Shown here: positions 1 to 64,000 of the stretch, one piece after another
Layout: every line of letters starts with the position of its first letter
Position numbering within the stretch: position 1 is the stretch's first letter
NCBI GenBank assembly: GCA_947363565.1
Contig: CANAPP010000011.1
Span: 1-64,000 of the forward strand
Direction: 5' to 3'
DNA length: 64,000 bases
Origin: an uncultured Lachnospiraceae bacterium
GTDB taxonomy: Bacteria; Bacillota; Clostridia; Lachnospirales; Lachnospiraceae
Made by a program: the position numbers and the translations under genes
Notes under the pieces: generated by a model
What the model was told of the DNA's origin: nothing
What the model saw: only the letters and a program-made list of their open reading frames with translations
Databases searched by the model: none

Positions 1-13
1 TAATAGAAGAAAG

Positions 14-43
14 AAAACTCCCGCTAAAAAAGTAGGAGTTTTT
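14..43 (-). terminator. Rho-independent terminator of the tRNA pair
   Basis: An 8-bp stem (AAAACTCC with GGAGTTTT) closes a 13-nt loop. Read on the minus strand it lies just past the tRNA-Pro and is followed by a pyrimidine-rich TTTCTTTCTTC run. It probably ends the Gln-Pro tRNA transcript; the A/T-rich stem base would also act on the plus strand. Confidence 0.6.
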
Positions 44-73
44 CAGTGTCCTTTAAAATCAAGGCTTTTCAAG

Positions 74-147
<74 letters not shown>

Positions 148-197
148 TTATGTAACCGGATACTTCACTAACTGTACCCGGTGCCCCTGCCAAGGAA

Positions 198-268
198 CTA
201 CGGATAGAGGACTCGAACCTCTACTAACAGAGTCAGAGTCTGCTGTGCTGCCATTACACCAATCCGCA
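198..268 (-). tRNA. tRNA-Gln (anticodon CTG)
   Basis: On the minus strand the acceptor stem TGCGGAT pairs with ATCCGTA (one G-T pair). The anticodon arm is GCAGA-CTCTGAC-TCTGT, giving CTG, and the T-loop sequence GGTTCGAGTCC is normal. The discriminator G fits a glutamine tRNA. CCA is not encoded. It is the first gene of the pair. Confidence 0.93.
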
Positions 269-299
269 TTGCTTGTTCCAACGAACAAATATTATTATA

Positions 300-679
300 A
301 CAAAAGTTTCCAAAAAATCAAGTGTTTTTTGAAATTTTCTCAAATTTTTTATTTCGCATGGATGGCAGGGAAGATGTGATGGTGAAATTCCTTGTGAAAT
401 TGCGGCATTCTCAGCTCATGGATTGCAGTGTTTTTGTTGAGCGGAGGGCAAACAGTACTCCTGCGCATTTATTACCGCGAGAAACACGCCAAGTAGGCAT
501 GTTTGCATGCACATTCGTCAACTGCCTTGAGGGTCAGATCCCCCGTTGCTTTGTAGCGTTGCCTTTGATTTATTTGTTGAATATGAAGTCTGTACTGGAT
601 AACCTGGATAGATTGTGATAAGATAAATCTCGGAATACGTAAGATAATACAATGTTCAGGATAGAAAAGAGGTATCAGG
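300..679. other. Gene-free stretch between tRNA pair and CobW genes
   Basis: An open frame of 98 codons exists at 322-618, but it has no plausible ribosome binding site, a non-protein-like composition and no recognisable motif. I see no RNA structure or repeat here. The last 70 bases are A/T-rich and should carry the promoter of the downstream GTPase gene, but no clean -35/-10 pair stands out. Confidence 0.5.
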
Positions 680-1804
680 ATGACAAAGGTAGATATTATT
701 TCCGGTTTTCTGGGAGCCGGGAAGACGACGTTTATCCGGCAGCTTATAGACCAGGTATTTACGGGTGAGAAACTTGTGCTGATTGAGAATGAATTCGGAG
801 AAATCGGTATCGACGGAGGCTTTTTAAAGGATGCGGGAATCGAGGTTACAGAGATGAATTCCGGGTGCATCTGCTGTACGCTTGTCGGTGATTTTAGCAA
901 GGCGCTCAAGAAAGTAATCGAAGAGTATCAGCCGGACCGTGTGCTCATCGAGCCTTCCGGCGTGGGGAAACTCTCGGATGTGGCGAAGGCAGTCGAGGAC
1001 GTGAAGGAAGATGCGGATATCGAGATTGCCGGGAGAATCACGGTAGTTGACGGGAAAAAGGCAAAGATGTACATGAAAAACTTTGGTGAGTTTTTCAAAG
1101 ACCAGGTGAAACATGCGTCGGTCATTGTTGTGAGCCGCACACAGATGATGAGTTCTGAAAAGGTAGAGGAGTGCGTGCATTTGCTCCGGGAGGAGAACAA
1201 AGAGGCGGCGATTATCTCAACACCCTGGGAGGAGCTTGGAAAAGAGGCAATCATGCGGGCGTTAGAGCACAGCGAGGAGCTGAATGACCTGCTGGAGCAT
1301 CATGACCATGATGACCACGGCGAGATTTGCGGACATGAGCATCACCACCATGAGCATGGGGAGTGTTGCGGTCATGAGGGTCACCACCATGAGCATCACC
1401 ACGAGCATGGAGAGTGCTGTGGGCATGAACATCATCACGAGCATGGAGAGTGCTGCGGCCATGAGCATGGTCATCATCATGACCATGAGAGCTGCTGCGG
1501 CCACGATCATCACGGCCATCATCATGCCGATGAAGTGTTTACAAGCTGGGGCAGGGAGACCGCCCATAAATATACGGATGAGGAGCTTGATTATCTGGTG
1601 AAGGCGCTGTCAGAAACAGATGCTTACGGCACGATTCTTCGCTCAAAAGGAATTGTTTCTATGGCGGACGGGAGCTGGAGGCAGTTTGACCTTGTTCCGG
1701 AAGAGTACGAAGTGAGAGAAGGACAGGCTGATTATACGGGGCGCGTCTGCGTGATTGGAACTGCTCTGAAGGAAGAAGAGCTTTCGGGATTGTTCCATAT
1801 TTAA
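680..1804 (+). CDS. COG0523/CobW-type G3E GTPase with His/Cys-rich metal-binding insert
   Basis: 374 residues. The P-loop GFLGAGKTT is at residues 9-17, the family CxCC-type motif GCICC at 62-66, and the Walker-B-like IEPSG at 90-94. Residues about 207-283 are a low-complexity metal-binding stretch made of repeated HEHGECCGHE-like units, which also shows as a tandem repeat in the DNA. The C-terminal part (about 285-374) matches the CobW C-terminal domain position. Family members are GTP-driven metal chaperones or inserters, often for zinc; the metal is not determined here. The usual NKxD base-specificity motif is replaced by SRTQ near residue 152. A second GTPase gene follows after 25 nt, so the two form an operon. 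Confidence 0.88.
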   Translation: MTKVDIISGFLGAGKTTFIRQLIDQVFTGEKLVLIENEFGEIGIDGGFLKDAGIEVTEMNSGCICCTLVGDFSKALKKVIEEYQPDRVLIEPSGVGKLSDVAKAVEDVKEDADIEIAGRITVVDGKKAKMYMKNFGEFFKDQVKHASVIVVSRTQMMSSEKVEECVHLLREENKEAAIISTPWEELGKEAIMRALEHSEELNDLLEHHDHDDHGEICGHEHHHHEHGECCGHEGHHHEHHHEHGECCGHEHHHEHGECCGHEHGHHHDHESCCGHDHHGHHHADEVFTSWGRETAHKYTDEELDYLVKALSETDAYGTILRSKGIVSMADGSWRQFDLVPEEYEVREGQADYTGRVCVIGTALKEEELSGLFHI

Positions 1805-1829
1805 CATCAATTTATCGGAGGTCATTGCT

Positions 1830-2783
1830 ATGTTTGGACAGGCACCCATACCGGTTTTTGTAGTGACCGGATTTTTAGACAGCGGAAAAACAACCCTTGT
1901 AAAAGAGACTCTTATGGAGCAGGAGTGGATTGAGCCGGGGCTTACGCTCTTGATCCGCTGCGAGGAGGGCGAGGAAGAATACCAGAAGGATTATCTGGAT
2001 GCAAAAGATATGTTTCTTTTAGAGATAGAGGAACCTGGGCAGCTCAATGCAGAGTTTTTTAAGAACTGTGAGAAAAATTACCATCCAACGCAGGTAGTGA
2101 TCGAGTATAACGGCATGTGGAAACTTACCGAGCTGCTTTCCATCAAGTATCCTAGGAACTGGGAGCTGCAGGGCGTGTATTCCACGGTGGACGGAACAAC
2201 TTTGGATATGTATCTTACCAATATGCGGAACATGCTTATGGAACAGCTTGCGGAGTCGGAACTTATCGTGGTGAACCGCTGCGCGCCGGAGGTGGACCGT
2301 TCGGGATTTCGGAGGGCGCTTAAGGTGCAGAATCCTATGGCGCAGCTTATTTTTGAAGACCCGGAGGGGAAAATCATACAGCCGTCCAAAGAGGATCTGC
2401 CCTATGATGTGACGAAGGACAGGATTGTGATCGCGGATGAGGACTTCGGCATCTGGTATGTGGATGCATATGATCATCCGGAGCTGTATCTTCATAAAGA
2501 AATTGAATTTACCGCCCAGGCTTTCCGTCCAAAGGGGATGGCGGAGGACATGTTTGTGCCGGTGCGGAAGATCATGACTTGCTGCGCGGAAGATATCCGG
2601 TATTACGGATACCCGTGCCGGCTGCCGGGTAAGCAGGAGATTCCCAAACATCAGTGGATGCATATCAAGGCGAAATTCGGCTATGAGGCGGTGGCATCTT
2701 TTGGCAGCAAGCAGCCGGTGCTCTATCTGATCCGGATGGAACCGGCGGAGAAACCAGAAGAAGAAATCGTGTATCTGGGGTAA
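1830..2783 (+). CDS. Second COG0523/CobW-like GTPase
   Basis: 317 residues, ATG preceded by ATCGGAGGTC. The P-loop is TGFLDSGKTT at residues 13-22. Unlike its neighbour it lacks the CxCC motif and any His-rich insert, and the position of NKxD reads VVNRCAPE. The C-terminal half ends in a conserved-looking MHIKAKFGYEA... region typical of CobW C-terminal domains. It sits 25 nt downstream of the His-rich paralogue, so the pair may act as partners in metal delivery or as a heteromeric complex; that is inference. No metal-enzyme gene lies adjacent to reveal the client. Confidence 0.8.
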   Translation: MFGQAPIPVFVVTGFLDSGKTTLVKETLMEQEWIEPGLTLLIRCEEGEEEYQKDYLDAKDMFLLEIEEPGQLNAEFFKNCEKNYHPTQVVIEYNGMWKLTELLSIKYPRNWELQGVYSTVDGTTLDMYLTNMRNMLMEQLAESELIVVNRCAPEVDRSGFRRALKVQNPMAQLIFEDPEGKIIQPSKEDLPYDVTKDRIVIADEDFGIWYVDAYDHPELYLHKEIEFTAQAFRPKGMAEDMFVPVRKIMTCCAEDIRYYGYPCRLPGKQEIPKHQWMHIKAKFGYEAVASFGSKQPVLYLIRMEPAEKPEEEIVYLG

Positions 2784-2832
2784 TATTTTGCCAGGCATAA
2801 CGGATGGATGATTTGTATATGAGCGAAAAAAT

Positions 2833-2853
2833 GGCGGGGAGCATATCCCCGCC
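2833..2853. terminator. Bidirectional terminator between convergent genes
   Basis: A perfect 8-bp GC-rich stem (GGCGGGGA / TCCCCGCC) has a 5-nt loop. On the minus strand it is followed by ATTTTTTCG, a good terminator for the DMT transporter gene; on the plus strand it lies 50 bases past the second GTPase gene. Confidence 0.8.
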
Positions 2854-2870
2854 AAATGTGTTGTACGCAT

Positions 2871-3734
2871 TTATCCGGTTGTTTTCAGGGAAGAGTACAT
2901 GGCGACTCCCAGGATTACGGCGCCGCCCACAAGCTCCCGCCCGCTTGGAATTTCTCCGAGAAACAGCAGCGCGTAGACAATCCCGTAGACGGTCTCCATC
3001 CCGGAAATGATTCCGGCGGTCTGCGCCCGGACATTTTTCTGCGCAGACACATACAGGGAGTAGGCAAATGCCGTGCAGATGAATCCCACGAATGCCACTC
3101 CGGCGATATCCTGAGCCCGCCAGCTTGTCTTTACGATAAAAAGTGCAGGGAGGAGCACTACTGCGGCGGTTCCCTGCTCGTACAGGCAGATGATGCGCCC
3201 TTTATACCGGGCGGAAAAGTATCGGTTGGCAAGGGTCATGACCGCATAGGTAAAGCTGCAGAGCATCCCCCAGATGATTCCGACGGTCGTATTGTTTTCC
3301 ATGGAAAATTCAGGGATGGTGATAAGTACACCCGCAAACAGGATGACCGCAGTAAGTACGCTCTGTTTTTTCAGCTTTTCGCGGAATACGAAAGGCTCTA
3401 TAAAAGTCAGAAATAACGGGAAGGTGGAAAAGGTAATGGTACCGATTGCCACCGAAGACACCTGTATCGACTGGAAAAAGGTCGTCCAGTGGACAGCCAT
3501 AACGATTCCCGTCAGGATGATCAGCCCGTAATCTTTTCCGGAATTTAGTTTCAGAGTGTCTTTTTTTACGGCGGCGATGAGAAATAAGAGCAGGGAAGAG
3601 CAGACGACCCTTCCCAGCGCCACCATGACCGCCGAGACTTCGACGAACTGTGCCACAACGCCCGAAAGCCCGAAGAGCATAACAGCGATGTGGAGAAATA
3701 AGATGTTTTTATTAAATGTATGTTTGGTATTCAT
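2871..3734 (-). CDS. DMT-superfamily (EamA) transporter
   Basis: 287 residues, almost entirely hydrophobic, with about ten predicted membrane segments in two repeated five-helix EamA halves (for example the segment near VAIGTITFSTFPLFLTF). The length is typical for the family. Members export amino acids, nucleobases or other small metabolites from the cytoplasm, and the substrate cannot be read from sequence. It is transcribed alone, convergent with the CobW pair and divergent from the DUF gene at 3871. The start ATG is preceded by a GGAGGATTT site on the minus strand. Confidence 0.82.
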   Translation of the reverse strand: MNTKHTFNKNILFLHIAVMLFGLSGVVAQFVEVSAVMVALGRVVCSSLLLFLIAAVKKDTLKLNSGKDYGLIILTGIVMAVHWTTFFQSIQVSSVAIGTITFSTFPLFLTFIEPFVFREKLKKQSVLTAVILFAGVLITIPEFSMENNTTVGIIWGMLCSFTYAVMTLANRYFSARYKGRIICLYEQGTAAVVLLPALFIVKTSWRAQDIAGVAFVGFICTAFAYSLYVSAQKNVRAQTAGIISGMETVYGIVYALLFLGEIPSGRELVGGAVILGVAMYSSLKTTG

Positions 3735-3870
3735 GGGTATGTAAATCCTCCATGCAGTATATTAAGTGAATGGCATGAAAAAGTCAATATTTTAACAAAA
3801 GATGTGGTATACTTATCTGAAGAGCAATGAATATCTGCTGCGGCGAATATATGATTAAGGAGAGACGATT

Positions 3871-4887
3871 ATGAGAAAAGAGGCATCATTGGGGCAATGG
3901 GGCGCATTGTATGAGACGGCAACCAGGATCAAGGCTATAAAACCATGGGAAAAGTTTTGGGATATGGATTTGATAGGGGTTCAGAACGGAGCGGAAGAGG
4001 ACACGGTATTTTTCAGCATTCTCGGCAAGGGCGGGGATTGCTATGGGATTGCGGTCTATGAAGGATATGAAGGGTTAAATACATATATGATGCTCGCGAT
4101 GCAAAAGAGCATGAACCTTTCGCCGGAGTATGCGATGTTCAATCAGAAAAACCTTACCTGCTATTGGGGAAACCGCGATGAGCTGTCGAATAAGCAGAGG
4201 GCGGTGATAAAAGAACTGGGGTATAAGTACAGAGGGAAGAACCAGTGGCTGTATTTCCTGTCTTATAAGCCGGGGTACTGGCCGTTTGATTTGGATGAGG
4301 AAGAAGTTGTGCGGATGACGGAACATATGCAGGATTTGGAGAAAGCATTGCAATGCTATGATGAATCGGGCGCAGATGTGGATTTTGAAAATGCAAATAT
4401 GTTTCTTTTATCATTTGGAAAGGATAAAAAGACCTGGGAATGTAAAGAAGTACCCTTGCCGTTTACTGGTTTTCGGTTCGGACATTTAGTCATTGACGAT
4501 AAGGGATTGCTGTCAGACCTGGCGGGGAGCCCTAAGTGCAATGCCGTTTTGGAGGCGGGGGTTATGCCTATGGGGGCGTCTATAGCAGATAAAAAGTATG
4601 ACCGTCCGGCCAATCCGATGCTGTCGCTTTTGGGAGATGCGAAGTCGGGAATGATGCTGAAATTTGAGATGACAGAGCCGGACGATGACGCAGCGGAAGT
4701 GCTTGCGGAAACGGTCATAGACTTTATCCTGGAATACGGTTCCCCGAAGGAAATCCGGGTGTCAAATGTGATTGTTGAAAGCAGTCTTAAGCAAATCTGC
4801 GATGTGTGCAAAATTAAGCTGCGCCGGGTGAACCGGCTGAGTGAGCTTGAAATGTTTGTGCAGGAAATGAAAAAATTCGGAATTTAA
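3871..4887 (+). CDS. Conserved hypothetical protein (DUF7309/DUF6930-like)
   Basis: 338 residues, soluble, with no signal peptide or membrane segment. I recognise the overall pattern of a two-domain protein found in many Firmicutes and annotated DUF7309 (N-terminal half, with FSILGKGGDCYGIAVYEG) plus DUF6930 (C-terminal half, beginning near residue 215, SPKCNAVLEAGVMPMG). No catalytic motif is evident and no function is known to me. The ATG has a clear GGAGAG site 8 nt upstream. It stands as a single transcription unit between the DMT gene and a small gene at 5047. Confidence 0.65.
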   Translation: MRKEASLGQWGALYETATRIKAIKPWEKFWDMDLIGVQNGAEEDTVFFSILGKGGDCYGIAVYEGYEGLNTYMMLAMQKSMNLSPEYAMFNQKNLTCYWGNRDELSNKQRAVIKELGYKYRGKNQWLYFLSYKPGYWPFDLDEEEVVRMTEHMQDLEKALQCYDESGADVDFENANMFLLSFGKDKKTWECKEVPLPFTGFRFGHLVIDDKGLLSDLAGSPKCNAVLEAGVMPMGASIADKKYDRPANPMLSLLGDAKSGMMLKFEMTEPDDDAAEVLAETVIDFILEYGSPKEIRVSNVIVESSLKQICDVCKIKLRRVNRLSELEMFVQEMKKFGI

Positions 4888-5046
4888 AAAATTTTTTAAA
4901 AAAACTGTCACAAAACGGACATTTTATTCGTTATATATAGTAGAAAGCTTTTTAAGAGGAAAAAGCCTTGCCAGGATTAAAGTCCCGGCAGAGATGGCTG
5001 CCGTATGGATTGCAGAAAATAAGGCGCGGGGCAGCAGGAGGATAAA

Positions 5047-5397
5047 ATGTTCGGGAAGAGATGCTTGATTCAGACAGATTCGCCGGAGCTTGCCCGGAAG
5101 ATAAAATACATGCTTGAGAGACAGCGGATTCCGTATGAAGAGAAGGTAAAGGACGGCATGAGCGCGGAGCAGCTTATGTCACGGCTTATATCCGGCGGGG
5201 AAGAGCGCGCGGACAGCGGACAAGTACGGCACATCTCCCTCTATATACATAAATGTGACGTCAGACAGGCGGAGGAGCTTGTAAGAATGGTTAAGAGGAA
5301 TCTATGGGTGGAAAATTTCATGAGTTTCCGGGAGAAACGTGTGACTTCCGGTACTCTTTCGGAGTGCATCCCTTTATTTCCCGAAAAAACTTGGTAA
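5047..5397 (+). CDS. Small protein, DUF2007-like
   Basis: 116 residues. Residues 1-90 resemble the small alpha-beta 'signal-transducing' DUF2007 type (a strand-helix start CLIQTDSPELARKIKYMLER and an end QAEELVRMVKRNLW). The ribosome binding site GCAGGAGG lies 5 nt before the ATG. After about residue 92 the sequence loses family character and may be a readthrough tail: the DNA downstream looks rearranged (see 5304-5531). Function unknown. The 160 bases upstream contain no other gene. Confidence 0.55.
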   Translation: MFGKRCLIQTDSPELARKIKYMLERQRIPYEEKVKDGMSAEQLMSRLISGGEERADSGQVRHISLYIHKCDVRQAEELVRMVKRNLWVENFMSFREKRVTSGTLSECIPLFPEKTW

Positions 5398-5531
5398 CTC
5401 GGGATGTTTATGGCAGATTTATCGATATGTCTAATAAGGTGTTGGAGCATATTGCGAAGAAATACGATTCTGTCAGGGAAGGTAGGGCGCAATGCCCAGG
5501 AAGTTGCAGATACATTGAAAATGTTTGATAT
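5304..5531 (+). pseudogene. Possible remnant of a PD-(D/E)XK (Rpn-type) transposase/nuclease gene
   Basis: One frame here reads YGRFIDMSNKVLEHIAKKYDS followed by VREG. This resembles the C-terminal part of Rpn/PDDEXK-family proteins of gut clostridia, but the rest of the family is absent and the frame ends at 5528. Another frame ends RNAQEVADTLKMFDM at about 5537, as if a frameshift or deletion joined two pieces. It overlaps the tail of the preceding small gene. This is a weak resemblance from memory, not an alignment. Confidence 0.2.
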
Positions 5532-5539
5532 GTAGAAAT

Positions 5540-6415
5540 CTATGGGAGTGTTTCCGCAGGGAGGCACTCCTTTTTCCACTCGAAAACTTTCTGCACTTTT
5601 TCCTTATTCCCTCTCAGGTACGACGCATGATAGGTCACATTAAGTTCAGGGTCATCCAGCGGGATCAGTGTCCGATGGCTCCCGTCATTTCGAAGGTCTG
5701 CGGATAATTCTGATATAGTTGCAAGAAAATTTGTCGTGCGGATCAGGTGTTGGATAATGCCGAAATCATTTTTCATAAGTGTGACAGGAAGATGATTTTC
5801 CGTGATGATCTTTTCAATCTGCGTGACAAAATAGCCTCCAATCAGCGGGTGAAGGAGAGGCTGCGCCGGGATGTCTTTTAAGGAAATGCTCTTAAGCCCT
5901 GCGAGGTTACCGGAGGAAGGCACAGATAAGTATACCCTGTCCGGCAGGAAGGGTACGCACTGGATATGGGGAGCGGATATCTTCCGGGGCGTTATCACCA
6001 GGTCGTATGTCCGCTCAGCCAAAAGCCTTTCGGCATCATCTCCCTCGTAAAGCTCTGCGCTGACCGCAATTTCCGGGCAGGCAAGAGAAAAGCGGGGAAC
6101 GAAGAACCACTGGATGCCTCTGTCGGGGAAAGCGATGGATAGGGTGAGGTTTTTCTGTGCTGTGCTCTGTACGTCCGTTTTCATCTGCTCAATGTTCCGC
6201 AGGATATTGTTTATGTGGATTAATGCGATTTCCCCGGCCTCATTTAAGTGAATTCGGTTGGGGCTGCGGTGGAATAATTCGGCATTAAGCTCTTCCTCGA
6301 ATTTCTTCAGCATAGCGCTCATGGCGGGCTGGGAAATATGCAGCATCTCCGCCGCTTTTGTGAGAGAGTTGGTCTCTGCAATGATTTTGAAATACTGCAT
6401 CTGTGTTTCATCCAT
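5540..6415 (-). CDS. LysR-family transcriptional regulator
   Basis: 291 residues from an ATG preceded by AAGGAGATTTTCC; a longer frame reaches 6574 but its extra 53 residues are unlike LysR proteins and lack a ribosome binding site. The N-terminal winged helix-turn-helix is clear (MQYFKIIAETNSLTKAAEM, then HISQPAMSAMLKKFEEEL), followed by a periplasmic-binding-protein-like effector domain from about residue 90. It is divergent from the aldo-keto reductase at 6675 with a 259-nt shared upstream region, so that gene is its most probable target, alongside autoregulation. Effector unknown. Confidence 0.85.
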   Translation of the reverse strand: MDETQMQYFKIIAETNSLTKAAEMLHISQPAMSAMLKKFEEELNAELFHRSPNRIHLNEAGEIALIHINNILRNIEQMKTDVQSTAQKNLTLSIAFPDRGIQWFFVPRFSLACPEIAVSAELYEGDDAERLLAERTYDLVITPRKISAPHIQCVPFLPDRVYLSVPSSGNLAGLKSISLKDIPAQPLLHPLIGGYFVTQIEKIITENHLPVTLMKNDFGIIQHLIRTTNFLATISELSADLRNDGSHRTLIPLDDPELNVTYHASYLRGNKEKVQKVFEWKKECLPAETLP

Positions 6416-6674
6416 GGAAAATCTCCTTTTTATTCTGATTAAATTTCTTTTACAAACCCGAGTATATACGAAATCCGGAGAAATGACAAGTGCGTATAAA
6501 TGAAGAGTATAAACAGCAATAAGCATAAGCGAATAGTTATGCTGCATAAATATCATGTAGTGTACATTCTGCATTTTCCGTGTGATAATACCTCCAGTGG
6601 ACGGAGGAACATATGACTCATGTCCGCTAAGGGCGTATCAACAGAAAAATATGAAAAATTTGGAGGTATTAGCG

Positions 6675-7526
6675 ATGGAATATGTAACACTGAATAACGG
6701 AGTAAAGATGCCATTGGAAGGGTTCGGTGTGTTTCAGGTGCCGGAGGCGGCAGTGTGCGAGCAGGCGGTCAGTGACGCTTTGGCGGCGGGATATCGGATG
6801 ATTGACACTGCGGCGGCGTATTTTAACGAGGAGGCTGTGGGTGCGGCGATAAGGAAAAGCGGCATTGCCCGGGAGGAGCTTTTTATCACCACAAAGCTGT
6901 GGATTCAGGACGCGGGGTATGAGAATGCGAAAAAAGCATTTCAGGTGTCGCTTTCTAAGCTGAGGCTTGATTATATCGACCTGTATCTGATTCACCAGCC
7001 TATGAATGACTATTACGGCTCCTGGAGGGCGATGGAGGAGCTGTATGAGGAAGGAAAGATTCGGGCAATCGGCGTGTGCAACTTTTATCCGGAGAGGATG
7101 GCGGACCTGTGCATCAATGCAAAGGTTGTTCCGGCGGTGAACCAGGTGGAGATTCATCCGTTTTTTGCTCAGACAGGAGCGTTAGAGACGATGAAAGAAT
7201 ACGGCGTGCAGGCGGAGGCATGGGGGCCGCTGGCAGAAGGCAAGCACGGCATCTTCACGCATCCGGTGCTGACCCGCATCGGAGCAAAGTACGGGAAGAC
7301 GGCAGCGCAGACAGCCCTTCGGTGGAATGCCCAGAGAGGCGTTGTAGTCATCCCCAAATCTACCCACAAAGAGCGCATGGAAGAAAACCTCGATATCTGG
7401 GATTTCACGCTGAGCGCGGAAGATATGGAAGAAATCGGAAAGCTGGATCTCGGCCACAGCGAGATTATCGACCACAGCGCGCCGGAGACGGCGAAATTCC
7501 TCAATAGCTGGAAGATTCATGACTAA
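6675..7526 (+). CDS. Aldo/keto reductase
   Basis: 283 residues, starting at the ATG 9 nt after TTTGGAGGTATT; an upstream in-frame start at 6582 would add 31 residues without family similarity. Diagnostic AKR features are visible: MIDTAAAYFNEEAVG with the catalytic Asp and Tyr, TTKLW with the catalytic Lys, HQP with the active-site His, and the C-terminal VVIPKSTHKERMEENLDIWDF NADP-binding segment. It catalyses NAD(P)H-dependent reduction of a carbonyl compound (aldose, diketo acid or methylglyoxal-type); the substrate is not deducible. It is probably controlled by the divergent LysR gene and is followed by a terminator. Confidence 0.9.
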   Translation: MEYVTLNNGVKMPLEGFGVFQVPEAAVCEQAVSDALAAGYRMIDTAAAYFNEEAVGAAIRKSGIAREELFITTKLWIQDAGYENAKKAFQVSLSKLRLDYIDLYLIHQPMNDYYGSWRAMEELYEEGKIRAIGVCNFYPERMADLCINAKVVPAVNQVEIHPFFAQTGALETMKEYGVQAEAWGPLAEGKHGIFTHPVLTRIGAKYGKTAAQTALRWNAQRGVVVIPKSTHKERMEENLDIWDFTLSAEDMEEIGKLDLGHSEIIDHSAPETAKFLNSWKIHD

Positions 7527-7551
7527 AACAAAAAGTGTGTTTTTTGTTTTT
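7525..7551 (+). terminator. A/T-rich terminator after the aldo/keto reductase
   Basis: AAAACAAAAA pairs with TTTTTTGTTTT around a 5-nt loop, overlapping the stop codon. The stem is A/T only, so the energy is modest, but the T-rich 3' arm is adequate for intrinsic termination. Confidence 0.45.
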
Positions 7552-7598
7552 ATGTAAAGATTTAAAGCTTTTGTGTGGGCTTATTTCATTTTTCTTAA

Positions 7599-7631
7599 GA
7601 AACATTTCCGGTATTCTTTAAGAAATGTTTC
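7599..7631. promoter_or_regulatory. Inverted repeat upstream of the VTT membrane gene (operator candidate)
   Basis: GAAACATTTC (7599-7608) and GAAATGTTTC (7622-7631) form a perfect 10-bp inverted repeat with a 13-nt spacer. Each arm is preceded by TTAAG and a third TTTAAGAAA lies at 7639. The arrangement upstream of a gene suggests a repressor site, but no regulator gene is adjacent. Confidence 0.3.
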
Positions 7632-7691
7632 CAGGATGTTTAAGAAAGAGCTGCTATCCTATAGGTAACGATAGAAAGCGGGGTGGCGGTG

Positions 7692-8285
7692 ATGGAAAAG
7701 CAGAAGGATGGGTGGAAACAGGCGCGCAGGTGGATATCGGCAGGACTGCTGGCGGTATGTGCGTCGTTCTGTATCGTATTATTGAAAGCGTATCTGGACG
7801 GCAGATTTGATTCGGTAGAAACTTTGCAGCAGTATATCTCGGAATTTGGTATGCTGGCGCCGATTGCCCTTACCGCTCTCCAGGCGGCGCAGGTAGTGTT
7901 TCCGGTACTTCCCGGATTTTTAGGATGTGTGGCAGGAGCAGTTTTATTTGGCTGGGCGGGAGGATTCTGGTGCAGCTATATCGGAATATCCGCGGGTTCC
8001 GTCATTGCTTTCCTGCTGGCAAAGAAATACGGGAGCGCGCTTGTGGGCAGGATGTTTCCGGGAAAACGGTACGAGAAATGGTCGGCGTGGGCAGCTGAGA
8101 GCAAATCTTATACGGCATTTTTACTTTTTATCATGGTGCTGCCCCTGTTTCCGGATGATTTTTTCTGTTACTTTACCGGAATCACGAAGATGAGCATCCG
8201 GAAATTTGTCACCATTATCATGGTTGGAAAACCGTGGTGTATCCTGGGGTATTGCCTCTTTTTTGAGAGCGGGCTTTTGAAATGA
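7692..8285 (+). CDS. VTT-domain (TVP38/TMEM64, DedA-like) membrane protein
   Basis: About 197 residues from the ATG (a GTG three codons upstream is an alternative start). It has a hydrophobic N-terminal helix (residues about 15-35), then the VTT/SNARE-associated core with LQAAQVVFPVLPGFLGCVAG and a glycine-rich GWAGGFWCSYIGISAGS segment, then LFIMVLPLFPDDFFCYFTG, the conserved pattern of this family. Members are integral membrane proteins implicated in lipid scrambling, undecaprenyl-phosphate recycling or membrane homeostasis; the role here is inferred from family only. Single-gene unit ending in a hairpin at 8355. Confidence 0.8.
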   Translation: MEKQKDGWKQARRWISAGLLAVCASFCIVLLKAYLDGRFDSVETLQQYISEFGMLAPIALTALQAAQVVFPVLPGFLGCVAGAVLFGWAGGFWCSYIGISAGSVIAFLLAKKYGSALVGRMFPGKRYEKWSAWAAESKSYTAFLLFIMVLPLFPDDFFCYFTGITKMSIRKFVTIIMVGKPWCILGYCLFFESGLLK

Positions 8286-8354
8286 TATTTTGGAAAGACA
8301 TTTTGAGATGATGTCGGCAAATGAGACGAGAGCTGCAAAATTATATAGCAAAAG

Positions 8355-8386
8355 AGGAATGTATGCCGCAAACAGCCTACATTCCT
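8355..8386. terminator. Hairpin terminator between convergent genes
   Basis: The 9-bp stem AGGAATGTA / TACATTCCT has a 14-nt loop and is followed by TCTTTTG on the plus strand and CTTTTG on the minus strand. It separates the VTT gene from the convergent cupin gene and probably serves both. Confidence 0.6.
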
Positions 8387-8415
8387 TCTTTTGTCAGATG
8401 GGTATATAAAAGTAT

Positions 8416-8739
8416 TTAAAAGGAAACAGTCAGTTTCATCTTAAACTTCTCTTCCCCATACACTGCATGGGGGATATCTTTGGGCATGATCAGCGTCTCC
8501 CCTTCGGTCAGGATAAACACTTCCCCGTCCACCGTAAATCTTCCGGTTCCCTCAAGGACTGTCACCATGGCATCTCCGCCCGCCGCATGGGTGGAGATTT
8601 CCTCGTCCTTGTCAAAGGAAAACAGGGTAACGCCCATTTTTTCATTCTGTACCAGTGTCTTGCTGACTACCTGGTGAGGCTGGTAGTCAATCTGGTCTTT
8701 CAGCCTGAGTTTTGTCTGCTTTTCAATATTCTTATACAT
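8416..8739 (-). CDS. Small cupin-domain protein
   Basis: 107 residues forming a single cupin barrel. The first cupin motif region reads STHAAGGDAMVTVLEGTGRF and the second LIMPKDIPHAVYG, giving the usual metal-binding His/Glu set in part. Short stand-alone cupins of this type are common in Clostridia; the ligand is unknown. It begins 13 nt downstream of nagB on the same strand and is therefore very likely co-transcribed with it, hinting at an amino-sugar-related or stress role, but that is context only. Confidence 0.75.
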   Translation of the reverse strand: MYKNIEKQTKLRLKDQIDYQPHQVVSKTLVQNEKMGVTLFSFDKDEEISTHAAGGDAMVTVLEGTGRFTVDGEVFILTEGETLIMPKDIPHAVYGEEKFKMKLTVSF

Positions 8740-8752
8740 TGCACAGCCCTTC

Positions 8753-9478
8753 CTACATCTTGGACAGCGCAGCCTCGTCCGCTACGATTGTCACATCCGG
8801 GTGGAGCTGCAGCACGGATGCCGGAACTTCGGGAGTAATCGGGCCGCATACGACTTTCTTAAGAATCTCAGCCTTGTCCTCGCCGCTTACGACAACGACG
8901 ATTTTTTTCGCTTTCATGATGCTGCCGATACCCATTGTGTAAGCCTGGCGGGGAACGTCTGCCTCGGACTCGAAGAAACGCTTGTTGGCCTCGATGGTGC
9001 TTGGGGTCAGGTCTACGCAGTGAGTTCCGCAGGGGAAGATATCGCACGGCTCGTTAAATCCGATGTGGCCGTTATGCCCCAGGCCTAAGAGCTGTAAGTC
9101 TACGCCGCCGCTCTTTTCGATGATTGCATCATAATCTTTGCACGCCTTGTCCGCATCCGGCTCTAAGCCGTTTGGAACAGAGGTGTTTGCCTTGTCGATA
9201 TTTACATGGTTAAAGAAGTTGGTATTCATAAAGTAACGGTAGCTCTGGTCATTTTCCGGGTCAAGCCCCTTGTATTCGTCCAGATTGATGCTGGATACTT
9301 TTGAGAAATCCAAATCGCCTTTTTTATACCATTCAATTAACTGCTCATAGGTTCCGACAGGAGAAGAACCGGTGGCAAGCCCCAGCACACAGTCCGGTTT
9401 CATGATTACCTGTGCGGAAATAATGTTCGCTGCCTTCCTGCTTAACTCCTTGTAATCTTTTGCTCTGCAAATAACCAT
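8753..9478 (-). CDS. nagB: Glucosamine-6-phosphate deaminase
   Basis: 241 residues from the chosen ATG (MVICRAKDY..., matching the usual NagB N-terminus); ATGs 3 and 14 codons upstream are alternatives. Family motifs: LGLATGSSPVGTYEQL (phosphate loop), INLDEYKGLDPENDQSYRYF with the catalytic Asp, and LLGLGHNGHIGFNEP with the active-site His/Glu region. It converts glucosamine-6-phosphate to fructose-6-phosphate and ammonia in the cytosol. It is the last step of the sialic-acid/GlcNAc route encoded by the nan-nag genes on the opposite strand (9781-17069), from which it diverges, so the 300-nt shared upstream region may carry common control. Confidence 0.93.
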   Translation of the reverse strand: MVICRAKDYKELSRKAANIISAQVIMKPDCVLGLATGSSPVGTYEQLIEWYKKGDLDFSKVSSINLDEYKGLDPENDQSYRYFMNTNFFNHVNIDKANTSVPNGLEPDADKACKDYDAIIEKSGGVDLQLLGLGHNGHIGFNEPCDIFPCGTHCVDLTPSTIEANKRFFESEADVPRQAYTMGIGSIMKAKKIVVVVSGEDKAEILKKVVCGPITPEVPASVLQLHPDVTIVADEAALSKM

Positions 9479-9725
9479 ACCTTTCATTTCCTTTCTCTTC
9501 CATATGCTCACAGTTTCCACTTTCTGTCAGCAATGTCCTTTTCTTATAAGTATATCAGCAAAATCAGGAATTTCAATAAAAATCAGCAGTATTGGAGATA
9601 CTTTCAGTTGTGGAAAGAAAGTACTTTTATTTGTGCAAATTTACTAATAGAAGTCTGTGTGTAAAGGGTCAAAAACAGGCATGTTTGGAAAAGAATGAAA
9701 GAACTTTCTAACATATCAAAAGATA
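9479..9725. other. Divergent nagB/nanE regulatory region
   Basis: Gene-free and A/T-rich. It should hold the nagB promoter on the minus strand. I see no clear long palindrome. RpiR-family operators are hard to recognise by eye, so the absence of an obvious site is not informative. Confidence 0.4.
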
Positions 9726-9753
9726 TTGAAAATAAAAACTATGCTGATATACT
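9726..9753 (+). promoter_or_regulatory. Probable sigma-A promoter of the nan operon
   Basis: The -35 is TTGAAA (9726-9731), the spacer is 16 nt and the -10 is TATACT (9748-9753). Transcription would start near 9760, leaving a leader of about 20 nt that consists essentially of the AAAAGGAGGG ribosome binding site of nanE. Confidence 0.6.
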
Positions 9754-9780
9754 TAAAGCAACAAAAGGAGGGCAAGATAA

Positions 9781-10470
9781 ATGACAGAACAGAAAGTAGA
9801 AAGCCTGAAAGGGAAACTTATCGTTTCCTGCCAGGCATTACCTCACGAACCGCTCCACTCTTCTTTCATCATGGGAAGGATGGCGCTGGCGGCAAAGGAG
9901 GGGGGCGCATTCGGCATCCGCGCCAACACGAAAGAAGACATTATGGAAATCAGGCATAATGCAGACCTCCCTATCATCGGGATTGTGAAACGGGATTATG
10001 CGGACAGCAAAGTTTACATCACACCGACCATGAAAGAAGTGGATGAGCTGATAGAGGCAAAGGCGGAGATTATCGCTTTGGATGCAACGGGGAGATTAAG
10101 GCCGGGGAATGTGACGCTTGATGATTTCTTCCGGCGGGCGAAGGAAAAGTATCCGGGTCAGCTCTGGATGGCGGACTGCTCCACGGTGGAGGAGGCGCTT
10201 TATGCCGATGAGCTTGGCTTTGATTTCATCGGGACGACGATGGTAGGCTACACCGAGGAGAGCGAGGGCGACCGGATTGAGGAGGATGATTTTCGGATTC
10301 TGCGGGAAATTATCGCCAAAGCGAAACATAGGGTCATCGCGGAGGGGAATATCAATACGCCTGAGAAAGTTAAGCGGGTCATCGAGCTTGGCGCTTACAG
10401 TGTAGTAGTAGGCTCAGCAATCACAAGGCCGCAGCTCATCACAAAGGAATTTTCCAAGGTGCTCGATTAG
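9781..10470 (+). CDS. nanE: N-acetylmannosamine-6-phosphate 2-epimerase
   Basis: 229 residues, the usual NanE length. TIM-barrel pattern with ISCQA-like start ([15 protein letters not shown]), a Lys in IIGIVKRDY (residue 70) that matches the catalytic Lys of characterised NanE, and a Glu in [13 protein letters not shown] that matches the catalytic Glu. It interconverts ManNAc-6-P and GlcNAc-6-P, linking sialic acid breakdown to nagA/nagB. First gene of the operon nanE-nanA-symporter-yhcH; it has a strong AAAAGGAGGG site. Intergenic distance to nanA is 47 nt. Confidence 0.94.
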
Positions 10471-10517
10471 ATATCACATAAATCACAAAAACAAAAAAAG
10501 AAAAGGAGAGAAAAACC

Positions 10518-11438
10518 ATGAGGAATCTTGAGAAGTACAAAGGCGTTATCCCGGCATTTTACGCATGTTATGACGAGGAGGGCAGCATAAGCCCGGAAGG
10601 TGTAAAAGCACTTGCCAGATATTTTGTGGAGAAAGGCGTTAAGGGCGTGTATGTAAACGGCTCTTCCGGCGAGTGCATCTACCAGAGCGTAGAGGACAAA
10701 AAGATTGTCCTTGAAAATGTGATGGAGGCGGCAAAGGGAAAGCTTACGGTAATCGCCCATGTGGCATGTAACAACACGAAGGACAGCATGGAGCTGGCGC
10801 GTCACGCGGAGAGTGTGGGAGCAGACGCGATTGCGGCCATCCCGCCTATATATTTCCGTCTGCCGGAACACGCCATCGCCCAGTATTGGAATGATATCAG
10901 CTCTGCGGCGCCGAACACGGATTTTGTCATTTACAATATCCCGCAGCTTGCAGGCGTAGCCCTCACCATGAATCTTTTCGCGGAGATGAGAAAAAATCCG
11001 AATGTGATCGGTGTCAAGAATTCCTCCATGCCGGTTCAGGATATCCAGATGTTTAAGGCGGCAGCCGGAGATGATTATGTAATCTTCAACGGGCCGGACG
11101 AGCAGTTTATCAGCGGCAGGGTAATCGGAGCGGAGGGCGCCATCGGCGGCACATACGGGGCGATGCCAGAGTTGTTCCTGAAGATGGACGAACTGGTGCG
11201 GGAAGGAGAGCTTGGAAGGGCAAAGGAACTCCAGTATGCAGTCAATGAAATCATCTACAAGATGTGCTCCGCCCGCGGCAATATGTACGGCGTGATCAAG
11301 GAGATTCTTAAGATTAATGAGAATCTGTTCCTGGGCGGGGTGAGAAAGCCGCTGCCGGCTCTGGTAAAGGAAGACATGGCAGTTGTAGAAGAGGCTGCAA
11401 GGATGATCCGTGATGCAAAGGAAAAATATCTGGGATAA
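10518..11438 (+). CDS. nanA: N-acetylneuraminate lyase
   Basis: 306 residues of the DHDPS/NAL class I aldolase family. Visible: substrate-carboxylate motif GSSGE at 48-52, Tyr139 in YNIPQLAG, and the Schiff-base Lys167 in GVKNSS. The enzyme cleaves N-acetylneuraminate to ManNAc and pyruvate in the cytosol. Placement between nanE and a sodium symporter and the presence of nanK downstream make sialic acid, rather than dihydrodipicolinate, the substrate. The AAAAGGAGAG site precedes the ATG. Confidence 0.93.
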   Translation: MRNLEKYKGVIPAFYACYDEEGSISPEGVKALARYFVEKGVKGVYVNGSSGECIYQSVEDKKIVLENVMEAAKGKLTVIAHVACNNTKDSMELARHAESVGADAIAAIPPIYFRLPEHAIAQYWNDISSAAPNTDFVIYNIPQLAGVALTMNLFAEMRKNPNVIGVKNSSMPVQDIQMFKAAAGDDYVIFNGPDEQFISGRVIGAEGAIGGTYGAMPELFLKMDELVREGELGRAKELQYAVNEIIYKMCSARGNMYGVIKEILKINENLFLGGVRKPLPALVKEDMAVVEEAARMIRDAKEKYLG

Positions 11439-11462
11439 GAAAAATACAAGGAGGGAAAAGCA

Positions 11463-12968
11463 ATGCAGGGATTTACAATGATCGACCTGGTTATCTTAGT
11501 TGTGTATCTGGCAGCAGTATTGTTCGCCGGCCTTCACTTCGCGAAGAAGGAGATGAAGGGAAAAGAATATTTTAAAGGTGACGGAACCGTGCCGTGGTGG
11601 GTGACTTCCGTATCCATATTTGCTACATTATTAAGTCCGATCTCATTTTTGTCACTGGCGGGCAACTCCTACGCCGGAACATGGATCATGTGGTTCGCAC
11701 AGCTTGGAATGCTGCTGGCAATTCCGCTGACAATTCGGTTTTTCCTGCCCATTTACAGCAGGCTTGACATCGACACTGCGTATCACTATCTGGAGCTCAG
11801 GTTCGGCAGCAAGGGGCTCAGAGTGCTGGGAGCGGTGATGTTCATCATCTACCAGGTAGGCCGTATGTCCATTATCATGTACCTTCCGTGTATGGTGCTT
11901 GGCAGCCTTACCGGAATCAGCGTAAATGTCCTGATCATCATTATGGGTGTGATTGCGATTATCTACTCCTACACCGGCGGCCTTAAGTCCGTGCTTTGGA
12001 CGGATTTCATCCAGGGCTCCGTACTGCTCATCGGAGTGACCTTTGCGCTGGTATTCCTTCTCGCGCATATTGACGGAGGAATCGGTGCGGTGTTCGGTGC
12101 GCTGGCAAATGAACACAAATTCCTTGCAGTTGACCAGCCGATTTTTGACATCAACATTTTGAAAGACAGCGTGTTTATCATGATCGTGGGAGCGGGATTC
12201 AATACGATGGGTTCCTATGTGTCAAGCCAGGATATCGTGCAGCGTTTTACCACGACTACAGACACGAAGAAGTTGAACAAGATGATGCTGACAAACGGGG
12301 CGCTCTCCATCTTCATCGCGACGGTGTTCTACCTGATCGGTACAGGGCTTTTCGTCTTCTACCAGCAGAATGCACTTCCCCCGGCAGCGGCGCAGGATCA
12401 GATTTTCGCATCCTACATCGCTTTCGAGCTCCCGGTAGGCATAACGGGAATCCTCCTTGCGGCGATTTACGCGGCGTCACAGTCTACGCTGTCAACGGGC
12501 CTTAATTCCGTAGCGTCAAGCTGGACGCTGGACATCCAGGCGCGGCTGACGAAGAAGGAATTAAGCTTTGAGAAACAGACAAAGATCGGGCAGTATGTGT
12601 CTCTGATCGTAGGTGTGTTTGCAATCATCGTTTCCATGGTTCTTGCAAACGGCGGCGTGAAATCGGCATATGAGTGGTTCAACGGGTTCATGGGACTGGT
12701 GCTTGGAATCCTGATCGGGACATTTATCCTCGGAGCATTTACAAAGGTTGCCAATACGTTCGGCGCGACAATGGCGTTCATCGCGGCATCCGCAGTGATG
12801 GTAGGCATCAAATACTTCGTTCCGGCAGAGGCGGTATCCATCTGGTCATACTCCATCATCTCCATCGCCGTATCCTTAGTCGTGGGAATCCCGGCAAGCT
12901 TTATCTGGAGAAAGATAAAGGGAGATACGTCCGTTCCGGCGCCTCATACGACCATTTACAACGTGTAG
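11463..12968 (+). CDS. Sodium:solute symporter (SSS family), probable sialic acid transporter
   Basis: 501 residues with about 13 hydrophobic segments. The SSS signature region is evident (YTGGLKSVLWTDFIQGSVL) and the N-terminal helix carries the short FTMIDLVILVVYLAAVLFAG. It begins 24 nt after nanA and precedes yhcH, the typical arrangement for the SSS-type sialic acid importer (NanT/SiaT-like), so import of N-acetylneuraminate coupled to Na+ is the likely role. Specificity is inferred from context. No TRAP or ABC sialic acid genes are in the window. Confidence 0.87.
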   Translation: MQGFTMIDLVILVVYLAAVLFAGLHFAKKEMKGKEYFKGDGTVPWWVTSVSIFATLLSPISFLSLAGNSYAGTWIMWFAQLGMLLAIPLTIRFFLPIYSRLDIDTAYHYLELRFGSKGLRVLGAVMFIIYQVGRMSIIMYLPCMVLGSLTGISVNVLIIIMGVIAIIYSYTGGLKSVLWTDFIQGSVLLIGVTFALVFLLAHIDGGIGAVFGALANEHKFLAVDQPIFDINILKDSVFIMIVGAGFNTMGSYVSSQDIVQRFTTTTDTKKLNKMMLTNGALSIFIATVFYLIGTGLFVFYQQNALPPAAAQDQIFASYIAFELPVGITGILLAAIYAASQSTLSTGLNSVASSWTLDIQARLTKKELSFEKQTKIGQYVSLIVGVFAIIVSMVLANGGVKSAYEWFNGFMGLVLGILIGTFILGAFTKVANTFGATMAFIAASAVMVGIKYFVPAEAVSIWSYSIISIAVSLVVGIPASFIWRKIKGDTSVPAPHTTIYNV

Positions 12969-12981
12969 GAGGAATCGACAT

Positions 12982-13431
12982 ATGATATTCGGAAATATAA
13001 ACCATCTGGATGAGTTTGGATTTTTAGAGGATTCTGTGAAAAAGTGCTTTGCGTACCTGAAAGACCATGACCTTGCGTCCTACGAGAAAGGCACTCACGA
13101 AATCAACGGCGGGCGGCTGTTCGTCAATGTGGTGGAATACACCACCACCGCAGCCGAGAACCGTTTCTGGGAGGCGCATAAAGATTACCTGGACGTCCAT
13201 GTAATGCTGAAAGGACAGGAGCAGATCGACGTGAACTTTATCCAGAACATGGAGCTTAAAGAGTATGTAAAAAAAGACGACTTTCTCCCTATGGAAGGAG
13301 AAAAGAACGCATCAGTGGTGCTGCGGGAAGGAGATTTCCTCGTGTGCTACCCAAGCGACGGGCATCGGACGGCAGTGCAGGTCGAAGAACCCGAGACCAT
13401 TAAGAAAGGGATTTTTAAGGTTGTTATATAG
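12982..13431 (+). CDS. YhcH/YjgK/YiaL family protein (sialic acid locus)
   Basis: 149 residues, cupin-like fold family (DUF386). The conserved EAHKDYLDVHVMLKGQEQ segment with metal-ligand His residues and the C-terminal EGDFLVCYPSDGHR segment are present. Homologues in nan operons (E. coli YhcH/NanQ) are thought to act on sialic acid anomers or released sugars. Last gene of the first nan transcription unit, 13 nt after the symporter, with an AGGAGG site overlapping the symporter stop. A 630-nt gene-free region follows. Confidence 0.85.
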   Translation: MIFGNINHLDEFGFLEDSVKKCFAYLKDHDLASYEKGTHEINGGRLFVNVVEYTTTAAENRFWEAHKDYLDVHVMLKGQEQIDVNFIQNMELKEYVKKDDFLPMEGEKNASVVLREGDFLVCYPSDGHRTAVQVEEPETIKKGIFKVVI

Positions 13432-13454
13432 GGGGATTTCGGGGGAGGACGCCC

Positions 13455-13610
13455 CGGCGGCGGGATAAGTCTCGTCACCGCGCTCTCGCTCTGAAAAAAC
13501 GTAGCGGTACTAACCTCAACACATATGCCAGTCTCGTGAACTCGGCTGGCATATGTGTTTCGCTAAGTGCCGACGTTTTTTACGGGTTCCGGCGACTTAT
13601 CCCGCCGCCG
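13455..13610. repeat. Long nested inverted repeat (element 1 of the nan intergenic region)
   Basis: Three concentric inverted repeats: outer 17 bp perfect (13455-13471 with 13594-13610), middle 9 bp AAAAAACGT (13494-13502 with 13573-13581), inner 14 bp perfect (13518-13531 with 13546-13559) around a 14-nt loop. As RNA it would form one rod of about 156 nt with internal loops; as DNA it could extrude as a cruciform. No open frame of note. Too elaborate for a simple terminator and lacking a T-run. Confidence 0.8.
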
Positions 13611-13813
13611 AGGCTGTGCATCGAAAGCCGTATATAAAACTTGAAAATCGGCGGGAGTGAGTGGGGGACTTGGCGGGCGAGAGGTTTTTGCGGAGCGGTC
13701 TGGCTGTAAGGTGAAAACTAATATTTTACCAACATAAACAAATTACCGCATGGCCAACTTCCCTTGGCGTGCGCCCCGCCCGCCGCCGGAGCGTTTTTTG
13801 CAGGCGATGCACA
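13611..13813. other. Gene-free segment between two palindromic elements
   Basis: Contains a GGCGGGC (13672) / GCCCGCC (13778) pairing possibility and a small GGTGAAAAC...ATTTTACC hairpin near 13710-13730, so a third, less perfect folded unit may be present. No convincing coding frame or promoter. Confidence 0.4.
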
Positions 13814-13994
13814 GGTGATTGGGTCTGGGGGTTCCTCTTAGCAAACGTGAGAGGGGCGCTCTTAGCGGAGATGAAATCCACTGCTTACAAAGGCTTAAGC
13901 GTGAGGGCGTTCCCGAACGCTTTAGCCGCAGTTAGCAGTTAGTTCATCGCAGCGTTGCCCCAGTTTGCGTGAGGAACCCTCTGACCCAATCACC
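13814..13994. repeat. Long nested inverted repeat (element 2 of the nan intergenic region)
   Basis: Outer arm GGTGATTGGGTC (13814-13825) pairs perfectly with 13983-13994. After a short mismatch GGGTTCCTC (13829-13837) pairs with GAGGAACCC (13971-13979), then GCAAAC with GTTTGC, GATGAA with TTCATC, and an apical near-perfect hairpin GGCTTAAGCGT...ACGCTTTAGCC (13892-13927). A rod-like fold of about 180 nt results. It ends 68 nt before nanK, whose ribosome binding site is weak. Contains CTTAGCGGAG, similar to the motif of the ribosomal-operon repeats. Confidence 0.75.
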
Positions 13995-14062
13995 GTCCTC
14001 CCTCCAAAAAACTTTGACCCTTTTGGGGGGATATATTATAATGAAAGACAGGCAGAGTATTT

Positions 14063-14953
14063 ATGAAGAGATATATTAGCATTGACATTGGCGGAACTGC
14101 GATTAAGTATGGGATTATCAGCGGTGACGGGAAGATTTTAAGCAGGAGCACGATGAAGACGGAGGCGCAAAGGGGCGGCCCGGCGATTCTTGATACGGTG
14201 CTGGGGATTGCGGGGCAGCTTTCTTCGAAGGAGAAGATTAGCGGTATCTGCATATCGACGGCGGGAATGGTGGATGTTGAAAAGGGTGCGATCACCTATG
14301 CGGCTCCGCTCATTCCGGATTATGTGGGAACGGAGTATAAGAAGGCGATGGAGGAGCGTTTCCGGATTCCCTGCGAGGTGGAAAATGACGTGAACTGCGC
14401 TGGGCTTGCGGAGAGTGTCTCGGGTGCGGCGGCGGGCAGCCGGATTTCCCTTATGCTTACCGTAGGAACGGGGATTGGCGGCTGTATTGTCATTGACGGG
14501 GAAGTTTTTCGGGGATTTTCCAGGAGCGCCTGCGAGGTGGGTTATATGAGCATGAGAGATAGTGATTTTCAGACGCTCGGGGCAGCCAGCATCCTGTCAA
14601 AGAAGGTGGCGGGATGGAAACAGGAGCCGCCGGAGCGCTGGAGCGGCTACCGCATCTTTGAAAGTGCGAAAAAGGGAGATGGCTTGTGCATCCGCGCCAT
14701 TGACGAGATGGCGGATGTGCTGGGGCAGGGAATTGCCAACATTTGTTATGTGCTGAACCCGGAAATTGTAGTTCTCGGCGGAGGGATCATGGCGCAGGAG
14801 GAATTTCTGCGGGATAGAATCGAGGCGGCAATCGGAAAATATCTGGTTTCAGGAATTGCCCGCCATACGAGGCTTGCCTTTGCAAAGCACAGGAATGATG
14901 CGGGGATGCTGGGGGCGTTCTATCATTTCCGGAGGCGTCACCCGGAGAGCTGA
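14063..14953 (+). CDS. nanK: ROK-family kinase, probable N-acetylmannosamine kinase
   Basis: 296 residues. ATP-binding DIGGTAIKYGI at 8-18, sugar-binding ENDVNCAG near 112, and GTGIGGCIV phosphate motif. Position between the nanE-nanA unit and nagA makes ManNAc kinase (ManNAc to ManNAc-6-P) the likely activity. Oddity: the ROK zinc site is missing. The usual E(I/L)GHM reads CEVGYMSM, and the CxCGxxGC cluster that should follow is absent, the sequence passing directly to DFQTLGAASIL. Some Firmicute ROK kinases also lack this site. It is followed after 78 nt by an rpiR gene. Confidence 0.8.
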   Translation: MKRYISIDIGGTAIKYGIISGDGKILSRSTMKTEAQRGGPAILDTVLGIAGQLSSKEKISGICISTAGMVDVEKGAITYAAPLIPDYVGTEYKKAMEERFRIPCEVENDVNCAGLAESVSGAAAGSRISLMLTVGTGIGGCIVIDGEVFRGFSRSACEVGYMSMRDSDFQTLGAASILSKKVAGWKQEPPERWSGYRIFESAKKGDGLCIRAIDEMADVLGQGIANICYVLNPEIVVLGGGIMAQEEFLRDRIEAAIGKYLVSGIARHTRLAFAKHRNDAGMLGAFYHFRRRHPES

Positions 14954-15031
14954 CAGCAGATAATCTGGCGGAATCAGTATGAAAGCGCGGCGTTGCCTGA
15001 GTCTTGATACAGGAGTAAAAGTGAGGATGAG

Positions 15032-15862
15032 ATGGAATACTATGTGAAGTCGGTAGTGCCGATTATTGAATCAAATTACGATAATTTTACAACGGTGGAG
15101 AAGAATATTGCGGATTTTTTTATACAGAACCGGAAGGAAGTGGATTTTTCGGCAAAGGCAGTGGCGGAAGAACTGTTCGTTTCGGAGGCGTCGCTGTCAC
15201 GGTTTGCGAAGAAATGCGGATACCGGGGCTACCGTGAATTCGTGTACCAGTACGAGAAGACTTTTGTGGAGAAAGACGAGTCCATCACCGGGAATACACG
15301 TATGGTCTTAAATGCCTATCAGGAGCTTTTAAATAAGACTTACAGCCTGATGGATGAGGCGCAGGTGGGGCGGATTGCCCGGTACCTGAATAAGGCGGAG
15401 CGTGTGTTTGTGTGCGGAACGGGAAGTTCCGGGTTTGCGGCGGATGAGATGGAGATGCGGTTTATGCGTATCGGCGTGGATATCAACTCGGTCAGGGATA
15501 CGGATATTATGCGGATGCAGACAGTGTTTCGGGATGAGCGGAGCCTGATATTCGGAATCAGTATCAGCGGCGGGCAGGAGGCAGTCCGGTATTTTCTTAA
15601 GGAATCATATCGGAGAGGTGCGAAGACGGTGCTGATTACGGCGCACAACAAAGGGGAATTTGATGAATTTTGTGACGAAGTGGTGCTGATTCCTTCGTTA
15701 AAGCATCTGAATTACGGCAATGTCATCTCTCCCCAGTTTCCCATACTGGTTATGGTCGATATTATTTATTCCTGCTATGTGGAGCAGGATAAATATAAAA
15801 AAGAGACATTTCATGATTATACTTTGCAGGCATTGGAAGGAGCGAAGAGTGATGATTATTAA
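15032..15862 (+). CDS. RpiR-family (MurR/RpiR) transcriptional regulator
   Basis: 276 residues. N-terminal helix-turn-helix (FFIQNRKEVDFSAKAVAEEL, then FVSEASLSRFAKKCGYRGYREF) and a C-terminal SIS sugar-isomerase-like domain from about 110 with FVCGTGSSGFAADEMEMRF and IFGISISGGQEAV. RpiR regulators in nan loci sense ManNAc-6-P or GlcNAc-6-P and repress the operon; that role is inferred here from position. It overlaps nagA by 11 nt, so the two are translationally coupled. Confidence 0.87.
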   Translation: MEYYVKSVVPIIESNYDNFTTVEKNIADFFIQNRKEVDFSAKAVAEELFVSEASLSRFAKKCGYRGYREFVYQYEKTFVEKDESITGNTRMVLNAYQELLNKTYSLMDEAQVGRIARYLNKAERVFVCGTGSSGFAADEMEMRFMRIGVDINSVRDTDIMRMQTVFRDERSLIFGISISGGQEAVRYFLKESYRRGAKTVLITAHNKGEFDEFCDEVVLIPSLKHLNYGNVISPQFPILVMVDIIYSCYVEQDKYKKETFHDYTLQALEGAKSDDY

Positions 15863-17069
15863 AAATGTGAAGGTTTACACGGAGGAAAAGACGTTTGCGG
15901 ACGGCGCGGTGGTGATTAAGGACGGAAGATTCGATAAGGTGCTGCTGGGCGCAGAATGGGCGCGGCAGCCGGAGGATACGCAGGATGGACAGGCGGCAAT
16001 GCAGACGGCAGAGGAAGAAGTCATAGATGGCGGGGGCGCGTATGCGATTCCGGGGCTGATTGACATTCATTTCCATGGATGTAAGGGCTATGATTTCTGC
16101 GACGGCACGGAGGAGGCTATTGAGGAGATTGCCAGATACGAGGCATCCGTAGGCGTGACCGGAATCTGCCCGGCGACCATGACCCTTCCGGTGGAAGAGC
16201 TTACGAAGATTCTCGCGGTTGGGGCATCCTATGCCGGTAAGGATACGGCACAAAAAGACGGGGAAGGAAAACTCGCGCCGGCGGCAGACCTGCTCGGTGT
16301 CAACATGGAAGGCCCGTTTATCAGTGTGGAAAAGAAAGGCGCCCAGGATGAGCGCAACATTATCCCCTGCGACGCGGATATCTGCCGGAAGTTTCTGGAT
16401 GTGTCAAAGGGGCTGGTGAAGTTCGTAGGCATTGCGCCGGAGCGGAACGGGGATTTTGTGTCCTTCATTGAGCAGGTGAAAGATAAGGTAAATGTCTCTC
16501 TCGCCCACACCAATGCGGATTACGACACGGCAAAGGCAGCATTTGACGCGGGGGCGAACCATGCAGTCCATCTGTACAATGCCATGCCGGTATTTACCCA
16601 CCGGACACCGGGGGTAGTGGGAGCGGTGTCGGACAGCCCTCATGTAAATGCAGAGCTTATCTGCGACGGTGTGCATATCCACCCGTCCGTTGTGCGGGCA
16701 ACGTTCAAGATGATGGGCGGGGAGCGGATGATCTTAATCAGCGACAGTATGCGGGCAACCGGGATGCCGGACGGACGGTATCTTTTGGGCGGTCTTGAAG
16801 TGGATGTACAGGGGAACCGGGCGACCCTTGCCTCTAACGGGGCTCTTGCGGGCTCTGCGACGAATCTCATGGACTGTATGCGGACGGCGGTAAAGAAGAT
16901 GGGGATTCCCCTTGAGACGGCGGTGGCATGTGCCACGATGAATCCGGCAAAAGCCATCGGGGAATATGAAAACTACGGTTCCATCGCGCCGGGGAAAAAG
17001 GCAGACGCAGTGCTGCTCGATAAGGAGCTTGAGATAAAGGAAGTTATCAAGGGCGGAGTGAGGTTGTAG
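15852..17069 (+). CDS. nagA: N-acetylglucosamine-6-phosphate deacetylase
   Basis: 405 residues from the ATG that overlaps the rpiR stop; an upstream frame opening at 15720 is only the rpiR shadow. Amidohydrolase features: metal-binding DIHFHGCKGYDF, the Glu in NMEGPFIS, His residues in LAHTNADYDT and HLYNAMPVFTHRTPG, and the catalytic Asp in ISDSMRATG. It removes acetate from GlcNAc-6-P, feeding nagB. Residues about 33-55 carry a short acidic, Gln-rich insertion that looks species-specific. Last gene of nanK-rpiR-nagA. Confidence 0.92.
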   Translation: MIIKNVKVYTEEKTFADGAVVIKDGRFDKVLLGAEWARQPEDTQDGQAAMQTAEEEVIDGGGAYAIPGLIDIHFHGCKGYDFCDGTEEAIEEIARYEASVGVTGICPATMTLPVEELTKILAVGASYAGKDTAQKDGEGKLAPAADLLGVNMEGPFISVEKKGAQDERNIIPCDADICRKFLDVSKGLVKFVGIAPERNGDFVSFIEQVKDKVNVSLAHTNADYDTAKAAFDAGANHAVHLYNAMPVFTHRTPGVVGAVSDSPHVNAELICDGVHIHPSVVRATFKMMGGERMILISDSMRATGMPDGRYLLGGLEVDVQGNRATLASNGALAGSATNLMDCMRTAVKKMGIPLETAVACATMNPAKAIGEYENYGSIAPGKKADAVLLDKELEIKEVIKGGVRL

Positions 17070-17081
17070 GAAAATCAGTTG

Positions 17082-17174
17082 TCAAAATTTGAAAAACAGT
17101 TATCAAACTCACGATATTGCTTAACAAAATTTGAAAAATAGTTATCAAAATTTGAAAAACAGTTATCAAACTCA
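17082..17174. repeat. Direct repeats upstream of the AlbA-type regulator (operator array)
   Basis: A 30-bp unit beginning TCAAAATTTGAAAAACAG occurs perfectly twice (17082-17111 and 17145-17174), with a third partial copy at 17124-17149. Each contains an imperfect palindrome GTTnTCAAA-A-TTTGAaAAC. The array ends exactly at the -35 of the downstream promoter, the position expected for regulator binding. Copy spacing is irregular and there are no unique spacers, so it is not CRISPR. Confidence 0.7.
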
Positions 17175-17203
17175 TTGCATAAGTAGTGAAATTTGGGTAT
17201 ACT
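17175..17203 (+). promoter_or_regulatory. Sigma-A promoter of the AlbA-type regulator gene
   Basis: -35 TTGCAT (17175-17180), 17-nt spacer, -10 TATACT (17198-17203). The predicted start near 17210 excludes the upstream GTG/ATG candidates at 17186 and 17204 and supports ATG at 17228 as the start of translation. Confidence 0.7.
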
Positions 17204-17227
17204 ATGAACAGAAAGGGGATTCTACTT

Positions 17228-18670
17228 ATGCAGGCAGAAACATTAAAGGGAATTGTGCGTGATATTCAAAGACAAAAGACTGAAAAGCAAACGGTAGAGC
17301 TGAAACTGGCGGAGCGGGGATGCCCCACAAGGCTGTTTGATACGCTGTCTTCTTTCTCGAATCAGGATGAAGGGGGCGTTATCATCTTCGGGGTGGACGA
17401 AAGTGACGACTATAGAGTGAAAGGGGTTTATGACCCGCAGGATTTGCAGAAGAAGGTGACGGAACAGTGTAAGCAGATGGAGCCCGCGGTCAGAGCTTTG
17501 TTTACCGTATGCGAGATGGATGGGAAGGTGATTGTCTCGGCGGAAATCCCAAGTGCGGATATCGCAGAGCGTCCGGTATTCTATAAAGGTGTTGGGCGGA
17601 TCAGGGGTTCTTATGTGCGGGTGGGCGAGTCGGATGAGCCTATGAGCGAATATGAAATCTATAGTTATGAGGCATTCCGAAAAAGGATACGCGATGATGT
17701 CCGGACGGTGGACAATGCAAAGATGCATCTCTTTGACGAAGAGCGTCTGGAAGACTATCTGGCAGCAGTAAAACGGGAGCGGAAAAACCTTGCGGAACAT
17801 GTGACGGACAGTGAGATACTGGAACTTATGGGCGTGACTTCTGAAAATATCCCTACGCTTGCGGGGCTTTTCGCATTTTCCAGATATCCGCAGGCTTATT
17901 TTCCGCAGCTTTGCATCACGGCCGTATGTCTTCCGGGAACGCAGATGGGGGAGACGGGCAACGACGGGGAACGTTTTATCGACAATAAGCGGATTACCGG
18001 GGCGATTCCCGATATGCTTGAGGAGGCGGTGGAATTTGTCCGGAAAAACAGCAGGACAAAGACAATCATTGACGATGAAGGGCGCAGGACGGACAAGCCG
18101 GAGTATCCGATGAAAGCCGTCCGTGAGGCAATATTAAACGCGCTTGTACATCGGGATTACAGTATTCATACTGAAAATGTTCCCATACGGCTCGAGATGT
18201 ACCGCGACCGGTTGGAGGTACAAAGCAGCGGCGGGCTGTACGGGCGGATATCCATTGACGCGCTGGGGAAAGTCCATCCTGAGACGAGAAATGCCGTGCT
18301 TGCCAATCTGCTTGAACTGCTGAAAGTGACGGAAAACCGCTACTCCGGCATTCCGACAATGCGGACAGAGTTTGCGGGCGCAGGACTGCCCGCCCCGGTT
18401 TTCAGTGTCTCCCACGGCGAATTTAAGGTCGTGATGAAAAATGATTATTTTAAAGAAAATATTACTTCCGAAGAATCTATTCTGGAGTTTTGCTCTGTGC
18501 CGAGGTCACGTTCAGAATTGATTGCATTTACCGGGAAATCCCGGACGCATACGATGCAGAATATCGTGGATCCTCTTGTGAAGTCCGGAAAGCTCAACCT
18601 GACTTTGCCGGATAAGCCCAAGAGTTCAAAGCAACGGTATGTGAGGGCGGGAAGGGAAAAAGGCTGCTGA
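17228..18670 (+). CDS. AlbA_2/Schlafen-like putative transcriptional regulator with HATPase_c_4 domain
   Basis: 480 residues, ATG 9 nt after AAAGGGG. N-terminal AlbA_2 domain (KQTVELKLAERGC..., then LSSFSNQDEGGVIIFGVDE), central histidine-kinase-like ATPase region (KAVREAILNALVHRDYSI, and ERYR-like MYRDRLEVQSSGGLYG), and a C-terminal winged-helix-like segment (residues about 415-470, SRSELIAFTGKSRTHTMQNI). This architecture is COG2865, annotated as a putative transcriptional regulator; the regulon is unknown. The operator-like repeats immediately before its promoter suggest self-regulation. A terminator overlaps its stop codon. Confidence 0.82.
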   Translation: MQAETLKGIVRDIQRQKTEKQTVELKLAERGCPTRLFDTLSSFSNQDEGGVIIFGVDESDDYRVKGVYDPQDLQKKVTEQCKQMEPAVRALFTVCEMDGKVIVSAEIPSADIAERPVFYKGVGRIRGSYVRVGESDEPMSEYEIYSYEAFRKRIRDDVRTVDNAKMHLFDEERLEDYLAAVKRERKNLAEHVTDSEILELMGVTSENIPTLAGLFAFSRYPQAYFPQLCITAVCLPGTQMGETGNDGERFIDNKRITGAIPDMLEEAVEFVRKNSRTKTIIDDEGRRTDKPEYPMKAVREAILNALVHRDYSIHTENVPIRLEMYRDRLEVQSSGGLYGRISIDALGKVHPETRNAVLANLLELLKVTENRYSGIPTMRTEFAGAGLPAPVFSVSHGEFKVVMKNDYFKENITSEESILEFCSVPRSRSELIAFTGKSRTHTMQNIVDPLVKSGKLNLTLPDKPKSSKQRYVRAGREKGC

Positions 18671-18685
18671 TGAGGCAGCTTTTTT
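18657..18685 (+). terminator. Terminator overlapping the AlbA-type gene stop
   Basis: AAAAAGGCTGC pairs with GCAGCTTTTTT; the TGA stop (18668-18670) lies in the loop. The T-run of six makes it a good intrinsic terminator. Confidence 0.8.
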
Positions 18686-18725
18686 GTGTGCCTGAAAAAT
18701 TTTTCATCTTTTTTAACAAAAACAC

Positions 18726-18756
18726 TTGACTGTAAACCGGGTTTATACGTTATGCT
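18726..18756 (+). promoter_or_regulatory. MerR-type promoter with 19-bp spacer and central dyad
   Basis: -35 TTGACT (18726-18731) and -10 TATGCT (18751-18756) are separated by exactly 19 nt, and the spacer carries the dyad TAAACC-G-GGTTTA (18733-18745). Over-long spacers with a central palindrome are the hallmark of promoters activated by MerR-family proteins, and a MerR-family gene lies downstream in the same transcript, so positive autoregulation is likely. Confidence 0.72.
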
Positions 18757-18811
18757 CCGCATACAGACAGAAAATATAGACATCAAAGCATGTGGCAAAG
18801 GGGGAACAATG

Positions 18812-19915
18812 ATGAGTAACTTTAAAGATTTTGACCTTGACTTAACAAACAAAATAAAGGTCATTGTATTTGCGGCTGTAGCTTACGGATTACCATGGCT
18901 ATTTTCCTTATGGATTCCGTCCGATAACAATGATATCTTCCCGGTATATATGATGATTCTTCCTACCTTCGGAATTGTACTTGGACGAAGTATTTGCGAA
19001 CGAAAAATCTATGGATGGTTTCATTGGCTTTATACGATAGCTTTTGCCGGATATACAGGTGTAATGATATTATGGGTAACGGAAGTAATATCCGGCGAGG
19101 CAGCATATGATATGTATCTTGTGCTAATGGTGCTGAGTGTTGGGCTTTTGTTAGGGAGTATTATAAATGAACAGGAATTTTACCCATTTAGAAATTTCAA
19201 AAAAAGCGTTCCTATTTACTTATTATTTGTAGTAATCACGCAGATCACCAATCTTCCAATGATGATGAAAGTAGGAGCCGGGGATGTGTTAGCTGAAATA
19301 TCCTCTGAACTTTTTATTACGCCTGTTATTCTAATAGCAACGGAGTGTATTTATATTTTTGGAGAAGAATATGCATGGCGGGGGTGTTTACAAGGTCGGC
19401 TGCAAAGACTTTTTGGAAAGCGCATGGGAGTAATTATATTGGGAATCATATGGGAACTGTGGCATATACCATTATGGTTTACTGCGTATGGGCTGAATCA
19501 GGAGAAAAGATTTCTATTGCTTGTTTTGATGCGAATGTTGCACACTGTTGGGCTGGCAGTTTTTTTGAGCTGGGCATATATGAAGACTCAAAATATCTGG
19601 CTTTGTGTTTTGATTCATGGGGTCAATAATTCAGCAGCAGTATCGGGCTATAGTCAATTAAACAATACTGCCGCAATTGAAACTTCAGATTCCTTTTATA
19701 TGATTACAATATGTGTGAGTGCGATGATTATGTTATTATTTCTATTCTCGAAAGAGTACGGAAAAGAGAATCCAAAAACTGATAAAATAAAAAGGGGGTT
19801 ATATCATGAATATACAGGAAGTAGAAAAGAGGACCAATCTTACGCGGGCCAACATCCGTTTTTACGAAAAGCAGGGCTTGCTCAAGCCGCTAAGGAAGGC
19901 CAACGGCTACCGTGA
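18812..19915 (+). CDS. CPBP-family intramembrane metalloprotease
   Basis: About 367 residues from the second of two adjacent ATGs (the first at 18809 is only 4 nt after GGGGG). Several hydrophobic segments, with the CPBP/CAAX-protease motifs EEYAWRG (EExxxR), LWHIPLW and LIHGVNNS. Such glutamic-type membrane proteases process peptides or confer self-immunity; the substrate is unknown. The C-terminus runs 110 nt into the downstream MerR gene in another frame, and the last 35 residues (after KIKRG) look like out-of-frame MerR sequence, so the native stop may have been lost by mutation. Confidence 0.78.
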   Translation: MSNFKDFDLDLTNKIKVIVFAAVAYGLPWLFSLWIPSDNNDIFPVYMMILPTFGIVLGRSICERKIYGWFHWLYTIAFAGYTGVMILWVTEVISGEAAYDMYLVLMVLSVGLLLGSIINEQEFYPFRNFKKSVPIYLLFVVITQITNLPMMMKVGAGDVLAEISSELFITPVILIATECIYIFGEEYAWRGCLQGRLQRLFGKRMGVIILGIIWELWHIPLWFTAYGLNQEKRFLLLVLMRMLHTVGLAVFLSWAYMKTQNIWLCVLIHGVNNSAAVSGYSQLNNTAAIETSDSFYMITICVSAMIMLLFLFSKEYGKENPKTDKIKRGLYHEYTGSRKEDQSYAGQHPFLRKAGLAQAAKEGQRLP

Positions 19916-21248
19916 TTATTCTTCCGATGATGTGGAGGTGCTTTTAAAGATTAAGCTTATGCGTGAGCTTGACGTATCCATCGAGGAGATTGACCGGCTG
20001 CAGAGAGAGGAAAAGAGTCTGTCGTCCGTGCTCGAAGAGCGGGTGGAAAACATCGACGAGGAGAGGGAGAATCTTTCGGATGCAAAGATTGTCTGCCAGT
20101 CTATAGAAGAGGACGGTGCTACGTTCCCGGCGCTTGAGGCGGGGAAATATCTTGAAGAGCTTGAACAGCTTGCAAAGGAGCGGGGCGCGGAGAATGCGGG
20201 ACAGTTACGGAGGAAACAGGATATCCTGCGGGAGACACTCCATCCATGGAGGCGGTATTTCGCCAGGATGATAGACGGCGGGATATACGGAACAGCTTTT
20301 ATGCTGCTTTTCTATCTGATGTTCCATATTGAAGACAGCATTGTATCGAAAGTGTGCCTTACGGTTTTGGGCATGATGGTGTTTATTCTTGCAGAGTCCG
20401 TTCTTCTCTCCTGTTTTGGAACTACGATAGGAAAATGGCTGTTTGGTATCCGTGTGCTGTCGAAGGACGGAAAGAAACTGACTTGGAGAGAGGCGGCGGA
20501 GAGGACAGGTATGGTGCTGTGGCGTGGTGTTGCATTTGAGATCCCGCTGTGGAATATTTACCGCCTGTATAAAAGTTACGATGCTTATACGGACGGGGAG
20601 ACGCTTGTCTGGGATGAGAACTGCCTGTATCTGATCGATGAGAAAAAGGGTTTGCGCTACGGCGCGGCGGTGGCGGTAGTGGTGCTTATGTTCATAGCAG
20701 ATTGTATATTTGATTTTCCGTCAGAGCAGATTTATAAACTGCCGGTGCATTATGACGGGCTGACCGTGGAAGAATTTGCGGAAAACTATAATAAGTATCT
20801 GGAAATTTATGGTCTGGCGGATGAAGAACGGCTTAATAGGAACGGTGAGTGGGAAAATGTGCATGCACTTAGACCGCAGTTTCAATATGAGCTGGAAGGT
20901 GACGTTATAAAGGGTATATCTTTTGAAATCGACTATACCGGCAAGGAAGAAAATCCCCATTACCGGGATGAGGTGACCTGTGCGGCGCTTGCCTGGGAAG
21001 GGGGAAAGTGGAAGAACAAGTGGCAGATAATGGCATGGGGACAGATCACGGAGCTGGAAGATGAGATGCAAAAGCTGGGATGTGCAGGATTTGAGGCAGA
21101 CGATATCCGGCAGGATATTATCGAAATATATGGATATGAAGAAAAGAACGGCGGCTTTTACCCGCAGATATCCGACGACGACGGCAGGCTGCATATCGTG
21201 TTTGAGATGGGGGAGAGCCCGCGGGTATCTGCAAATAACTCCAGGTAA
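19806..21248 (+). CDS. MerR-family regulator fused to an RDD-type membrane domain
   Basis: 480 residues. Residues 1-70 are a MerR helix-turn-helix (NIQEVEKRTNLTRANIRFYE, then KQGLLKP...YRDYSSDDV), 71-135 a charged coiled-coil-like linker, then at about 150-255 an RDD-family membrane domain (RYFARMIDGGIYGTAFMLLF, later GTTIGKWLFGIRVLSKDGK), a further transmembrane helix near 285-303, and an extracytoplasmic-looking C-terminal domain. That implies a membrane-anchored one-component regulator. ATG follows AAAAGGGGGTTATATC. It overlaps the CPBP gene by 110 nt and shares its MerR-type promoter. Confidence 0.8.
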   Translation: MNIQEVEKRTNLTRANIRFYEKQGLLKPLRKANGYRDYSSDDVEVLLKIKLMRELDVSIEEIDRLQREEKSLSSVLEERVENIDEERENLSDAKIVCQSIEEDGATFPALEAGKYLEELEQLAKERGAENAGQLRRKQDILRETLHPWRRYFARMIDGGIYGTAFMLLFYLMFHIEDSIVSKVCLTVLGMMVFILAESVLLSCFGTTIGKWLFGIRVLSKDGKKLTWREAAERTGMVLWRGVAFEIPLWNIYRLYKSYDAYTDGETLVWDENCLYLIDEKKGLRYGAAVAVVVLMFIADCIFDFPSEQIYKLPVHYDGLTVEEFAENYNKYLEIYGLADEERLNRNGEWENVHALRPQFQYELEGDVIKGISFEIDYTGKEENPHYRDEVTCAALAWEGGKWKNKWQIMAWGQITELEDEMQKLGCAGFEADDIRQDIIEIYGYEEKNGGFYPQISDDDGRLHIVFEMGESPRVSANNSR

Positions 21249-21341
21249 ACAAAAGAATAATACTTTACACTTTTGATATTTGTCTGCTATAATCCTTAGG
21301 AAAAGTATCGTTGAATATCAGACCGAGAGGAATTATCATCT

Positions 21342-22202
21342 ATGTGGATTGCAGATAATTGGAAGGATTATGAAATTATGGATTGCAGCGGCGGCGAGAA
21401 GCTGGAGCGGTGGGGCGATTATATCTTAGTGCGCCCAGATCCGCAGGTGATCTGGGATACGCCGAAGACGGACAGAGGGTGGAAGCACCGGAACGGCCAC
21501 TATCACCGGAGCAAAAAAGGCGGCGGTGAATGGGAATTTTTTTCGCTGCCGAAGCAGTGGCAGATTCATTACCGGGAGCTGACCTTTAATCTGAAGCCGT
21601 TCAGTTTTAAGCACACGGGGCTTTTCCCGGAGCAGGCGGCGAACTGGGACTGGTTTTCGGAAAAGATAAGACATGCAGGGCGGCCGGTGAAGGTTCTTAA
21701 CCTGTTTGCCTATACAGGAGGAGCCACGCTTGCGGCCGCGGCGGCCGGTGCTGCGGTCACCCATGTGGATGCTTCAAAAGGCATGGTGAACTGGGCGAAG
21801 GAGAATGCCGCTTCGTCAGGGCTTTCAGACAGGCCTATCCGCTGGCTCGTGGATGACTGCGTAAAGTTCGCAGAGCGTGAGATCCGCAGGGGTAATCATT
21901 ACGACGGGATCATTATGGATCCGCCGTCTTACGGAAGGGGGCCGAAGGGTGAGATTTGGAAGATTGAGGATTCCATCCATCCGTTTATTAAGTTGTGCAA
22001 AGAGCTGCTGTCAGATAACCCGTTGTTTTTCCTGGTGAATTCTTATACGACCGGGCTTGCGCCGGCTGTTTTGACTTATATGCTTTCGGTGGAGTTAAAA
22101 GGATGGAAAGGCAGCGTGGATTCCCAGGAGATCGGTATCCCGGTCACCAAGTCGGGGCTTATACTGCCCTGCGGAGCGTCCGGGCGCTGGGCCGCAGAAT
22201 AG
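21342..22202 (+). CDS. Class I SAM-dependent methyltransferase (RlmI/RlmK-like)
   Basis: 286 residues. SAM-binding motif I is VLNLFAYTGGATLAAAAAGA, then the acidic loop THVDASKGMVNWAKENAA, motif DDCVKF, and the catalytic-site IIMDPPSYGRG (DPPSYG), which is typical of the RlmI/K 23S rRNA cytosine methyltransferase branch. The N-terminal PUA domain of full-length RlmI is absent; instead about 90 residues resembling the domain of the stand-alone type precede the Rossmann fold. Probable rRNA methylation; target site not inferable. Monocistronic, rubredoxin 126 nt downstream. Confidence 0.83.
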   Translation: MWIADNWKDYEIMDCSGGEKLERWGDYILVRPDPQVIWDTPKTDRGWKHRNGHYHRSKKGGGEWEFFSLPKQWQIHYRELTFNLKPFSFKHTGLFPEQAANWDWFSEKIRHAGRPVKVLNLFAYTGGATLAAAAAGAAVTHVDASKGMVNWAKENAASSGLSDRPIRWLVDDCVKFAEREIRRGNHYDGIIMDPPSYGRGPKGEIWKIEDSIHPFIKLCKELLSDNPLFFLVNSYTTGLAPAVLTYMLSVELKGWKGSVDSQEIGIPVTKSGLILPCGASGRWAAE

Positions 22203-22328
22203 GAAAAAGAAAAGTCAGGAAAAATTTATAGAATTTTTCTTTTCTTTTTTCGGTGAATCCTTTATAATTTAAAACGTATTACGAAACACTATGATACGAG
22301 CAATACAATGAAACGGAGGCTTTTAGTG

Positions 22329-22487
22329 ATGAAGAAATATGTATGTGAACCATGTGGATATGTATATGACCCTGAGGTTGGGGATCCGGACGGCGGAATC
22401 GCTCCGGGAACGGCATTTGAAGATATTCCGGACGACTGGGTATGCCCCATCTGCGGAATGGGTAAGGACGTATTTGTAGAAGAATAG
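22329..22487 (+). CDS. Rubredoxin
   Basis: 52 residues, the usual size. Iron ligands are in two CxxC-type knuckles: [12 protein letters not shown] and [14 protein letters not shown] small cytosolic one-electron carrier used by anaerobes in oxygen and superoxide detoxification and other redox steps. GGAGG lies 9 nt before the ATG. It is convergent with the HAD gene, separated by 8 nt, with no obvious terminator between them. Confidence 0.95.
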
Positions 22488-22495
22488 GCAGCAGC

Positions 22496-23146
22496 CTATT
22501 CTTCTTTTAATAATGGGATGACGTCGTGCAGAGTATCCAATCTTTTGCAGGTAAGAGCCAGGATTTCTTCGTCCGGCTGCACCAGATCCGGCACGGCGAT
22601 TACGTTAAGCCCTGCTGCGTGCGCGGAGCGTATGCCCGCCGGGGCGTCCTCTAAAGCGAGGCAGTCACGGGGCGGTGTCTTGATCATCTCGCAGGCTTTC
22701 AGGTAGATCTCCGGGTGAGGCTTGGTATTCCCAATCATATCTCCGAAGATCCCGCCATCGAAAAAAGACCAGATGCCGGCATCCGTAAGTTCTTTTACAG
22801 CGTATTTCCGGCTGGAGGAAGAGGCGACAGCAATCTTATAGCCGTGTTCTTTCGCATATTCCAGAAGCTCTCTGGCACCTGGTTTCAGCGGAATTCCCGT
22901 ATCTCCCACAATCCGGAAAAAGATATCGCCGGTCATCCGGTTAAATTCATCAAGCGGGAAATCTGCGCCGAAAGCATGGCGGAAATAATCGTTGCGGGCG
23001 TTCCGGTTCAGTCCGAGGGTATGATAGATATGCCCGCCGATATCCGGGTATCCCATCACAGCCCCGGCTTCATACCACGAGCGCTGTACGATCCGCTCGG
23101 AATCCAAGAGAAGTCCATCCATATCAAATACAAGTCCTTTGATCAA
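22496..23146 (-). CDS. HAD-superfamily hydrolase (beta-phosphoglucomutase-like subfamily)
   Basis: 216 residues starting with TTG, whose first two bases overlap the end of the upstream small gene. HAD motifs: FDMDGLLLDSE (motif I, with Asp nucleophile), VASSSSRKYAV (motif II), KPHPEIYLKA (motif III Lys) and LALEDAPAGIRSAHAAG (motif IV). The four-helix cap and DMDG pattern put it in the phosphatase/phosphoglucomutase-like group; the substrate (sugar phosphate) is unknown. It is coupled to the 53-residue gene in front of it. Confidence 0.86.
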   Translation of the reverse strand: MIKGLVFDMDGLLLDSERIVQRSWYEAGAVMGYPDIGGHIYHTLGLNRNARNDYFRHAFGADFPLDEFNRMTGDIFFRIVGDTGIPLKPGARELLEYAKEHGYKIAVASSSSRKYAVKELTDAGIWSFFDGGIFGDMIGNTKPHPEIYLKACEMIKTPPRDCLALEDAPAGIRSAHAAGLNVIAVPDLVQPDEEILALTCKRLDTLHDVIPLLKEE

Positions 23147-23304
23147 AACTCAATCCCCCGTCCCAGGGCATCCTTTAAGTAGGAGGATACATCTTCAAGC
23201 TTGCGTACAATCTCCATCTTCTCTTCCCACTCTTCGCCCGCCATCTCCTTGGCGATCAGGCATTGTTGGATATGCTTAACTTCTTTGATCAATTCTTTCG
23301 TCAT
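23143..23304 (-). CDS. Small hypothetical protein (53 aa) coupled to the HAD gene
   Basis: Begins MTKELIKEVKHIQQCL and ends ALGRGIEF; highly charged and predicted to be helical throughout. The minus-strand AAAAGGGGGTTATTGAC site precedes the ATG at 23304. Its TGA (23145-23143) overlaps the TTG start of the HAD gene (TTGA), the arrangement expected for translational coupling. I do not recognise a family. The coding call rests on the ribosome binding site, codon pattern and the overlap. Confidence 0.65.
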   Translation of the reverse strand: MTKELIKEVKHIQQCLIAKEMAGEEWEEKMEIVRKLEDVSSYLKDALGRGIEF

Positions 23305-23376
23305 GTCAATAACCCCCTTTTGCTATCTGTTAAAAACAGTATACCACGTTCCGGGGGATTGTGGAATGGATAATCT

Positions 23377-24387
23377 TTATATCTGCGGGATATCTTTAAC
23401 CGAATCCCGGGGGATAAGCTTTACGTCTAGTATAACGCTTTCGCTGGGTTTATCCGGATCATCGATGTGTGCAAAGAGAATCCGGCAGGCTTCTTTGGCC
23501 TTCCCTTTGATATCCTGGCGGATGGTGGTCAGAGGAGAAGGAAGCGAACGGCCGACAGGAAGGTCGTCAAAGCCGATGATAGACAGACTGCCGGGGATCG
23601 ATACGCCTTTTCGGCTGGCAGCGTTGTACAGTTCCATGGCAAATTCATCAGAAAAGGCGAATATCCCTGTCGGAGGTTCAGGGTCATCAAGGATAGTATC
23701 GATGATATCCTCGGCATCCATCTTTTCTAGGTCGTAGATATGTTCCGGTGTGATTGTGAGCGCCCTGCGTGCCAATGCGTCGGAAAAGCCCTGGCACCGC
23801 CTGGAGATTACACCGCCGGTCTTTGTGAATGGTCCGGCAAAAGCAAGTATCCGGTGCCCTTTCTCATAAAAATGTCCTGCGGCAAGTTCTCCGCCTTTAT
23901 AATCGTCAAGTCCTATATTGATAAGCTGGCGCACATTGCTGTAGCTGTCGGTGAAGACAAGCGGGATATGGTTATTGTGCTGGATATGGCGGATTTCGTC
24001 GTCAAATACCCCTAAGAATACCGCACCTTCCGCATTCCAGGAGCGAAGGCTGAAAGTGATATTTGAAAAATCCTGCACCAGATGGATCATCACATAATAT
24101 CCGCGCTGTTGTACTTCCTTGGTGATATATCCGAGAAGTGTGGAAGAATACGGGTCAGCCAGCGGATTATAGACAGAAGAGTCCCTGAGAATGACGGCGA
24201 TGATCTTCGATGATTTTGCTGCCAGGCTTCTGGCGGAAGAATTGGGGATATACTCCATCTCTTCCGCCAGAGAGCGGATTTTTGCGGCGGTTTTTTCCGA
24301 GACCTTGTCCTGGTTGCCATTCATGACACGGGAGACAGTCATCATGCTGACTCCGGCGCGTTCTGCGATATCTTTTAGTGTTACCAT
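23377..24387 (-). CDS. LacI-family transcriptional repressor
   Basis: 336 residues. N-terminal helix-turn-helix and hinge (VTLKDIAERAGVSMMTVSRV, then MNGNQDKVSEKT and ARSLAAKSSKIIAVI), then a periplasmic-binding-protein-like effector domain. Divergent from the sugar ABC/GH31 operon at 24666, whose promoter region carries the palindrome GTTAGCGCTAAC and a variant near this gene's own start; both are classical LacI-type operators. It is therefore the probable local repressor, relieved by a sugar transported or produced by that operon. Confidence 0.9.
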   Translation of the reverse strand: MVTLKDIAERAGVSMMTVSRVMNGNQDKVSEKTAAKIRSLAEEMEYIPNSSARSLAAKSSKIIAVILRDSSVYNPLADPYSSTLLGYITKEVQQRGYYVMIHLVQDFSNITFSLRSWNAEGAVFLGVFDDEIRHIQHNNHIPLVFTDSYSNVRQLINIGLDDYKGGELAAGHFYEKGHRILAFAGPFTKTGGVISRRCQGFSDALARRALTITPEHIYDLEKMDAEDIIDTILDDPEPPTGIFAFSDEFAMELYNAASRKGVSIPGSLSIIGFDDLPVGRSLPSPLTTIRQDIKGKAKEACRILFAHIDDPDKPSESVILDVKLIPRDSVKDIPQI

Positions 24388-24409
24388 AATTATTCTCCTG
24401 CGATAAAAT

Positions 24410-24421
24410 GTTAGCGTTAAT
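24410..24421. promoter_or_regulatory. LacI-type operator near the repressor gene
   Basis: GTTAGCGTTAAT, a 12-bp imperfect copy of the GTTAGCGCTAAC palindrome found at 24606, lies 23 bases upstream of the repressor start codon, consistent with autoregulation. Confidence 0.6.
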
Positions 24422-24567
24422 CTTAGAATTCCTGCCTTTTATTATAGCAAAGAAATAGAAAACCTTGTAAATTATTTTAAAAAAAACGAATATCTATGAA
24501 ATCTGCACAAAACAGGCAGGGAAAAATTAGTGAAAAAATAGAATTGGAAAGAGCGAAGGAATTTGCA

Positions 24568-24617
24568 TTGACTTCATGGAGAATCTATGATAAATTTTAA
24601 TAAAGGTTAGCGCTAAC
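24568..24617 (+). promoter_or_regulatory. Promoter and operator of the sugar ABC/GH31 operon
   Basis: -35 TTGACT (24568-24573), 17-nt spacer, -10 TAAATT (24591-24596). The perfect palindrome GTTAGCGCTAAC (24606-24617) follows at about +4, where a bound LacI protein would block initiation or early elongation. The same half sites occur in catabolite (cre) elements, so CcpA binding is an alternative. Confidence 0.65.
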
Positions 24618-24665
24618 AATAAATGAAAAAACATACTGTTTCGTTGGTGTGAAGGAGGAGAGAAA

Positions 24666-26045
24666 ATGTTGAGGAAAACAATGGCAATGCTTGTGATCAT
24701 TTCTGTGATAGCGCTCACATGCGCATGTGGAAAATCAGAGACAACTGCCTACAAGGGTGAAACGGATACGAATCCTGATAAAGGGCTTCCGGTGATGGGG
24801 GAGAATGTGACCTATGACCCGAACCACCTGATCAATGACGGGAAACCGGTAGAGTTAGAGTGGTGGCTGTGGGATGCTCCGGATTTATTCGGGAGTATTG
24901 CTGAAGAATTTGAAAAGATCCATCCGAATGTTACGATTCATGTGGTGAACAACCCATGGGACGGATTCTGGACGAAATTGCCCCTTGCACTTCAGAAAGG
25001 TACGGACGGGCCGACACTTTTTAATGTACATAACAGCTACCAGCATTTGCTGCTCACTTACATGGCTCCATACGATATTGATGTTAAGGATCTGGAGACG
25101 GACTTTTTTACCGCCAAATCCCATGAGATTGACGGAAAGATTTATTACGTAGATTTTGGAATTATGACCGGCGCGATGTATTACAATAAGGAAATGTGGA
25201 AGGCGGCGGGACTTACAGAAGAAGATATTCCTGCAACATGGGAAGAGTTCAGAGAGGTTGCAAAGAAGCTTACGGTAGAAGAAGACGGAAAGCTTGTGCA
25301 GGCCGGTTTCAACTACAACGGGGATTTTGAGAATCTGATGCAGGGTGTTCCTTATCAGTATGGGAATACAATCTTCGATGAGAGCGGCAAAGTGCCGTCC
25401 CTGACTCAGGAAGGTCAGCTCAAGGCGGCGCAGATGTTCCTTGACATGTATGAAAAGGATCATGTGGGTGATAAAGACTTTGGTACGGATGCAGCCCAGA
25501 GTTTTGGTCAGGGCCAATCCGCTATGGTATATAAGTGGGGACATTTCTACGGATATATGAACACGAATTACCCGCAGATCGAATACGGAACCTTTGAGGT
25601 GCCGGCTGCAACGAAAGATCCGTTTGCCTACGACCGGTATAACGGCGAGGCGACACCAGGGATCAATAAAAATGCAGCGCCGGAGCAGATAGAGGCGGCA
25701 CAGGATTTTATCCGGTTCTATCTGGCGAATACGGAGAAACAAAAAGAGCTTTGTATGAATTACAGCCTGTTTCCGGCCAACAACACACTTAGAGAAGATA
25801 CAGAACTTCAGGATAATCCGGCGATCCAGGCGGTCTCCGCCCATATCGATAATTATATCTGGCCGGGGCCTATGCCGGCAACTCTTGCAGATAATTTAAA
25901 AATCGCCTGCCAGGACATGATGTATAATGACACACCGATTGAAAAGGCATTAAAGACGGCAGAAGATATCGTGAAGGTGGATTTGTCCAACCAGGAGTTT
26001 GTATCATCGGAAAATCTGTATCACAGATACAGCGAGCATAAATAG
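24666..26045 (+). CDS. Sugar ABC transporter substrate-binding lipoprotein
   Basis: 459 residues. N-terminal lipoprotein signal (hydrophobic stretch MAMLVIISVIALTCACGKSE with the lipidated Cys near residue 21), then an extracellular solute-binding family 1 fold (VELEWWLWDAPD..., YYNKEMWKAAGLTEEDIPAT). It captures a sugar outside the membrane and delivers it to the two permeases that follow. An alpha-linked gluco-oligosaccharide is suggested by the GH31 gene in the operon. GAAGGAGGAG precedes the ATG. Confidence 0.9.
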   Translation: MLRKTMAMLVIISVIALTCACGKSETTAYKGETDTNPDKGLPVMGENVTYDPNHLINDGKPVELEWWLWDAPDLFGSIAEEFEKIHPNVTIHVVNNPWDGFWTKLPLALQKGTDGPTLFNVHNSYQHLLLTYMAPYDIDVKDLETDFFTAKSHEIDGKIYYVDFGIMTGAMYYNKEMWKAAGLTEEDIPATWEEFREVAKKLTVEEDGKLVQAGFNYNGDFENLMQGVPYQYGNTIFDESGKVPSLTQEGQLKAAQMFLDMYEKDHVGDKDFGTDAAQSFGQGQSAMVYKWGHFYGYMNTNYPQIEYGTFEVPAATKDPFAYDRYNGEATPGINKNAAPEQIEAAQDFIRFYLANTEKQKELCMNYSLFPANNTLREDTELQDNPAIQAVSAHIDNYIWPGPMPATLADNLKIACQDMMYNDTPIEKALKTAEDIVKVDLSNQEFVSSENLYHRYSEHK

Positions 26046-26057
26046 GAGGAAAACGAG

Positions 26058-26936
26058 ATGTTGAGAAAAAGAAGACCTCTGCAGAGTAAAAGTGAAGTTG
26101 TACTCAGAAGTATCGTCGTCACATTTCTTGTGGTGTATATGCTGATATTTTTAATCATTCCGGTCATCATCGCATTTGCCGGAAGCTTCCATATCTGGAA
26201 TCCCCTTAACGGGACTTACAAGTGGACGGGGCTTGACAATTATATCCGGATGTTCCAGTACCCTACTTTCTGGCTGTCCATGAAAAATACAGTTGTATTT
26301 TGTGCGGTTGTTGTATTTTTCCGGGTACTTTTAGGGCTGGCTCTTGCTTATGCCATCACAAGCAGGCTAATCCGGCATAAGACATTTTTCCGGACGATCT
26401 TCTATATGCCGACGGTCACTCCGCTGGTAGCGGTGGCATATGTGTGGAAGATCATGTACAATCCCCAGTTCGGTCTTGTCAATAATCTGTTCGGCTTTGA
26501 CATCAACTGGCTGTTCAGCAGTGATTTTGCATTGCCGGCAGTTATGGTGATGACGATCTGGAAAGATTTCGGCTACGCAGTCATCCTGTTTATGTCGGGG
26601 CTGATGTCGATTCCTTCGGATTATTATGAGGCGTCCAATATCGACGGTGCCAATGCATGGCAGACCTTCAAATATATAACATTGCCTCTGCTTAAGCCGA
26701 CGATGGTATTTGTTGTGATCACATCGCTGATTTCTTACCTGCAGGCTTATGTGCCGGTGATGGTCATGACAAAGGGAGGACCGGGAACTTCTACCTTCTT
26801 AAGCTCCTACCTTGTATACGATCAGGCATTTGTAAAATATAACTTCGGATATGCATCTGCAATTGCATTTTTCATCTTGATCTTTACTGCTGTATTAACC
26901 GTGTTCTCGTTCAAACTTACGGGCGAGAATTCTTAA
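26058..26936 (+). CDS. Sugar ABC transporter permease (MalF-like)
   Basis: 292 residues with six predicted membrane helices and the EAA motif YYEASNIDGANAWQTFKYIT, the cytoplasmic loop that contacts the ATPase. First membrane subunit of the importer, 12 nt after the binding-protein gene. Typical length for CUT1 permeases. Confidence 0.9.
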   Translation: MLRKRRPLQSKSEVVLRSIVVTFLVVYMLIFLIIPVIIAFAGSFHIWNPLNGTYKWTGLDNYIRMFQYPTFWLSMKNTVVFCAVVVFFRVLLGLALAYAITSRLIRHKTFFRTIFYMPTVTPLVAVAYVWKIMYNPQFGLVNNLFGFDINWLFSSDFALPAVMVMTIWKDFGYAVILFMSGLMSIPSDYYEASNIDGANAWQTFKYITLPLLKPTMVFVVITSLISYLQAYVPVMVMTKGGPGTSTFLSSYLVYDQAFVKYNFGYASAIAFFILIFTAVLTVFSFKLTGENS

Positions 26937-26953
26937 GGAAAGAAGGTGTCGAT

Positions 26954-27775
26954 ATGAAAAAACAAACATTAAGAGCAGCTTTATATATCGTACTGGCTGT
27001 TGTGGGAATCATAACGGTTCTCCCATTTGTCTGGATGATTCTGTCTTCCTTTAAGACGAACGAAGAAATCAGTGCATTGCACCAGACTTTGCTTCCCCAG
27101 AACTTTACTTTGGAAAACTATACATCCTTGCAATCAAATTTTAATTTCTTACAATATTTTGGAAACAGTGTGATGATCGCAGTGATTGTAACCGTATTAG
27201 TTGTATATATAAGCTGCCTGTGCGGGTTCGTGCTGAGCAAATACGAGTTTAAGGGTAAGAATCTGATCTTTGGTTTTGTGATGATGACCATGATGATTCC
27301 GTGGTCAGTGACGATTATCTCGCGCTATACGATGTTCATGAAATCAGGGCTTTTAGACAGCTATCTGTCACTGATCCTCCCGGTTATGGTGAGTGGGTTC
27401 GGCATCTTTATGATGAAGCAGGATATCTCATCGATGCCGGATGAGCTTTTGGAGGCGGCAAGGATTGACGGGGCCAATGAGTTTCGTATCTTTCATCAGA
27501 TCGTACTTCCTATGAGCAAGAATTCCATATCCGCCATTGCGATTTTCCAGTTTTTATGGGTGTGGGAGGATTACCTGTGGCCGTACCTGATGATCGACAG
27601 TGATAAAAAGCAGCTTCTGGCAGTAGGACTTACGATGTTTAATGGAAGATATTCCACAGATTACGGCGGATTGTTCGCAGCTACAGTTATTTCTATTGTG
27701 CCGGTGATCATTGTCTACACGATATTCCAGAAACGGTTTGTGGCAGGCGTTGCAGCAGGTTCCGTAAAAGGATAA
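26954..27775 (+). CDS. Sugar ABC transporter permease (MalG-like)
   Basis: 273 residues, six membrane helices, EAA motif LLEAARIDGANEFRIFHQIV. Partner of the preceding permease in a CUT1 importer. No ATP-binding subunit gene is present in the locus, so the system must use a shared MsmK/UgpC-type ATPase encoded elsewhere, which is common in Firmicutes. Confidence 0.9.
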   Translation: MKKQTLRAALYIVLAVVGIITVLPFVWMILSSFKTNEEISALHQTLLPQNFTLENYTSLQSNFNFLQYFGNSVMIAVIVTVLVVYISCLCGFVLSKYEFKGKNLIFGFVMMTMMIPWSVTIISRYTMFMKSGLLDSYLSLILPVMVSGFGIFMMKQDISSMPDELLEAARIDGANEFRIFHQIVLPMSKNSISAIAIFQFLWVWEDYLWPYLMIDSDKKQLLAVGLTMFNGRYSTDYGGLFAATVISIVPVIIVYTIFQKRFVAGVAAGSVKG

Positions 27776-27810
27776 TGTAAAAATATATAACAGGAAAGGA
27801 ACGATAAGGC

Positions 27811-30198
27811 ATGAAAGGAAGATATCAGATAGATACGAGAGGAAAAAGCAGGAAGGAAGCTGTGATCCAGGGAGAAAAATACAGAATTACGCTTCTGACG
27901 GACGCGTTGGTGCGTTTGGAGTACAGTGAAGACGGAACGTTTGAGGATCGTGCATCCCAAAGTGTCATTAACCGTGACTTTCCTGTGCCAAAGTTTCAGG
28001 TGTACGAGAGAGAGGATTCCCTGGAAATCTTAACCGGGCGGATACATCTTATTTACAATAAACAGGAATTTACCGATTATGGATTGTCCATTCAGGTGCG
28101 GGGAGATATCAGCGCGTATCACAGCATATGGCATTACGGAGAAGAGGTAAAGGACCTTGGAGGGACAGCGAGGACTCTTGATGAGGCAAACGGAGCGATC
28201 CCATTAGAGCAAGGGCTGATGTCCAGGTTTGGGTATACGGTTTTTGACGACAGCCGCTCCTTGCTTCTTACGGAGGATGGCTGGGTAGAACCCAGAAAGC
28301 CGGGAATCCTGGATCTGTATTTCTTCGGCTACGGACACAGTTATGAGGAATGCCTTAAAGATTTTTACCGGCTGACCGGCAATACACCGCTGATTCCAAG
28401 GTATGCCCTCGGGAACTGGTGGAGCAGATTTTATCAGTATTCTGAGCAGGAGTATAAGAACCTGATGTCCCGTTTTGAGACAGAGGAGATACCATTTTCC
28501 GTTTCGGTTATTGATATGGACTGGCATCTTGTGGATATCGATCCGAAGTATGGAAGCGGGTGGACCGGATATACATGGAACCGGGAACTTTTCCCGGAGC
28601 CGGAGAAGTTCTTGGGCTGGCTTCACGAACATGGACTTAAGGCCACACTGAATGTACATCCGGCCGGCGGAGTGCAGGCTCATGAGGAGCAGTACCGGCA
28701 GATGGCGGAAGCTCTGGGTAAAGATTGGGAGAAGGAAGAGCCGGTGAATTTTGATATCACGGACCCGGAATTTCTAGATGCTTATTTTGAATATCTCCAT
28801 CACCCCCAGGAGAAAGCGGGTGTGGACTTCTGGTGGATTGACTGGCAGCAGGGGGGATTGTGTAAGATACCGGGACTTGACCCGCTGTGGATGCTGAACC
28901 ATTATCACTATCTGGACAGTGCGGGGAGAGGAAGACGGCCGCTGACGTTTTCCAGATATGCAGGGATAGGGAGTCACAGATATCCGGTGGGATTTTCCGG
29001 GGACACGATCATAAGCTGGGAATCCCTTGATTTTCAGCCTTATTTTACCGCTAACGCAAGCAATGTGGGATATGGCTGGTGGAGTCATGACATCGGCGGG
29101 CATATGATGGGCTATAAGGATGACGAACTGGCGGCAAGATGGGTGCAGTTTGGCGTATTTTCTCCGATACTGCGGCTTCACAGCTCCAACAGTGCATTTA
29201 CCGGGAAGGAGCCGTGGCGCTATAACCGCATTGCGGAGGCAGTGATGAAGCGCTATTTGAAACTCCGCCACGAGATGCTTCCTTATCTTTATACAATGAA
29301 CTATTATGCGAACAAAGAGGGACAGCCGTTGATCCGGCCGATGTATTATCTGGAGCCGGAACAGGAGGAAGCGTACCACGTACCCAACGAATATTACTTT
29401 GGGACGGAACTTATCGCCTGTCCCATCACGAAGCCCATGGACAAAAGGGCCGGGGCGGCATCCTTTAAAGCGTGGCTTCCGGAAGGATTGTGGTTTGATT
29501 TCTTTAACGGCAGGAGGTATCGCGGAGGAAGAGAGCTTACGCTTTACCGGGAGCTTGAAGATATGCCTGTGCTTGCGAAAGCCGGAGGCATCGTGCCGAT
29601 GGCAGATCTGGAGGAGTACACCAACAGTGTGGAGAATCCGAAGGCACTGACGGTGAAGATTTTCCCCGGGGCGGATAATTGTTTCCGATTGTGTGAGGAT
29701 GAGGGGGATACTTGCATAGATGCACCGGAGAACTGGGCGTATACGCTCCTTGAACTGACGAATCAGGTGCAGACCGTATTCCGGATCCACGGGGCGCAGG
29801 GGAATACTGCAATTATCCCGGAAAAGAGAAGCTGGCGGCTGGAAATATACGGTATGGAAAAGGAGAGCTGTCCGAAGGTATATGCAGACAGCCAGGAAAT
29901 CGAAGCACTGACGACTTATGACGCGGGCAGACATATCCTTACGGTGAAAATACCGGAAATGCCGGCGGATGCCGAGATACGGGCGGAGTTTGGAGAAGTC
30001 GTGGAAGCGGCTGAGAATGATATCGAAACCGGTATCTATCATTGCCTTGACCGCGCGGAGATTGAATATGTAGTGAAAGAGAGAATCTACGGGTATGTGA
30101 AGGAAGGAAAGACGCCGGCAGAACTTACAGGGATTCTGTTAGGAATGGAACTTCCGGAAGCAGTGCTGGGAGCACTGTGTGAGATATTGCTGGCATAA
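27811..30198 (+). CDS. Glycoside hydrolase family 31 (alpha-glucosidase type)
   Basis: 795 residues, no signal peptide, so cytoplasmic. The GH31 nucleophile motif is DFWWIDWQQGG (Asp344), the acid/base lies in GFSGDTIISW (Asp398), and WWSHDIGGHMMG is the conserved loop. N-terminal galactose-mutarotase-like domain (1-200), barrel (about 205-560), then beta-sandwich domains, and a C-terminal helical tail of about 60 residues (from NDIETGIYHC) not usual for the family. It should hydrolyse alpha-linked sugars imported by the neighbouring ABC system; alpha-glucosidase is most likely, alpha-xylosidase possible. Confidence 0.9.
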   Translation: MKGRYQIDTRGKSRKEAVIQGEKYRITLLTDALVRLEYSEDGTFEDRASQSVINRDFPVPKFQVYEREDSLEILTGRIHLIYNKQEFTDYGLSIQVRGDISAYHSIWHYGEEVKDLGGTARTLDEANGAIPLEQGLMSRFGYTVFDDSRSLLLTEDGWVEPRKPGILDLYFFGYGHSYEECLKDFYRLTGNTPLIPRYALGNWWSRFYQYSEQEYKNLMSRFETEEIPFSVSVIDMDWHLVDIDPKYGSGWTGYTWNRELFPEPEKFLGWLHEHGLKATLNVHPAGGVQAHEEQYRQMAEALGKDWEKEEPVNFDITDPEFLDAYFEYLHHPQEKAGVDFWWIDWQQGGLCKIPGLDPLWMLNHYHYLDSAGRGRRPLTFSRYAGIGSHRYPVGFSGDTIISWESLDFQPYFTANASNVGYGWWSHDIGGHMMGYKDDELAARWVQFGVFSPILRLHSSNSAFTGKEPWRYNRIAEAVMKRYLKLRHEMLPYLYTMNYYANKEGQPLIRPMYYLEPEQEEAYHVPNEYYFGTELIACPITKPMDKRAGAASFKAWLPEGLWFDFFNGRRYRGGRELTLYRELEDMPVLAKAGGIVPMADLEEYTNSVENPKALTVKIFPGADNCFRLCEDEGDTCIDAPENWAYTLLELTNQVQTVFRIHGAQGNTAIIPEKRSWRLEIYGMEKESCPKVYADSQEIEALTTYDAGRHILTVKIPEMPADAEIRAEFGEVVEAAENDIETGIYHCLDRAEIEYVVKERIYGYVKEGKTPAELTGILLGMELPEAVLGALCEILLA

Positions 30199-30236
30199 AC
30201 TGACCGCGTGGCTGGCCTGGCGAAAGGACTGAGATG

Positions 30237-30284
30237 AAAAAAGTGCTCGGTAAAGGTACTTAGGACCTTTGCAGGGCACTTTTC
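30237..30284 (+). terminator. Terminator of the sugar operon
   Basis: AAAAAAGTGC pairs with GCACTTTT, with an inner AAAGGT/ACCTTT helix; TTTTC follows. It closes the operon 40 nt past the GH31 stop. Confidence 0.75.
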
Positions 30285-30429
30285 TTATGCGGTAAGATAC
30301 GCTGATGGCAAAGTGTTTTGCGAAAAAACAGAAAATTGGCAAAAAACCGGATATACAAAATTGTAAAACTTGTGATATCCTTTAGAACGTAAGTAGAAAC
30401 TGTGGGATTTGAAAGGCAGGAGAAAAAAG

Positions 30430-31428
30430 ATGGTCGGAAATATATCGTATATAGAAAGTAAAACGACAAACCCATATCACAACCTGGCAATGGAGGAACA
30501 GCTTTTTCTTAGCTGTGAAATGGATGAGTGTATTTTGTACCTCTGGCAGAATGAGCATACAGTGGTGGTAGGGCGTAACCAGAATATATGGAAGGAATGT
30601 CTGGTAAGCAGGATGGAGGAGGAACATGTCCATCCGGTGCGCAGGCTCTCGGGAGGCGGCGCTGTGTACCACGACTCGGGGAATCTTAATTTTACATTTC
30701 TGGTCAGAAAGGATAACTATGATGTAGACAGGCAGCTTAAGGTGATCCTCACGGCAGTCAGAAAGCTGGGGATACATGCAGAAAAGTCCGGGCGTAATGA
30801 CTTGCTGATCGACGGGCACAAGTTCTCCGGCAATGCCTTTTATAAAAAAGGAGACCGCTGTTACCATCACGGGACGTTGATGGTGGATGTAGATTTAGGC
30901 GACCTTTCCAGATATCTGACCGTATCAAAGGAAAAGCTCAGGTCCAAGGGAGTGGATTCGGTAAAAGCGAGAGTGGTGAATCTGAAAGAATACGCGCCGG
31001 ATCTTACGATAGAGCTTTTAAAGGAGAAGCTTTTGGAGGCTTTCGAGAAGGTCTATGGATGGAAAGCGAAGGTCAGGCAGGAAGAAGAGCTGGATGAAAA
31101 GAGTATCAGTGAAGGGATGGCAAGATTCTCCTCGTGGGACTGGATCTTCGGGCGGACCTTTGATTTTCAGTATGAGCTTGCAAAGCGGTTTGACTGGGGA
31201 CAGATAACGCTGCAGTTTCAAGTGAAAAACGGGAGAATCAGGGATACCAATATTTTTTCGGATTCCATGAAACCAGAGTTTGTGGAGGGGCTTTTGGGAT
31301 GCTTTAAAGGCATCCGCTATGATAGGCTGGAAATATGTGAAAAACTTAGCCGTTGCCTTACTGAGGACAGGGAAGAGGAGCAGATGTTAAGTGATATGGC
31401 CGCATGGATGAAAATAGTAGAGTTATAG
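30430..31428 (+). CDS. lplA: Lipoate--protein ligase
   Basis: 332 residues, from the ATG preceded by GGCAGGAGAAAAAAG. BPL/LplA catalytic-domain motifs: YHNLAMEEQLFL, VVVGRNQNIWKEC, RRLSGGGAVYHDSGNLNFTF (the RRxSGGGxVxHDxGN signature), and the active-site Lys in DGHKFSGNAF. The C-terminal accessory domain is also present. Attaches lipoate to E2 or GcvH proteins in the cytosol. No lipoyl-domain gene is nearby. Confidence 0.9.
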   Translation: MVGNISYIESKTTNPYHNLAMEEQLFLSCEMDECILYLWQNEHTVVVGRNQNIWKECLVSRMEEEHVHPVRRLSGGGAVYHDSGNLNFTFLVRKDNYDVDRQLKVILTAVRKLGIHAEKSGRNDLLIDGHKFSGNAFYKKGDRCYHHGTLMVDVDLGDLSRYLTVSKEKLRSKGVDSVKARVVNLKEYAPDLTIELLKEKLLEAFEKVYGWKAKVRQEEELDEKSISEGMARFSSWDWIFGRTFDFQYELAKRFDWGQITLQFQVKNGRIRDTNIFSDSMKPEFVEGLLGCFKGIRYDRLEICEKLSRCLTEDREEEQMLSDMAAWMKIVEL

Positions 31429-31533
31429 AAAAAATCTATAAATAGCATCATATATAATAATTCCCTATTTGAAGAGTTCGTCCGCTGATTATATAATGAA
31501 TATAATAGATAGGTTCAAAGCGGGGAATGATAA

Positions 31534-32154
31534 ATGTTTATAGATGTACATATGCATGAGATGACATATTCAAAGGACAGCTTTTTGAGACTGGATGAAA
31601 TCGTAAAAATCGCGAAGGAAAAAGGCCTTGGGGCAGTATGCGTCACGGACCATGACAGTATGGGATTCAAAGAGCTTGCGAAGGAGTATACGAGGAAAAC
31701 GGGTTACCCGGTATTTGTGGGAATTGAATTTTTTTCCTTGCAGGGGGATATCATTGCCTTCGGAATAGACAATTATCCAAAGGAGCGGGTTTCGGCGCAA
31801 GAGTTTATCGATATGGTGAAGGCGCAGGGCGGTGTATGCTTTGCGGCTCACCCGTTCCGCAGCAATCGACGGGGATTAGAAGAGCATCTCCGGGAAGTAA
31901 AGGGGCTTGACGGCCTGGAGGTTTTAAACGGGAGTACATCAGAAGAAGCCTGTAAAAAAGCTGCGGAGTACGCGAAAGAGCTGGGACTTTTTACGCTTGG
32001 AGCCAGTGACTGCCATGTGCCGGAAAAGGTCGGGGTATGCGTCACATATTTCCCCGAAGAGATTAAGACATTCGAGGAGTTTCTCGCTGCTTTCCGCAGA
32101 GGAGAGATGAAACCGGCTTATTACGAAGACGGGGAATATAAGATATTACGCTAA
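31534..32154 (+). CDS. PHP-domain metal-dependent phosphoesterase
   Basis: 206 residues. PHP motifs: DVHMHEM (HxH), VCVTDHDSMGFKEL (DHD), GIEF and FAAHPFRSNRRG, and GASDCHVPEKVG near the C-terminus. Related stand-alone PHP proteins act as phosphoesterases such as RNase AM or histidinol-phosphate-type enzymes; the precise substrate is unknown. Monocistronic, followed by a weak hairpin terminator. Confidence 0.83.
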   Translation: MFIDVHMHEMTYSKDSFLRLDEIVKIAKEKGLGAVCVTDHDSMGFKELAKEYTRKTGYPVFVGIEFFSLQGDIIAFGIDNYPKERVSAQEFIDMVKAQGGVCFAAHPFRSNRRGLEEHLREVKGLDGLEVLNGSTSEEACKKAAEYAKELGLFTLGASDCHVPEKVGVCVTYFPEEIKTFEEFLAAFRRGEMKPAYYEDGEYKILR

Positions 32155-32186
32155 GACCAGAGGACATCCCAGGGTGGAGGTCTTTT
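32153..32186 (+). terminator. Hairpin terminator after the PHP gene
   Basis: AAGACC pairs with GGTCTT around a 20-nt loop, followed by TTT. Short stem, so moderate. Confidence 0.45.
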
Positions 32187-32321
32187 AGGTATAAATTTTT
32201 AAATTCCCATTTACCTTTTGTATATTCAGTGATAGAATGTCTCTATGTATGAGAATCTGAGAAGAGGAAGAGACTGCCGGTATCACGGGGGCTGGGAAAT
32301 GGGTGGAAAGGTGGTAGCATT

Positions 32322-32927
32322 ATGATTACAGTCAACGCAATGGGAGATAATTGCCCAATCCCGGTTATCAAGACCAAAAAGGCAATGCAGGCACTCACCG
32401 GTCCGGAGACCATAGAAGTGCTTGTGGACAATGAGATTGCCGTCCAGAATGTGACAAAGATGGCATCAGCTTCCGGCGGACAAGTGTCTTCCGAGAAGGT
32501 TTCCGACGGAGAATTCAAGATTACCGTTCAGATGGAGGGAGCGCCGGCATTGGCAGAGGAAGAAGAGACAAGCTGTGCGCCGGATGCAAGAGATCATACG
32601 GTAGTCGTCGTATCTTCAGACCGTATGGGCGAGGGAAATGACGAGCTTGGCAAGGTGTTGATCAAGGGCTTTATCTTTGCGGTGACGCAGCTTGATACCC
32701 TGCCGAAGACTATGCTTTTCTATAACGGGGGAGCAACGCTTACCGCAGAAGGCTCAGATTCTCTCGAGGATCTTAAGTCTCTTGAGGCACAGGGCGTGGC
32801 GATCATGACTTGTGGGACATGCCTTGATTATTACGGGCTGAAAGAAAAGCTTAAAGTAGGTACAGTGACGAATATGTATAGTATTGTAGAGACGATGGCG
32901 AAAGCCGGAAGAATCGTTAAACCATAA
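32322..32927 (+). CDS. yedF: Selenium-metabolism protein YedF (TusA-like plus DsrE-like)
   Basis: 201 residues. N-terminal TusA/SirA-like domain with NCPIPVIKTKKAM (conserved CPxP Cys at about residue 7), then an approximately 110-residue DsrE-like domain containing MTCGTCLDYYGL. The fusion is known as the sulfurtransferase-like selenium metabolism protein and is found next to selD in selenium users. It probably carries or channels reduced selenium to SelD. First gene of the selenium cluster; a weak terminator-like hairpin separates it from selD. Confidence 0.88.
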   Translation: MITVNAMGDNCPIPVIKTKKAMQALTGPETIEVLVDNEIAVQNVTKMASASGGQVSSEKVSDGEFKITVQMEGAPALAEEEETSCAPDARDHTVVVVSSDRMGEGNDELGKVLIKGFIFAVTQLDTLPKTMLFYNGGATLTAEGSDSLEDLKSLEAQGVAIMTCGTCLDYYGLKEKLKVGTVTNMYSIVETMAKAGRIVKP

Positions 32928-32952
32928 GTAAATTGTAATATTTTGCAGGAAA

Positions 32953-32992
32953 AAGAGCCATACTTCAAAAGCAGAGGCATGGCTCTTATTTT
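32953..32992 (+). terminator. Hairpin between yedF and selD (possible attenuator)
   Basis: AAGAGCCAT (32953-32961) pairs perfectly with ATGGCTCTT (32979-32987), followed by ATTTTC. The T-run is short, so partial termination is more likely than complete stop; it would set yedF expression above selD. Confidence 0.5.
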
Positions 32993-33020
32993 CAATAAAT
33001 AACAGGAGGATTGTTGACGT

Positions 33021-34061
33021 ATGAAATCAGATGTCAGATTAACAAGTTTAAGTAAGACCGCAGGCTGAGCGGCCAAGATTGGTCCGGAGACCCTTGCCCA
33101 GGTTCTGGGTAAGCTGCCGAAATTCCAGGATGATAATCTGCTCGTTGGAATTGAGACATCCGATGATGCGGCTATATACAAGGTTACCGATGAGATTGCC
33201 ATGATTCAGACTGTCGATTTCTTCACACCGATCGTCGATGATCCTTATATGTTTGGACAGATTGCGGCTGCCAACTCCTTAAGCGATGTGTGGGCTATGG
33301 GAGGCGAACCGGCGGTGGCACTTAACATAGTCGGATTTCCGAATTGTCTGGATCCGGCGATTTTGGGCGACATCCTTGCGGGTGGCGCGGCGAAGGTGAA
33401 AGAAGCAGGTGCGGTACTGGTGGGCGGACACTCTGTACAGGACGATGAGCCGAAGTATGGATTATGTGTGTCTGGTTTTGTACACCCTGATAAGATATTT
33501 AAAAATTATGGCTGCAGGCCGGGAGATATACTCGTTCTGACAAAGCAGATCGGAAGCGGGATTGTCAATACTGCGATAAAAGCGGAGATGGCATCGCCCG
33601 CAGCGATTCGGGAGGCGCAGACGGTTATGGCGTCTCTCAATAAGCTTGGGAAACAGGTCGTTGAGAGATATGATGTATCTGCATGTACGGATATCACGGG
33701 CTTTGGGCTTTTGGGACACTGTGTAGAGATGGCCTCTGCCAGTGAGGTTACCTTTGAGCTTAAGGTAAAGGATATAGCGTATCTGGAAGATGCCGTTGAT
33801 TATGCAAAGATGGGACTTGTCCCGGCAGGAGCATATAAAAACCGCGGATATTCGATGAAGCATGTAGAGACCGGAGGGATTCCAGAGCATTTCCTGGATC
33901 TGCTCTATGATCCGCAGACATCCGGCGGGCTTTTGATCAGTGTATGTCCGGACAATCTTAAAGAGATGATGGCGGACTTTGAGGCTGCGCATATGGATAC
34001 AAAGGTATCGGTTATCGGAAAAGTGGCAGAAAAAAGCGATAAGCTGATCCGGCTGTTTTAA
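33021..34061 (+). CDS. selD: Selenide, water dikinase, selenocysteine-containing
   Basis: 346 residues when the in-frame TGA at 33066-33068 (residue 16) is read as selenocysteine. The N-terminus then reads SLSKTAG-U-AAKIGPETL, matching SelD where this catalytic position is Cys or Sec. ATP-binding segments (VGIETSDDAAIY, FTPIVDDPYMFGQ, VGGHSVQDDEPKYG) follow. A bacterial SECIS-like hairpin lies just after the TGA. It makes selenophosphate from selenide and ATP for tRNA-Sec charging. GGAGG is 8-10 nt before the ATG. Plain gene finders would start it wrongly at 33201. Confidence 0.95.
33071..33098 (+). promoter_or_regulatory. SECIS element of selD
   Basis: The stem GGC(C)AAG pairs with CTTGCC and, after an ATT bulge, GGTC pairs with GACC around the loop CGGA (33085-33088). 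The loop is 17-20 nt downstream of the UGA, within the spacing known for bacterial SECIS elements recognised by SelB. Confidence 0.7.
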
Positions 34062-34138
34062 AAAGACGAAGGATCAAGGGAAAATCGTACGCAGGAGAAA
34101 GCATATCTGAGCAGATATGTAAGAAGAAGGGGAATGAG

Positions 34139-35548
34139 ATGAACAAGAATCTTTTATACAGGAGTATTCCAAAGGTAGATGTGCTTTTGGAGGACGAGGC
34201 GATTCAGGGAATGATAGACGGTTACAGCAGGGATACGGTTATGGAGGCGATCCATGCAGAGCTTGATAAGCTGCGTAAGGTTATCGCGTCAGCTTCTGAC
34301 GAAGAAGAGGTAAAACGCCAGATCGATCTTTTGGTGCCTCATATTGACCGTGCAGTCGCTGACATGCATACACCGAATATGCGGATGGTGGTGAATGGTA
34401 CGGGAACAATCCTTCACACCAATCTGGGGCGTGCGCCTATAAGCGGCGAGCATATGAAACGGGTGCTGGCCCTTGTGTCAGGCTACTCGAATCTGGAGTA
34501 TAATCTTGAGGCGGGAAAGCGGGGAGAGCGTTATTCCCATTTTGAAAAGCTGCTCTGTAAGCTCACGGGAGCGGAGGCGGCGATGGCGGTGAATAACAAT
34601 GCGTCTTCTGTCCTGCTGATCTTAAGCTCTTTGGCAAAAGGCGGGGAGGTAGTCGTATCCCGCGGAGAGCTTATTGAGATCGGAGGAAAGTTTCGGATCC
34701 CGGATGTAATGGAACAGAGCGGGGCTGCTCTTGTAGAGGTGGGAACGACCAATAAGACCCACTATGATGATTATGAGGCGGCTATCACAGAGAATACAAA
34801 GGCACTTCTTAAAGTCCATACGAGTAATTACCGGATTGTCGGATTTACAGACTCGGTAGCCATTGATGAGCTGATTCCTTTAGCGAAGGCGCATGATCTT
34901 CCGGTAGTGGAAGATCTGGGCAGCGGGGTGCTTATCGACCTTGCAAAATACGGACTGACCCATGAGCCGACGGTACAGGAGTCCATCGCGAAAGGTGCGG
35001 ATGTGGTGTGCTTCAGCGGCGACAAGCTGCTGGGAGGTCCCCAGGCAGGGATTATCATCGGTAAGAAAAAATATATTGATATGATGAAAAAGAATCAATT
35101 AACCCGTGCTCTCCGGATTGATAAATTTACAGCGGCGACATTGGAACTGGTACTTCAGGAGTATCTTTCTGAAGAAAAGGCGGTAAAAAATATTCCCGTG
35201 CTCCAGATGATCACAGAACCGATCGCGGAGGTGGAGAAGCGGGCACGGCTGCTTGCCAGAAGAATGCGGGCGGCGCATCTTCCGGCACAGATTGTCGTAA
35301 AGCCTTGTGAATCACAGATTGGCGGAGGATCCCTTCCTTTGGAGCGGATTCCTAGCATGGCGGTGATGATCCGGCCGGAGAAGATCAGTGTGGCGGAGAT
35401 GGAAGAGCGTATGCGGAGTCTCCCCTTTCCGATTATTCCAAGGACAGCTAACGATACAATTATTTTAGATGCAAGGACCATAAAGCAGAGCGATATCAGG
35501 TTGGTGGCAGAGCAGTTAAAGGAATATGAGGTGCTGGAGAAGAGATGA
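34139..35548 (+). CDS. selA: L-seryl-tRNA(Sec) selenium transferase
   Basis: 469 residues, typical SelA length. Family features: NGTGTILHTNLGRAPIS, VNNNASSVLLIL, the PLP-lysine in VCFSGDKLLGGPQAGII, and IGGGSLPLERIPS near the end. It converts Ser-tRNA(Sec) to Sec-tRNA(Sec) with selenophosphate. Follows selD by 77 nt with an AAGAAGGGGAATGAG site; its stop overlaps the selB start (ATGA). Confidence 0.96.
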   Translation: MNKNLLYRSIPKVDVLLEDEAIQGMIDGYSRDTVMEAIHAELDKLRKVIASASDEEEVKRQIDLLVPHIDRAVADMHTPNMRMVVNGTGTILHTNLGRAPISGEHMKRVLALVSGYSNLEYNLEAGKRGERYSHFEKLLCKLTGAEAAMAVNNNASSVLLILSSLAKGGEVVVSRGELIEIGGKFRIPDVMEQSGAALVEVGTTNKTHYDDYEAAITENTKALLKVHTSNYRIVGFTDSVAIDELIPLAKAHDLPVVEDLGSGVLIDLAKYGLTHEPTVQESIAKGADVVCFSGDKLLGGPQAGIIIGKKKYIDMMKKNQLTRALRIDKFTAATLELVLQEYLSEEKAVKNIPVLQMITEPIAEVEKRARLLARRMRAAHLPAQIVVKPCESQIGGGSLPLERIPSMAVMIRPEKISVAEMEERMRSLPFPIIPRTANDTIILDARTIKQSDIRLVAEQLKEYEVLEKR

Positions 35549-37461
35549 AGAACGTAATTATAGGAACAGCAGGGCATATTGACCATGGAAAGACAACTTT
35601 GATCAAAGCCCTGACTGGAAGGAATACAGACCGCTGGGAGGAAGAGCAGAGAAGAGGGATCACGATTGATCTCGGCTTTACTTATTTTGACCTGCCGGGC
35701 GGTGACCGGGCCGGGATCATCGATGTTCCCGGACATGAGAAATTTATCAACAATATGGTCGCAGGTGTTGTGGGGATGGATCTGGTGCTCCTTGTAGTCG
35801 CTGCGGACGAAGGAATCATGCCGCAGACAAGGGAGCATGTGGATATTCTTCATTTGCTTGGGATTGAAAAAAGCATTATCGTGCTGAATAAATGTGACCT
35901 GGTGGACGAGGAATGGCTCGAGCTTGTGGAGGAAGAGATCAAGGAAGAGCTTGCAGGGACATTCCTTGAGAAGGCACCGGTTGTCAAAGTGTCTGCCGCT
36001 ACGGGCGAAGGACTTCCGGCGCTTGTGGAGCTTATCGGCCGTATGACAAGTGACGAGTTGGTGCAGAAGGATATCCATACTATACCGCGCCTTCCCATCG
36101 ACCGGGCATTTTCGTTGTCCGGATTTGGGACGGTGATCACCGGAACCCTTGTCTCCGGAACGATCCGCAAGGAAGATACTCTTGAGATGTATCCGATTGG
36201 GAAGGAAAGCAAGATCCGGAGTATACAAGTGCACGGGGAGGATCGGTCTGCCTGCTATGCCGGACAGCGTGTGGCTATTAATTTATCGAATATTAAGAAA
36301 AAAGAGATACAGAGAGGGTGCGTCCTTGCTTCTCCTGGAAGCATGAAGACGGCGGACCTTTTAGATGTGCGCCTCAATGTCCTTGAAAGTTCCATGCGTG
36401 TACTGACCAATCACAGCAGGCTTCATTTTTTTACCGGGACCAGCGAGATTCTCTGCCGTGCAGTCCTTCTTGACAAAGATGAGATCGGGCCGGGAGAAAG
36501 CGGGCTTGTGCAGCTTCGGTTAGAGGAGAGTATTGCCGTGCGCCGCGGAGATAAGTTTATCGTTCGCTTCTACTCTCCCATGGAGACCATTGGCGGCGGT
36601 GTTATCTTAGAGCCGAATCCGGCGATCAAGAAGAGATTCCGGGAGGATGCGATCGAGGAGCTGAAGCGGAAAGAGTCCGGTTCCAGTGCAGATGTTATCG
36701 AGCTGCATGTGAAGGGGCACAGGGAGACGATGATCACGGTGTCGGAGCTTGCGCGTCTTACGGCGCTCTCCGTAGAAGAAGTGATAGAAGATGTAGGCGA
36801 GCTTGAGGAGCAGAAGAAGGTCCTTATCTTTGCGATGCGCAAAGATACTTATGTCTGGCATGTCGAGGCGGCAGATGAGGCAGCAAAGGTGATCTGGGGG
36901 GCACTGTCTTCCTATGAAAAGAAATATCCATACCGGTCTGGTATGAAGAAAGCAGAAGTACAGGCAGCGTATTTTTCCAAGATGAAGCCGAATGTGTTTG
37001 ACCGCATGATAGAGATGATGACAGAGGGCGGGCAGATGAAAAAGACAGATGAATATTTATGTACGTCTGATTATGAAATACGCAGGGATGAAACATATAA
37101 CACAGTATCAGGAATACTTCTTGATACGTTTGAAAAGAGCCGCTTTGATTTTATGCGTTACTCAGAGATCAACTGTAAAGGAGTCTCGCAGGAGATACAG
37201 GATGATATATTGAATATCCTGCTTCAGGAAGAGAAGGCAGTAAAAGTTGCTGAAGATATGTATACGCTAAAGACCTATATGGAGGAAGCAAAAAAGGTGA
37301 TCTTAGAAAAGCTTGCCGAAAATCCGGTGATCACCATTGCCGAAGTGCGCGATCTGTTTTCCACAAGCCGGAAGAGCGCGAAACCAATCCTGGAATATAT
37401 GGACAGTATCAAGGTGACGAAAAAGACGGGCGGAGAAAGTGAAAGGGTAGCATATAGATGA
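35545..37461 (+). CDS. selB: Selenocysteine-specific elongation factor
   Basis: 638 residues. EF-Tu-like GTPase domain ([37 protein letters not shown]), beta-barrel domains II and III ([13 protein letters not shown]), and C-terminal winged-helix repeats (from about residue 390) that bind SECIS hairpins. It delivers Sec-tRNA to UGA codons such as those in selD and prdB. Overlaps selA and the downstream lysR gene by 4 nt each, so all three are coupled. Confidence 0.96.
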
Positions 37462-38366
37462 ATTTGAAACAATTGGAGGCTTTTGTGAAGGTAGTCGAGA
37501 CCGGAAGCTTTTCAAAGGCTGCAAAAGAGTTGTATCTGACACAGCCGACGGTCAGCGCGCATATCTCTGCCCTTGAGAAAGAGCTGAAGGTCAGGCTGTT
37601 TATCCGTAATACGAAGGAAGTGACCATGTCGGATGCGGGGCAGGATCTGTACAAATATGCGAGGCAGATGTTCGAGCTGGAGTGTCAGATCGCGGAGCAT
37701 TTTAATATACGGAAAAGGGATTCGGCGAATCATTGTATCACGATCGCGGCGTCTACGATTCCGGCGCAGTATCTTCTTCCGGATGTGCTGATGGTGTTTA
37801 AGAAGCGGTATCCGGACGAGCAGTTCAAACTGGTGGAGACAGACAGCAGCGAGGTGGTGTCCCAGATTGTGGACGGTATGGCAGACGTCGGGTTTACCGG
37901 GACAGTGCTGGAGAAAAAGTATTGCAGGTATATTCCGTTCTACAAGGACAAGCTGTCGGTGATCACGCCGAACACCGAGCGGTATCAGGCCTTTAAGGAA
38001 GAAGGAAAGGAAGATATCTCATGGCTTAAAGAGGAGCATGTCATCCTTCGGGAGGAAGGCTCCGGCACGCGCAAGGAAGCGCAGAAGCAGCTTAAGAAAG
38101 CCGGGATCGATATGGGAGAGTTGGATATCATCGCCAGCATAGACAACCAGGAGACGATCAAGCGTTCAGTCAGGCAGGGGATGGGTGTGTCCATATTGTC
38201 CCGCCTGGCGACGAAAGAGGAGGTACAGGACGGGCATATGCTGGAGTTTACCATCCCGGAGTCGGACGAGGGGCGGGACATTAATTTTGTCTACAATAAA
38301 AATACGCCGCTGACGGCGAATGTGGAGCGTTTTATCAAAGTGATCAGGGAAATATACGGAAGTTAG
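37458..38366 (+). CDS. LysR-family regulator in the selenium cluster
   Basis: 302 residues. N-terminal helix-turn-helix (LKQLEAFVKVVETGSFSKAA, LYLTQPTVSAHISALEKEL) and effector domain. ATGA overlap with selB. A LysR gene at this position recurs in selenium gene clusters of Clostridia and may tune selenoprotein or sulfur/selenium genes; target and effector are unknown. It is one of two LysR genes in the window and unrelated in context to that at 5540. Confidence 0.87.
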   Translation: MNLKQLEAFVKVVETGSFSKAAKELYLTQPTVSAHISALEKELKVRLFIRNTKEVTMSDAGQDLYKYARQMFELECQIAEHFNIRKRDSANHCITIAASTIPAQYLLPDVLMVFKKRYPDEQFKLVETDSSEVVSQIVDGMADVGFTGTVLEKKYCRYIPFYKDKLSVITPNTERYQAFKEEGKEDISWLKEEHVILREEGSGTRKEAQKQLKKAGIDMGELDIIASIDNQETIKRSVRQGMGVSILSRLATKEEVQDGHMLEFTIPESDEGRDINFVYNKNTPLTANVERFIKVIREIYGS

Positions 38367-38388
38367 GGTTTTGTCTGGAGGTGGGGAT

Positions 38389-39531
38389 ATGATATATCTG
38401 GATAATGCGGCGACGACGATGCATAAGCCGCAGTGTGTGATCGATGCGGTTACCGGAGCCATGGGTTCTATGGGCAATGCCGGAAGGGGAGCGAACGAGG
38501 CGTCGCTTAGCGCTTCGAGGATTATTTACGATACGAGAGAGAGGCTGTGCAGGCTTTTCGGGGGGAGTAGTCCGAAGCAGGTGGCATTCACCTGTAATTC
38601 TACCGAAAGCTTGAATATTGCGATCAGAGGGCTGCTTTTGCCCGGAGATCATGTGATCACGACGATGTTAGAACATAATTCTGTGCTGCGTCCGTTATAT
38701 GACATGGAAAAACAGGGGGTTGCGCTTACAATCGTAAAGAGCGATAAGAAAGGCCTGCTGGACATTTCGAAGATTGAGGACGCGGTCTGTAACAGGACGC
38801 GGATGATCGTCTGCACGAACGGGTCAAACCTGACGGGAAATTATGTGGATGTGGAGGCTGTGGGAAGGGTGGCGAAAGCTCACGGCCTGCTGTTTGTTGT
38901 CGATGCTTCCCAGACTGCCGGAGTGTTCCCGATCGACGTGGAACAGATGAACATTGACGTGCTCTGTTTCACGGGGCATAAAGGGCTTTTAGGGCCTCAG
39001 GGAACCGGCGGGCTTTATGTGCGGGAGGGAGTTTCTGTACGTCCTTTCAAATGCGGCGGAACCGGTGTGCAGACGTATAATAGATCACAGCCGAAGGAGA
39101 TGCCGACCTGTCTGGAGGCGGGAACCCTTAACGGACACGGGATCGCGGGGCTTCACGCGGCGCTCGGGTACCTGGAGGAGACAGGGATCGATCATATCCG
39201 TGCCAGGGAGCAGGAATTGATGTGGAAGTTCTATGAAGGTGTGAAGGATATCCCGGGAGTTACGGTGTACGGGGATTTTTCAGTTAAGGAGAGATGCCCA
39301 ATCGTCACGCTTAATATCGGCGATTATGATTCCGGCGAGGTGAGCGATGCACTCCTTACGGATTATGGAATCTCCACAAGGCCGGGCGGACACTGTGCGC
39401 CGCTTATGCACGAAGCCCTTGGGACAGTAGATCAGGGAGCGGTCAGGTTCAGCTTCTGCCATTACAATACAGATGAAGAAGTACAGACGGCAATCCGCGC
39501 CGTCAGAGAGCTTGCGCAGGAGGATGAATAG
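38389..39531 (+). CDS. Aminotransferase class V (cysteine desulfurase-like, selenium-cluster type)
   Basis: 380 residues from ATG after TCTGGAGGTGGGG. Starts MIYLDNAATTMHKP; PLP-binding Lys in CFTGHKGLLGPQGTGG; sugar-desulfurase-like C-terminal RPGGHCAPLMHEALGT with the catalytic Cys. Likely takes selenium or sulfur from cysteine/selenocysteine and feeds YedF/SelD. Member of the selenium operon, followed 3 nt later by the DUF3343 gene. Confidence 0.86.
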   Translation: MIYLDNAATTMHKPQCVIDAVTGAMGSMGNAGRGANEASLSASRIIYDTRERLCRLFGGSSPKQVAFTCNSTESLNIAIRGLLLPGDHVITTMLEHNSVLRPLYDMEKQGVALTIVKSDKKGLLDISKIEDAVCNRTRMIVCTNGSNLTGNYVDVEAVGRVAKAHGLLFVVDASQTAGVFPIDVEQMNIDVLCFTGHKGLLGPQGTGGLYVREGVSVRPFKCGGTGVQTYNRSQPKEMPTCLEAGTLNGHGIAGLHAALGYLEETGIDHIRAREQELMWKFYEGVKDIPGVTVYGDFSVKERCPIVTLNIGDYDSGEVSDALLTDYGISTRPGGHCAPLMHEALGTVDQGAVRFSFCHYNTDEEVQTAIRAVRELAQEDE

Positions 39532-39534
39532 GAG

Positions 39535-39771
39535 ATGAAGAAAAAGGAGCTTAAGCTTGTAGTCACCTTCCACACGACGGCGGATGCCATGGCGATGGAG
39601 AAAGCGTGCAAGGAGCAGGCGATTCCGGGAAGGATCATACCGGTTCCCCGGGCAATCTCTGCAGGCTGTGGCCTGTCCTGGTGTGCGGAACTTTCGGACA
39701 GAGAACAGATTGTGGCTATGATGAAGAAAACAGGGATCGAAGAAGAAGAAATCCATGAATGTATGGTGTGA
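39535..39771 (+). CDS. DUF3343 protein of the selenium cluster
   Basis: 78 residues. Small alpha-beta fold, with VVTFHTTADAMAMEKACKEQ and a conserved-looking PVPRAISAGCGLSWC segment with two Cys. DUF3343 genes commonly follow the selenium-cluster aminotransferase; proposed to be a selenium or sulfur carrier partner, but unproven. Last gene before a strong bidirectional terminator. Confidence 0.75.
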   Translation: MKKKELKLVVTFHTTADAMAMEKACKEQAIPGRIIPVPRAISAGCGLSWCAELSDREQIVAMMKKTGIEEEEIHECMV

Positions 39772-39812
39772 CAACCAGGGCATATATGAAACAGCGATAA
39801 AAGAGCAATGAA

Positions 39813-39866
39813 AAAGGGTACTTTATTCGGCGGGAAAGTCTGCCGGATGAAAGTACCCTTTCCGGG
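39813..39866. terminator. Strong bidirectional terminator
   Basis: AAAGGGTACTTT (39813-39824) pairs perfectly with AAAGTACCCTTT (39850-39861), with an inner CGGC/GCCG helix. Ends the selenium operon and the convergent tetR gene. Confidence 0.85.
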
Positions 39867-39886
39867 TCCATCAGAAATCTTCATAA

Positions 39887-40474
39887 CTATACTCCTTTTA
39901 TAAAAGTATCTAGTACGTGCGGGAGCAGCTTGTTACTGTATTCAGATAGAGAGAAACTGCCTTTGAACAGCGCCCAGTCGTATAAGAGTGCCCGTTCATA
40001 CATGGCGTAGATATCCATGAGCTCTTCGGCAGTGCTCGTATTCCTGAACTCGCCTCGTTCTAAACCATCAGATATAATCTCAGTAATCCATTTGAAATAA
40101 AAACGCTTTTTGTCGGACAGGGATTTCTTGTCCTTTGTTATAAGTTGTGAGGAATAAAGATAAGCTAAAAGATGAATATCGACACATTCTTCAATCATGC
40201 AGAACAGCTCGCGGTTTAAAAGCAACAGCTTGTCATAGCTGGATAAACCGTGGTCCATCGTGTTGTAAAGCTCCTCATACTTTTCATCAAACAGGTAGGA
40301 CAGGCTGTTGAGAAGAGCTTCCTTACCTTTAAAATAGTGATAAAATGTTCCTTTAGAAGTTTTAGAGGCTGCAATAATATCCTCAATTGTGGTGTGGTCG
40401 TAACCATTTTTATAAAACAGATTCCATGCGGCTTTCACGATGCGGGTCTTCGTTGGTTGTCGTTTCCTCGGCAT
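39887..40474 (-). CDS. TetR/AcrR-family regulator
   Basis: 195 residues. Helix-turn-helix region TRIVKAAWNLFYKNGYDHTT followed by IEDIIAASKTSKGTFYHYFKGKEAL, then a helical ligand domain. It sits between the selenium operon and prdF on the minus strand, 97 nt after prdF but behind a terminator, so it has its own promoter. Regulon unknown; prd genes are candidates only by proximity. Confidence 0.87.
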   Translation of the reverse strand: MPRKRQPTKTRIVKAAWNLFYKNGYDHTTIEDIIAASKTSKGTFYHYFKGKEALLNSLSYLFDEKYEELYNTMDHGLSSYDKLLLLNRELFCMIEECVDIHLLAYLYSSQLITKDKKSLSDKKRFYFKWITEIISDGLERGEFRNTSTAEELMDIYAMYERALLYDWALFKGSFSLSEYSNKLLPHVLDTFIKGV

Positions 40475-40499
40475 CGAATGTACCTTTCCTTTCTGATTT

Positions 40500-40537
40500 T
40501 TATAAAAAGAGAAGCGGATTGTCCTTAATCCGCTTCT
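40500..40537 (-). terminator. Terminator of prdF
   Basis: Perfect 11-bp stem AGAAGCGGATT / AATCCGCTTCT with a 6-nt loop. On the minus strand it is followed by CTTTTTAT. Separates prdF from the tetR gene. Confidence 0.9.
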
Positions 40538-40571
40538 GCAATTCTATACTTGCTGATTTAAGGCATTGAGA

Positions 40572-41606
40572 TTAACCTACCTGGAAACCATATTTAAGCG
40601 GATCTGTCGGGTCGATTAAATATGTAGCAACGCCTGTCAGGTAGCAGCTTCCTGTAATCATCGGGATGACAGCGTCAAAGTCTCCAACCTTGGTGGTTTC
40701 TTTAATAACACCTTTGAACAGGCTGCCGATAAAGCTTTCGTAGATAAATTCCTCACCTACGCCAATCTCTCCCCAGTGGTGAAGAGTTGCAAGTTTCGCG
40801 CTTGTTCCGGTTCCGCATGGTGAGCGGTCAGCCATATGCTCGCCGAAGATAACAACGTTTCTCATGTTAGCTTTTTCAGGATTCGGTGTCGGTCCGTAGA
40901 ATTCAACCAGGTCAACGCTTGTAATGTCAAGCTCTGGGTGCTGTACCGGAATCTCTTTGTTGATGATCTCTAACATCTTCATGCCCAGATCTGCGTATGC
41001 AGGAACGGACTTCGCATTAATTTCGCCGATGTCAAGCTTTGTTGTGTCAACCAGCGCGAAGAAACTTCCGCCGAAAGAAATCGTGAATTCGATTTCCTTG
41101 CCGTCAATCGTAACTTTCTGGTTTTCTTTGTAAACAAACGCCGGAACATTGGTCAGGGTAACACTCTCAACCTTGCCGTCTTTTACGATAGCCTTTGTGC
41201 GGATCAGTCCTGCAGGAGCTTCAAGAATCACGTCGTTTTCCCCTTCTTTGGATTCTACAAGGCCTGCCTCAACTGCTACTGTAACCGCGCCGATGGTGCA
41301 GTGGCCGCACATATTCAGGTATCCGCCGGTGTCCATGAACATAACGCCGAACTGTGCCTCCGGGTTAACCGGCTTGCAAAGGAATGCGCCGAACATATCG
41401 TGGTGTCCTCTTGGCTCAAACATGAGGGCTGTACGGACATGGTCGTAATTGTCTTCCATCCATTTCTTCTTCTCGATCATCGTGTTGCCTTCCGGCTCCG
41501 GGAATCCACCGATAACGATACGGCAGAACTCACCGACGGTGTGAGAATCTACTACCTGAAGAGCGCTCTCAAACCGGTCGAAGTTTACATTAGCTTTCAA
41601 CTCCAT
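40572..41606 (-). CDS. prdF: Proline racemase
   Basis: 344 residues, ATG preceded by TTAAGGAGGTAATTATT; in-frame ATGs up to 9 codons earlier are inferior. Catalytic Cys pair: MCGHCTIG (near residue 90) and SPCGTGTSA (near 258), the signature of cofactor-independent proline/hydroxyproline racemases. Context with prdA/prdB makes proline racemase likely: it supplies D-proline to proline reductase. It is on the opposite strand to the other prd genes, divergent from tRNA-Sec. Confidence 0.93.
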   Translation of the reverse strand: MELKANVNFDRFESALQVVDSHTVGEFCRIVIGGFPEPEGNTMIEKKKWMEDNYDHVRTALMFEPRGHHDMFGAFLCKPVNPEAQFGVMFMDTGGYLNMCGHCTIGAVTVAVEAGLVESKEGENDVILEAPAGLIRTKAIVKDGKVESVTLTNVPAFVYKENQKVTIDGKEIEFTISFGGSFFALVDTTKLDIGEINAKSVPAYADLGMKMLEIINKEIPVQHPELDITSVDLVEFYGPTPNPEKANMRNVVIFGEHMADRSPCGTGTSAKLATLHHWGEIGVGEEFIYESFIGSLFKGVIKETTKVGDFDAVIPMITGSCYLTGVATYLIDPTDPLKYGFQVG

Positions 41607-41901
41607 AATAATTACCTCCTTAAACATACTCATAGATAAAATCTATAGCTTCTTTTATAAAAACATGGAGAAAAGGATATTCTGCCATGCCTTTTTCCGT
41701 AAAATAAGTACTGCTGCACATCAAAAAATGACAGAAAAATAACAAATAGACTGCGTTCTAGTACGCGGTTCAATTATTTAATTCTATTATGAGGGAAAAA
41801 CCTTGAAAAGTCAACGTTTTTTTGGTATTATAAAAATAAATAAAAACTGTTGAAATATGGCGTGGAATATGTTAAGGTTATTTCGCATGGACAAGGAATA
41901 T

Positions 41902-41999
41902 GGGGGTAGATGGGTGACTGGTGTGCCTCCTGGTCTTCAAAACCAGTGTGGGGCGTTAGGAGCGTCCCGGGTGGGTTCGATTCCCACATGCCCTCGCCA
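41902..41999 (+). tRNA. selC: tRNA-Sec (anticodon TCA)
   Basis: 98 nt including encoded CCA. Anticodon arm CTGGT-CTTCAAA-ACCAG gives TCA; there is a long variable arm and a T-arm with GGTTCGATTCC, and the long acceptor stem is consistent with tRNA-Sec. The longest tRNA type, required with selA/selB for UGA recoding in selD and prdB. Lies directly upstream of the prd operon. Confidence 0.95.
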
Positions 42000-42003
42000 A
42001 AAA

Positions 42004-42033
42004 TAAGCGGTTTTAAGCGGTTTTAAGCTGTTA
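42004..42033. repeat. Three 10-bp direct repeats downstream of selC
   Basis: TAAGCGGTTT at 42004-42013 and 42014-42023, and a third degenerate copy TAAGCTGTTA at 42024-42033. The period equals one DNA turn. It lies about 95-115 bp upstream of the sigma-54 promoter, where enhancer-binding proteins usually bind. Confidence 0.5.
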
Positions 42034-42118
42034 AGAAAATGACATGCGCAGCATATAGATATTATTAATAAATGAAAAGATGTTTTTGGGGAATATTAAA
42101 TACGTCTGGAGATAGTTT

Positions 42119-42134
42119 TGGGATGTGTTTTGCG
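42119..42134 (+). promoter_or_regulatory. Sigma-54 (-24/-12) promoter of prdC
   Basis: TGGGATGTGTTTTGCG has TGG and TTGC in exact sigma-54 spacing (GG at 42120-42121, GC at 42132-42133, 12 bp apart; consensus TGGCACG-N4-TTGC). Start would be near 42145, about 57 nt before prdC. In C. difficile the prd operon is known to depend on a sigma-54 activator (PrdR); no such activator gene is in this window. Confidence 0.65.
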
Positions 42135-42201
42135 AGAGGTAATGAAACGGACGGATAGATTCGTTTTTTACTAATATAAAAAAGAAAAGGAGATGTTTGA
42201 C

Positions 42202-43608
42202 ATGGGAAATGTACAGATGTTATTACGTCAGCATGTTGGGGCACCATGTGCAGCGATCGTTAAAGCCGGCGACGAAGTAAAAAAAGGTACTTTGATCGCG
42301 ACGCCTACGGGGCTTGGCGCTAACATTTTTTCCAGTGTGTACGGAAAAGTAACTGAGGTTACAGATGACCGGATCATTATCGAGCCTTCCGAGGAGCAGC
42401 CGGATGAGTTTGTGCCGATTGATGTGCCTGAGGACGCAAGCAAGCTTGATATGGTAAAAGCGGCAGGAGTTGTAGGACTTGGAGGCGCGGGATTCCCGAC
42501 AGGGATCAAGCTGAACATTAATCTGGCGGAGACGCCGATGGGCGAGCTTGACCCGGAGATCAACCCGGAGCTGCCGGCTGACTTTAAGTTAGACTGTGAG
42601 AAAGGCTACATCCTGATTAATGCGGCTGAGTGTGAGCCTGGATTAGAACATAATATCAGACAGATTGAGGAGCAGTGCGATAAGGTAATCCGCGGCGTGA
42701 AGTACTGCATGGAGATTACCAACGCTGACAAGGCAATCTTTGCTATTAAGAAGAAAAACCAGAAAGCGATCAAGACACTGCAGAAAGCGTTGGAGAGCGA
42801 GCCGGCAATTTCCATGCATCTTCTTCCGGACATCTATCCGATGGGCGAGGAACGTGCGGTAGTAAGGGAATGCCTTGGCGTGAACCTCACGACGATGCAG
42901 CTTCCGTCTGCGGCAAAGTCTGTTGTTGTCAACCTTGAGACGGCAGCAAAGATTGCAGAGGCGATTGACGAGAAGAAACCATGCATCACGAAGAATTTAA
43001 CTGTCCGCGGCAAACTCAACGGCGGAAACGGCGCACACGTTTTCATGGACGTTCCGGTAGGGACCAGTGTTGGGGAATTGATTGAGAGAGCCGGCGGTAT
43101 CGACGGAAAGTACGGCGAGATTGTCATGGGCGGAGCATTTACCGGAAAGTCTACGGACTTTGACGCGCCGATCACGAAGACGACGGGCGGCATCCTTGTT
43201 ACGGTTGAGTTCCCGGATCTTCACGGAGCGAATGTAGGACTTCTTGTCTGTGCATGCGGCGGCAATGAAGACCGTATGCGTGAGATCTGCGAGAAGATGA
43301 ACGGCAAGGTCGTATCTGTGGCAAGATGCAAACAGGCGATCGAGAACAAGCCGGGCGCACCGCTTAAGTGCTTAAGGCCTGGCAACTGCCCGGGACAGGT
43401 TAAGAACAACATGCAGTTTAAGAAAGATAAGTGCGAGTACATTATCATCGGCAACTGCTCTGACTGTTCCAACACCGTTATGGCATCCGGCCCGAAGATG
43501 GGGCTTAAGGTATTCCACCAGACAGACCATGTGATGAGATCCGTTGGCCATGCCCTGTACAGGACGCTTAAGGTTTCCAAGCAGGTGAGCCAGGATATTG
43601 ATTTTTAG
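42202..43608 (+). CDS. prdC: Proline reductase electron-transfer protein PrdC (RnfC-like)
   Basis: 468 residues, ATG 9 nt after AAAAGGAG (an ATG at 42193 abuts the site). RnfC-like fold: VVGLGGAGFPTGIKLN, ILINAAECEPG, an SLBB-like region, and C-terminal Cys motifs (RPGNCPGQVKNNMQF and GNCSDCSNTVMASGP). It should pass electrons (NADH or Rnf linked) to proline reductase. In this sequence no in-frame TGA occurs, so it is not a selenoprotein here. First gene of the sigma-54 transcript. Confidence 0.9.
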   Translation: MGNVQMLLRQHVGAPCAAIVKAGDEVKKGTLIATPTGLGANIFSSVYGKVTEVTDDRIIIEPSEEQPDEFVPIDVPEDASKLDMVKAAGVVGLGGAGFPTGIKLNINLAETPMGELDPEINPELPADFKLDCEKGYILINAAECEPGLEHNIRQIEEQCDKVIRGVKYCMEITNADKAIFAIKKKNQKAIKTLQKALESEPAISMHLLPDIYPMGEERAVVRECLGVNLTTMQLPSAAKSVVVNLETAAKIAEAIDEKKPCITKNLTVRGKLNGGNGAHVFMDVPVGTSVGELIERAGGIDGKYGEIVMGGAFTGKSTDFDAPITKTTGGILVTVEFPDLHGANVGLLVCACGGNEDRMREICEKMNGKVVSVARCKQAIENKPGAPLKCLRPGNCPGQVKNNMQFKKDKCEYIIIGNCSDCSNTVMASGPKMGLKVFHQTDHVMRSVGHALYRTLKVSKQVSQDIDF

Positions 43609-43758
43609 AAAACGCACAAGATTTTAAAGGTATTACTGCTGCTTACGGCGCGGAAGAGGGTTCCCCGATTCTTTTTTCCGTGATGGCGGGGTGAGAGGTC
43701 TTCGCCTGCCGGGGCGGCTGTATATATAATAAGAAATCCAAACAAGGAGGGAAACAAT

Positions 43759-45615
43759 ATGTCTATCACAGCTGAAACAGCTAAAGCACATGCTCATGAT
43801 CCTGCGGTTTTATGTTGTAGAGCCGAGGCCGGCATTACAATCGAGCCTGCGAATCTGGAAGATCCGGCAATTTTTGACGATTTGGTAGATTCAGGATTAT
43901 TAAACCTTGACGGTTGCCTGACCATCGAGGAAGTATTAGGAGCAAAACTTACAAAAACCTGTGATTCTCTTGCTCCGCTTACGGCAGATGTTCTTGACGG
44001 AGTAAAGGCTCCGAGCGTAAGCGCTCCGGCAGTTGAAGAAGAGGTTGCAGAGGAGGCGCCGGTAGCGGCAGCGCCAGCAGCGGCAGTACCGGTTGCAGCA
44101 GGCGGCGTGCTCAAGATTCACATCGGAGAGGGTAAGGATATCGACCTTCAGATTCCGGTTGGAGCACTTGGCGGCGGCGCAGCAGTAGCGGAAGTTCCGG
44201 CAGCGGCGGCAGTAGCTGCAGACGCAGTAGCACCGGCAGCGACAGTCGGAGAAGAGAAAATCGTAGGAACTCTTACAAGAAAGCACTTCAATATTACAGA
44301 AGTTAAGAGAGGGCCTGAGACAAAGATCGAGGGAACTGTGCTTACTATCCGTGAGGGGATTGAAGCAGATGTTATCGCTGATCAGGAATTAGTTAAAGAC
44401 TTTAAACTTGAGATCATTACTCCTGAATTATATCACACCTATTCCGAGACAGTTATGGACGTGCAGCCAATCGCTACGAAAGAGGGCGACAGTGAGCTTG
44501 GAAGCGGTGTAACAAGAGTGCTTGACGGCGTTGTTATGATGCTGACAGGTGTTGACGAGGGCGGAGTTCAGATCGGTGAGTTCGGTTCTTCCGAAGGATA
44601 CCTTGACGAGAACATTATGTGGGGCCGTCCGGGATGTCCGGATAAAGGCGAGATCTTCATCAAGGGTAACATTGTTATCCAGGAGAAGACGAACATGGAG
44701 CGCCGCGGGCCTATGGCTGCTCATACAGCATTTGATATCATCACGCAGGAAATCCGTGAGGTGATGAAGAAACTTGACGAGAGCCTTGTAGTTGATACTC
44801 AGGAGCTTAAGTCTATCCGCCGTCCGGGTAAGAAGAAAGTTGTAATCGTTAAAGAAATCATGGGACAGGGAGCTATGCATGATAACTTCATCCTTCCTGT
44901 AGAGCCGGTTGGTATCCTTGGCGCAAGAGCTAACGTAGACTTAGGAAACGTTCCTGTTTGCGTATCTCCGCTTGAGGTTCTGGACGGATGTATCCATGCT
45001 TTAACATGTATCGGACCTGCATCGAAAGAGATGTCTAGGCATTACTGGAGAGAGCCGCTTGTTCTTGAGGCTCTTCATGATGAAGAAGTTGACCTTTGCG
45101 GCGTTATATTTGTTGGTTCTCCGCAGATCAATGCTGAGAAATTCTATGTATCCCGCCGTGTAGGACATACAGTGGAGATGCTGGATGCTGACGGCGCATT
45201 CGTTACGACAGAAGGATTTGGAAACAACCATATCGACTTTGCAAGCCATATCGAGCAGATTGGTATGAGAGGCGTTCCGACAGTAGGTATGTCTTACTGT
45301 GCAGTACAGGGAGCTCTCGTTGTTGGTAATAAGTACATGCAGTACATGGTTGATAACAATAAGTCTGAAGCGGGTATCGAGAATGAGATTCTTGGTAACA
45401 ATACACTTTGCCCAGAGGACGCTGTCCGCGCACTTGCTATGCTGAAAGCAGCTATGGCCGGAGAAGACGTTAAGGCTGCTGAGAAGAAGTGGAATCCAAA
45501 CGTTAAGTCTACAAACGTAGAGTTAATCGAGGGCGCATATGGCACAAAGATCGATCTCGTTGGAAATGAGCAGGAGCTCCCAATGAGCGAGAAGCGTAGA
45601 TTAAAATACAGCTAA
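43759..45615 (+). CDS. prdA: D-proline reductase proprotein PrdA (pyruvoyl subunit precursor)
   Basis: 618 residues. N-terminal domain (1-82), Ala/Pro-rich flexible linker (about 85-165), then the catalytic region. PrdA precursors are known to self-cleave at a Cys, giving a 23-kDa subunit with a pyruvoyl cofactor. Thr416-Cys417 (ALTCIGPASKE) would leave a 202-residue fragment of the right size and is my assigned site. The reductase converts D-proline to 5-aminovalerate. Preceded by AAGGAGGG; 150 nt after prdC. Confidence 0.94.
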   Translation: MSITAETAKAHAHDPAVLCCRAEAGITIEPANLEDPAIFDDLVDSGLLNLDGCLTIEEVLGAKLTKTCDSLAPLTADVLDGVKAPSVSAPAVEEEVAEEAPVAAAPAAAVPVAAGGVLKIHIGEGKDIDLQIPVGALGGGAAVAEVPAAAAVAADAVAPAATVGEEKIVGTLTRKHFNITEVKRGPETKIEGTVLTIREGIEADVIADQELVKDFKLEIITPELYHTYSETVMDVQPIATKEGDSELGSGVTRVLDGVVMMLTGVDEGGVQIGEFGSSEGYLDENIMWGRPGCPDKGEIFIKGNIVIQEKTNMERRGPMAAHTAFDIITQEIREVMKKLDESLVVDTQELKSIRRPGKKKVVIVKEIMGQGAMHDNFILPVEPVGILGARANVDLGNVPVCVSPLEVLDGCIHALTCIGPASKEMSRHYWREPLVLEALHDEEVDLCGVIFVGSPQINAEKFYVSRRVGHTVEMLDADGAFVTTEGFGNNHIDFASHIEQIGMRGVPTVGMSYCAVQGALVVGNKYMQYMVDNNKSEAGIENEILGNNTLCPEDAVRALAMLKAAMAGEDVKAAEKKWNPNVKSTNVELIEGAYGTKIDLVGNEQELPMSEKRRLKYS

Positions 45616-45632
45616 GCCTAAGGTGTTTCTGG

Positions 45633-45929
45633 ATGAATAATGAACGTTTGAATTATGGCGACAGGATCATTTATATGGAGGGCGTTGTCGTAGACGTCGA
45701 CGACTGCAGTATCAGCGTTGACCTGAAAGGACGCCTGGGGTTTTTCAAAGCTCCCAAGAGAATGTTTATCTGTGACACTGAACCGAAAGTGGGGCAGGAA
45801 TTCGGATGGAACATGAGTTTCCCGGAGCAGCTTGGACCGGAGATAAATGAACACTACGTCAGCAACATTGAAAAAGAAAGACGCAAACAACAAGAAATGA
45901 GTAAACGTTTGGATAATAAGGAGGTCTAA
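45633..45929 (+). CDS. Small conserved protein between prdA and prdB (CBO2463-like)
   Basis: 98 residues, acidic, soluble; begins MNNERLNYGDRIIYMEGVVV with an RNA- or nucleotide-binding-like small beta barrel appearance (YGD...GVVVDVDDCSISVDL). A gene of this size sits between prdA and prdB in other Stickland clostridia. Function unknown. ATG is 17 nt after prdA; its stop is 2 nt before prdB. Confidence 0.75.
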   Translation: MNNERLNYGDRIIYMEGVVVDVDDCSISVDLKGRLGFFKAPKRMFICDTEPKVGQEFGWNMSFPEQLGPEINEHYVSNIEKERRKQQEMSKRLDNKEV

Positions 45930-45931
45930 AA

Positions 45932-46657
45932 ATGAGTTTAACGGTTGTTAAAGGTTTACAATCAGAAATATTCGTTCCTATTACTCCGCCGTCTGTATGG
46001 ACTCCTGTAACAAAAGAGCTTAAGGATATGTCTATTGCTCTTGCAACAGCAGCAGGCGTTCACAAGAAAGATCAGGAAAGATTTAATCTTGCCGGTGACT
46101 TCACATGGAGAAAGATAGAGAACACAACTCCGTCAGATGATCTGATGGTATCCCACGGCGGATATGATAACAGTGATGTTAACAAAGACATCAACTGCAT
46201 GTTCCCGATTGACAGAATTCACGAGTTAGCTGCAGAAGGCTTTATCAGAGCTTGCGCTCCAGTACATGCCGGATTCATGGGCGGCGGCGGAAACCAGGAG
46301 AAGTTCAAAGGCGAGACTGGCCCGGCTATCGCTCAGATGTTCAAAGAAGAGGATGTTGACGCAGTTGTCCTCACCGCTGGCTGAGGTACCTGCCACCGCT
46401 CTGCAGTATTGGTGCAGAGAGCGATTGAAGAAGCTGGAATTCCTACAATTATTATTGCAGCTCTTCCGCCGGTTGTTCGTCAGACCGGTACTCCTCGTGC
46501 AGTTGCTCCGTTGGTACCTATGGGTGCTAATGCAGGTGGACCGCACAATGTTGAACAGCAGACACAGATCGTTAAGGCGACTCTTGAGCAGTTGGTAGAA
46601 ATCCAGACACCTGGAAAGATTGTTCCGCTGCCATTCGAGTATGTAGCTAAGATCTAA
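45932..46657 (+). CDS. prdB: D-proline reductase selenoprotein PrdB
   Basis: 241 residues when TGA at 46382-46384 (residue 151) is read as Sec: VLTAG-U-GTCHRSAVLVQ, the redox-active UxxC-type site known for PrdB. Without recoding the frame stops at 150. A SECIS hairpin follows the UGA. Sec attacks D-proline ring opening in complex with the PrdA pyruvoyl subunit. Strong GGAGG; 2 nt after the small gene. A structured element and terminator follow. Confidence 0.96.
46397..46423 (+). promoter_or_regulatory. SECIS element of prdB
   Basis: Stem CTCTGCA (46399-46405) with TGCAGAG (46413-46419), perfect 7 bp, extended by CG/CG, around the loop GTATTGG. The loop is 22-28 nt after UGA, inside the accepted window for bacterial SECIS elements. 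Confidence 0.8.
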
Positions 46658-46668
46658 TTTTAATTATT

Positions 46669-46820
46669 GTTCACACGTCAGCCGGTCAGCTCAGGTTTTA
46701 TGCTTGCATGAAAAACTGAGTTGGCTGGCTGATGAAGGGAGCGCCAGTTTATGAGCAAAAATAGCTGCGACGCAGCGATGAAGCACCGGAGGTGCGTTTT
46801 GCGAATGGCGCGGTGTGAAC
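46669..46820 (+). repeat. Multi-helix structured element between prdB and prdD
   Basis: Outer helix GTTCACAC (46669-46676) / GTGTGAAC (46813-46820) encloses a long hairpin (TCAGCC...GGCTGA, inner CTCAG/CTGAG, 46678-46732) and a second domain closed by GCGCCA (46741-46746) / TGGCGC (46806-46811) that holds two small hairpins, GCTGC-GAC-GCAGC and GCACC-GGA-GGTGC. As RNA this is a multibranch fold of 152 nt in the operon mRNA. Confidence 0.75.
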
Positions 46821-46833
46821 GGATTAAAGTTTC

Positions 46834-46863
46834 GGAGCAGATGTTTTTCATCTGCTCTTTTTT
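46834..46863 (+). terminator. Strong intrinsic terminator before prdD
   Basis: Perfect 9-bp stem GAGCAGATG / CATCTGCTC with a T5 loop, then TTTTTT. Only 22 nt upstream of the prdD start. Full termination would silence prdD-prdE from the upstream promoter unless read through. Confidence 0.9.
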
Positions 46864-46884
46864 AAAACGGAGGTGAAAGTAAAA

Positions 46885-47652
46885 TTGGCAGATGAGGTAA
46901 AAGATTTAAGAAGGCTGGTTATCAAGGCGTTCCATATGAATGAGGTGGAGTGGGGCGACCATAATGATATCACAACGGACGGCCATATGACAGTGAGCAG
47001 GGAGATGCTTGATGAGCTTGTGGCGGCAGAGGAGCATATCGAGAAGATTGATATCCAGATTATCAAGCCGGGTGACCATGACCGCTGGACGAATACCATG
47101 ATGGATATCGTGCCTATTTCCACAAAGGTACTTGGAAAGCTGGGAGAGGGTATCACGCATACGATTACGGGCGTGTATGTCATCCTTACAGGTGTGGATG
47201 TGAACGGCAAGCAGTGCCATGAATTCGGCTCATCAGAAGGAAACTTAAAGGAGCAGTTATACTTGAACCGGGCAGGGACGCCGGGGGATAATGATTATAT
47301 CATTTCCTTTGACGTAACCCTCGCAGCGGGTATGGGTCAGGAACGTCCGGGGCCGACGGCAGCCCACCGGGCATGTGATAAGTTCATTCAGAGCTATCGT
47401 GACAAATTAAAAAAATTCAAAGGTGAAAAATGTACGGAACGTCATGAGTATCACGACATCGTAAGGCCGGGAAAGAAGAAAGTGCTGATCATCAAGCAGG
47501 TTGCCGGGCAGGGAGCGATGTATGACACGCACTTGTTTGCGAAAGAACCTTCTGGCGTGGAAGGCGGAAAATCAATTATTGACATGGGTAATATGCCGAT
47601 TATCGTATCTCCCAATGAGTACCGTGACGGCATTATCCGTTCTATGCAGTAG
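46885..47652 (+). CDS. prdD: Proline reductase-associated protein PrdD
   Basis: 255 residues, TTG start 11 nt after ACGGAGG (a GTG at 46873 lies inside the ribosome binding site). Parallels the PrdA segment ending at the cleavage site: the last 25 residues (ending GNMPIIVSP and DGIIRSMQ) align without gap to the PrdA residues ending at Thr416. No Sec and no pyruvoyl Cys. Role unknown; perhaps structural or regulatory. Sits behind a terminator and the structured element. Confidence 0.87.
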   Translation: MADEVKDLRRLVIKAFHMNEVEWGDHNDITTDGHMTVSREMLDELVAAEEHIEKIDIQIIKPGDHDRWTNTMMDIVPISTKVLGKLGEGITHTITGVYVILTGVDVNGKQCHEFGSSEGNLKEQLYLNRAGTPGDNDYIISFDVTLAAGMGQERPGPTAAHRACDKFIQSYRDKLKKFKGEKCTERHEYHDIVRPGKKKVLIIKQVAGQGAMYDTHLFAKEPSGVEGGKSIIDMGNMPIIVSPNEYRDGIIRSMQ

Positions 47653-47665
47653 GAGGTGAAAGAGT

Positions 47666-48145
47666 ATGGGAATTGGTCCTTCAACAAAGGAAACATCGCT
47701 GCATCATTTCAGGGATCCTCTTCTGGAGGTTGTGGCGGAAGACACTGACCTTGACCTGATGGGAGTTATGCTTGTAGGCTCTCCGGATGGAAATGAGGAT
47801 AAGATGCTTGTCGGGACTCGGGCTGCCGTATGGGCGGAATGTATGCGCGCGGACGGAGTTATCCTCTCCTGCGACGGATGGGGAAACAGCCATGTGGATT
47901 ACACGAACACGATTGAGCAGATTGGCATAAGAGGCATACCGGTTACGGGAATCACATTTAACGGTACAGTTGCACAGTTTGTAGTCGTCAATGATTATCT
48001 GGATGCGATTGTTGATATCAACAAGAGTGAGAGCGGGGAAGAGACGGATGTTGTCGGGGAAAACAATATGGACCGCATTGACTGTCTGAAAGCAAAAGCA
48101 TTGCTTAAGCTTAAGATGAGGAAAAAGGAGCAGGAGAGCAGGTAA
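47666..48145 (+). CDS. prdE: Proline reductase-associated protein PrdE
   Basis: 159 residues. Aligns to the C-terminal PrdA fragment: MGIGPSTKETSLHHFRDPLL matches PrdA from Cys417, which here is Gly2. Further matches LVGSPDGNEDKMLVG and NTIEQIGIRGIPVTG. So prdD plus prdE resemble one PrdA gene split at the processing site. 13 nt after prdD. Confidence 0.87.
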   Translation: MGIGPSTKETSLHHFRDPLLEVVAEDTDLDLMGVMLVGSPDGNEDKMLVGTRAAVWAECMRADGVILSCDGWGNSHVDYTNTIEQIGIRGIPVTGITFNGTVAQFVVVNDYLDAIVDINKSESGEETDVVGENNMDRIDCLKAKALLKLKMRKKEQESR

Positions 48146-48261
48146 GCGTCGGAATCACGGGGAGATTTAATGATTTGATGTGGTAAAGTGTTTAATTATG
48201 ACGAAAAAATCGTTAAATTTTTGTTAAAGTGCATAAAGATTGACTTTTGCGGTATAAAGTA

Positions 48262-48290
48262 TTGACGCGGCAATTAAGAAGTGGTATATT
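48262..48290 (+). promoter_or_regulatory. Sigma-A promoter of the RNA candidate
   Basis: -35 TTGACG (48262-48267), 17-nt spacer, -10 TATATT (48285-48290), the best consensus match in this neighbourhood. Start near 48297. No coding frame follows on the plus strand for about 2.8 kb. Confidence 0.78.
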
Positions 48291-48296
48291 AATAAC

Positions 48297-48511
48297 GCTT
48301 AATCAATGGTTGTTATTGCAGTTACGCTTCCGCCGATTGTTTCCCCCAAGAACAGTCTTGCGGCAGTGAACTTCAATTAATATATACTTTCCTCTTTACA
48401 GAGGAGCATTCCCCAGCTTTGTATATACAAAACTGCAATGCAACGAGGAAAAACCTCTCAATGACATACCAAAAGGAAGGGCGCGGCATTTCGGAAATGC
48501 TGCGCTCTTTC
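48297..48511 (+). ncRNA. Candidate structured non-coding RNA (about 210 nt), class unassigned
   Basis: Promoter-defined 5' end and terminator-defined 3' end with no supported frame. Closing helix GTTG..ATTGCAGTT (48309-48323) with AACTGCAAT-G-CAAC (48431-48444) encloses hairpin A (GCCG ATTGTT / AACAGT..CGGC, 48332-48364) and hairpin B (TATATAC / GTATATA with tip CCTCT-TTAC-AGAGG, 48381-48427). A GAGG/CCTC hairpin (48445-48457) and the terminator follow; CCTCT at 48454 could instead pair with AGAGG at 48400. Two unpaired TCCCC runs lie in loops. Size fits 6S or raiA RNA, but I cannot confirm either. Confidence 0.5.
48481..48511 (+). terminator. Terminator of the RNA candidate
   Basis: 11-bp stem GCGCGGCATTT / AAATGCTGCGC (one mismatch G-T type) with a CGG loop, followed by TCTTTCT. 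It could also stop readthrough from the prd operon. Confidence 0.8.
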
Positions 48512-48532
48512 TATTCCTGTAAATACAGTATT

Positions 48533-49168
48533 CTATTCATGGATAAACTTTTTCTCCCAGCCCATGCACCATTTGGTGAGGGGACCCAGGACAAGCATTC
48601 CGCCGATTGTTCCCTCGCGGACTTTAAAGGAAAGACCGAACACAAGGGAGAGGGTCAGAGAAGTGATGATAAGAAGCGCGTCACAAGTGATGTGAAGCTT
48701 TGCAAAATCAATCCCGAACTTACTGCTTGCTGTGTAGTAAGTGCTCTCTACAGGAATCTGGACAGCACCTAAGAGATTCAGTCCGCCGATAAAGACTGCC
48801 AGACCCAGATAGGACACGGCCCAGAACAGGACACGCACCAGATAGCTGTGAAGATCGAATAAAAGCACTTGATAATAGACGAAATTCACAACTACGCCGA
48901 AGATAATCGCTACTGGAATCTGTAAAAGACGGATAGGGTGAAAATCCTTTCTAAGCATTAAAATCTGGATCAATATACAGATAAAATTGCCAATGATGCT
49001 GAATGTGCCGGCTTTTAATCCGGTAATCTGCCAGACATTCAGGCTTACCGAATCCCAGCAGGCACAAAGACCGATATCCGCTTTCATGCAAAGCGTCTGG
49101 GATACAGCCATCATGACGACAAAAAATGTAACAAGGATATATTTTTTAATCAATTTTCCAGTATTCAT
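48533..49168 (-). CDS. YczE/DUF6198-like integral membrane protein
   Basis: 211 residues with five or six hydrophobic segments (LVTFFVVMMAVSQTLCMKAD, IIGNFICILIQILML, VAIIFGVVVNFVYYQ). Resembles YczE-family membrane proteins of unknown function. Last gene of a three-gene minus-strand group with the 179-aa protein (16 nt upstream) and a TSUP permease; convergent with the RNA candidate. Confidence 0.7.
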   Translation of the reverse strand: MNTGKLIKKYILVTFFVVMMAVSQTLCMKADIGLCACWDSVSLNVWQITGLKAGTFSIIGNFICILIQILMLRKDFHPIRLLQIPVAIIFGVVVNFVYYQVLLFDLHSYLVRVLFWAVSYLGLAVFIGGLNLLGAVQIPVESTYYTASSKFGIDFAKLHITCDALLIITSLTLSLVFGLSFKVREGTIGGMLVLGPLTKWCMGWEKKFIHE

Positions 49169-49184
49169 GTGCGCAATCCTCTTA

Positions 49185-49724
49185 TCATTTGTTAAATGGC
49201 GGAGCTACAGGACCGTATTTAATCTCGGGATGGTTATCGAACATCCACTGCTTGAAACTATCGGCGTCACCTTCGGTGAAACATGATTTGTCCAGCATGA
49301 CACCTTCGTTATATTCATCTGTCGCAAGCTTGAAAAAGGTCTTGGCTTCTTCGAACCTTAAGATTTCTGACCACTCGACTTTATTATTGGCTTTCCCATT
49401 AATGTATAAAGAGATATTCTTGTCTCCCACAATTGTCTTGCATGTCCAGTTTTTCCCTTTAAAGTAATTCTCGCGGGTAAGACGGAAGGTCTTATCCGCG
49501 TGCATCCATCTGAAGAATACACCGCGGTAGACAGCAACAAAGGTCAGGAAAGCGCCGACTGTCTGCCATCTTGCAGGAGCGTTCACGCTTTTAAAATAGA
49601 TCCATCCAAAAACCCCGGCAGCAAAAATCAAACACCATACATAAAAAATAGGTAACTTCCAAAATTTGGGAGTTGCCCACTTGTCATAACGTCTCCGATC
49701 CATTACATATTCATTTACAAACAT
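49185..49724 (-). CDS. Membrane protein, YcxB-like C-terminal domain
   Basis: 179 residues: two membrane helices near 27-45 and 55-70 (IFYVWCLIFAAGVFGWIYF), then a cytoplasmic domain with WSEILRFEEAKTFFKLATDE resembling YcxB-type PH-like domains, ending in EIKYGPVAPPFNK. Function unknown. Lies between the permease gene and the YczE-like gene. Confidence 0.65.
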   Translation of the reverse strand: MFVNEYVMDRRRYDKWATPKFWKLPIFYVWCLIFAAGVFGWIYFKSVNAPARWQTVGAFLTFVAVYRGVFFRWMHADKTFRLTRENYFKGKNWTCKTIVGDKNISLYINGKANNKVEWSEILRFEEAKTFFKLATDEYNEGVMLDKSCFTEGDADSFKQWMFDNHPEIKYGPVAPPFNK

Positions 49725-49786
49725 AATATTTTCTCCGTTTTGAGTAATGATTTTGCGAAATCACGCAAACTGGAATATTGAAACTG

Positions 49787-49820
49787 TATAGATGGCCACC
49801 CGTACGGACAGCCATCTATA
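49787..49820 (-). other. Strong hairpin after the TSUP permease gene
   Basis: Perfect 10-bp stem TATAGATGGC / GCCATCTATA. There is no T-run on the minus strand, so it may stabilise the upstream mRNA or give differential expression rather than terminate. Confidence 0.55.
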
Positions 49821-49839
49821 GGATTAAATATATGATAAA

Positions 49840-50730
49840 TTAAGCTATTCCAGCCTTTTTATCTTTCTGCGCAGCGCTGAGCAATGTATATGATGTCCAC
49901 AGAAGAACTACACAAACAAGATTGATCAGCCAGAACATCGGCAAACCTGTGATGAGCTTCCATGCGATAAATACACCGACACATCCGCCGAGTGCATTAC
50001 CAATCGTATGCGGTACATCGTATCTGTGTGTCTTGATGAACTCGATAGAACAAGCCGGCATCAGACATGCACAAGATCCCATGAATACCGGGAAACAAGC
50101 CGTACCGTCAACACCGAGCAGAAGACAGGTAGCCATACATGGTGCGTACAGACCAAAGCCGATATCCATCAAAGCCCCCCATAAAATGTTAAGTCCGGCA
50201 GCTACGATCAGTTTCCAGCCATGTAAACCAGTAGCAGTACCAACAGCTCCGAAAGGACCAACGCCTGTATTCTTGCAAAGCATGATGATTGCAAGAGGAA
50301 TCATAACGAAACCAAGAGCGTATCTGATCTTGTTCCGCGGCCACTTTGTTACGACCGTAGCAAAACCAAAGGAACCTACAGCGGCACATATGTACATAAT
50401 CCACAGGAACATCGGATCACAGTCTACAGAAGCAGTAAAGATAAATGCCTCAAAAATAACCGGGAAAGTATCTCCTACATTCAGTGTACCAGGAATGTCG
50501 ATATCGTCCATCTGGTTGAATAATTTGTACATAAATGTGGATGGCGCATAAGATCCGCAGCCGAGTGTGTCAAGGAAGTTCGCGATAATACCTACCGTAA
50601 ATCCGGCTGCCCACGCTTTGCCTGTTGCCTTCCTGAGATCGTCCATACGATTCTTGGCTACGTCAACGATGAGGCCAAGGCCGGTTCCTGCCACCAGGAC
50701 ACCGAATAAAACTTGAAGTGCTAATAACAT
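49840..50730 (-). CDS. TauE/SafE (TSUP)-like permease
   Basis: 296 residues from ATG after ATTGGAGGAAAAAAT. Eight to nine hydrophobic segments and the duplicated TSUP pattern (LVAGTGLGLIVDVAKNR; AGLNILWGALMDIGFGLYAP). Unusually Cys-rich (NFLDTLGCGSYAP, FMGSCACLMPACS). TSUP proteins export sulfite, sulfonates or organic acids. Near prd genes in this genome, perhaps product export, but specificity is unknown. Confidence 0.72.
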   Translation of the reverse strand: MLLALQVLFGVLVAGTGLGLIVDVAKNRMDDLRKATGKAWAAGFTVGIIANFLDTLGCGSYAPSTFMYKLFNQMDDIDIPGTLNVGDTFPVIFEAFIFTASVDCDPMFLWIMYICAAVGSFGFATVVTKWPRNKIRYALGFVMIPLAIIMLCKNTGVGPFGAVGTATGLHGWKLIVAAGLNILWGALMDIGFGLYAPCMATCLLLGVDGTACFPVFMGSCACLMPACSIEFIKTHRYDVPHTIGNALGGCVGVFIAWKLITGLPMFWLINLVCVVLLWTSYTLLSAAQKDKKAGIA

Positions 50731-50813
50731 ATTTTTTCCTCCAATCCCTAGATATAAAAATACTATAATGTCTTCGAAAACAGCACCCCGATTTGCTATC
50801 TTCGATATATATA

Positions 50814-50843
50814 AATATACCATAAACTAAGAGGAAAGGTCAA
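50814..50843 (-). promoter_or_regulatory. Promoter of the TSUP permease group
   Basis: On the minus strand TTGACC (50843-50838), 18-nt spacer, TATATT (50819-50814). Start near 50807, leaving a leader of about 75 nt. Confidence 0.6.
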
Positions 50844-51057
50844 TCATTTATTGTAGGAAAATGGATAAAATGATTATATTTTTTGCTTCTATGCAAAAAA
50901 TATAGTGCATATTGAATAAAACGAACTTGTAATAAGCCCTTTCGGTTTATTCAGCAGCCCCGGACTTTGGGGCATTTTGCTGCGGACTTGCCCAATGAAT
51001 TCAACACCTTTGCCATAAAAAAATATTATGCCGGAATTACAAAATGTAATGTTTGTA
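50844..51057. other. Gene-free part of the permease/transporter divergent region
   Basis: A nested hairpin CAGCA-GCCCC...GGGGC-ATTT-TGCTG at about 50952-50982 without T-run, and otherwise A/T-rich sequence. No coding frame of substance. Confidence 0.45.
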
Positions 51058-51086
51058 TTGACTTTGATGGACCGCTATAGTAAAAT
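51058..51086 (+). promoter_or_regulatory. Sigma-A promoter of the NSS transporter
   Basis: -35 TTGACT (51058-51063), 17-nt spacer, -10 TAAAAT (51081-51086). Start near 51093, exactly at the left arm of an inverted repeat. Confidence 0.72.
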
Positions 51087-51091
51087 AAATA

Positions 51092-51129
51092 AAAATGGAC
51101 ACAAAAAGTTGATTTATTTTGTCCATTTT
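51092..51129 (+). promoter_or_regulatory. 5'-terminal palindrome of the NSS transporter mRNA
   Basis: AAAATGGACA (51092-51101) and TGTCCATTTT (51120-51129) form a perfect 10-bp inverted repeat at the presumed mRNA start, 28 nt before the ATG. It could be an operator overlapping +1, an mRNA-stabilising 5' hairpin, or a weak attenuator (TTTTATAT follows). Confidence 0.6.
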
Positions 51130-51157
51130 ATATATTAGAAGAATGGGGGCTTTTTTT

Positions 51158-52648
51158 ATGGAGCAGAAGCAACAAGGATTTAGTACCATAGGCTATATTG
51201 CGGCTGCGCTTGGCATGTGTATCGGTACAGGTAACGTGTGGCGTTTTCCGCGAATTTGTGCAGCTAATGGCGGAGGGGCATTTATTTTGGCATGGACAAT
51301 TGCTATGCTGATTTATGCAGTTCCGCTCCTCTCGGCAGAGATGGCTATCGGTAAGAAGACAAGGCTTGGGACAGTAGGTGCATTCCGTGATATGGGCGGA
51401 AAGAAATATACATGGATGGGATTTTTCGTTGCGGCAGTATGTTTCTTCCTTATGAGTTATTATTGCGTACTGCAGGGATATTGTATGAAGTATGCAGTCA
51501 ATTCGATAACTTCTTTCCAATCGAACATGACGACGGAGACGACATCAGCTATGTGGACGGCATTTACAGACTCGCCGATGCAGGTTATCATTTTCCATGC
51601 GATTGGTTTTGCGGCAGCTTGTTTTATTGTGTATAAAGGAGTTGCAGACGGTATTGAGAAGTTTTGTAAGGTAGCTATTCCGTTATTATTCCTTATCCTT
51701 TTAGCGCTGGCAGTTTATGCAGTTATGCTGCCGGGAGCAAATCAGGGACTTCAGTACCTCTTTACGATTAAGAGCGAATACCTTTTCAGCCCGAATACAT
51801 GGATTCAGGCGTTCATCCAGGCGGCATGGTCAACTGGCGCAGGCTGGGGATTCATCATTACATATGCGAATTACGTGAAGAAAGATGAAGATATCCCGAC
51901 GAGCTGTATGATCATGGGTCTTGGGGATAACCTTGGCGCGATTCTTTCCGGACTTGTTGTAATCCCGGCCATCTGTGCGCTGTCTGCTACACCGGAAGCG
52001 GCAAACGAGGCGCTTGCACAGGGTAACTTCGGAATTACGTTTATCTATATTTACCAGTTGTTCTCGACGATTCCGGGAGGAAGGATTATTTCATTTATCT
52101 TCTTCATTGTACTTGCGATTGCCGCTATCACATCGTTGTTCTCGATGATAGAGGTTGGTGTAAAGGTACTTGTTGACTTGGGTATTGTCCGCAAGAAAGC
52201 AGTAGTCTATGTCTGCCTTGCAGGATTTTTAGTGGGATGTTTCTCCGCATGGTCATTGAACAATATCGACAACCAGGATTGGGTATGGGGTGTAGGACTC
52301 CTTGTCAGCGGGGCTTTGATCGCTCTTGCAGCAATCAAGTATGGTGTTGAGAAGATCAGAAATGAAGAAGTCAATGCGGAAGGCGCAGGCATGCATTTCC
52401 CGAAGGCTTACTTCAACGTATGTATGTATATCATGCCGGTTCTCGTTGCTGTTATGGTCATCTACTGGCTTATCCAGACAAAGGACTGGTTCCCGGATAC
52501 ATGGCTGAATCCATTTATCATACAGGACAATACAGGAACGATCATCTTACAGTTTGCGGTTGTTATCATTGCCGGCCTTGCCCTTACAAAGTTCTTTAAT
52601 AAAAAGACAGGAAAAGGACCGATCACAAAAGACGAGAACTGTCAATAG
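51158..52648 (+). CDS. Sodium-dependent neurotransmitter-symporter-family (NSS) transporter
   Basis: 496 residues, ATG 8 nt after GGGGG. LeuT-like start GYIAAALGMCIGTGNVWRFPRI and about 12 helices (for example AWSTGAGWGFIITYANYV). NSS bacterial members import amino acids with Na+; with the prd cluster nearby, proline or another Stickland amino acid is a reasonable guess. It is paired with a tiny MetS-type subunit gene. Confidence 0.9.
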   Translation: MEQKQQGFSTIGYIAAALGMCIGTGNVWRFPRICAANGGGAFILAWTIAMLIYAVPLLSAEMAIGKKTRLGTVGAFRDMGGKKYTWMGFFVAAVCFFLMSYYCVLQGYCMKYAVNSITSFQSNMTTETTSAMWTAFTDSPMQVIIFHAIGFAAACFIVYKGVADGIEKFCKVAIPLLFLILLALAVYAVMLPGANQGLQYLFTIKSEYLFSPNTWIQAFIQAAWSTGAGWGFIITYANYVKKDEDIPTSCMIMGLGDNLGAILSGLVVIPAICALSATPEAANEALAQGNFGITFIYIYQLFSTIPGGRIISFIFFIVLAIAAITSLFSMIEVGVKVLVDLGIVRKKAVVYVCLAGFLVGCFSAWSLNNIDNQDWVWGVGLLVSGALIALAAIKYGVEKIRNEEVNAEGAGMHFPKAYFNVCMYIMPVLVAVMVIYWLIQTKDWFPDTWLNPFIIQDNTGTIILQFAVVIIAGLALTKFFNKKTGKGPITKDENCQ

Positions 52649-52671
52649 AAATAGAAAGAAGGTAATGTATT

Positions 52672-52788
52672 ATGACGATGGATGCAATTATTATGATGGT
52701 AATCACTCTCGTAGGATATGTTGGCGGATTTACTTACTTTATGATGAAAGTATTCAAAAAGGAAAAAGGGAATTCCTCCAATAAATAA
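52672..52788 (+). CDS. MetS-family NSS transporter small subunit
   Basis: 38 residues, MTMDAIIMMVITLVGYVGGF then TYFMMKVFKKEKG: one transmembrane helix with a basic tail. Small subunits of this kind follow MetP-type NSS genes and are required for transport in characterised examples. Site AGAAGGTAATGTATT precedes the ATG, 23 nt after the transporter. Too short for routine calling. Confidence 0.85.
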   Translation: MTMDAIIMMVITLVGYVGGFTYFMMKVFKKEKGNSSNK

Positions 52789-52821
52789 TTGTAAAAGCAA
52801 TAAGAAATTAATCGTGTAACG

Positions 52822-52862
52822 GAAAAGACCGGCTGAGTTTGATTATCAGCTGGTCTTTTTAA
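52822..52862 (+). terminator. Terminator of the NSS transporter operon
   Basis: AAAAGACCGGCTGA pairs with TCAGCTGGTCTTTTT around GTTTGATTA; one G-T pair. Good T-run. Just upstream of the S10 operon promoter. Confidence 0.85.
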
Positions 52863-52953
52863 GAGTGTTTTTGGGGAAAAGAAAGCATAGATCTTATTCA
52901 GCATTGAAAAAACGGATTGTATGCAAAAAAATACAAAAATTCGATAAAAAGGC

Positions 52954-52982
52954 TTGAAATCATTCCTTTCATCATATATACT
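52954..52982 (+). promoter_or_regulatory. Sigma-A promoter of the S10 operon
   Basis: -35 TTGAAA (52954-52959), 17-nt spacer, -10 TATACT (52977-52982). Drives rpsJ onward; no gene between. Confidence 0.78.
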
Positions 52983-53112
52983 GAAAAAGCTGTGACATGA
53001 TAGCAATGAAGCGTGAGGTTGCTGCCGGACTTCTTGAACAACAGCGGTTTGGGAAGCGAAATGGCAGGTTTTCCGTGGAGCGAATGTCAAGTTAGGAAAC
53101 TGGCGACAAGTC

Positions 53113-53170
53113 ACTGTATCACATATAGTCCGTGTAAGGTTCTCACGACACACACGGCAGAGTGTACAGT
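53113..53170 (+). promoter_or_regulatory. Nested hairpin in the S10 leader
   Basis: ACTGTA (53113-53118) pairs with TACAGT (53165-53170), enclosing CCGTGT (53130-53135) / ACACGG (53152-53157). A ribosomal-protein-binding leader (S10-leader type of Firmicutes) is plausible but unverified. Confidence 0.45.
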
Positions 53171-53221
53171 CACCGCTTGTCGTACTGGAGTTTATAGTAC
53201 GAAAAGGAGGCGACTTTTTTT

Positions 53222-53539
53222 ATGGCAAGTCAAGTAATGAGAATCACTTTGAAAGCGTATGATCATCAGCTGGTTGATGCATCCGCGAAGAAAATCATCG
53301 AAACTGTTAAGAAGAATGGGGCGAAGGTGAGCGGCCCGGTACCTCTTCCGACGAAGAAGGAAGTAGTAACGATCTTAAGAGCTGTTCATAAGTATAAAGA
53401 TTCCAGAGAGCAGTTCGAGCAGAGGACTCATAAGAGACTGATCGATATCATTACACCAACGCAGAAGACGGTCGATGCATTATCAAGATTAGAGATGCCC
53501 GCCGGCGTGTATATCGATATCAAGATGAAAAATAAGTAA
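53222..53539 (+). CDS. rpsJ: 30S ribosomal protein S10
   Basis: 105 residues; [19 protein letters not shown] and [11 protein letters not shown]-type start, IDIKMKNK end. Part of the 30S head; as NusE it also links ribosomes and RNA polymerase antitermination. First gene of the operon after AAAAGGAGGCGAC. A 143-nt gap with a repeat follows, long for this gene pair. Confidence 0.97.
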
Positions 53540-53597
53540 GCACTTGGTGAGGTTCCTTCGAGCCTTAGTGCGAACTTAGTTCGATGAAGGAAGAGAA
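53540..53597 (+). repeat. Ribosomal-operon intergenic repeat 1 (rpsJ-rplC)
   Basis: Starts right at the rpsJ stop with CACTTGGTGAGGTTCCTTCG, then CCTTAGTGCGAA; TTCCTTC (53553) pairs with GAAGGAA (53585). About 25 bases nearly match the repeat at 58470. Remainder of the gap is A/T-rich. Confidence 0.65.
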
Positions 53598-53682
53598 TCG
53601 AACATCAATAACACACAGTATTCCTAAAATTTAGGATGAGCGCAAATTTGCGTTCCGCTGTAAATCACAGGAGGTAATTATA

Positions 53683-54363
53683 ATGAAGAAAGCTATTTTG
53701 GCTACAAAGGTCGGCATGACCCAGATCTTCAGCGAAGACGGCACACTGACACCAGTAACAGTCCTTCAGGCTGGCCCTTGTGTGGTAACACAGGTAAAGA
53801 CAGTTGAGAATGACGGCTATGAGGCGGTTCAGGTCGGATTCGTTGACAAGAAAGACAAGATCGTGAACAAGGACAAGAGCGGAAAGAAAGAGATCGTTCA
53901 CCGTCACGGTGTAACGAAAGCTGAGCAGGGACATTTTGCGAAGGCAGGCGTTTCCGGGAAGAGATTTGTCAGAGAGTTTAAATTAGAGAACGCAAGTGAG
54001 TATCAGCTTGCACAGGAGATCAAGGTTGACATCTTCGAGGCTGGCGATAAGATTGATGCTACCGCGATTTCCAAAGGTAAAGGGTTCCAGGGTGCGATCA
54101 AGAGACACAATCAGCACAGAGGACCTATGACACATGGTTCTAAATATCACCGTCATGCTGGTTCCAATGGTGCGGCTTCCGATCCGAGCAAGGTATTCAA
54201 GGGCAAGAAGATGCCTGGGCATATGGGAAGCGAAAAGGTTACAGTTCAGAATCTCGAGGTTGTACGTGTTGATGCGGAGAACAACCTGCTTCTGGTAAAG
54301 GGTTCTGTTCCGGGACCGAAGAAATCTTTGGTAACTATTAAAGAAGCAGTAAAATCTATTTAG
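53683..54363 (+). CDS. rplC: 50S ribosomal protein L3
   Basis: 226 residues, a little longer than the usual 206-212. [12 protein letters not shown] start and the conserved [20 protein letters not shown] loop that reaches the peptidyl-transferase centre. Early 50S assembly protein. CAGGAGG site 9 nt before ATG. Confidence 0.97.
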
Positions 54364-54391
54364 GATTTGACGGGAAGGAGGAAGACTTAAG

Positions 54392-55012
54392 ATGGCAAAC
54401 GTATCTGTTTATAATATCGAGGGTAAAGAAGTTGGCACGATCGATCTTAGCGATGCGGTATTTGGTGTTGAGGTTAACGAGCATCTTTTACACATGGCAG
54501 TTGTGAACCAGCTTGCAAATAACCGTCAGGGAACGCAGAAGGCTAAGACGCGTTCTGAAGTATCCGGCGGCGGAAGAAAACCGTGGAGACAGAAAGGAAC
54601 AGGCCACGCAAGACAGGGTTCTACGAGAGCTCCACAGTGGACGGGCGGCGGAGTTGTATTTGCTCCGGTACCGAGAGACTATTCCTTTAAGATGAATAAG
54701 AAAGAGAAGAGGGCGGCACTGAAATCCGCACTTACTTCCAGAGTGGAAGAGAAGAAGTTCATCGTTGTTGATGAGATCGCATTTAACGAAATCAAGACAA
54801 AGAACTTCGCTGGCATGTTAAAGAATCTGGACGTTGCAAAGGCGCTTGTAGTATTGGAGGACGGCAACGTGAATGCGGAACTGTCTGCAAGAAATATTGC
54901 TAATATCAAGACGGCTAAGGCTGGTACGATCAATGTATTTGATGTGCTGAAGTACAACACCGTGATCGCTACAAAGGCTGCAGTCCAGAATATCGAGGAG
55001 GTGTACGCATAA
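54392..55012 (+). CDS. rplD: 50S ribosomal protein L4
   Basis: 206 residues, with the long tunnel-lining loop GGRKPWRQKGTGHARQGSTR. In E. coli it represses the S10 operon; no such control is established in Firmicutes. Its TAA shares a base with the rplW ATG (TAATG). Confidence 0.97.
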   Translation: MANVSVYNIEGKEVGTIDLSDAVFGVEVNEHLLHMAVVNQLANNRQGTQKAKTRSEVSGGGRKPWRQKGTGHARQGSTRAPQWTGGGVVFAPVPRDYSFKMNKKEKRAALKSALTSRVEEKKFIVVDEIAFNEIKTKNFAGMLKNLDVAKALVVLEDGNVNAELSARNIANIKTAKAGTINVFDVLKYNTVIATKAAVQNIEEVYA

Positions 55013-55317
55013 TGGCTGATATTAAATATTATGATGTAATCCTTAAACCGGTTGTCACTGAAAAGAGCATGGAGCTTATGGGCGAGAAGAAATATACATT
55101 CTTAGTTCACCCGCAGGCTACAAAGTCTCAGGTAAAAGAAGCTGTCGAGAAGATGTTCGAGGGAACAAAGGTTGCAGGCGTTAACACGATGAACTGCGAA
55201 GGAAAGAAGAGAAGAGTCCGCGGAACGATGCAGTTTGGAAAGACAGCAAAGACAAAAAAAGCGATTGTCCAGTTGACAGAAGACAGCGCGGATATTGAGA
55301 TTTTTGAGGGCTTATAA
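55012..55317 (+). CDS. rplW: 50S ribosomal protein L23
   Basis: 101 residues; YYDVILKPVVTEKSMELM start, KKRRVRGTMQFGKT loop. At the tunnel exit it docks SRP and trigger factor. The C-terminal codons and stop lie inside the first copy of a 78-bp tandem duplication, so the end of the protein may have been altered. Confidence 0.96.
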   Translation: MADIKYYDVILKPVVTEKSMELMGEKKYTFLVHPQATKSQVKEAVEKMFEGTKVAGVNTMNCEGKKRRVRGTMQFGKTAKTKKAIVQLTEDSADIEIFEGL

Positions 55318-55461
55318 GACTTGTTGAAACCGAGCCGAAGGCGAAAGTTGAAACTTGGTCTGGGCCCGTTCAGAGAGTTCGGCGAGGGGTTATAAGACAT
55401 ACTGAGGGCGAGCCGAAAGGCGAAGGACGAAGTTTGGTCGGACCCCGTTCGGAGAGCTTAG
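55306..55461 (+). repeat. Ribosomal-operon repeat 2: two tandem 78-bp copies (rplW-rplB)
   Basis: TTATAAGAC recurs at 55312 and 55390, followed in both copies by CGAGCCGAA(A)GGCGAA, then CTTGGTC/TTTGGTC, CCCGTTCAGAGAG/CCCGTTCGGAGAG and TTCGGCGAG/CTTAGCGAA. Period 78 = 26 codons. Copies differ at many sites, so the duplication is old. Rest of the 258-nt gap (to 55575) has no further gene. Confidence 0.7.
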
Positions 55462-55575
55462 CGAACCGAATAGTAAAGCATGAATGCGCGTAGTTAAAAA
55501 CAGCGCTAAGTGCTCAATATATACGGTGCAATTCCGTGAGAAGAATAATTAGAGTTAGCGAAAGGAGAAGTAATC

Positions 55576-56418
55576 ATGGGAATTAAAACCTATAACCCAT
55601 ATACGCCTTCCAGAAGACAGATGACTGGTTCTGACTTTGCAGAGATTACAAAGAAAACACCGGAGAAGTCACTGTTAGCTTCAAAGAGCAGACAGGCAGG
55701 ACGTAACAATCAGGGAAAGATCACAGTTAGACACCGCGGAGGCGGAGCTAAGAAAAAATACAGAATCATTGATTTCAAGAGAAATAAAGACGGCGTAGCT
55801 GCTAAAGTGATCGGTATCGAGTATGATCCGAACAGAACAGCTAATATCGCCCTTATCTGCTATGAAGACGGTGCGAAAGCATACATCCTTGCTCCGGAAG
55901 GACTTAAGGTTGGGATGAAGATCATGAACGGACCGGAAGCAGAGGTAAGAATCGGTAACTGTCTTCCTCTTTCAGAGATTCCGGTAGGTACACAGATTCA
56001 TAACATCGAGCTGTATCCGGGCAGAGGCGGACAGTTGGTTCGTTCCGCAGGAAACAGTGCGCAGTTGATGGCTAAAGAAGGAAAATATGCAACACTTAGA
56101 CTTCCGTCAGGAGAGATGAGAATGGTTCCGATCATCTGCAGAGCTTCTGTAGGAGTTGTAGGAAACGGCGACCACAGCCTGATCAATATCGGTAAGGCAG
56201 GACGTAAGCGCCATATGGGATTCAGACCGACAGTCCGTGGTTCTGTGATGAACCCGAATGACCATCCGCATGGTGGTGGTGAAGGTAAGACCGGAATCGG
56301 ACGCCCGGGTCCGTGTACACCGTGGGGCAAACCGGCACTTGGTCTTAAGACGAGAAAGAAAAACAAAGCTTCTAACAAACTGATCGTAAGAAGAAGAGAC
56401 GGTAGAGCAATCAAATAA
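55576..56418 (+). CDS. rplB: 50S ribosomal protein L2
   Basis: 280 residues; [20 protein letters not shown] and the conserved [20 protein letters not shown] with the His important for peptidyl transfer. Site AAAGGAG. Preceded by the duplicated repeat. Confidence 0.97.
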
Positions 56419-56441
56419 TTTTCATAAGGAGGTTAGAACCT

Positions 56442-56723
56442 ATGGCACGTTCAATTAAAAAAGGACCATTTGCAGACGCAAGCCTGCTTAAGAAGGTTGA
56501 TGCGATGAACGAATCGGGCAGCAAGTCTGTGATCAAGACATGGTCCCGCCGTTCTACGATCTTCCCGAGCATGATTGGGCATACAATTGCCGTTCATGAC
56601 GGAAGAAAGCATGTTCCGGTATATGTTACAGAAGATATGGTTGGACACAAGCTCGGTGAGTTCGTTGCAACCAGAACATACAGAGGGCATGGAAAAGACG
56701 AGAAGAAATCAAAAGTAAGATAA
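56442..56723 (+). CDS. rpsS: 30S ribosomal protein S19
   Basis: 93 residues; [19 protein letters not shown] start and [19 protein letters not shown] end. Head of the 30S subunit. 23 nt after rplB with AAGGAGG. Confidence 0.97.
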
Positions 56724-56748
56724 TTAATGGTGAAAGGAGGGTTCATCC

Positions 56749-57135
56749 ATGGCAAAAGGACATAGATCCCAAATTAAAAGAGAAAGAAATGCTAATAAAG
56801 ATACAAGACCTTCTGCTAAGCTGTCTTATGCAAGAGTTTCTGTTCAGAAAGCATGTTTCGTATTAGATGCCATCAGAGGCAAGGACGTGAATGCGGCACT
56901 TGGTATTTTAACCTACAGTCCGAGATACGCATCAAGCTTGATCAAGAAGTTACTGGAGTCTGCAATTGCTAACGCTGAGAACAATAATGGTATGAATGCT
57001 GAAAACCTTTATATAGCTGAGGCATATGCAAACAAAGGACCAACAATGAAGAGAATCAGACCGAGGGCACAGGGCAGGGCTTATAGAATAGAGAAGAGAA
57101 TGAGCCATATCACACTTGTGCTTGATGAAAGATAA
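56749..57135 (+). CDS. rplV: 50S ribosomal protein L22
   Basis: 128 residues with an N-terminal extension of about 15 basic residues over the typical 110. Tunnel loop region [28 protein letters not shown] site. Confidence 0.97.
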
Positions 57136-57146
57136 GGAGGGCAGAC

Positions 57147-57800
57147 ATGGGACAGAAAGTTAATCCTCATGGTTTAAGAGTCGGCATAATCAAAGACTGG
57201 GATTCCAAGTGGTACGCAGAGAAAGATTTTGCTGACAATTTAGTGGAAGACCATGAAATCAGAACGTATCTTAAGAAAAGATTATACAGCGCCGGTATTT
57301 CCAGAATCGAGATTGAGAGAGCATCTGACCGCGCGAAGATCATTATCTATACAGCAAAACCTGGTGTCGTAATCGGCAAGGGCGGAGCTGAGATTGAAAA
57401 GGTAAAAGGTGAGCTTGCAAAGTTCACGGATAAGAAGTTAATCGTTGATATCAAGGAAATCAAAAGACCGGATAAAGATGCTCAGTTAGTGGCAGAGAAC
57501 ATCGCTCTGCAGCTTGAGAACCGTATCTCCTTCAGAAGGGCTATGAAGTCCTGCATGTCCAGAACGATGAAGGCAGGAGCACTTGGAGTTAAGACTTCTG
57601 TATCAGGACGTCTTGGCGGAGCAGATATGGCTCGTACAGAGTTCTACAGCGAGGGTACAATCCCGCTTCAGACACTTAGAGCAGACATTGACTACGGATT
57701 CGCTGAGGCCAATACAACTTACGGAAAAGTTGGCGTTAAGGTATGGGTTTACAAGGGCGAAATTCTTCCGGAAAAAGCAGCTAAGGAAGGGAGAGATTAA
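57147..57800 (+). CDS. rpsC: 30S ribosomal protein S3
   Basis: 217 residues; [20 protein letters not shown] start, KH-type motif [16 protein letters not shown], helicase-related mRNA entry channel. Overall normal. 11 nt after rplV. Confidence 0.97.
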
Positions 57801-57802
57801 TC

Positions 57803-58240
57803 ATGTTAATGCCAAAGAGAGTAAAACGTCGTAAACAGTTCCGCGGTTCCATGAAGGGAAAAGCACTTCGCGGAAATCAGATTACAAACGGTGAATATGG
57901 TATCATTGCAATGGAGCCATGCTGGATCCGCTCCAACCAGATTGAGGCTGCCCGTATCGCTATGACACGTTATATCAAGCGTGGCGGTAAAGTTTGGATC
58001 AAGATATTCCCGGATAAACCTGTAACTACAAAACCAGCAGAGACACGTATGGGTTCCGGTAAAGGAACTTTGGAATACTGGGTAGCAGTTGTTAAGCCGG
58101 GCCGCGTTATGTTCGAGATTGCCGGCGTACCGGAGGAAGTAGCAAGGGAAGCGCTTCGTCTTGCAACACACAAGCTGCCGTGTAAATGTAAAGTAGTTTC
58201 TCGCGCAGACTTAGAAGGCGGTGATAACAGTGAAAATTAA
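57803..58240 (+). CDS. rplP: 50S ribosomal protein L16
   Basis: 145 residues; [20 protein letters not shown] start and [20 protein letters not shown]. Two nucleotides after rpsC. Its end overlaps the start of rpmC by 11 nt. Confidence 0.97.
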
Positions 58241-58433
58241 TGCATTTGTAGAAGATTTAAAAACAAAATCAGCTGCAGAGCTGAACGAAGAATTAGTAGC
58301 TGCTAAAAAGGAACTTTTTAATTTAAGATTCCAGAACGCAACAAACCAGTTAGATAATACAAGCAGAATTAAAGAAGTAAGAAGAAACATTGCCAGAATC
58401 CAGACGGTGCTTACACAGGCACAAAAAGGTTAG
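58230..58433 (+). CDS. rpmC: 50S ribosomal protein L29
   Basis: 67 residues from GTG at 58230 (another GTG at 58221 would add three residues). [20 protein letters not shown] and [15 protein letters not shown] are diagnostic. Overlaps rplP; followed by repeat 3 in an expanded gap. Confidence 0.94.
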
Positions 58434-58469
58434 GCACAAAAAAGTTGGCGACGCATTGAACACTTGGTG

Positions 58470-58566
58470 AGGTATTTTCGAGCCTGGTGTGAAAGCGGAT
58501 ACTCCGAACGGAGTATCGTGTCGAGCTTAGCTTTTTGGCCGTTCTTTGAACAAAGCGAAAAGAACT
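58470..58566 (+). repeat. Ribosomal-operon intergenic repeat 3 (rpmC-rpsQ)
   Basis: CACTTGGTGAGGTATTTTCG, then AGCCTGGTGTGAA, nearly matching repeat 1. Perfect hairpin GATACTCC-GAAC-GGAGTATC (58498-58517), CGAGCTTAGC, and GTTCTTT...AAAGAAC (58551-58566). Sits in a 200-nt gap where most bacteria have under 30 nt. Confidence 0.65.
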
Positions 58567-58634
58567 ACCATGGATTAGCGACGCAAAGAGAACATCTTCT
58601 TATTTGATATAAAATTCCCGAAAGGAGACAGACT

Positions 58635-58889
58635 GTGGAAAGAAATCTTAGAAAAACCCGTGTTGGTAAGGTTATCAGCGATAAAATGGATAAGACCATA
58701 GTAGTTGCAGTCGAGGATCATGTAAAACATCCGCTTTACAAGAAGATTGTAAAGAGAACTTATAAGCTGAAAGCACATGACGAAGCAAATGAGTGCAACA
58801 TTGGCGACAAAGTAAAAGTTATGGAGACAAGACCGTTATCTAAGGATAAGAGATGGAGACTTGTCGAGATTATGGAAAAAGCAAAATAG
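58635..58889 (+). CDS. rpsQ: 30S ribosomal protein S17
   Basis: 84 residues, GTG start after [34 protein letters not shown] and [20 protein letters not shown] are typical. Binds 16S rRNA early. Confidence 0.96.
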
Positions 58890-58908
58890 TATAAGGAGGG
58901 AAACCTGC

Positions 58909-59277
58909 ATGATACAGCAAGAAAGCAGACTGAGAGTGGCAGACAACACAGGTGCAAAAGAGTTGTTATGTATCCGTGTACTTGGCGGTTCTACAAGAAG
59001 GTATGCAAGTATCGGTGACATTATCATTGCGACTGTTAAAGATGCAACACCAGGCGGCGTTGTTAAAAAAGGTGATGTAGTAAAGGCAGTAGTTGTCCGT
59101 ACGGTAAACAGCACCCGCCGCAAAGACGGTTCTTATATCCGTTTTGATGAAAATGCTGCCGTAATAATAAAAGAAGATAAGACACCAAGAGGAACCCGTA
59201 TTTTTGGACCAGTAGCGAGAGAACTTCGTGATAAACAGTTCATGAGAATCGTATCTCTGGCTCCGGAAGTTCTTTAA
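58909..59277 (+). CDS. rplN: 50S ribosomal protein L14
   Basis: 122 residues, ATG after AAGGAGGGAAACCTGC; an earlier frame start at 58861 lies inside rps[20 protein letters not shown] and [13 protein letters not shown]. Interface protein of 50S. Confidence 0.97.
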
Positions 59278-59291
59278 GGAGGTGCGAGAGG

Positions 59292-59603
59292 ATGTCAATG
59301 TTGAAGATTAAAAAGGGCGATACCGTGAAGGTGATTGCCGGAAAAGATAAAGACAAAGAAGGCAAAGTCATCGCTGTAAACCAGAAGGATGGAAAAGTTA
59401 TCGTAGAGGGCGTGAATATGATCACGAAGCATGCAAAGCCGAATGCAGCCAATCCGAACGGCGGAATCATCCATCAGGAAGCACCAGTCGATGTTTCAAA
59501 CGTAATGTATATCCACAAAGGGAAAGTTACGAGAGTGGGCATCAAGGTAGATGGAGATAAGAAGGTACGTTACGCAAAATCAACAGGCGATGTTATCGAT
59601 TAA
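59292..59603 (+). CDS. rplX: 50S ribosomal protein L24
   Basis: 103 residues; KIKKGDTVKVIAGKDKDKEG KOW domain and GVNMITKHAKPNAANPNGGI. AAGGAGGTGCGAGG before ATG. Confidence 0.97.
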   Translation: MSMLKIKKGDTVKVIAGKDKDKEGKVIAVNQKDGKVIVEGVNMITKHAKPNAANPNGGIIHQEAPVDVSNVMYIHKGKVTRVGIKVDGDKKVRYAKSTGDVID

Positions 59604-59626
59604 TTTGAGGAAGGAGGTTCAAGGCT

Positions 59627-60166
59627 TTGAGTAGACTGAAAGAACAGTACCAGAACGAAATCGTTGACGCTTTGACGAAGAAGTTTGGTTATAAGAATAT
59701 TATGGAAGTGCCGAAGCTCGACAAGGTTGTGATCAACATGGGTGTCGGTGAGGCAAAAGACAATGCAAAGATCTTAGATTCAGCAGTTGCTGATCTGGAG
59801 AAGATTACAGGACAGAAAGCAGTTATATGTAAAGCTAAGAAGTCAGTTGCCAACTTCAAGTTAAGAGAAGGTATGGCAATCGGTTGCAAGGTTACATTGA
59901 GAGGCGAGAGGATGTATGAGTTCGTTGACCGTCTGATCAACTTAGCACTGCCTCGTGTACGTGACTTCAGAGGTGTTAACCCGAATGCATTTGACGGAAG
60001 AGGGAACTACGCTCTTGGTATCAAGGAGCAGCTTATCTTCCCGGAGATTGAGTATGACAAGGTTGACAAAGTAAGAGGTATGGATGTTATCTTTGTTACA
60101 ACTGCAAAAACTGACGAAGAGGCAAGAGAACTGCTTACACAGTTCAATATGCCGTTTACAAAGTAG
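59627..60166 (+). CDS. rplE: 50S ribosomal protein L5
   Basis: 179 residues, TTG start after [34 protein letters not shown] and [20 protein letters not shown]; binds 5S rRNA. Confidence 0.97.
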
Positions 60167-60176
60167 GAGGTAAATT

Positions 60177-60362
60177 ATGGCTAAGACAGCAATGAAGATC
60201 AAACAGCAGCGTCCGAAAAAATTCTCCACAAGAGAATATAGCCGCTGCAGAATTTGTGGACGTCCGCATGCATATTTGAGAAAATATGGCATTTGCCGTG
60301 TTTGCTTCCGCGAACTGGCATACAAAGGACAGATTCCAGGTGTAAAGAAAGCAAGTTGGTAG
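60177..60362 (+). CDS. rpsN: 30S ribosomal protein S14, zinc-binding type Z
   Basis: 61 residues with four Cys (24, 27, 40, 43) in CRIC...CRVC, the zinc-ribbon form. Typical of Gram-positive anaerobes. 10 nt after rplE. Followed by the 288-nt gap containing repeat 4. Confidence 0.97.
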
Positions 60363-60379
60363 GCACTGAACACTGGCAT

Positions 60380-60530
60380 TGAACACTTAGTGAAAGCGAA
60401 CCGTAAAGTGAAGCTTGAGCTTAGTGAGAAAGCCCATCCCGGAATGAAATGACGGGATGTTGCGATGCCTAGTGAGAAGGCCGTTCTTGGAGCTTAGCGA
60501 GGTCCTTTCGAGCTTAGCGAGAAGAACCTT
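60380..60530 (+). repeat. Ribosomal-operon intergenic repeat 4 (rpsN-rpsH)
   Basis: Five variants of the motif: AACACTTAGTGAAAG (60384), GAGCTTAGTGAGAAAG (60417), GCCTAGTGAGAAGG (60467), GAGCTTAGCGAGG (60490) and CGAGCTTAGCGAGAAG (60509). CATCCCG/CGGGATG hairpin (60434-60458) and GTTCTT...AAGAAC (60483-60526). The remaining 120 nt to rpsH are gene-free. Confidence 0.7.
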
Positions 60531-60650
60531 CCTGCATGCCGAAATCTTGCTTAAACAACAAGAAACTTTTTAAGGGTCATTTCCGGCATCCGGGAGTTTA
60601 ACCTCCACAGCAACAAGAACAAAATTGGAAGAAAGAGAGGAATAACATTC

Positions 60651-61052
60651 ATGACTATGAGCGATCCAATTGCAGATATGCTTACAAGAATCCGTAATGC
60701 AAACACTGCAAAACATGATACAGTAGATGTACCGTCATCCAAGATGAAACTTGCTATCGCAAACATTTTACTGGATGAAGGATATATTGAGAAATATGAC
60801 ATGGTTGAAGACGGAGTATTCAAGACAATCCGCATCACATTAAAATACGGTGCAGATAAGAACGAAAAGGTCATCACAGGACTTAAGAGAATCTCCAAGC
60901 CAGGTCTCCGTGTATATGCAAGCAGCGACAAAGTGCCGAAAGTATTCGGAGGACTGGGAACAGCGATCATTTCAACAAATGAAGGCGTGATCACCGATAA
61001 GCAGGCAAGAAAGCTTGGTATCGGCGGTGAGGTGCTTTGTTTTATTTGGTAA
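60651..61052 (+). CDS. rpsH: 30S ribosomal protein S8
   Basis: 133 residues; [20 protein letters not shown] start and [19 protein letters not shown]. In E. coli it represses the spc operon at L5. AGAGAGG site. Followed by repeat 5. Confidence 0.97.
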
Positions 61053-61069
61053 ACCGAAAGCAACTTAGT

Positions 61070-61207
61070 GAATCCAAGCGCATGCACGCCGGATGAACTT
61101 AGTGCGAGGTTGTTCTTTGAGCTTAGTGAAAAGAACTTCCTTAAATCGAACACTTGGCAAAGGATGCACCGTTATCACTAAACTCGAAAAAACCTCGTTA
61201 AGTGTTC
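61070..61207 (+). repeat. Ribosomal-operon intergenic repeat 5 (rpsH-rplF)
   Basis: CAACTTAGTGAATCC (61071), GAACTTAGTGCGAGG (61095), TTGAGCTTAGTGAAAAG (61117) with GTTCTTT/AAAGAAC stem (61112-61136), and an inverted GAACACTT (61148) / AAGTGTTC (61200) pair. Gap of 220 nt in total with no gene. Confidence 0.65.
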
Positions 61208-61272
61208 ACAGCAACTGAAAACAGAACAAACACAGATTTGTTCCGAAAATCTAAGTTAAGGAGGAAAAGGCA

Positions 61273-61815
61273 ATGTCACGTATAGGCAGACTGCCAGTAA
61301 AGATTCCAGCAGGCGTTACTGTTGAAATCGCAGAGAATAATAAAGTGACTGTAACAGGTCCAAAGGGGACTCTTTCCAGAGAACTTCCTACAGAAATGGA
61401 GATTAAAAAAGAAGGCGAAGAGATCATTGTAACAAGACCAAATGACTTGAAGAAGATGAAATCACTTCACGGCCTTACCAGAACACTGATCAACAACATG
61501 GTTGTAGGTGTTACAGACGGATATCAGAAGGTTCTTGAGGTTAACGGTGTCGGCTACAGAGCAGCAAAATCCGGCAACAAGTTGACGTTGAGTTTAGGAT
61601 ATTCTCATCCGGTAGAGATGATCGACCCGGAAGGTGTTGAGACTGTTCTGGAAGGACAGAACAAGATCATCGTTAAAGGTATCAATAAAGAAAAAGTCGG
61701 ACAGTATGCGGCTGAGATCAGAGATAAGAGAAGACCGGAGCCATATAAGGGCAAGGGTATCAAGTATGCTGATGAAGTAATCAGACGTAAAGTCGGCAAG
61801 ACAGGTAAGAAATAA
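61273..61815 (+). CDS. rplF: 50S ribosomal protein L6
   Basis: 180 residues; [20 protein letters not shown] start, [20 protein letters not shown] end. Preceded by AAGGAGGAAAAGGCA. Confidence 0.97.
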
Positions 61816-61832
61816 GAAAGGAGAGTGTGAAA

Positions 61833-62201
61833 ATGGTCAGCAAAAAATCAAGAAGTGTTGTTCGTGCAAATAAGCACAGAAAATTACGTAACCGTTTGAG
61901 CGGTACGGCGCAGTGCCCGCGTCTGGCAGTGTTCAGAAGCAATAATCACATGTATGCACAGATTATCGATGACACAGCTCATCATACACTGGTTTCCGCT
62001 TCCACTCTTCAGAAAAGTGTGAAAGCAAACCTGGAAAAAACCAATAATGTTGAAGCGGCGGCATATTTGGGCAAGGTAATTGCTGAGAAGGCAATTGAAA
62101 AGGGTATTAAGGATGTTGTCTTTGACAGAGGCGGCTTCATATATCACGGTAAGATTCAGGCATTAGCAGATGCAGCTAGAGAAGCTGGATTGAATTTCTA
62201 G
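61833..62201 (+). CDS. rplR: 50S ribosomal protein L18
   Basis: 122 residues from ATG; a GTG two codons earlier abuts the GGAGAG site. [20 protein letters not shown] and [19 protein letters not shown]. Binds 5S rRNA with L5. Confidence 0.96.
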
Positions 62202-62215
62202 AAGGAGGAGCACAC

Positions 62216-62725
62216 ATGAAACAGGAACGTATTGATGCTAGTTCATTGGAATTAACAGAAAAAGTGGTATCAATCAAGCGTGTAACCAAGGTTGTTAAGG
62301 GTGGCCGTAATATGAGATTCACAGCTTTAGTTGTTGTCGGTGATGGAAATGGCCATGTTGGTGCAGGCTTGGGAAAAGCTACTGAGATTCCGGAAGCGAT
62401 CCGCAAAGGAAAAGAGGACGCGACAAAACACCTCATCACAGTAGCGTTAGATGATAATGAGAGTATTACACATGACTTTACCGGTAAGTTCGGAGGGGCA
62501 TCTGTATTGCTTAAGAAGGCACCGGAAGGTACAGGAGTTATCGCCGGAGGTCCGGCGCGTGCCGTTATTGAGATGGCAGGAATCAAGAACATCCGTACAA
62601 AATCTCTTGGCTCAAATAATAAGCAGAACGTTGTACTTGCTACCATTGACGGATTAAGTCAGGTCAAGACACCGGAAGAGGTGGCAAAACTTCGCGGCAA
62701 ATCGGTAGAAGAAATCTTAGGCTAA
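62216..62725 (+). CDS. rpsE: 30S ribosomal protein S5
   Basis: 169 residues; [20 protein letters not shown] and [19 protein letters not shown]. Decoding-fidelity protein, mRNA entry helicase ring. AAGGAGGAG site. Confidence 0.97.
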
Positions 62726-62739
62726 GGAGGTAGATTAAG

Positions 62740-62919
62740 ATGGCAAATTTAAAAGTTACATTGGTAAAATCTACAATTGGAGCTGTACCGAAGCATAAGA
62801 AAACTGTAGAAGCATTAGGGCTTCGCAAAGTGAACAAGACAGTTGAACTGCCGGATAACGCAGCAACAAGAGGTATGGTTAAACAGGTTGAACATCTTGT
62901 AAAGGTGGAAGAAGCATAG
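62740..62919 (+). CDS. rpmD: 50S ribosomal protein L30
   Basis: 59 residues: [20 protein letters not shown] start, ending [13 protein letters not shown]. Short bacterial L30. Ribosome binding site CTAAGGAGGTAGATTAAG. Just below the usual size cut-off for gene calling. Confidence 0.95.
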
Positions 62920-62946
62920 AAAATATTCAGATAAGGAGGTGTCACA

Positions 62947-63387
62947 ATGGATTTATCGAACTTAAGACCTGCTGACGGAGCAAAGCACAATGATAATTTC
63001 AGAAGAGGACGCGGACATGGTTCTGGGAATGGCAAGACAGCCGGTAAAGGACATAAAGGCCAGAAAGCCCGTTCCGGAGGCACAAGACCAGGTTTTGAAG
63101 GCGGTCAGATGCCATTATATAGAAGAATACCGAAGAGAGGATTCACGAACAGGAATACCAAAGAGATTGTTGGTATTAATGTAAGTGTTCTCGAAGTATT
63201 TGATAATGACGCAGTAGTTTCTGTAGAGACATTGTTAGAGCAGGGGATCATTAAGAACGCAAGAGACGGCGTTAAGATTCTCGGCAACGGTGAACTCACA
63301 AAGAAGCTGACTGTGAAGGCGAATGCGTTCAGCGCAGGTGCGATAGCTAAAATCGAGGCTGTAGGTGGAAAAGCAGAGGTGATCTAA
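62947..63387 (+). CDS. rplO: 50S ribosomal protein L15
   Basis: 146 residues; [20 protein letters not shown] start and [20 protein letters not shown]. Its TAA overlaps the secY ATG (TAATG). Confidence 0.97.
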
Positions 63388-64000
63388 TGTTAGAAACTTT
63401 CCGAAGGGCATGGGGCATTAAAGATATTCGCAGAAAAATCGGATATACGTTTTTGATGTTGATCGTAATACGGATTGGCTCAGGACTTCCGACACCGGGT
63501 GTAGATCCGACATATATTCAGAACTTCTTTGCACAGAACACGGGGGAAGCGTTTAACTTGTTTAACGCTTTCACCGGTGGTTCCTTTGAGAGAATGTCGA
63601 TATTTGCACTCAGCATTACTCCGTATATTACATCTTCGATTATCATGCAGCTTCTTACGATTGCCATTCCGGCGCTCGAGGAGATGCAGAAGGACGGAGA
63701 GGACGGCAGGAAGAAGATTGTAGCGATGACCCGTTATCTGACGGTAGCGCTCGCTCTTCTTGAGTCCACGGCGATGGCAGTAGGATTCGGACGCCAGGGT
63801 CTTCTTGTGGATTACAATTTTGTCAATGCTGCAAGTGTTGTACTTACACTGACTGCAGGCTCTGCATTCCTGATGTGGATCGGTGAACGGATTACGGAAA
63901 AAGGTATTGGAAATGGTATCTCTATGGTACTGGTGATCAACATTATTTCCCGTATCCCGAACGATATGGCAACGCTGTTTGAGCAGTTCGTCAAGGACAA
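63387..64000 (+). CDS. secY: Protein translocase subunit SecY (5' part, cut by window end)
   Basis: First 204 residues. [20 protein letters not shown] then TM1 TFLMLIVIRIGSGLPTPGVD, plug region and SIFALSITPYITSSIIMQLL (TM2). Channel subunit of SecYEG in the membrane. Continues beyond the window. Confidence 0.96.
   Translation, partial: MLETFRRAWGIKDIRRKIGYTFLMLIVIRIGSGLPTPGVDPTYIQNFFAQNTGEAFNLFNAFTGGSFERMSIFALSITPYITSSIIMQLLTIAIPALEEMQKDGEDGRKKIVAMTRYLTVALALLESTAMAVGFGRQGLLVDYNFVNAASVVLTLTAGSAFLMWIGERITEKGIGNGISMVLVINIISRIPNDMATLFEQFVKD

Follow-up and report, generated by a model that had tools for sequence, protein, structure and literature searches.

A predicted structured RNA gene of one Lachnospiraceae clade, located next to the prd operon

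The window analysed here is a stretch of 64,000 nucleotides from an uncultured Lachnospiraceae bacterium. An interval 3' of its genes prdC-prdA-prdB-prdD-prdE was described in an initial annotation as a promoter-to-terminator unit with no protein, possibly an undescribed structured RNA. Is this an RNA gene, does it belong to a known family, and does it act on its own, through its neighbours or for the prd genes?

Transcription unit and fold

Based on sequence, a sigma-70-type promoter, TTGACG (48262)-17-TATATT (ending at 48290), with a TG ahead of the -10 element, is present as the initial annotation had claimed. The pattern TTGACN-16/18-TATA(T/G/C)T is kept upstream in 59 of 61 homologues, and a second count gave 56 of 58 against 0.16 expected from shuffles. 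The intrinsic terminator, formerly placed at 48481, was located as a hairpin at 48471-48515; a terminator-like hairpin with a T-rich tail lies 3' of the tail motif in 62 of 62 homologues (11.6 in shuffles). It was absent from the list of the scan tool because its U-run is weak in the window species. The following features were assigned, all on the + strand:

48262-48290 (+): sigma-70-type promoter with extended -10 TG
48297-48514 (+): predicted RNA, about 218 nt, its ends inferred from the promoter and terminator positions
48308-48473 (+): conserved core of the RNA, matched by covariance model R1
48309-48323 (+): closing helix P1, 5' strand, supported by covariation
48325-48368 (+): hairpin P2, both-side changes in 15 of 16 pairs
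48343-48349 (+): C-rich loop at the apex of P2 (L1, CCCCCAA), candidate seed
48382-48426 (+): predicted P3 domain, AUAUAC (48382-48387) with GUAUAU (48421-48426), enclosing P3a
about 48391-48404 (+): hairpin P3a inside P3, its folding retained despite sequence changes
48407-48417 (+): C-rich segment L2 (CAUUCCCCAGC), mostly unpaired by unpaired probability, candidate seed
48431-48444 (+): closing helix P1, 3' strand, supported by covariation
48453-48472 (+): invariant 3' tail ACCUCUCAAUGACAUACCAA, found by exact scan in Lachnospiraceae-type genomes only
48471-48515 (+): terminator hairpin and U-rich tail

In many relatives promoter and core are separated by a 5' extension that varies in length, often includes an additional stem-loop and often holds a terminator-like hairpin; the genus of the window has none. 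Some long extensions (e.g. L067, L102, L104, L124) contain a long matching stem, and in others the stem is no better than in shuffles, for which reason the predicted stem is graded as likely only.

The sequence from 48262 to 48515 folds at -80.9 kcal/mol (z = -7.7 with the terminator, -5.9 without it), into the closing helix P1, P2 with its C-rich loop, P3 with the second C-rich segment, and the 3' tail. A fold check that used 66 distinct sequences found 94.8% of cells paired and double changes in 21 of 34 pairs. Compensated cells numbered 181, compared with 50 for shuffled and 14-26 for slid controls, figures somewhat favoured by a structure alignment that was fitted to the fold. P2 is the best-supported helix and the source of most covariation. 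P1, whose strands are 89-95% conserved in sequence, has five pairs with double changes. P3 is nearly invariant across homologues and, because it barely varies, is predicted rather than proven. Its inner hairpin P3a has a mean energy of -5.1 kcal/mol versus -0.85 kcal/mol in shuffled sequences.

The closing helix was thus found exactly where the initial annotation had drawn it, with compensatory changes in its support, and both internal hairpins (P2 and P3a) hold in the relatives. The proposed three-way layout of a discrete structured non-coding RNA was likewise borne out, the fold being better than that of shuffles and the helix conservation, a check which had been suggested, exceeding both shuffled and slid controls. 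The suggested alternative pairing of AGAGG (48400) with CCTCT (48454) did not stand: it is possible in the window and is not conserved, the G-rich strand becoming UAGGAG, GUAGGA or GAGAA in relatives while CCUCU is constant. A competing helix, P1b (GGUUGUUAUUG with CAAUGACAUACC), is preferred by the energy minimum; it was discarded, since a C at position 6 in 23 of 65 sequences disrupts its pair with A157 but leaves P1 paired. Computationally, the RNA has its own promoter and terminator and a conserved fold; it is presumably expressed.

Three conserved stretches are largely single-stranded: CCCCCAA in the loop of P2, CAUUCCCCAGC and the tail. The two TCCCC runs had been noted as unpaired, and the calculated probabilities agree (0.91 for the apical-loop run, 0.66-0.96 for the CCCC of the second). 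L1 is 94% conserved, against a sequence conservation of only 69-77% in its stem. The first bases of the tail can form a helix P4 with GAGG at 48445-48448, which is missing in 6-8 of the 66 sequences.

Relation to known families and distribution

No family of Rfam 15 covers the RNA at the gathering score or at E up to 10, and a search of its diverged homologues at E up to 1 also returned none. The sau-5971 model matched the terminator hairpin only, weakly (27 bits, cut-off 90). The initial annotation had considered 6S RNA and the raiA class by size and had asked for this search. 6S RNA (RF00013) is similar in length and is a rod with one central open bubble, in contrast to the conserved multibranched, three-way fold found here; its covariance model gave no match, and the 6S RNA of the source genome is encoded elsewhere, on contig G000:C23, so that the earlier remark that the layout is not the 6S rod was correct. 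The raiA motif (ModT, RF03072; PMC11706538) is also structured, about 200 nt long and from Firmicutes, and its model gave no match up to E=10. ModT is known from >2,500 species (PMC11706538), unlike the present RNA, which occurs in one clade; the comparison with ModT, which has two pseudoknots, was by covariance model.

No matching family was found in Rfam 15 or the open literature searched, although the RNA may be an unnamed entry among the 3,161 structured-RNA candidates reported from human microbiomes (PMC8040213). As far as these sources extend, sequence analysis identifies the RNA as a real, uncatalogued family, in line with the suggestion of an undescribed class. Annotation misses the gene because Rfam lacks the family.

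When 299 genomes from the family of the source organism were searched at the DNA level, 27 gave matches, about 22 of them clear homologues, and covariance model R1 found the RNA in 23 of the 299, one copy each; it is also single copy in the source genome. An exact scan of 84,980 species with the 20-nt tail motif gave 63 matching stretches. The named genomes among these are Lachnospiraceae genera and the rest carry MAG or higher-rank labels; lineages were spot-checked, and all apparently belong to the Lachnospiraceae. Since the tail was the query, its invariance in the 63 matches follows from the method; the 22 loci aligned from the independent DNA search show no variation in it either, though such a search likewise favours conserved parts. 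No matches were found among viral contigs and plasmids.

The RNA was found in 22 of the 26 genomes with L4 protein identity >=80%, a rough yardstick for the clade rather than a tree, and in just one other of the 299 genomes. By these counts it marks one Lachnospiraceae clade, with or without prd. In RNA-lacking genomes no diverged homologue was detected at the same site, save for a tail remnant in G141. At L129:3448-3481 a clade member that otherwise lacks the RNA retains a remnant of the invariant tail (ACCUCUGAUUGACAUACCAAA), convergent with prdE. In a few clade members the RNA was not detected, and it is probably dispensable in some settings.

Its carriers include the gut genera Dorea, Faecalicatena and others, Coprococcus comes, Extibacter and Claveliimonas among them, making this a well-supported RNA gene in common gut bacteria. 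Being single copy, probably dispensable at times and provided with defined, mutable loops, it is well suited to tests of RNA regulation in the Lachnospiraceae.

Proposed modes of action: pairing in trans or binding of protein

UCCC motifs in the loops of RNAIII, RsaE, FsrA and LhrC bind Shine-Dalgarno sequences (PMC9217828, PMC4132741), and for this reason pairing in trans is our best guess for the present RNA. Like these sRNAs, it appears, as judged on sequence, to be an independent gene with a terminator in a low-GC Gram-positive host, with several conserved, unpaired UCCC/CCCC segments in loops or single strands. It differs in being larger and three-way, with a strongly conserved core, and matches none of them in sequence or by model. 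We put at about even the chance that this is a structured small RNA, transcribed independently, which belongs to one clade and acts in trans. The unpaired C-rich segments would base-pair with G-rich ribosome-binding sites in several mRNAs and alter the translation of these, in the manner of the UCCC-motif sRNAs of other Firmicutes. Covariation, the fold z-scores, the conserved promoter and terminator, the single copy, the varying downstream context and an unpaired C-rich loop better conserved than its stem are consistent with such a role.

Searches for targets yielded a sole lead, prdA. In the window, its ribosome-binding site has a 10-nt match to the loop region of the RNA, and GGAGGGA is present at this site in 22 of the 27 relatives that carry the RNA and in 0 of the 11 prdA genes examined from genomes that lack it; relatedness could explain this pattern. 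Complements of 11-12 nt to L1 or the tail, the two segments scanned, do not recur at any shared gene across 22 genomes with the RNA. Complementary matches outside the RNA are about as frequent as those to a reversed-pattern control, and duplexes computed at local gene starts are not consistently more stable than background. Antisense action on the neighbouring, convergent membrane-protein gene was also considered: nucleotides 48328-48344, in a strand of P2, are complementary to its mRNA through a 17-nt near-repeat (94%) at 48598-48614. The near-repeat is partly kept in two close relatives, is absent from a third, and is probably due to chance.

The lack of a recurrent complementary target in the 22 genomes makes protein binding a serious rival. 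A structured RNA working mainly as a scaffold, sponge or enzyme modulator, and not by antisense pairing, is a tentative but real possibility. The 166-nt core is conserved in sequence as well as in fold, beyond what antisense seeds alone need, the nearly invariant P3, the conserved P1 strands and the invariant 20-nt tail being part of it. Against this, no known protein-binding family matches, and the unpaired C-rich loops resemble sRNA seeds. A more specific version supposes a new class of structured RNA that arose in, or is confined to, the clade and whose invariant tail and junction would serve as a platform for a protein or the ribosome and not for antisense regulation; it seems somewhat unlikely.

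Genomic neighbourhood

The RNA adjoins prdE in most loci, and prdA occurs in 19 of 23 RNA genomes versus 12 of 276 others (both/RNA only/PrdA only/neither, 19/4/12/264; p=2e-18). Together with the prdA lead, this could point to a dedicated regulator of proline reductase or selenium metabolism. Within the clade, however, RNA and PrdA show no significant association (18/4/2/2, p=0.22), although a weak link may exist, prd-lacking members being few. Some RNA genomes lack selD, and prd-lacking genomes keep the RNA, mostly beside the S10 operon and often with a methyltransferase gene. Such a dedicated role is therefore improbable; the link to prd, beside which the initial annotation had placed the RNA, is positional, and the neighbourhood is one of shared chromosomal location and clade membership. 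The site of the RNA is likely to be the conserved element, with the prd/selenium cluster sitting next to it.

A cis-acting leader, that is, a riboswitch or attenuator of the downstream gene, is very improbable and largely refuted by gene context. In several prd-lacking genomes an RlmI/RlmL-like methyltransferase gene does follow on the same strand at about 0.1-0.6 kb. The next gene is convergent in most genomes, though, and promoter, RNA and terminator are still kept. No constant same-strand downstream gene was found: it may be convergent prdE, YcxB/YczE or csd-like, or the same-strand methyltransferase or S10 operon, and from this variation it follows that the RNA is not a cis leader.

A short or degraded coding sequence is scarcely credible: the sole conserved AUG (48461) lies in the invariant tail behind GAGG, but the frames that begin with it in relatives range from 4 to 318 codons, two ending MTYQ*, and the covariation is strong. 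The earlier statement that no frame is supported agrees with these counts, and the RNA is, computationally, without coding capacity.

Further features of the neighbourhood were observed. An S10-Clostridia ribosomal leader (52998-53109) lies upstream of rpsJ, 4.5 kb downstream of the RNA. Genes selD (33036-34061) and prdB (45932-46657) each contain an in-frame TGA consistent with selenoproteins, and tRNA-Sec (41902-41995) and a selenium-type LysR gene (37458) are in the same cluster. A TauE/SafE-like transporter gene (49840-50823), below the Pfam cut-off, recurs beside the RNA in many prd loci. A separate fragment at G000:C67:13640-14047 corresponds to just the first ~135 residues of PrdA, and similar pieces occur in other genomes.
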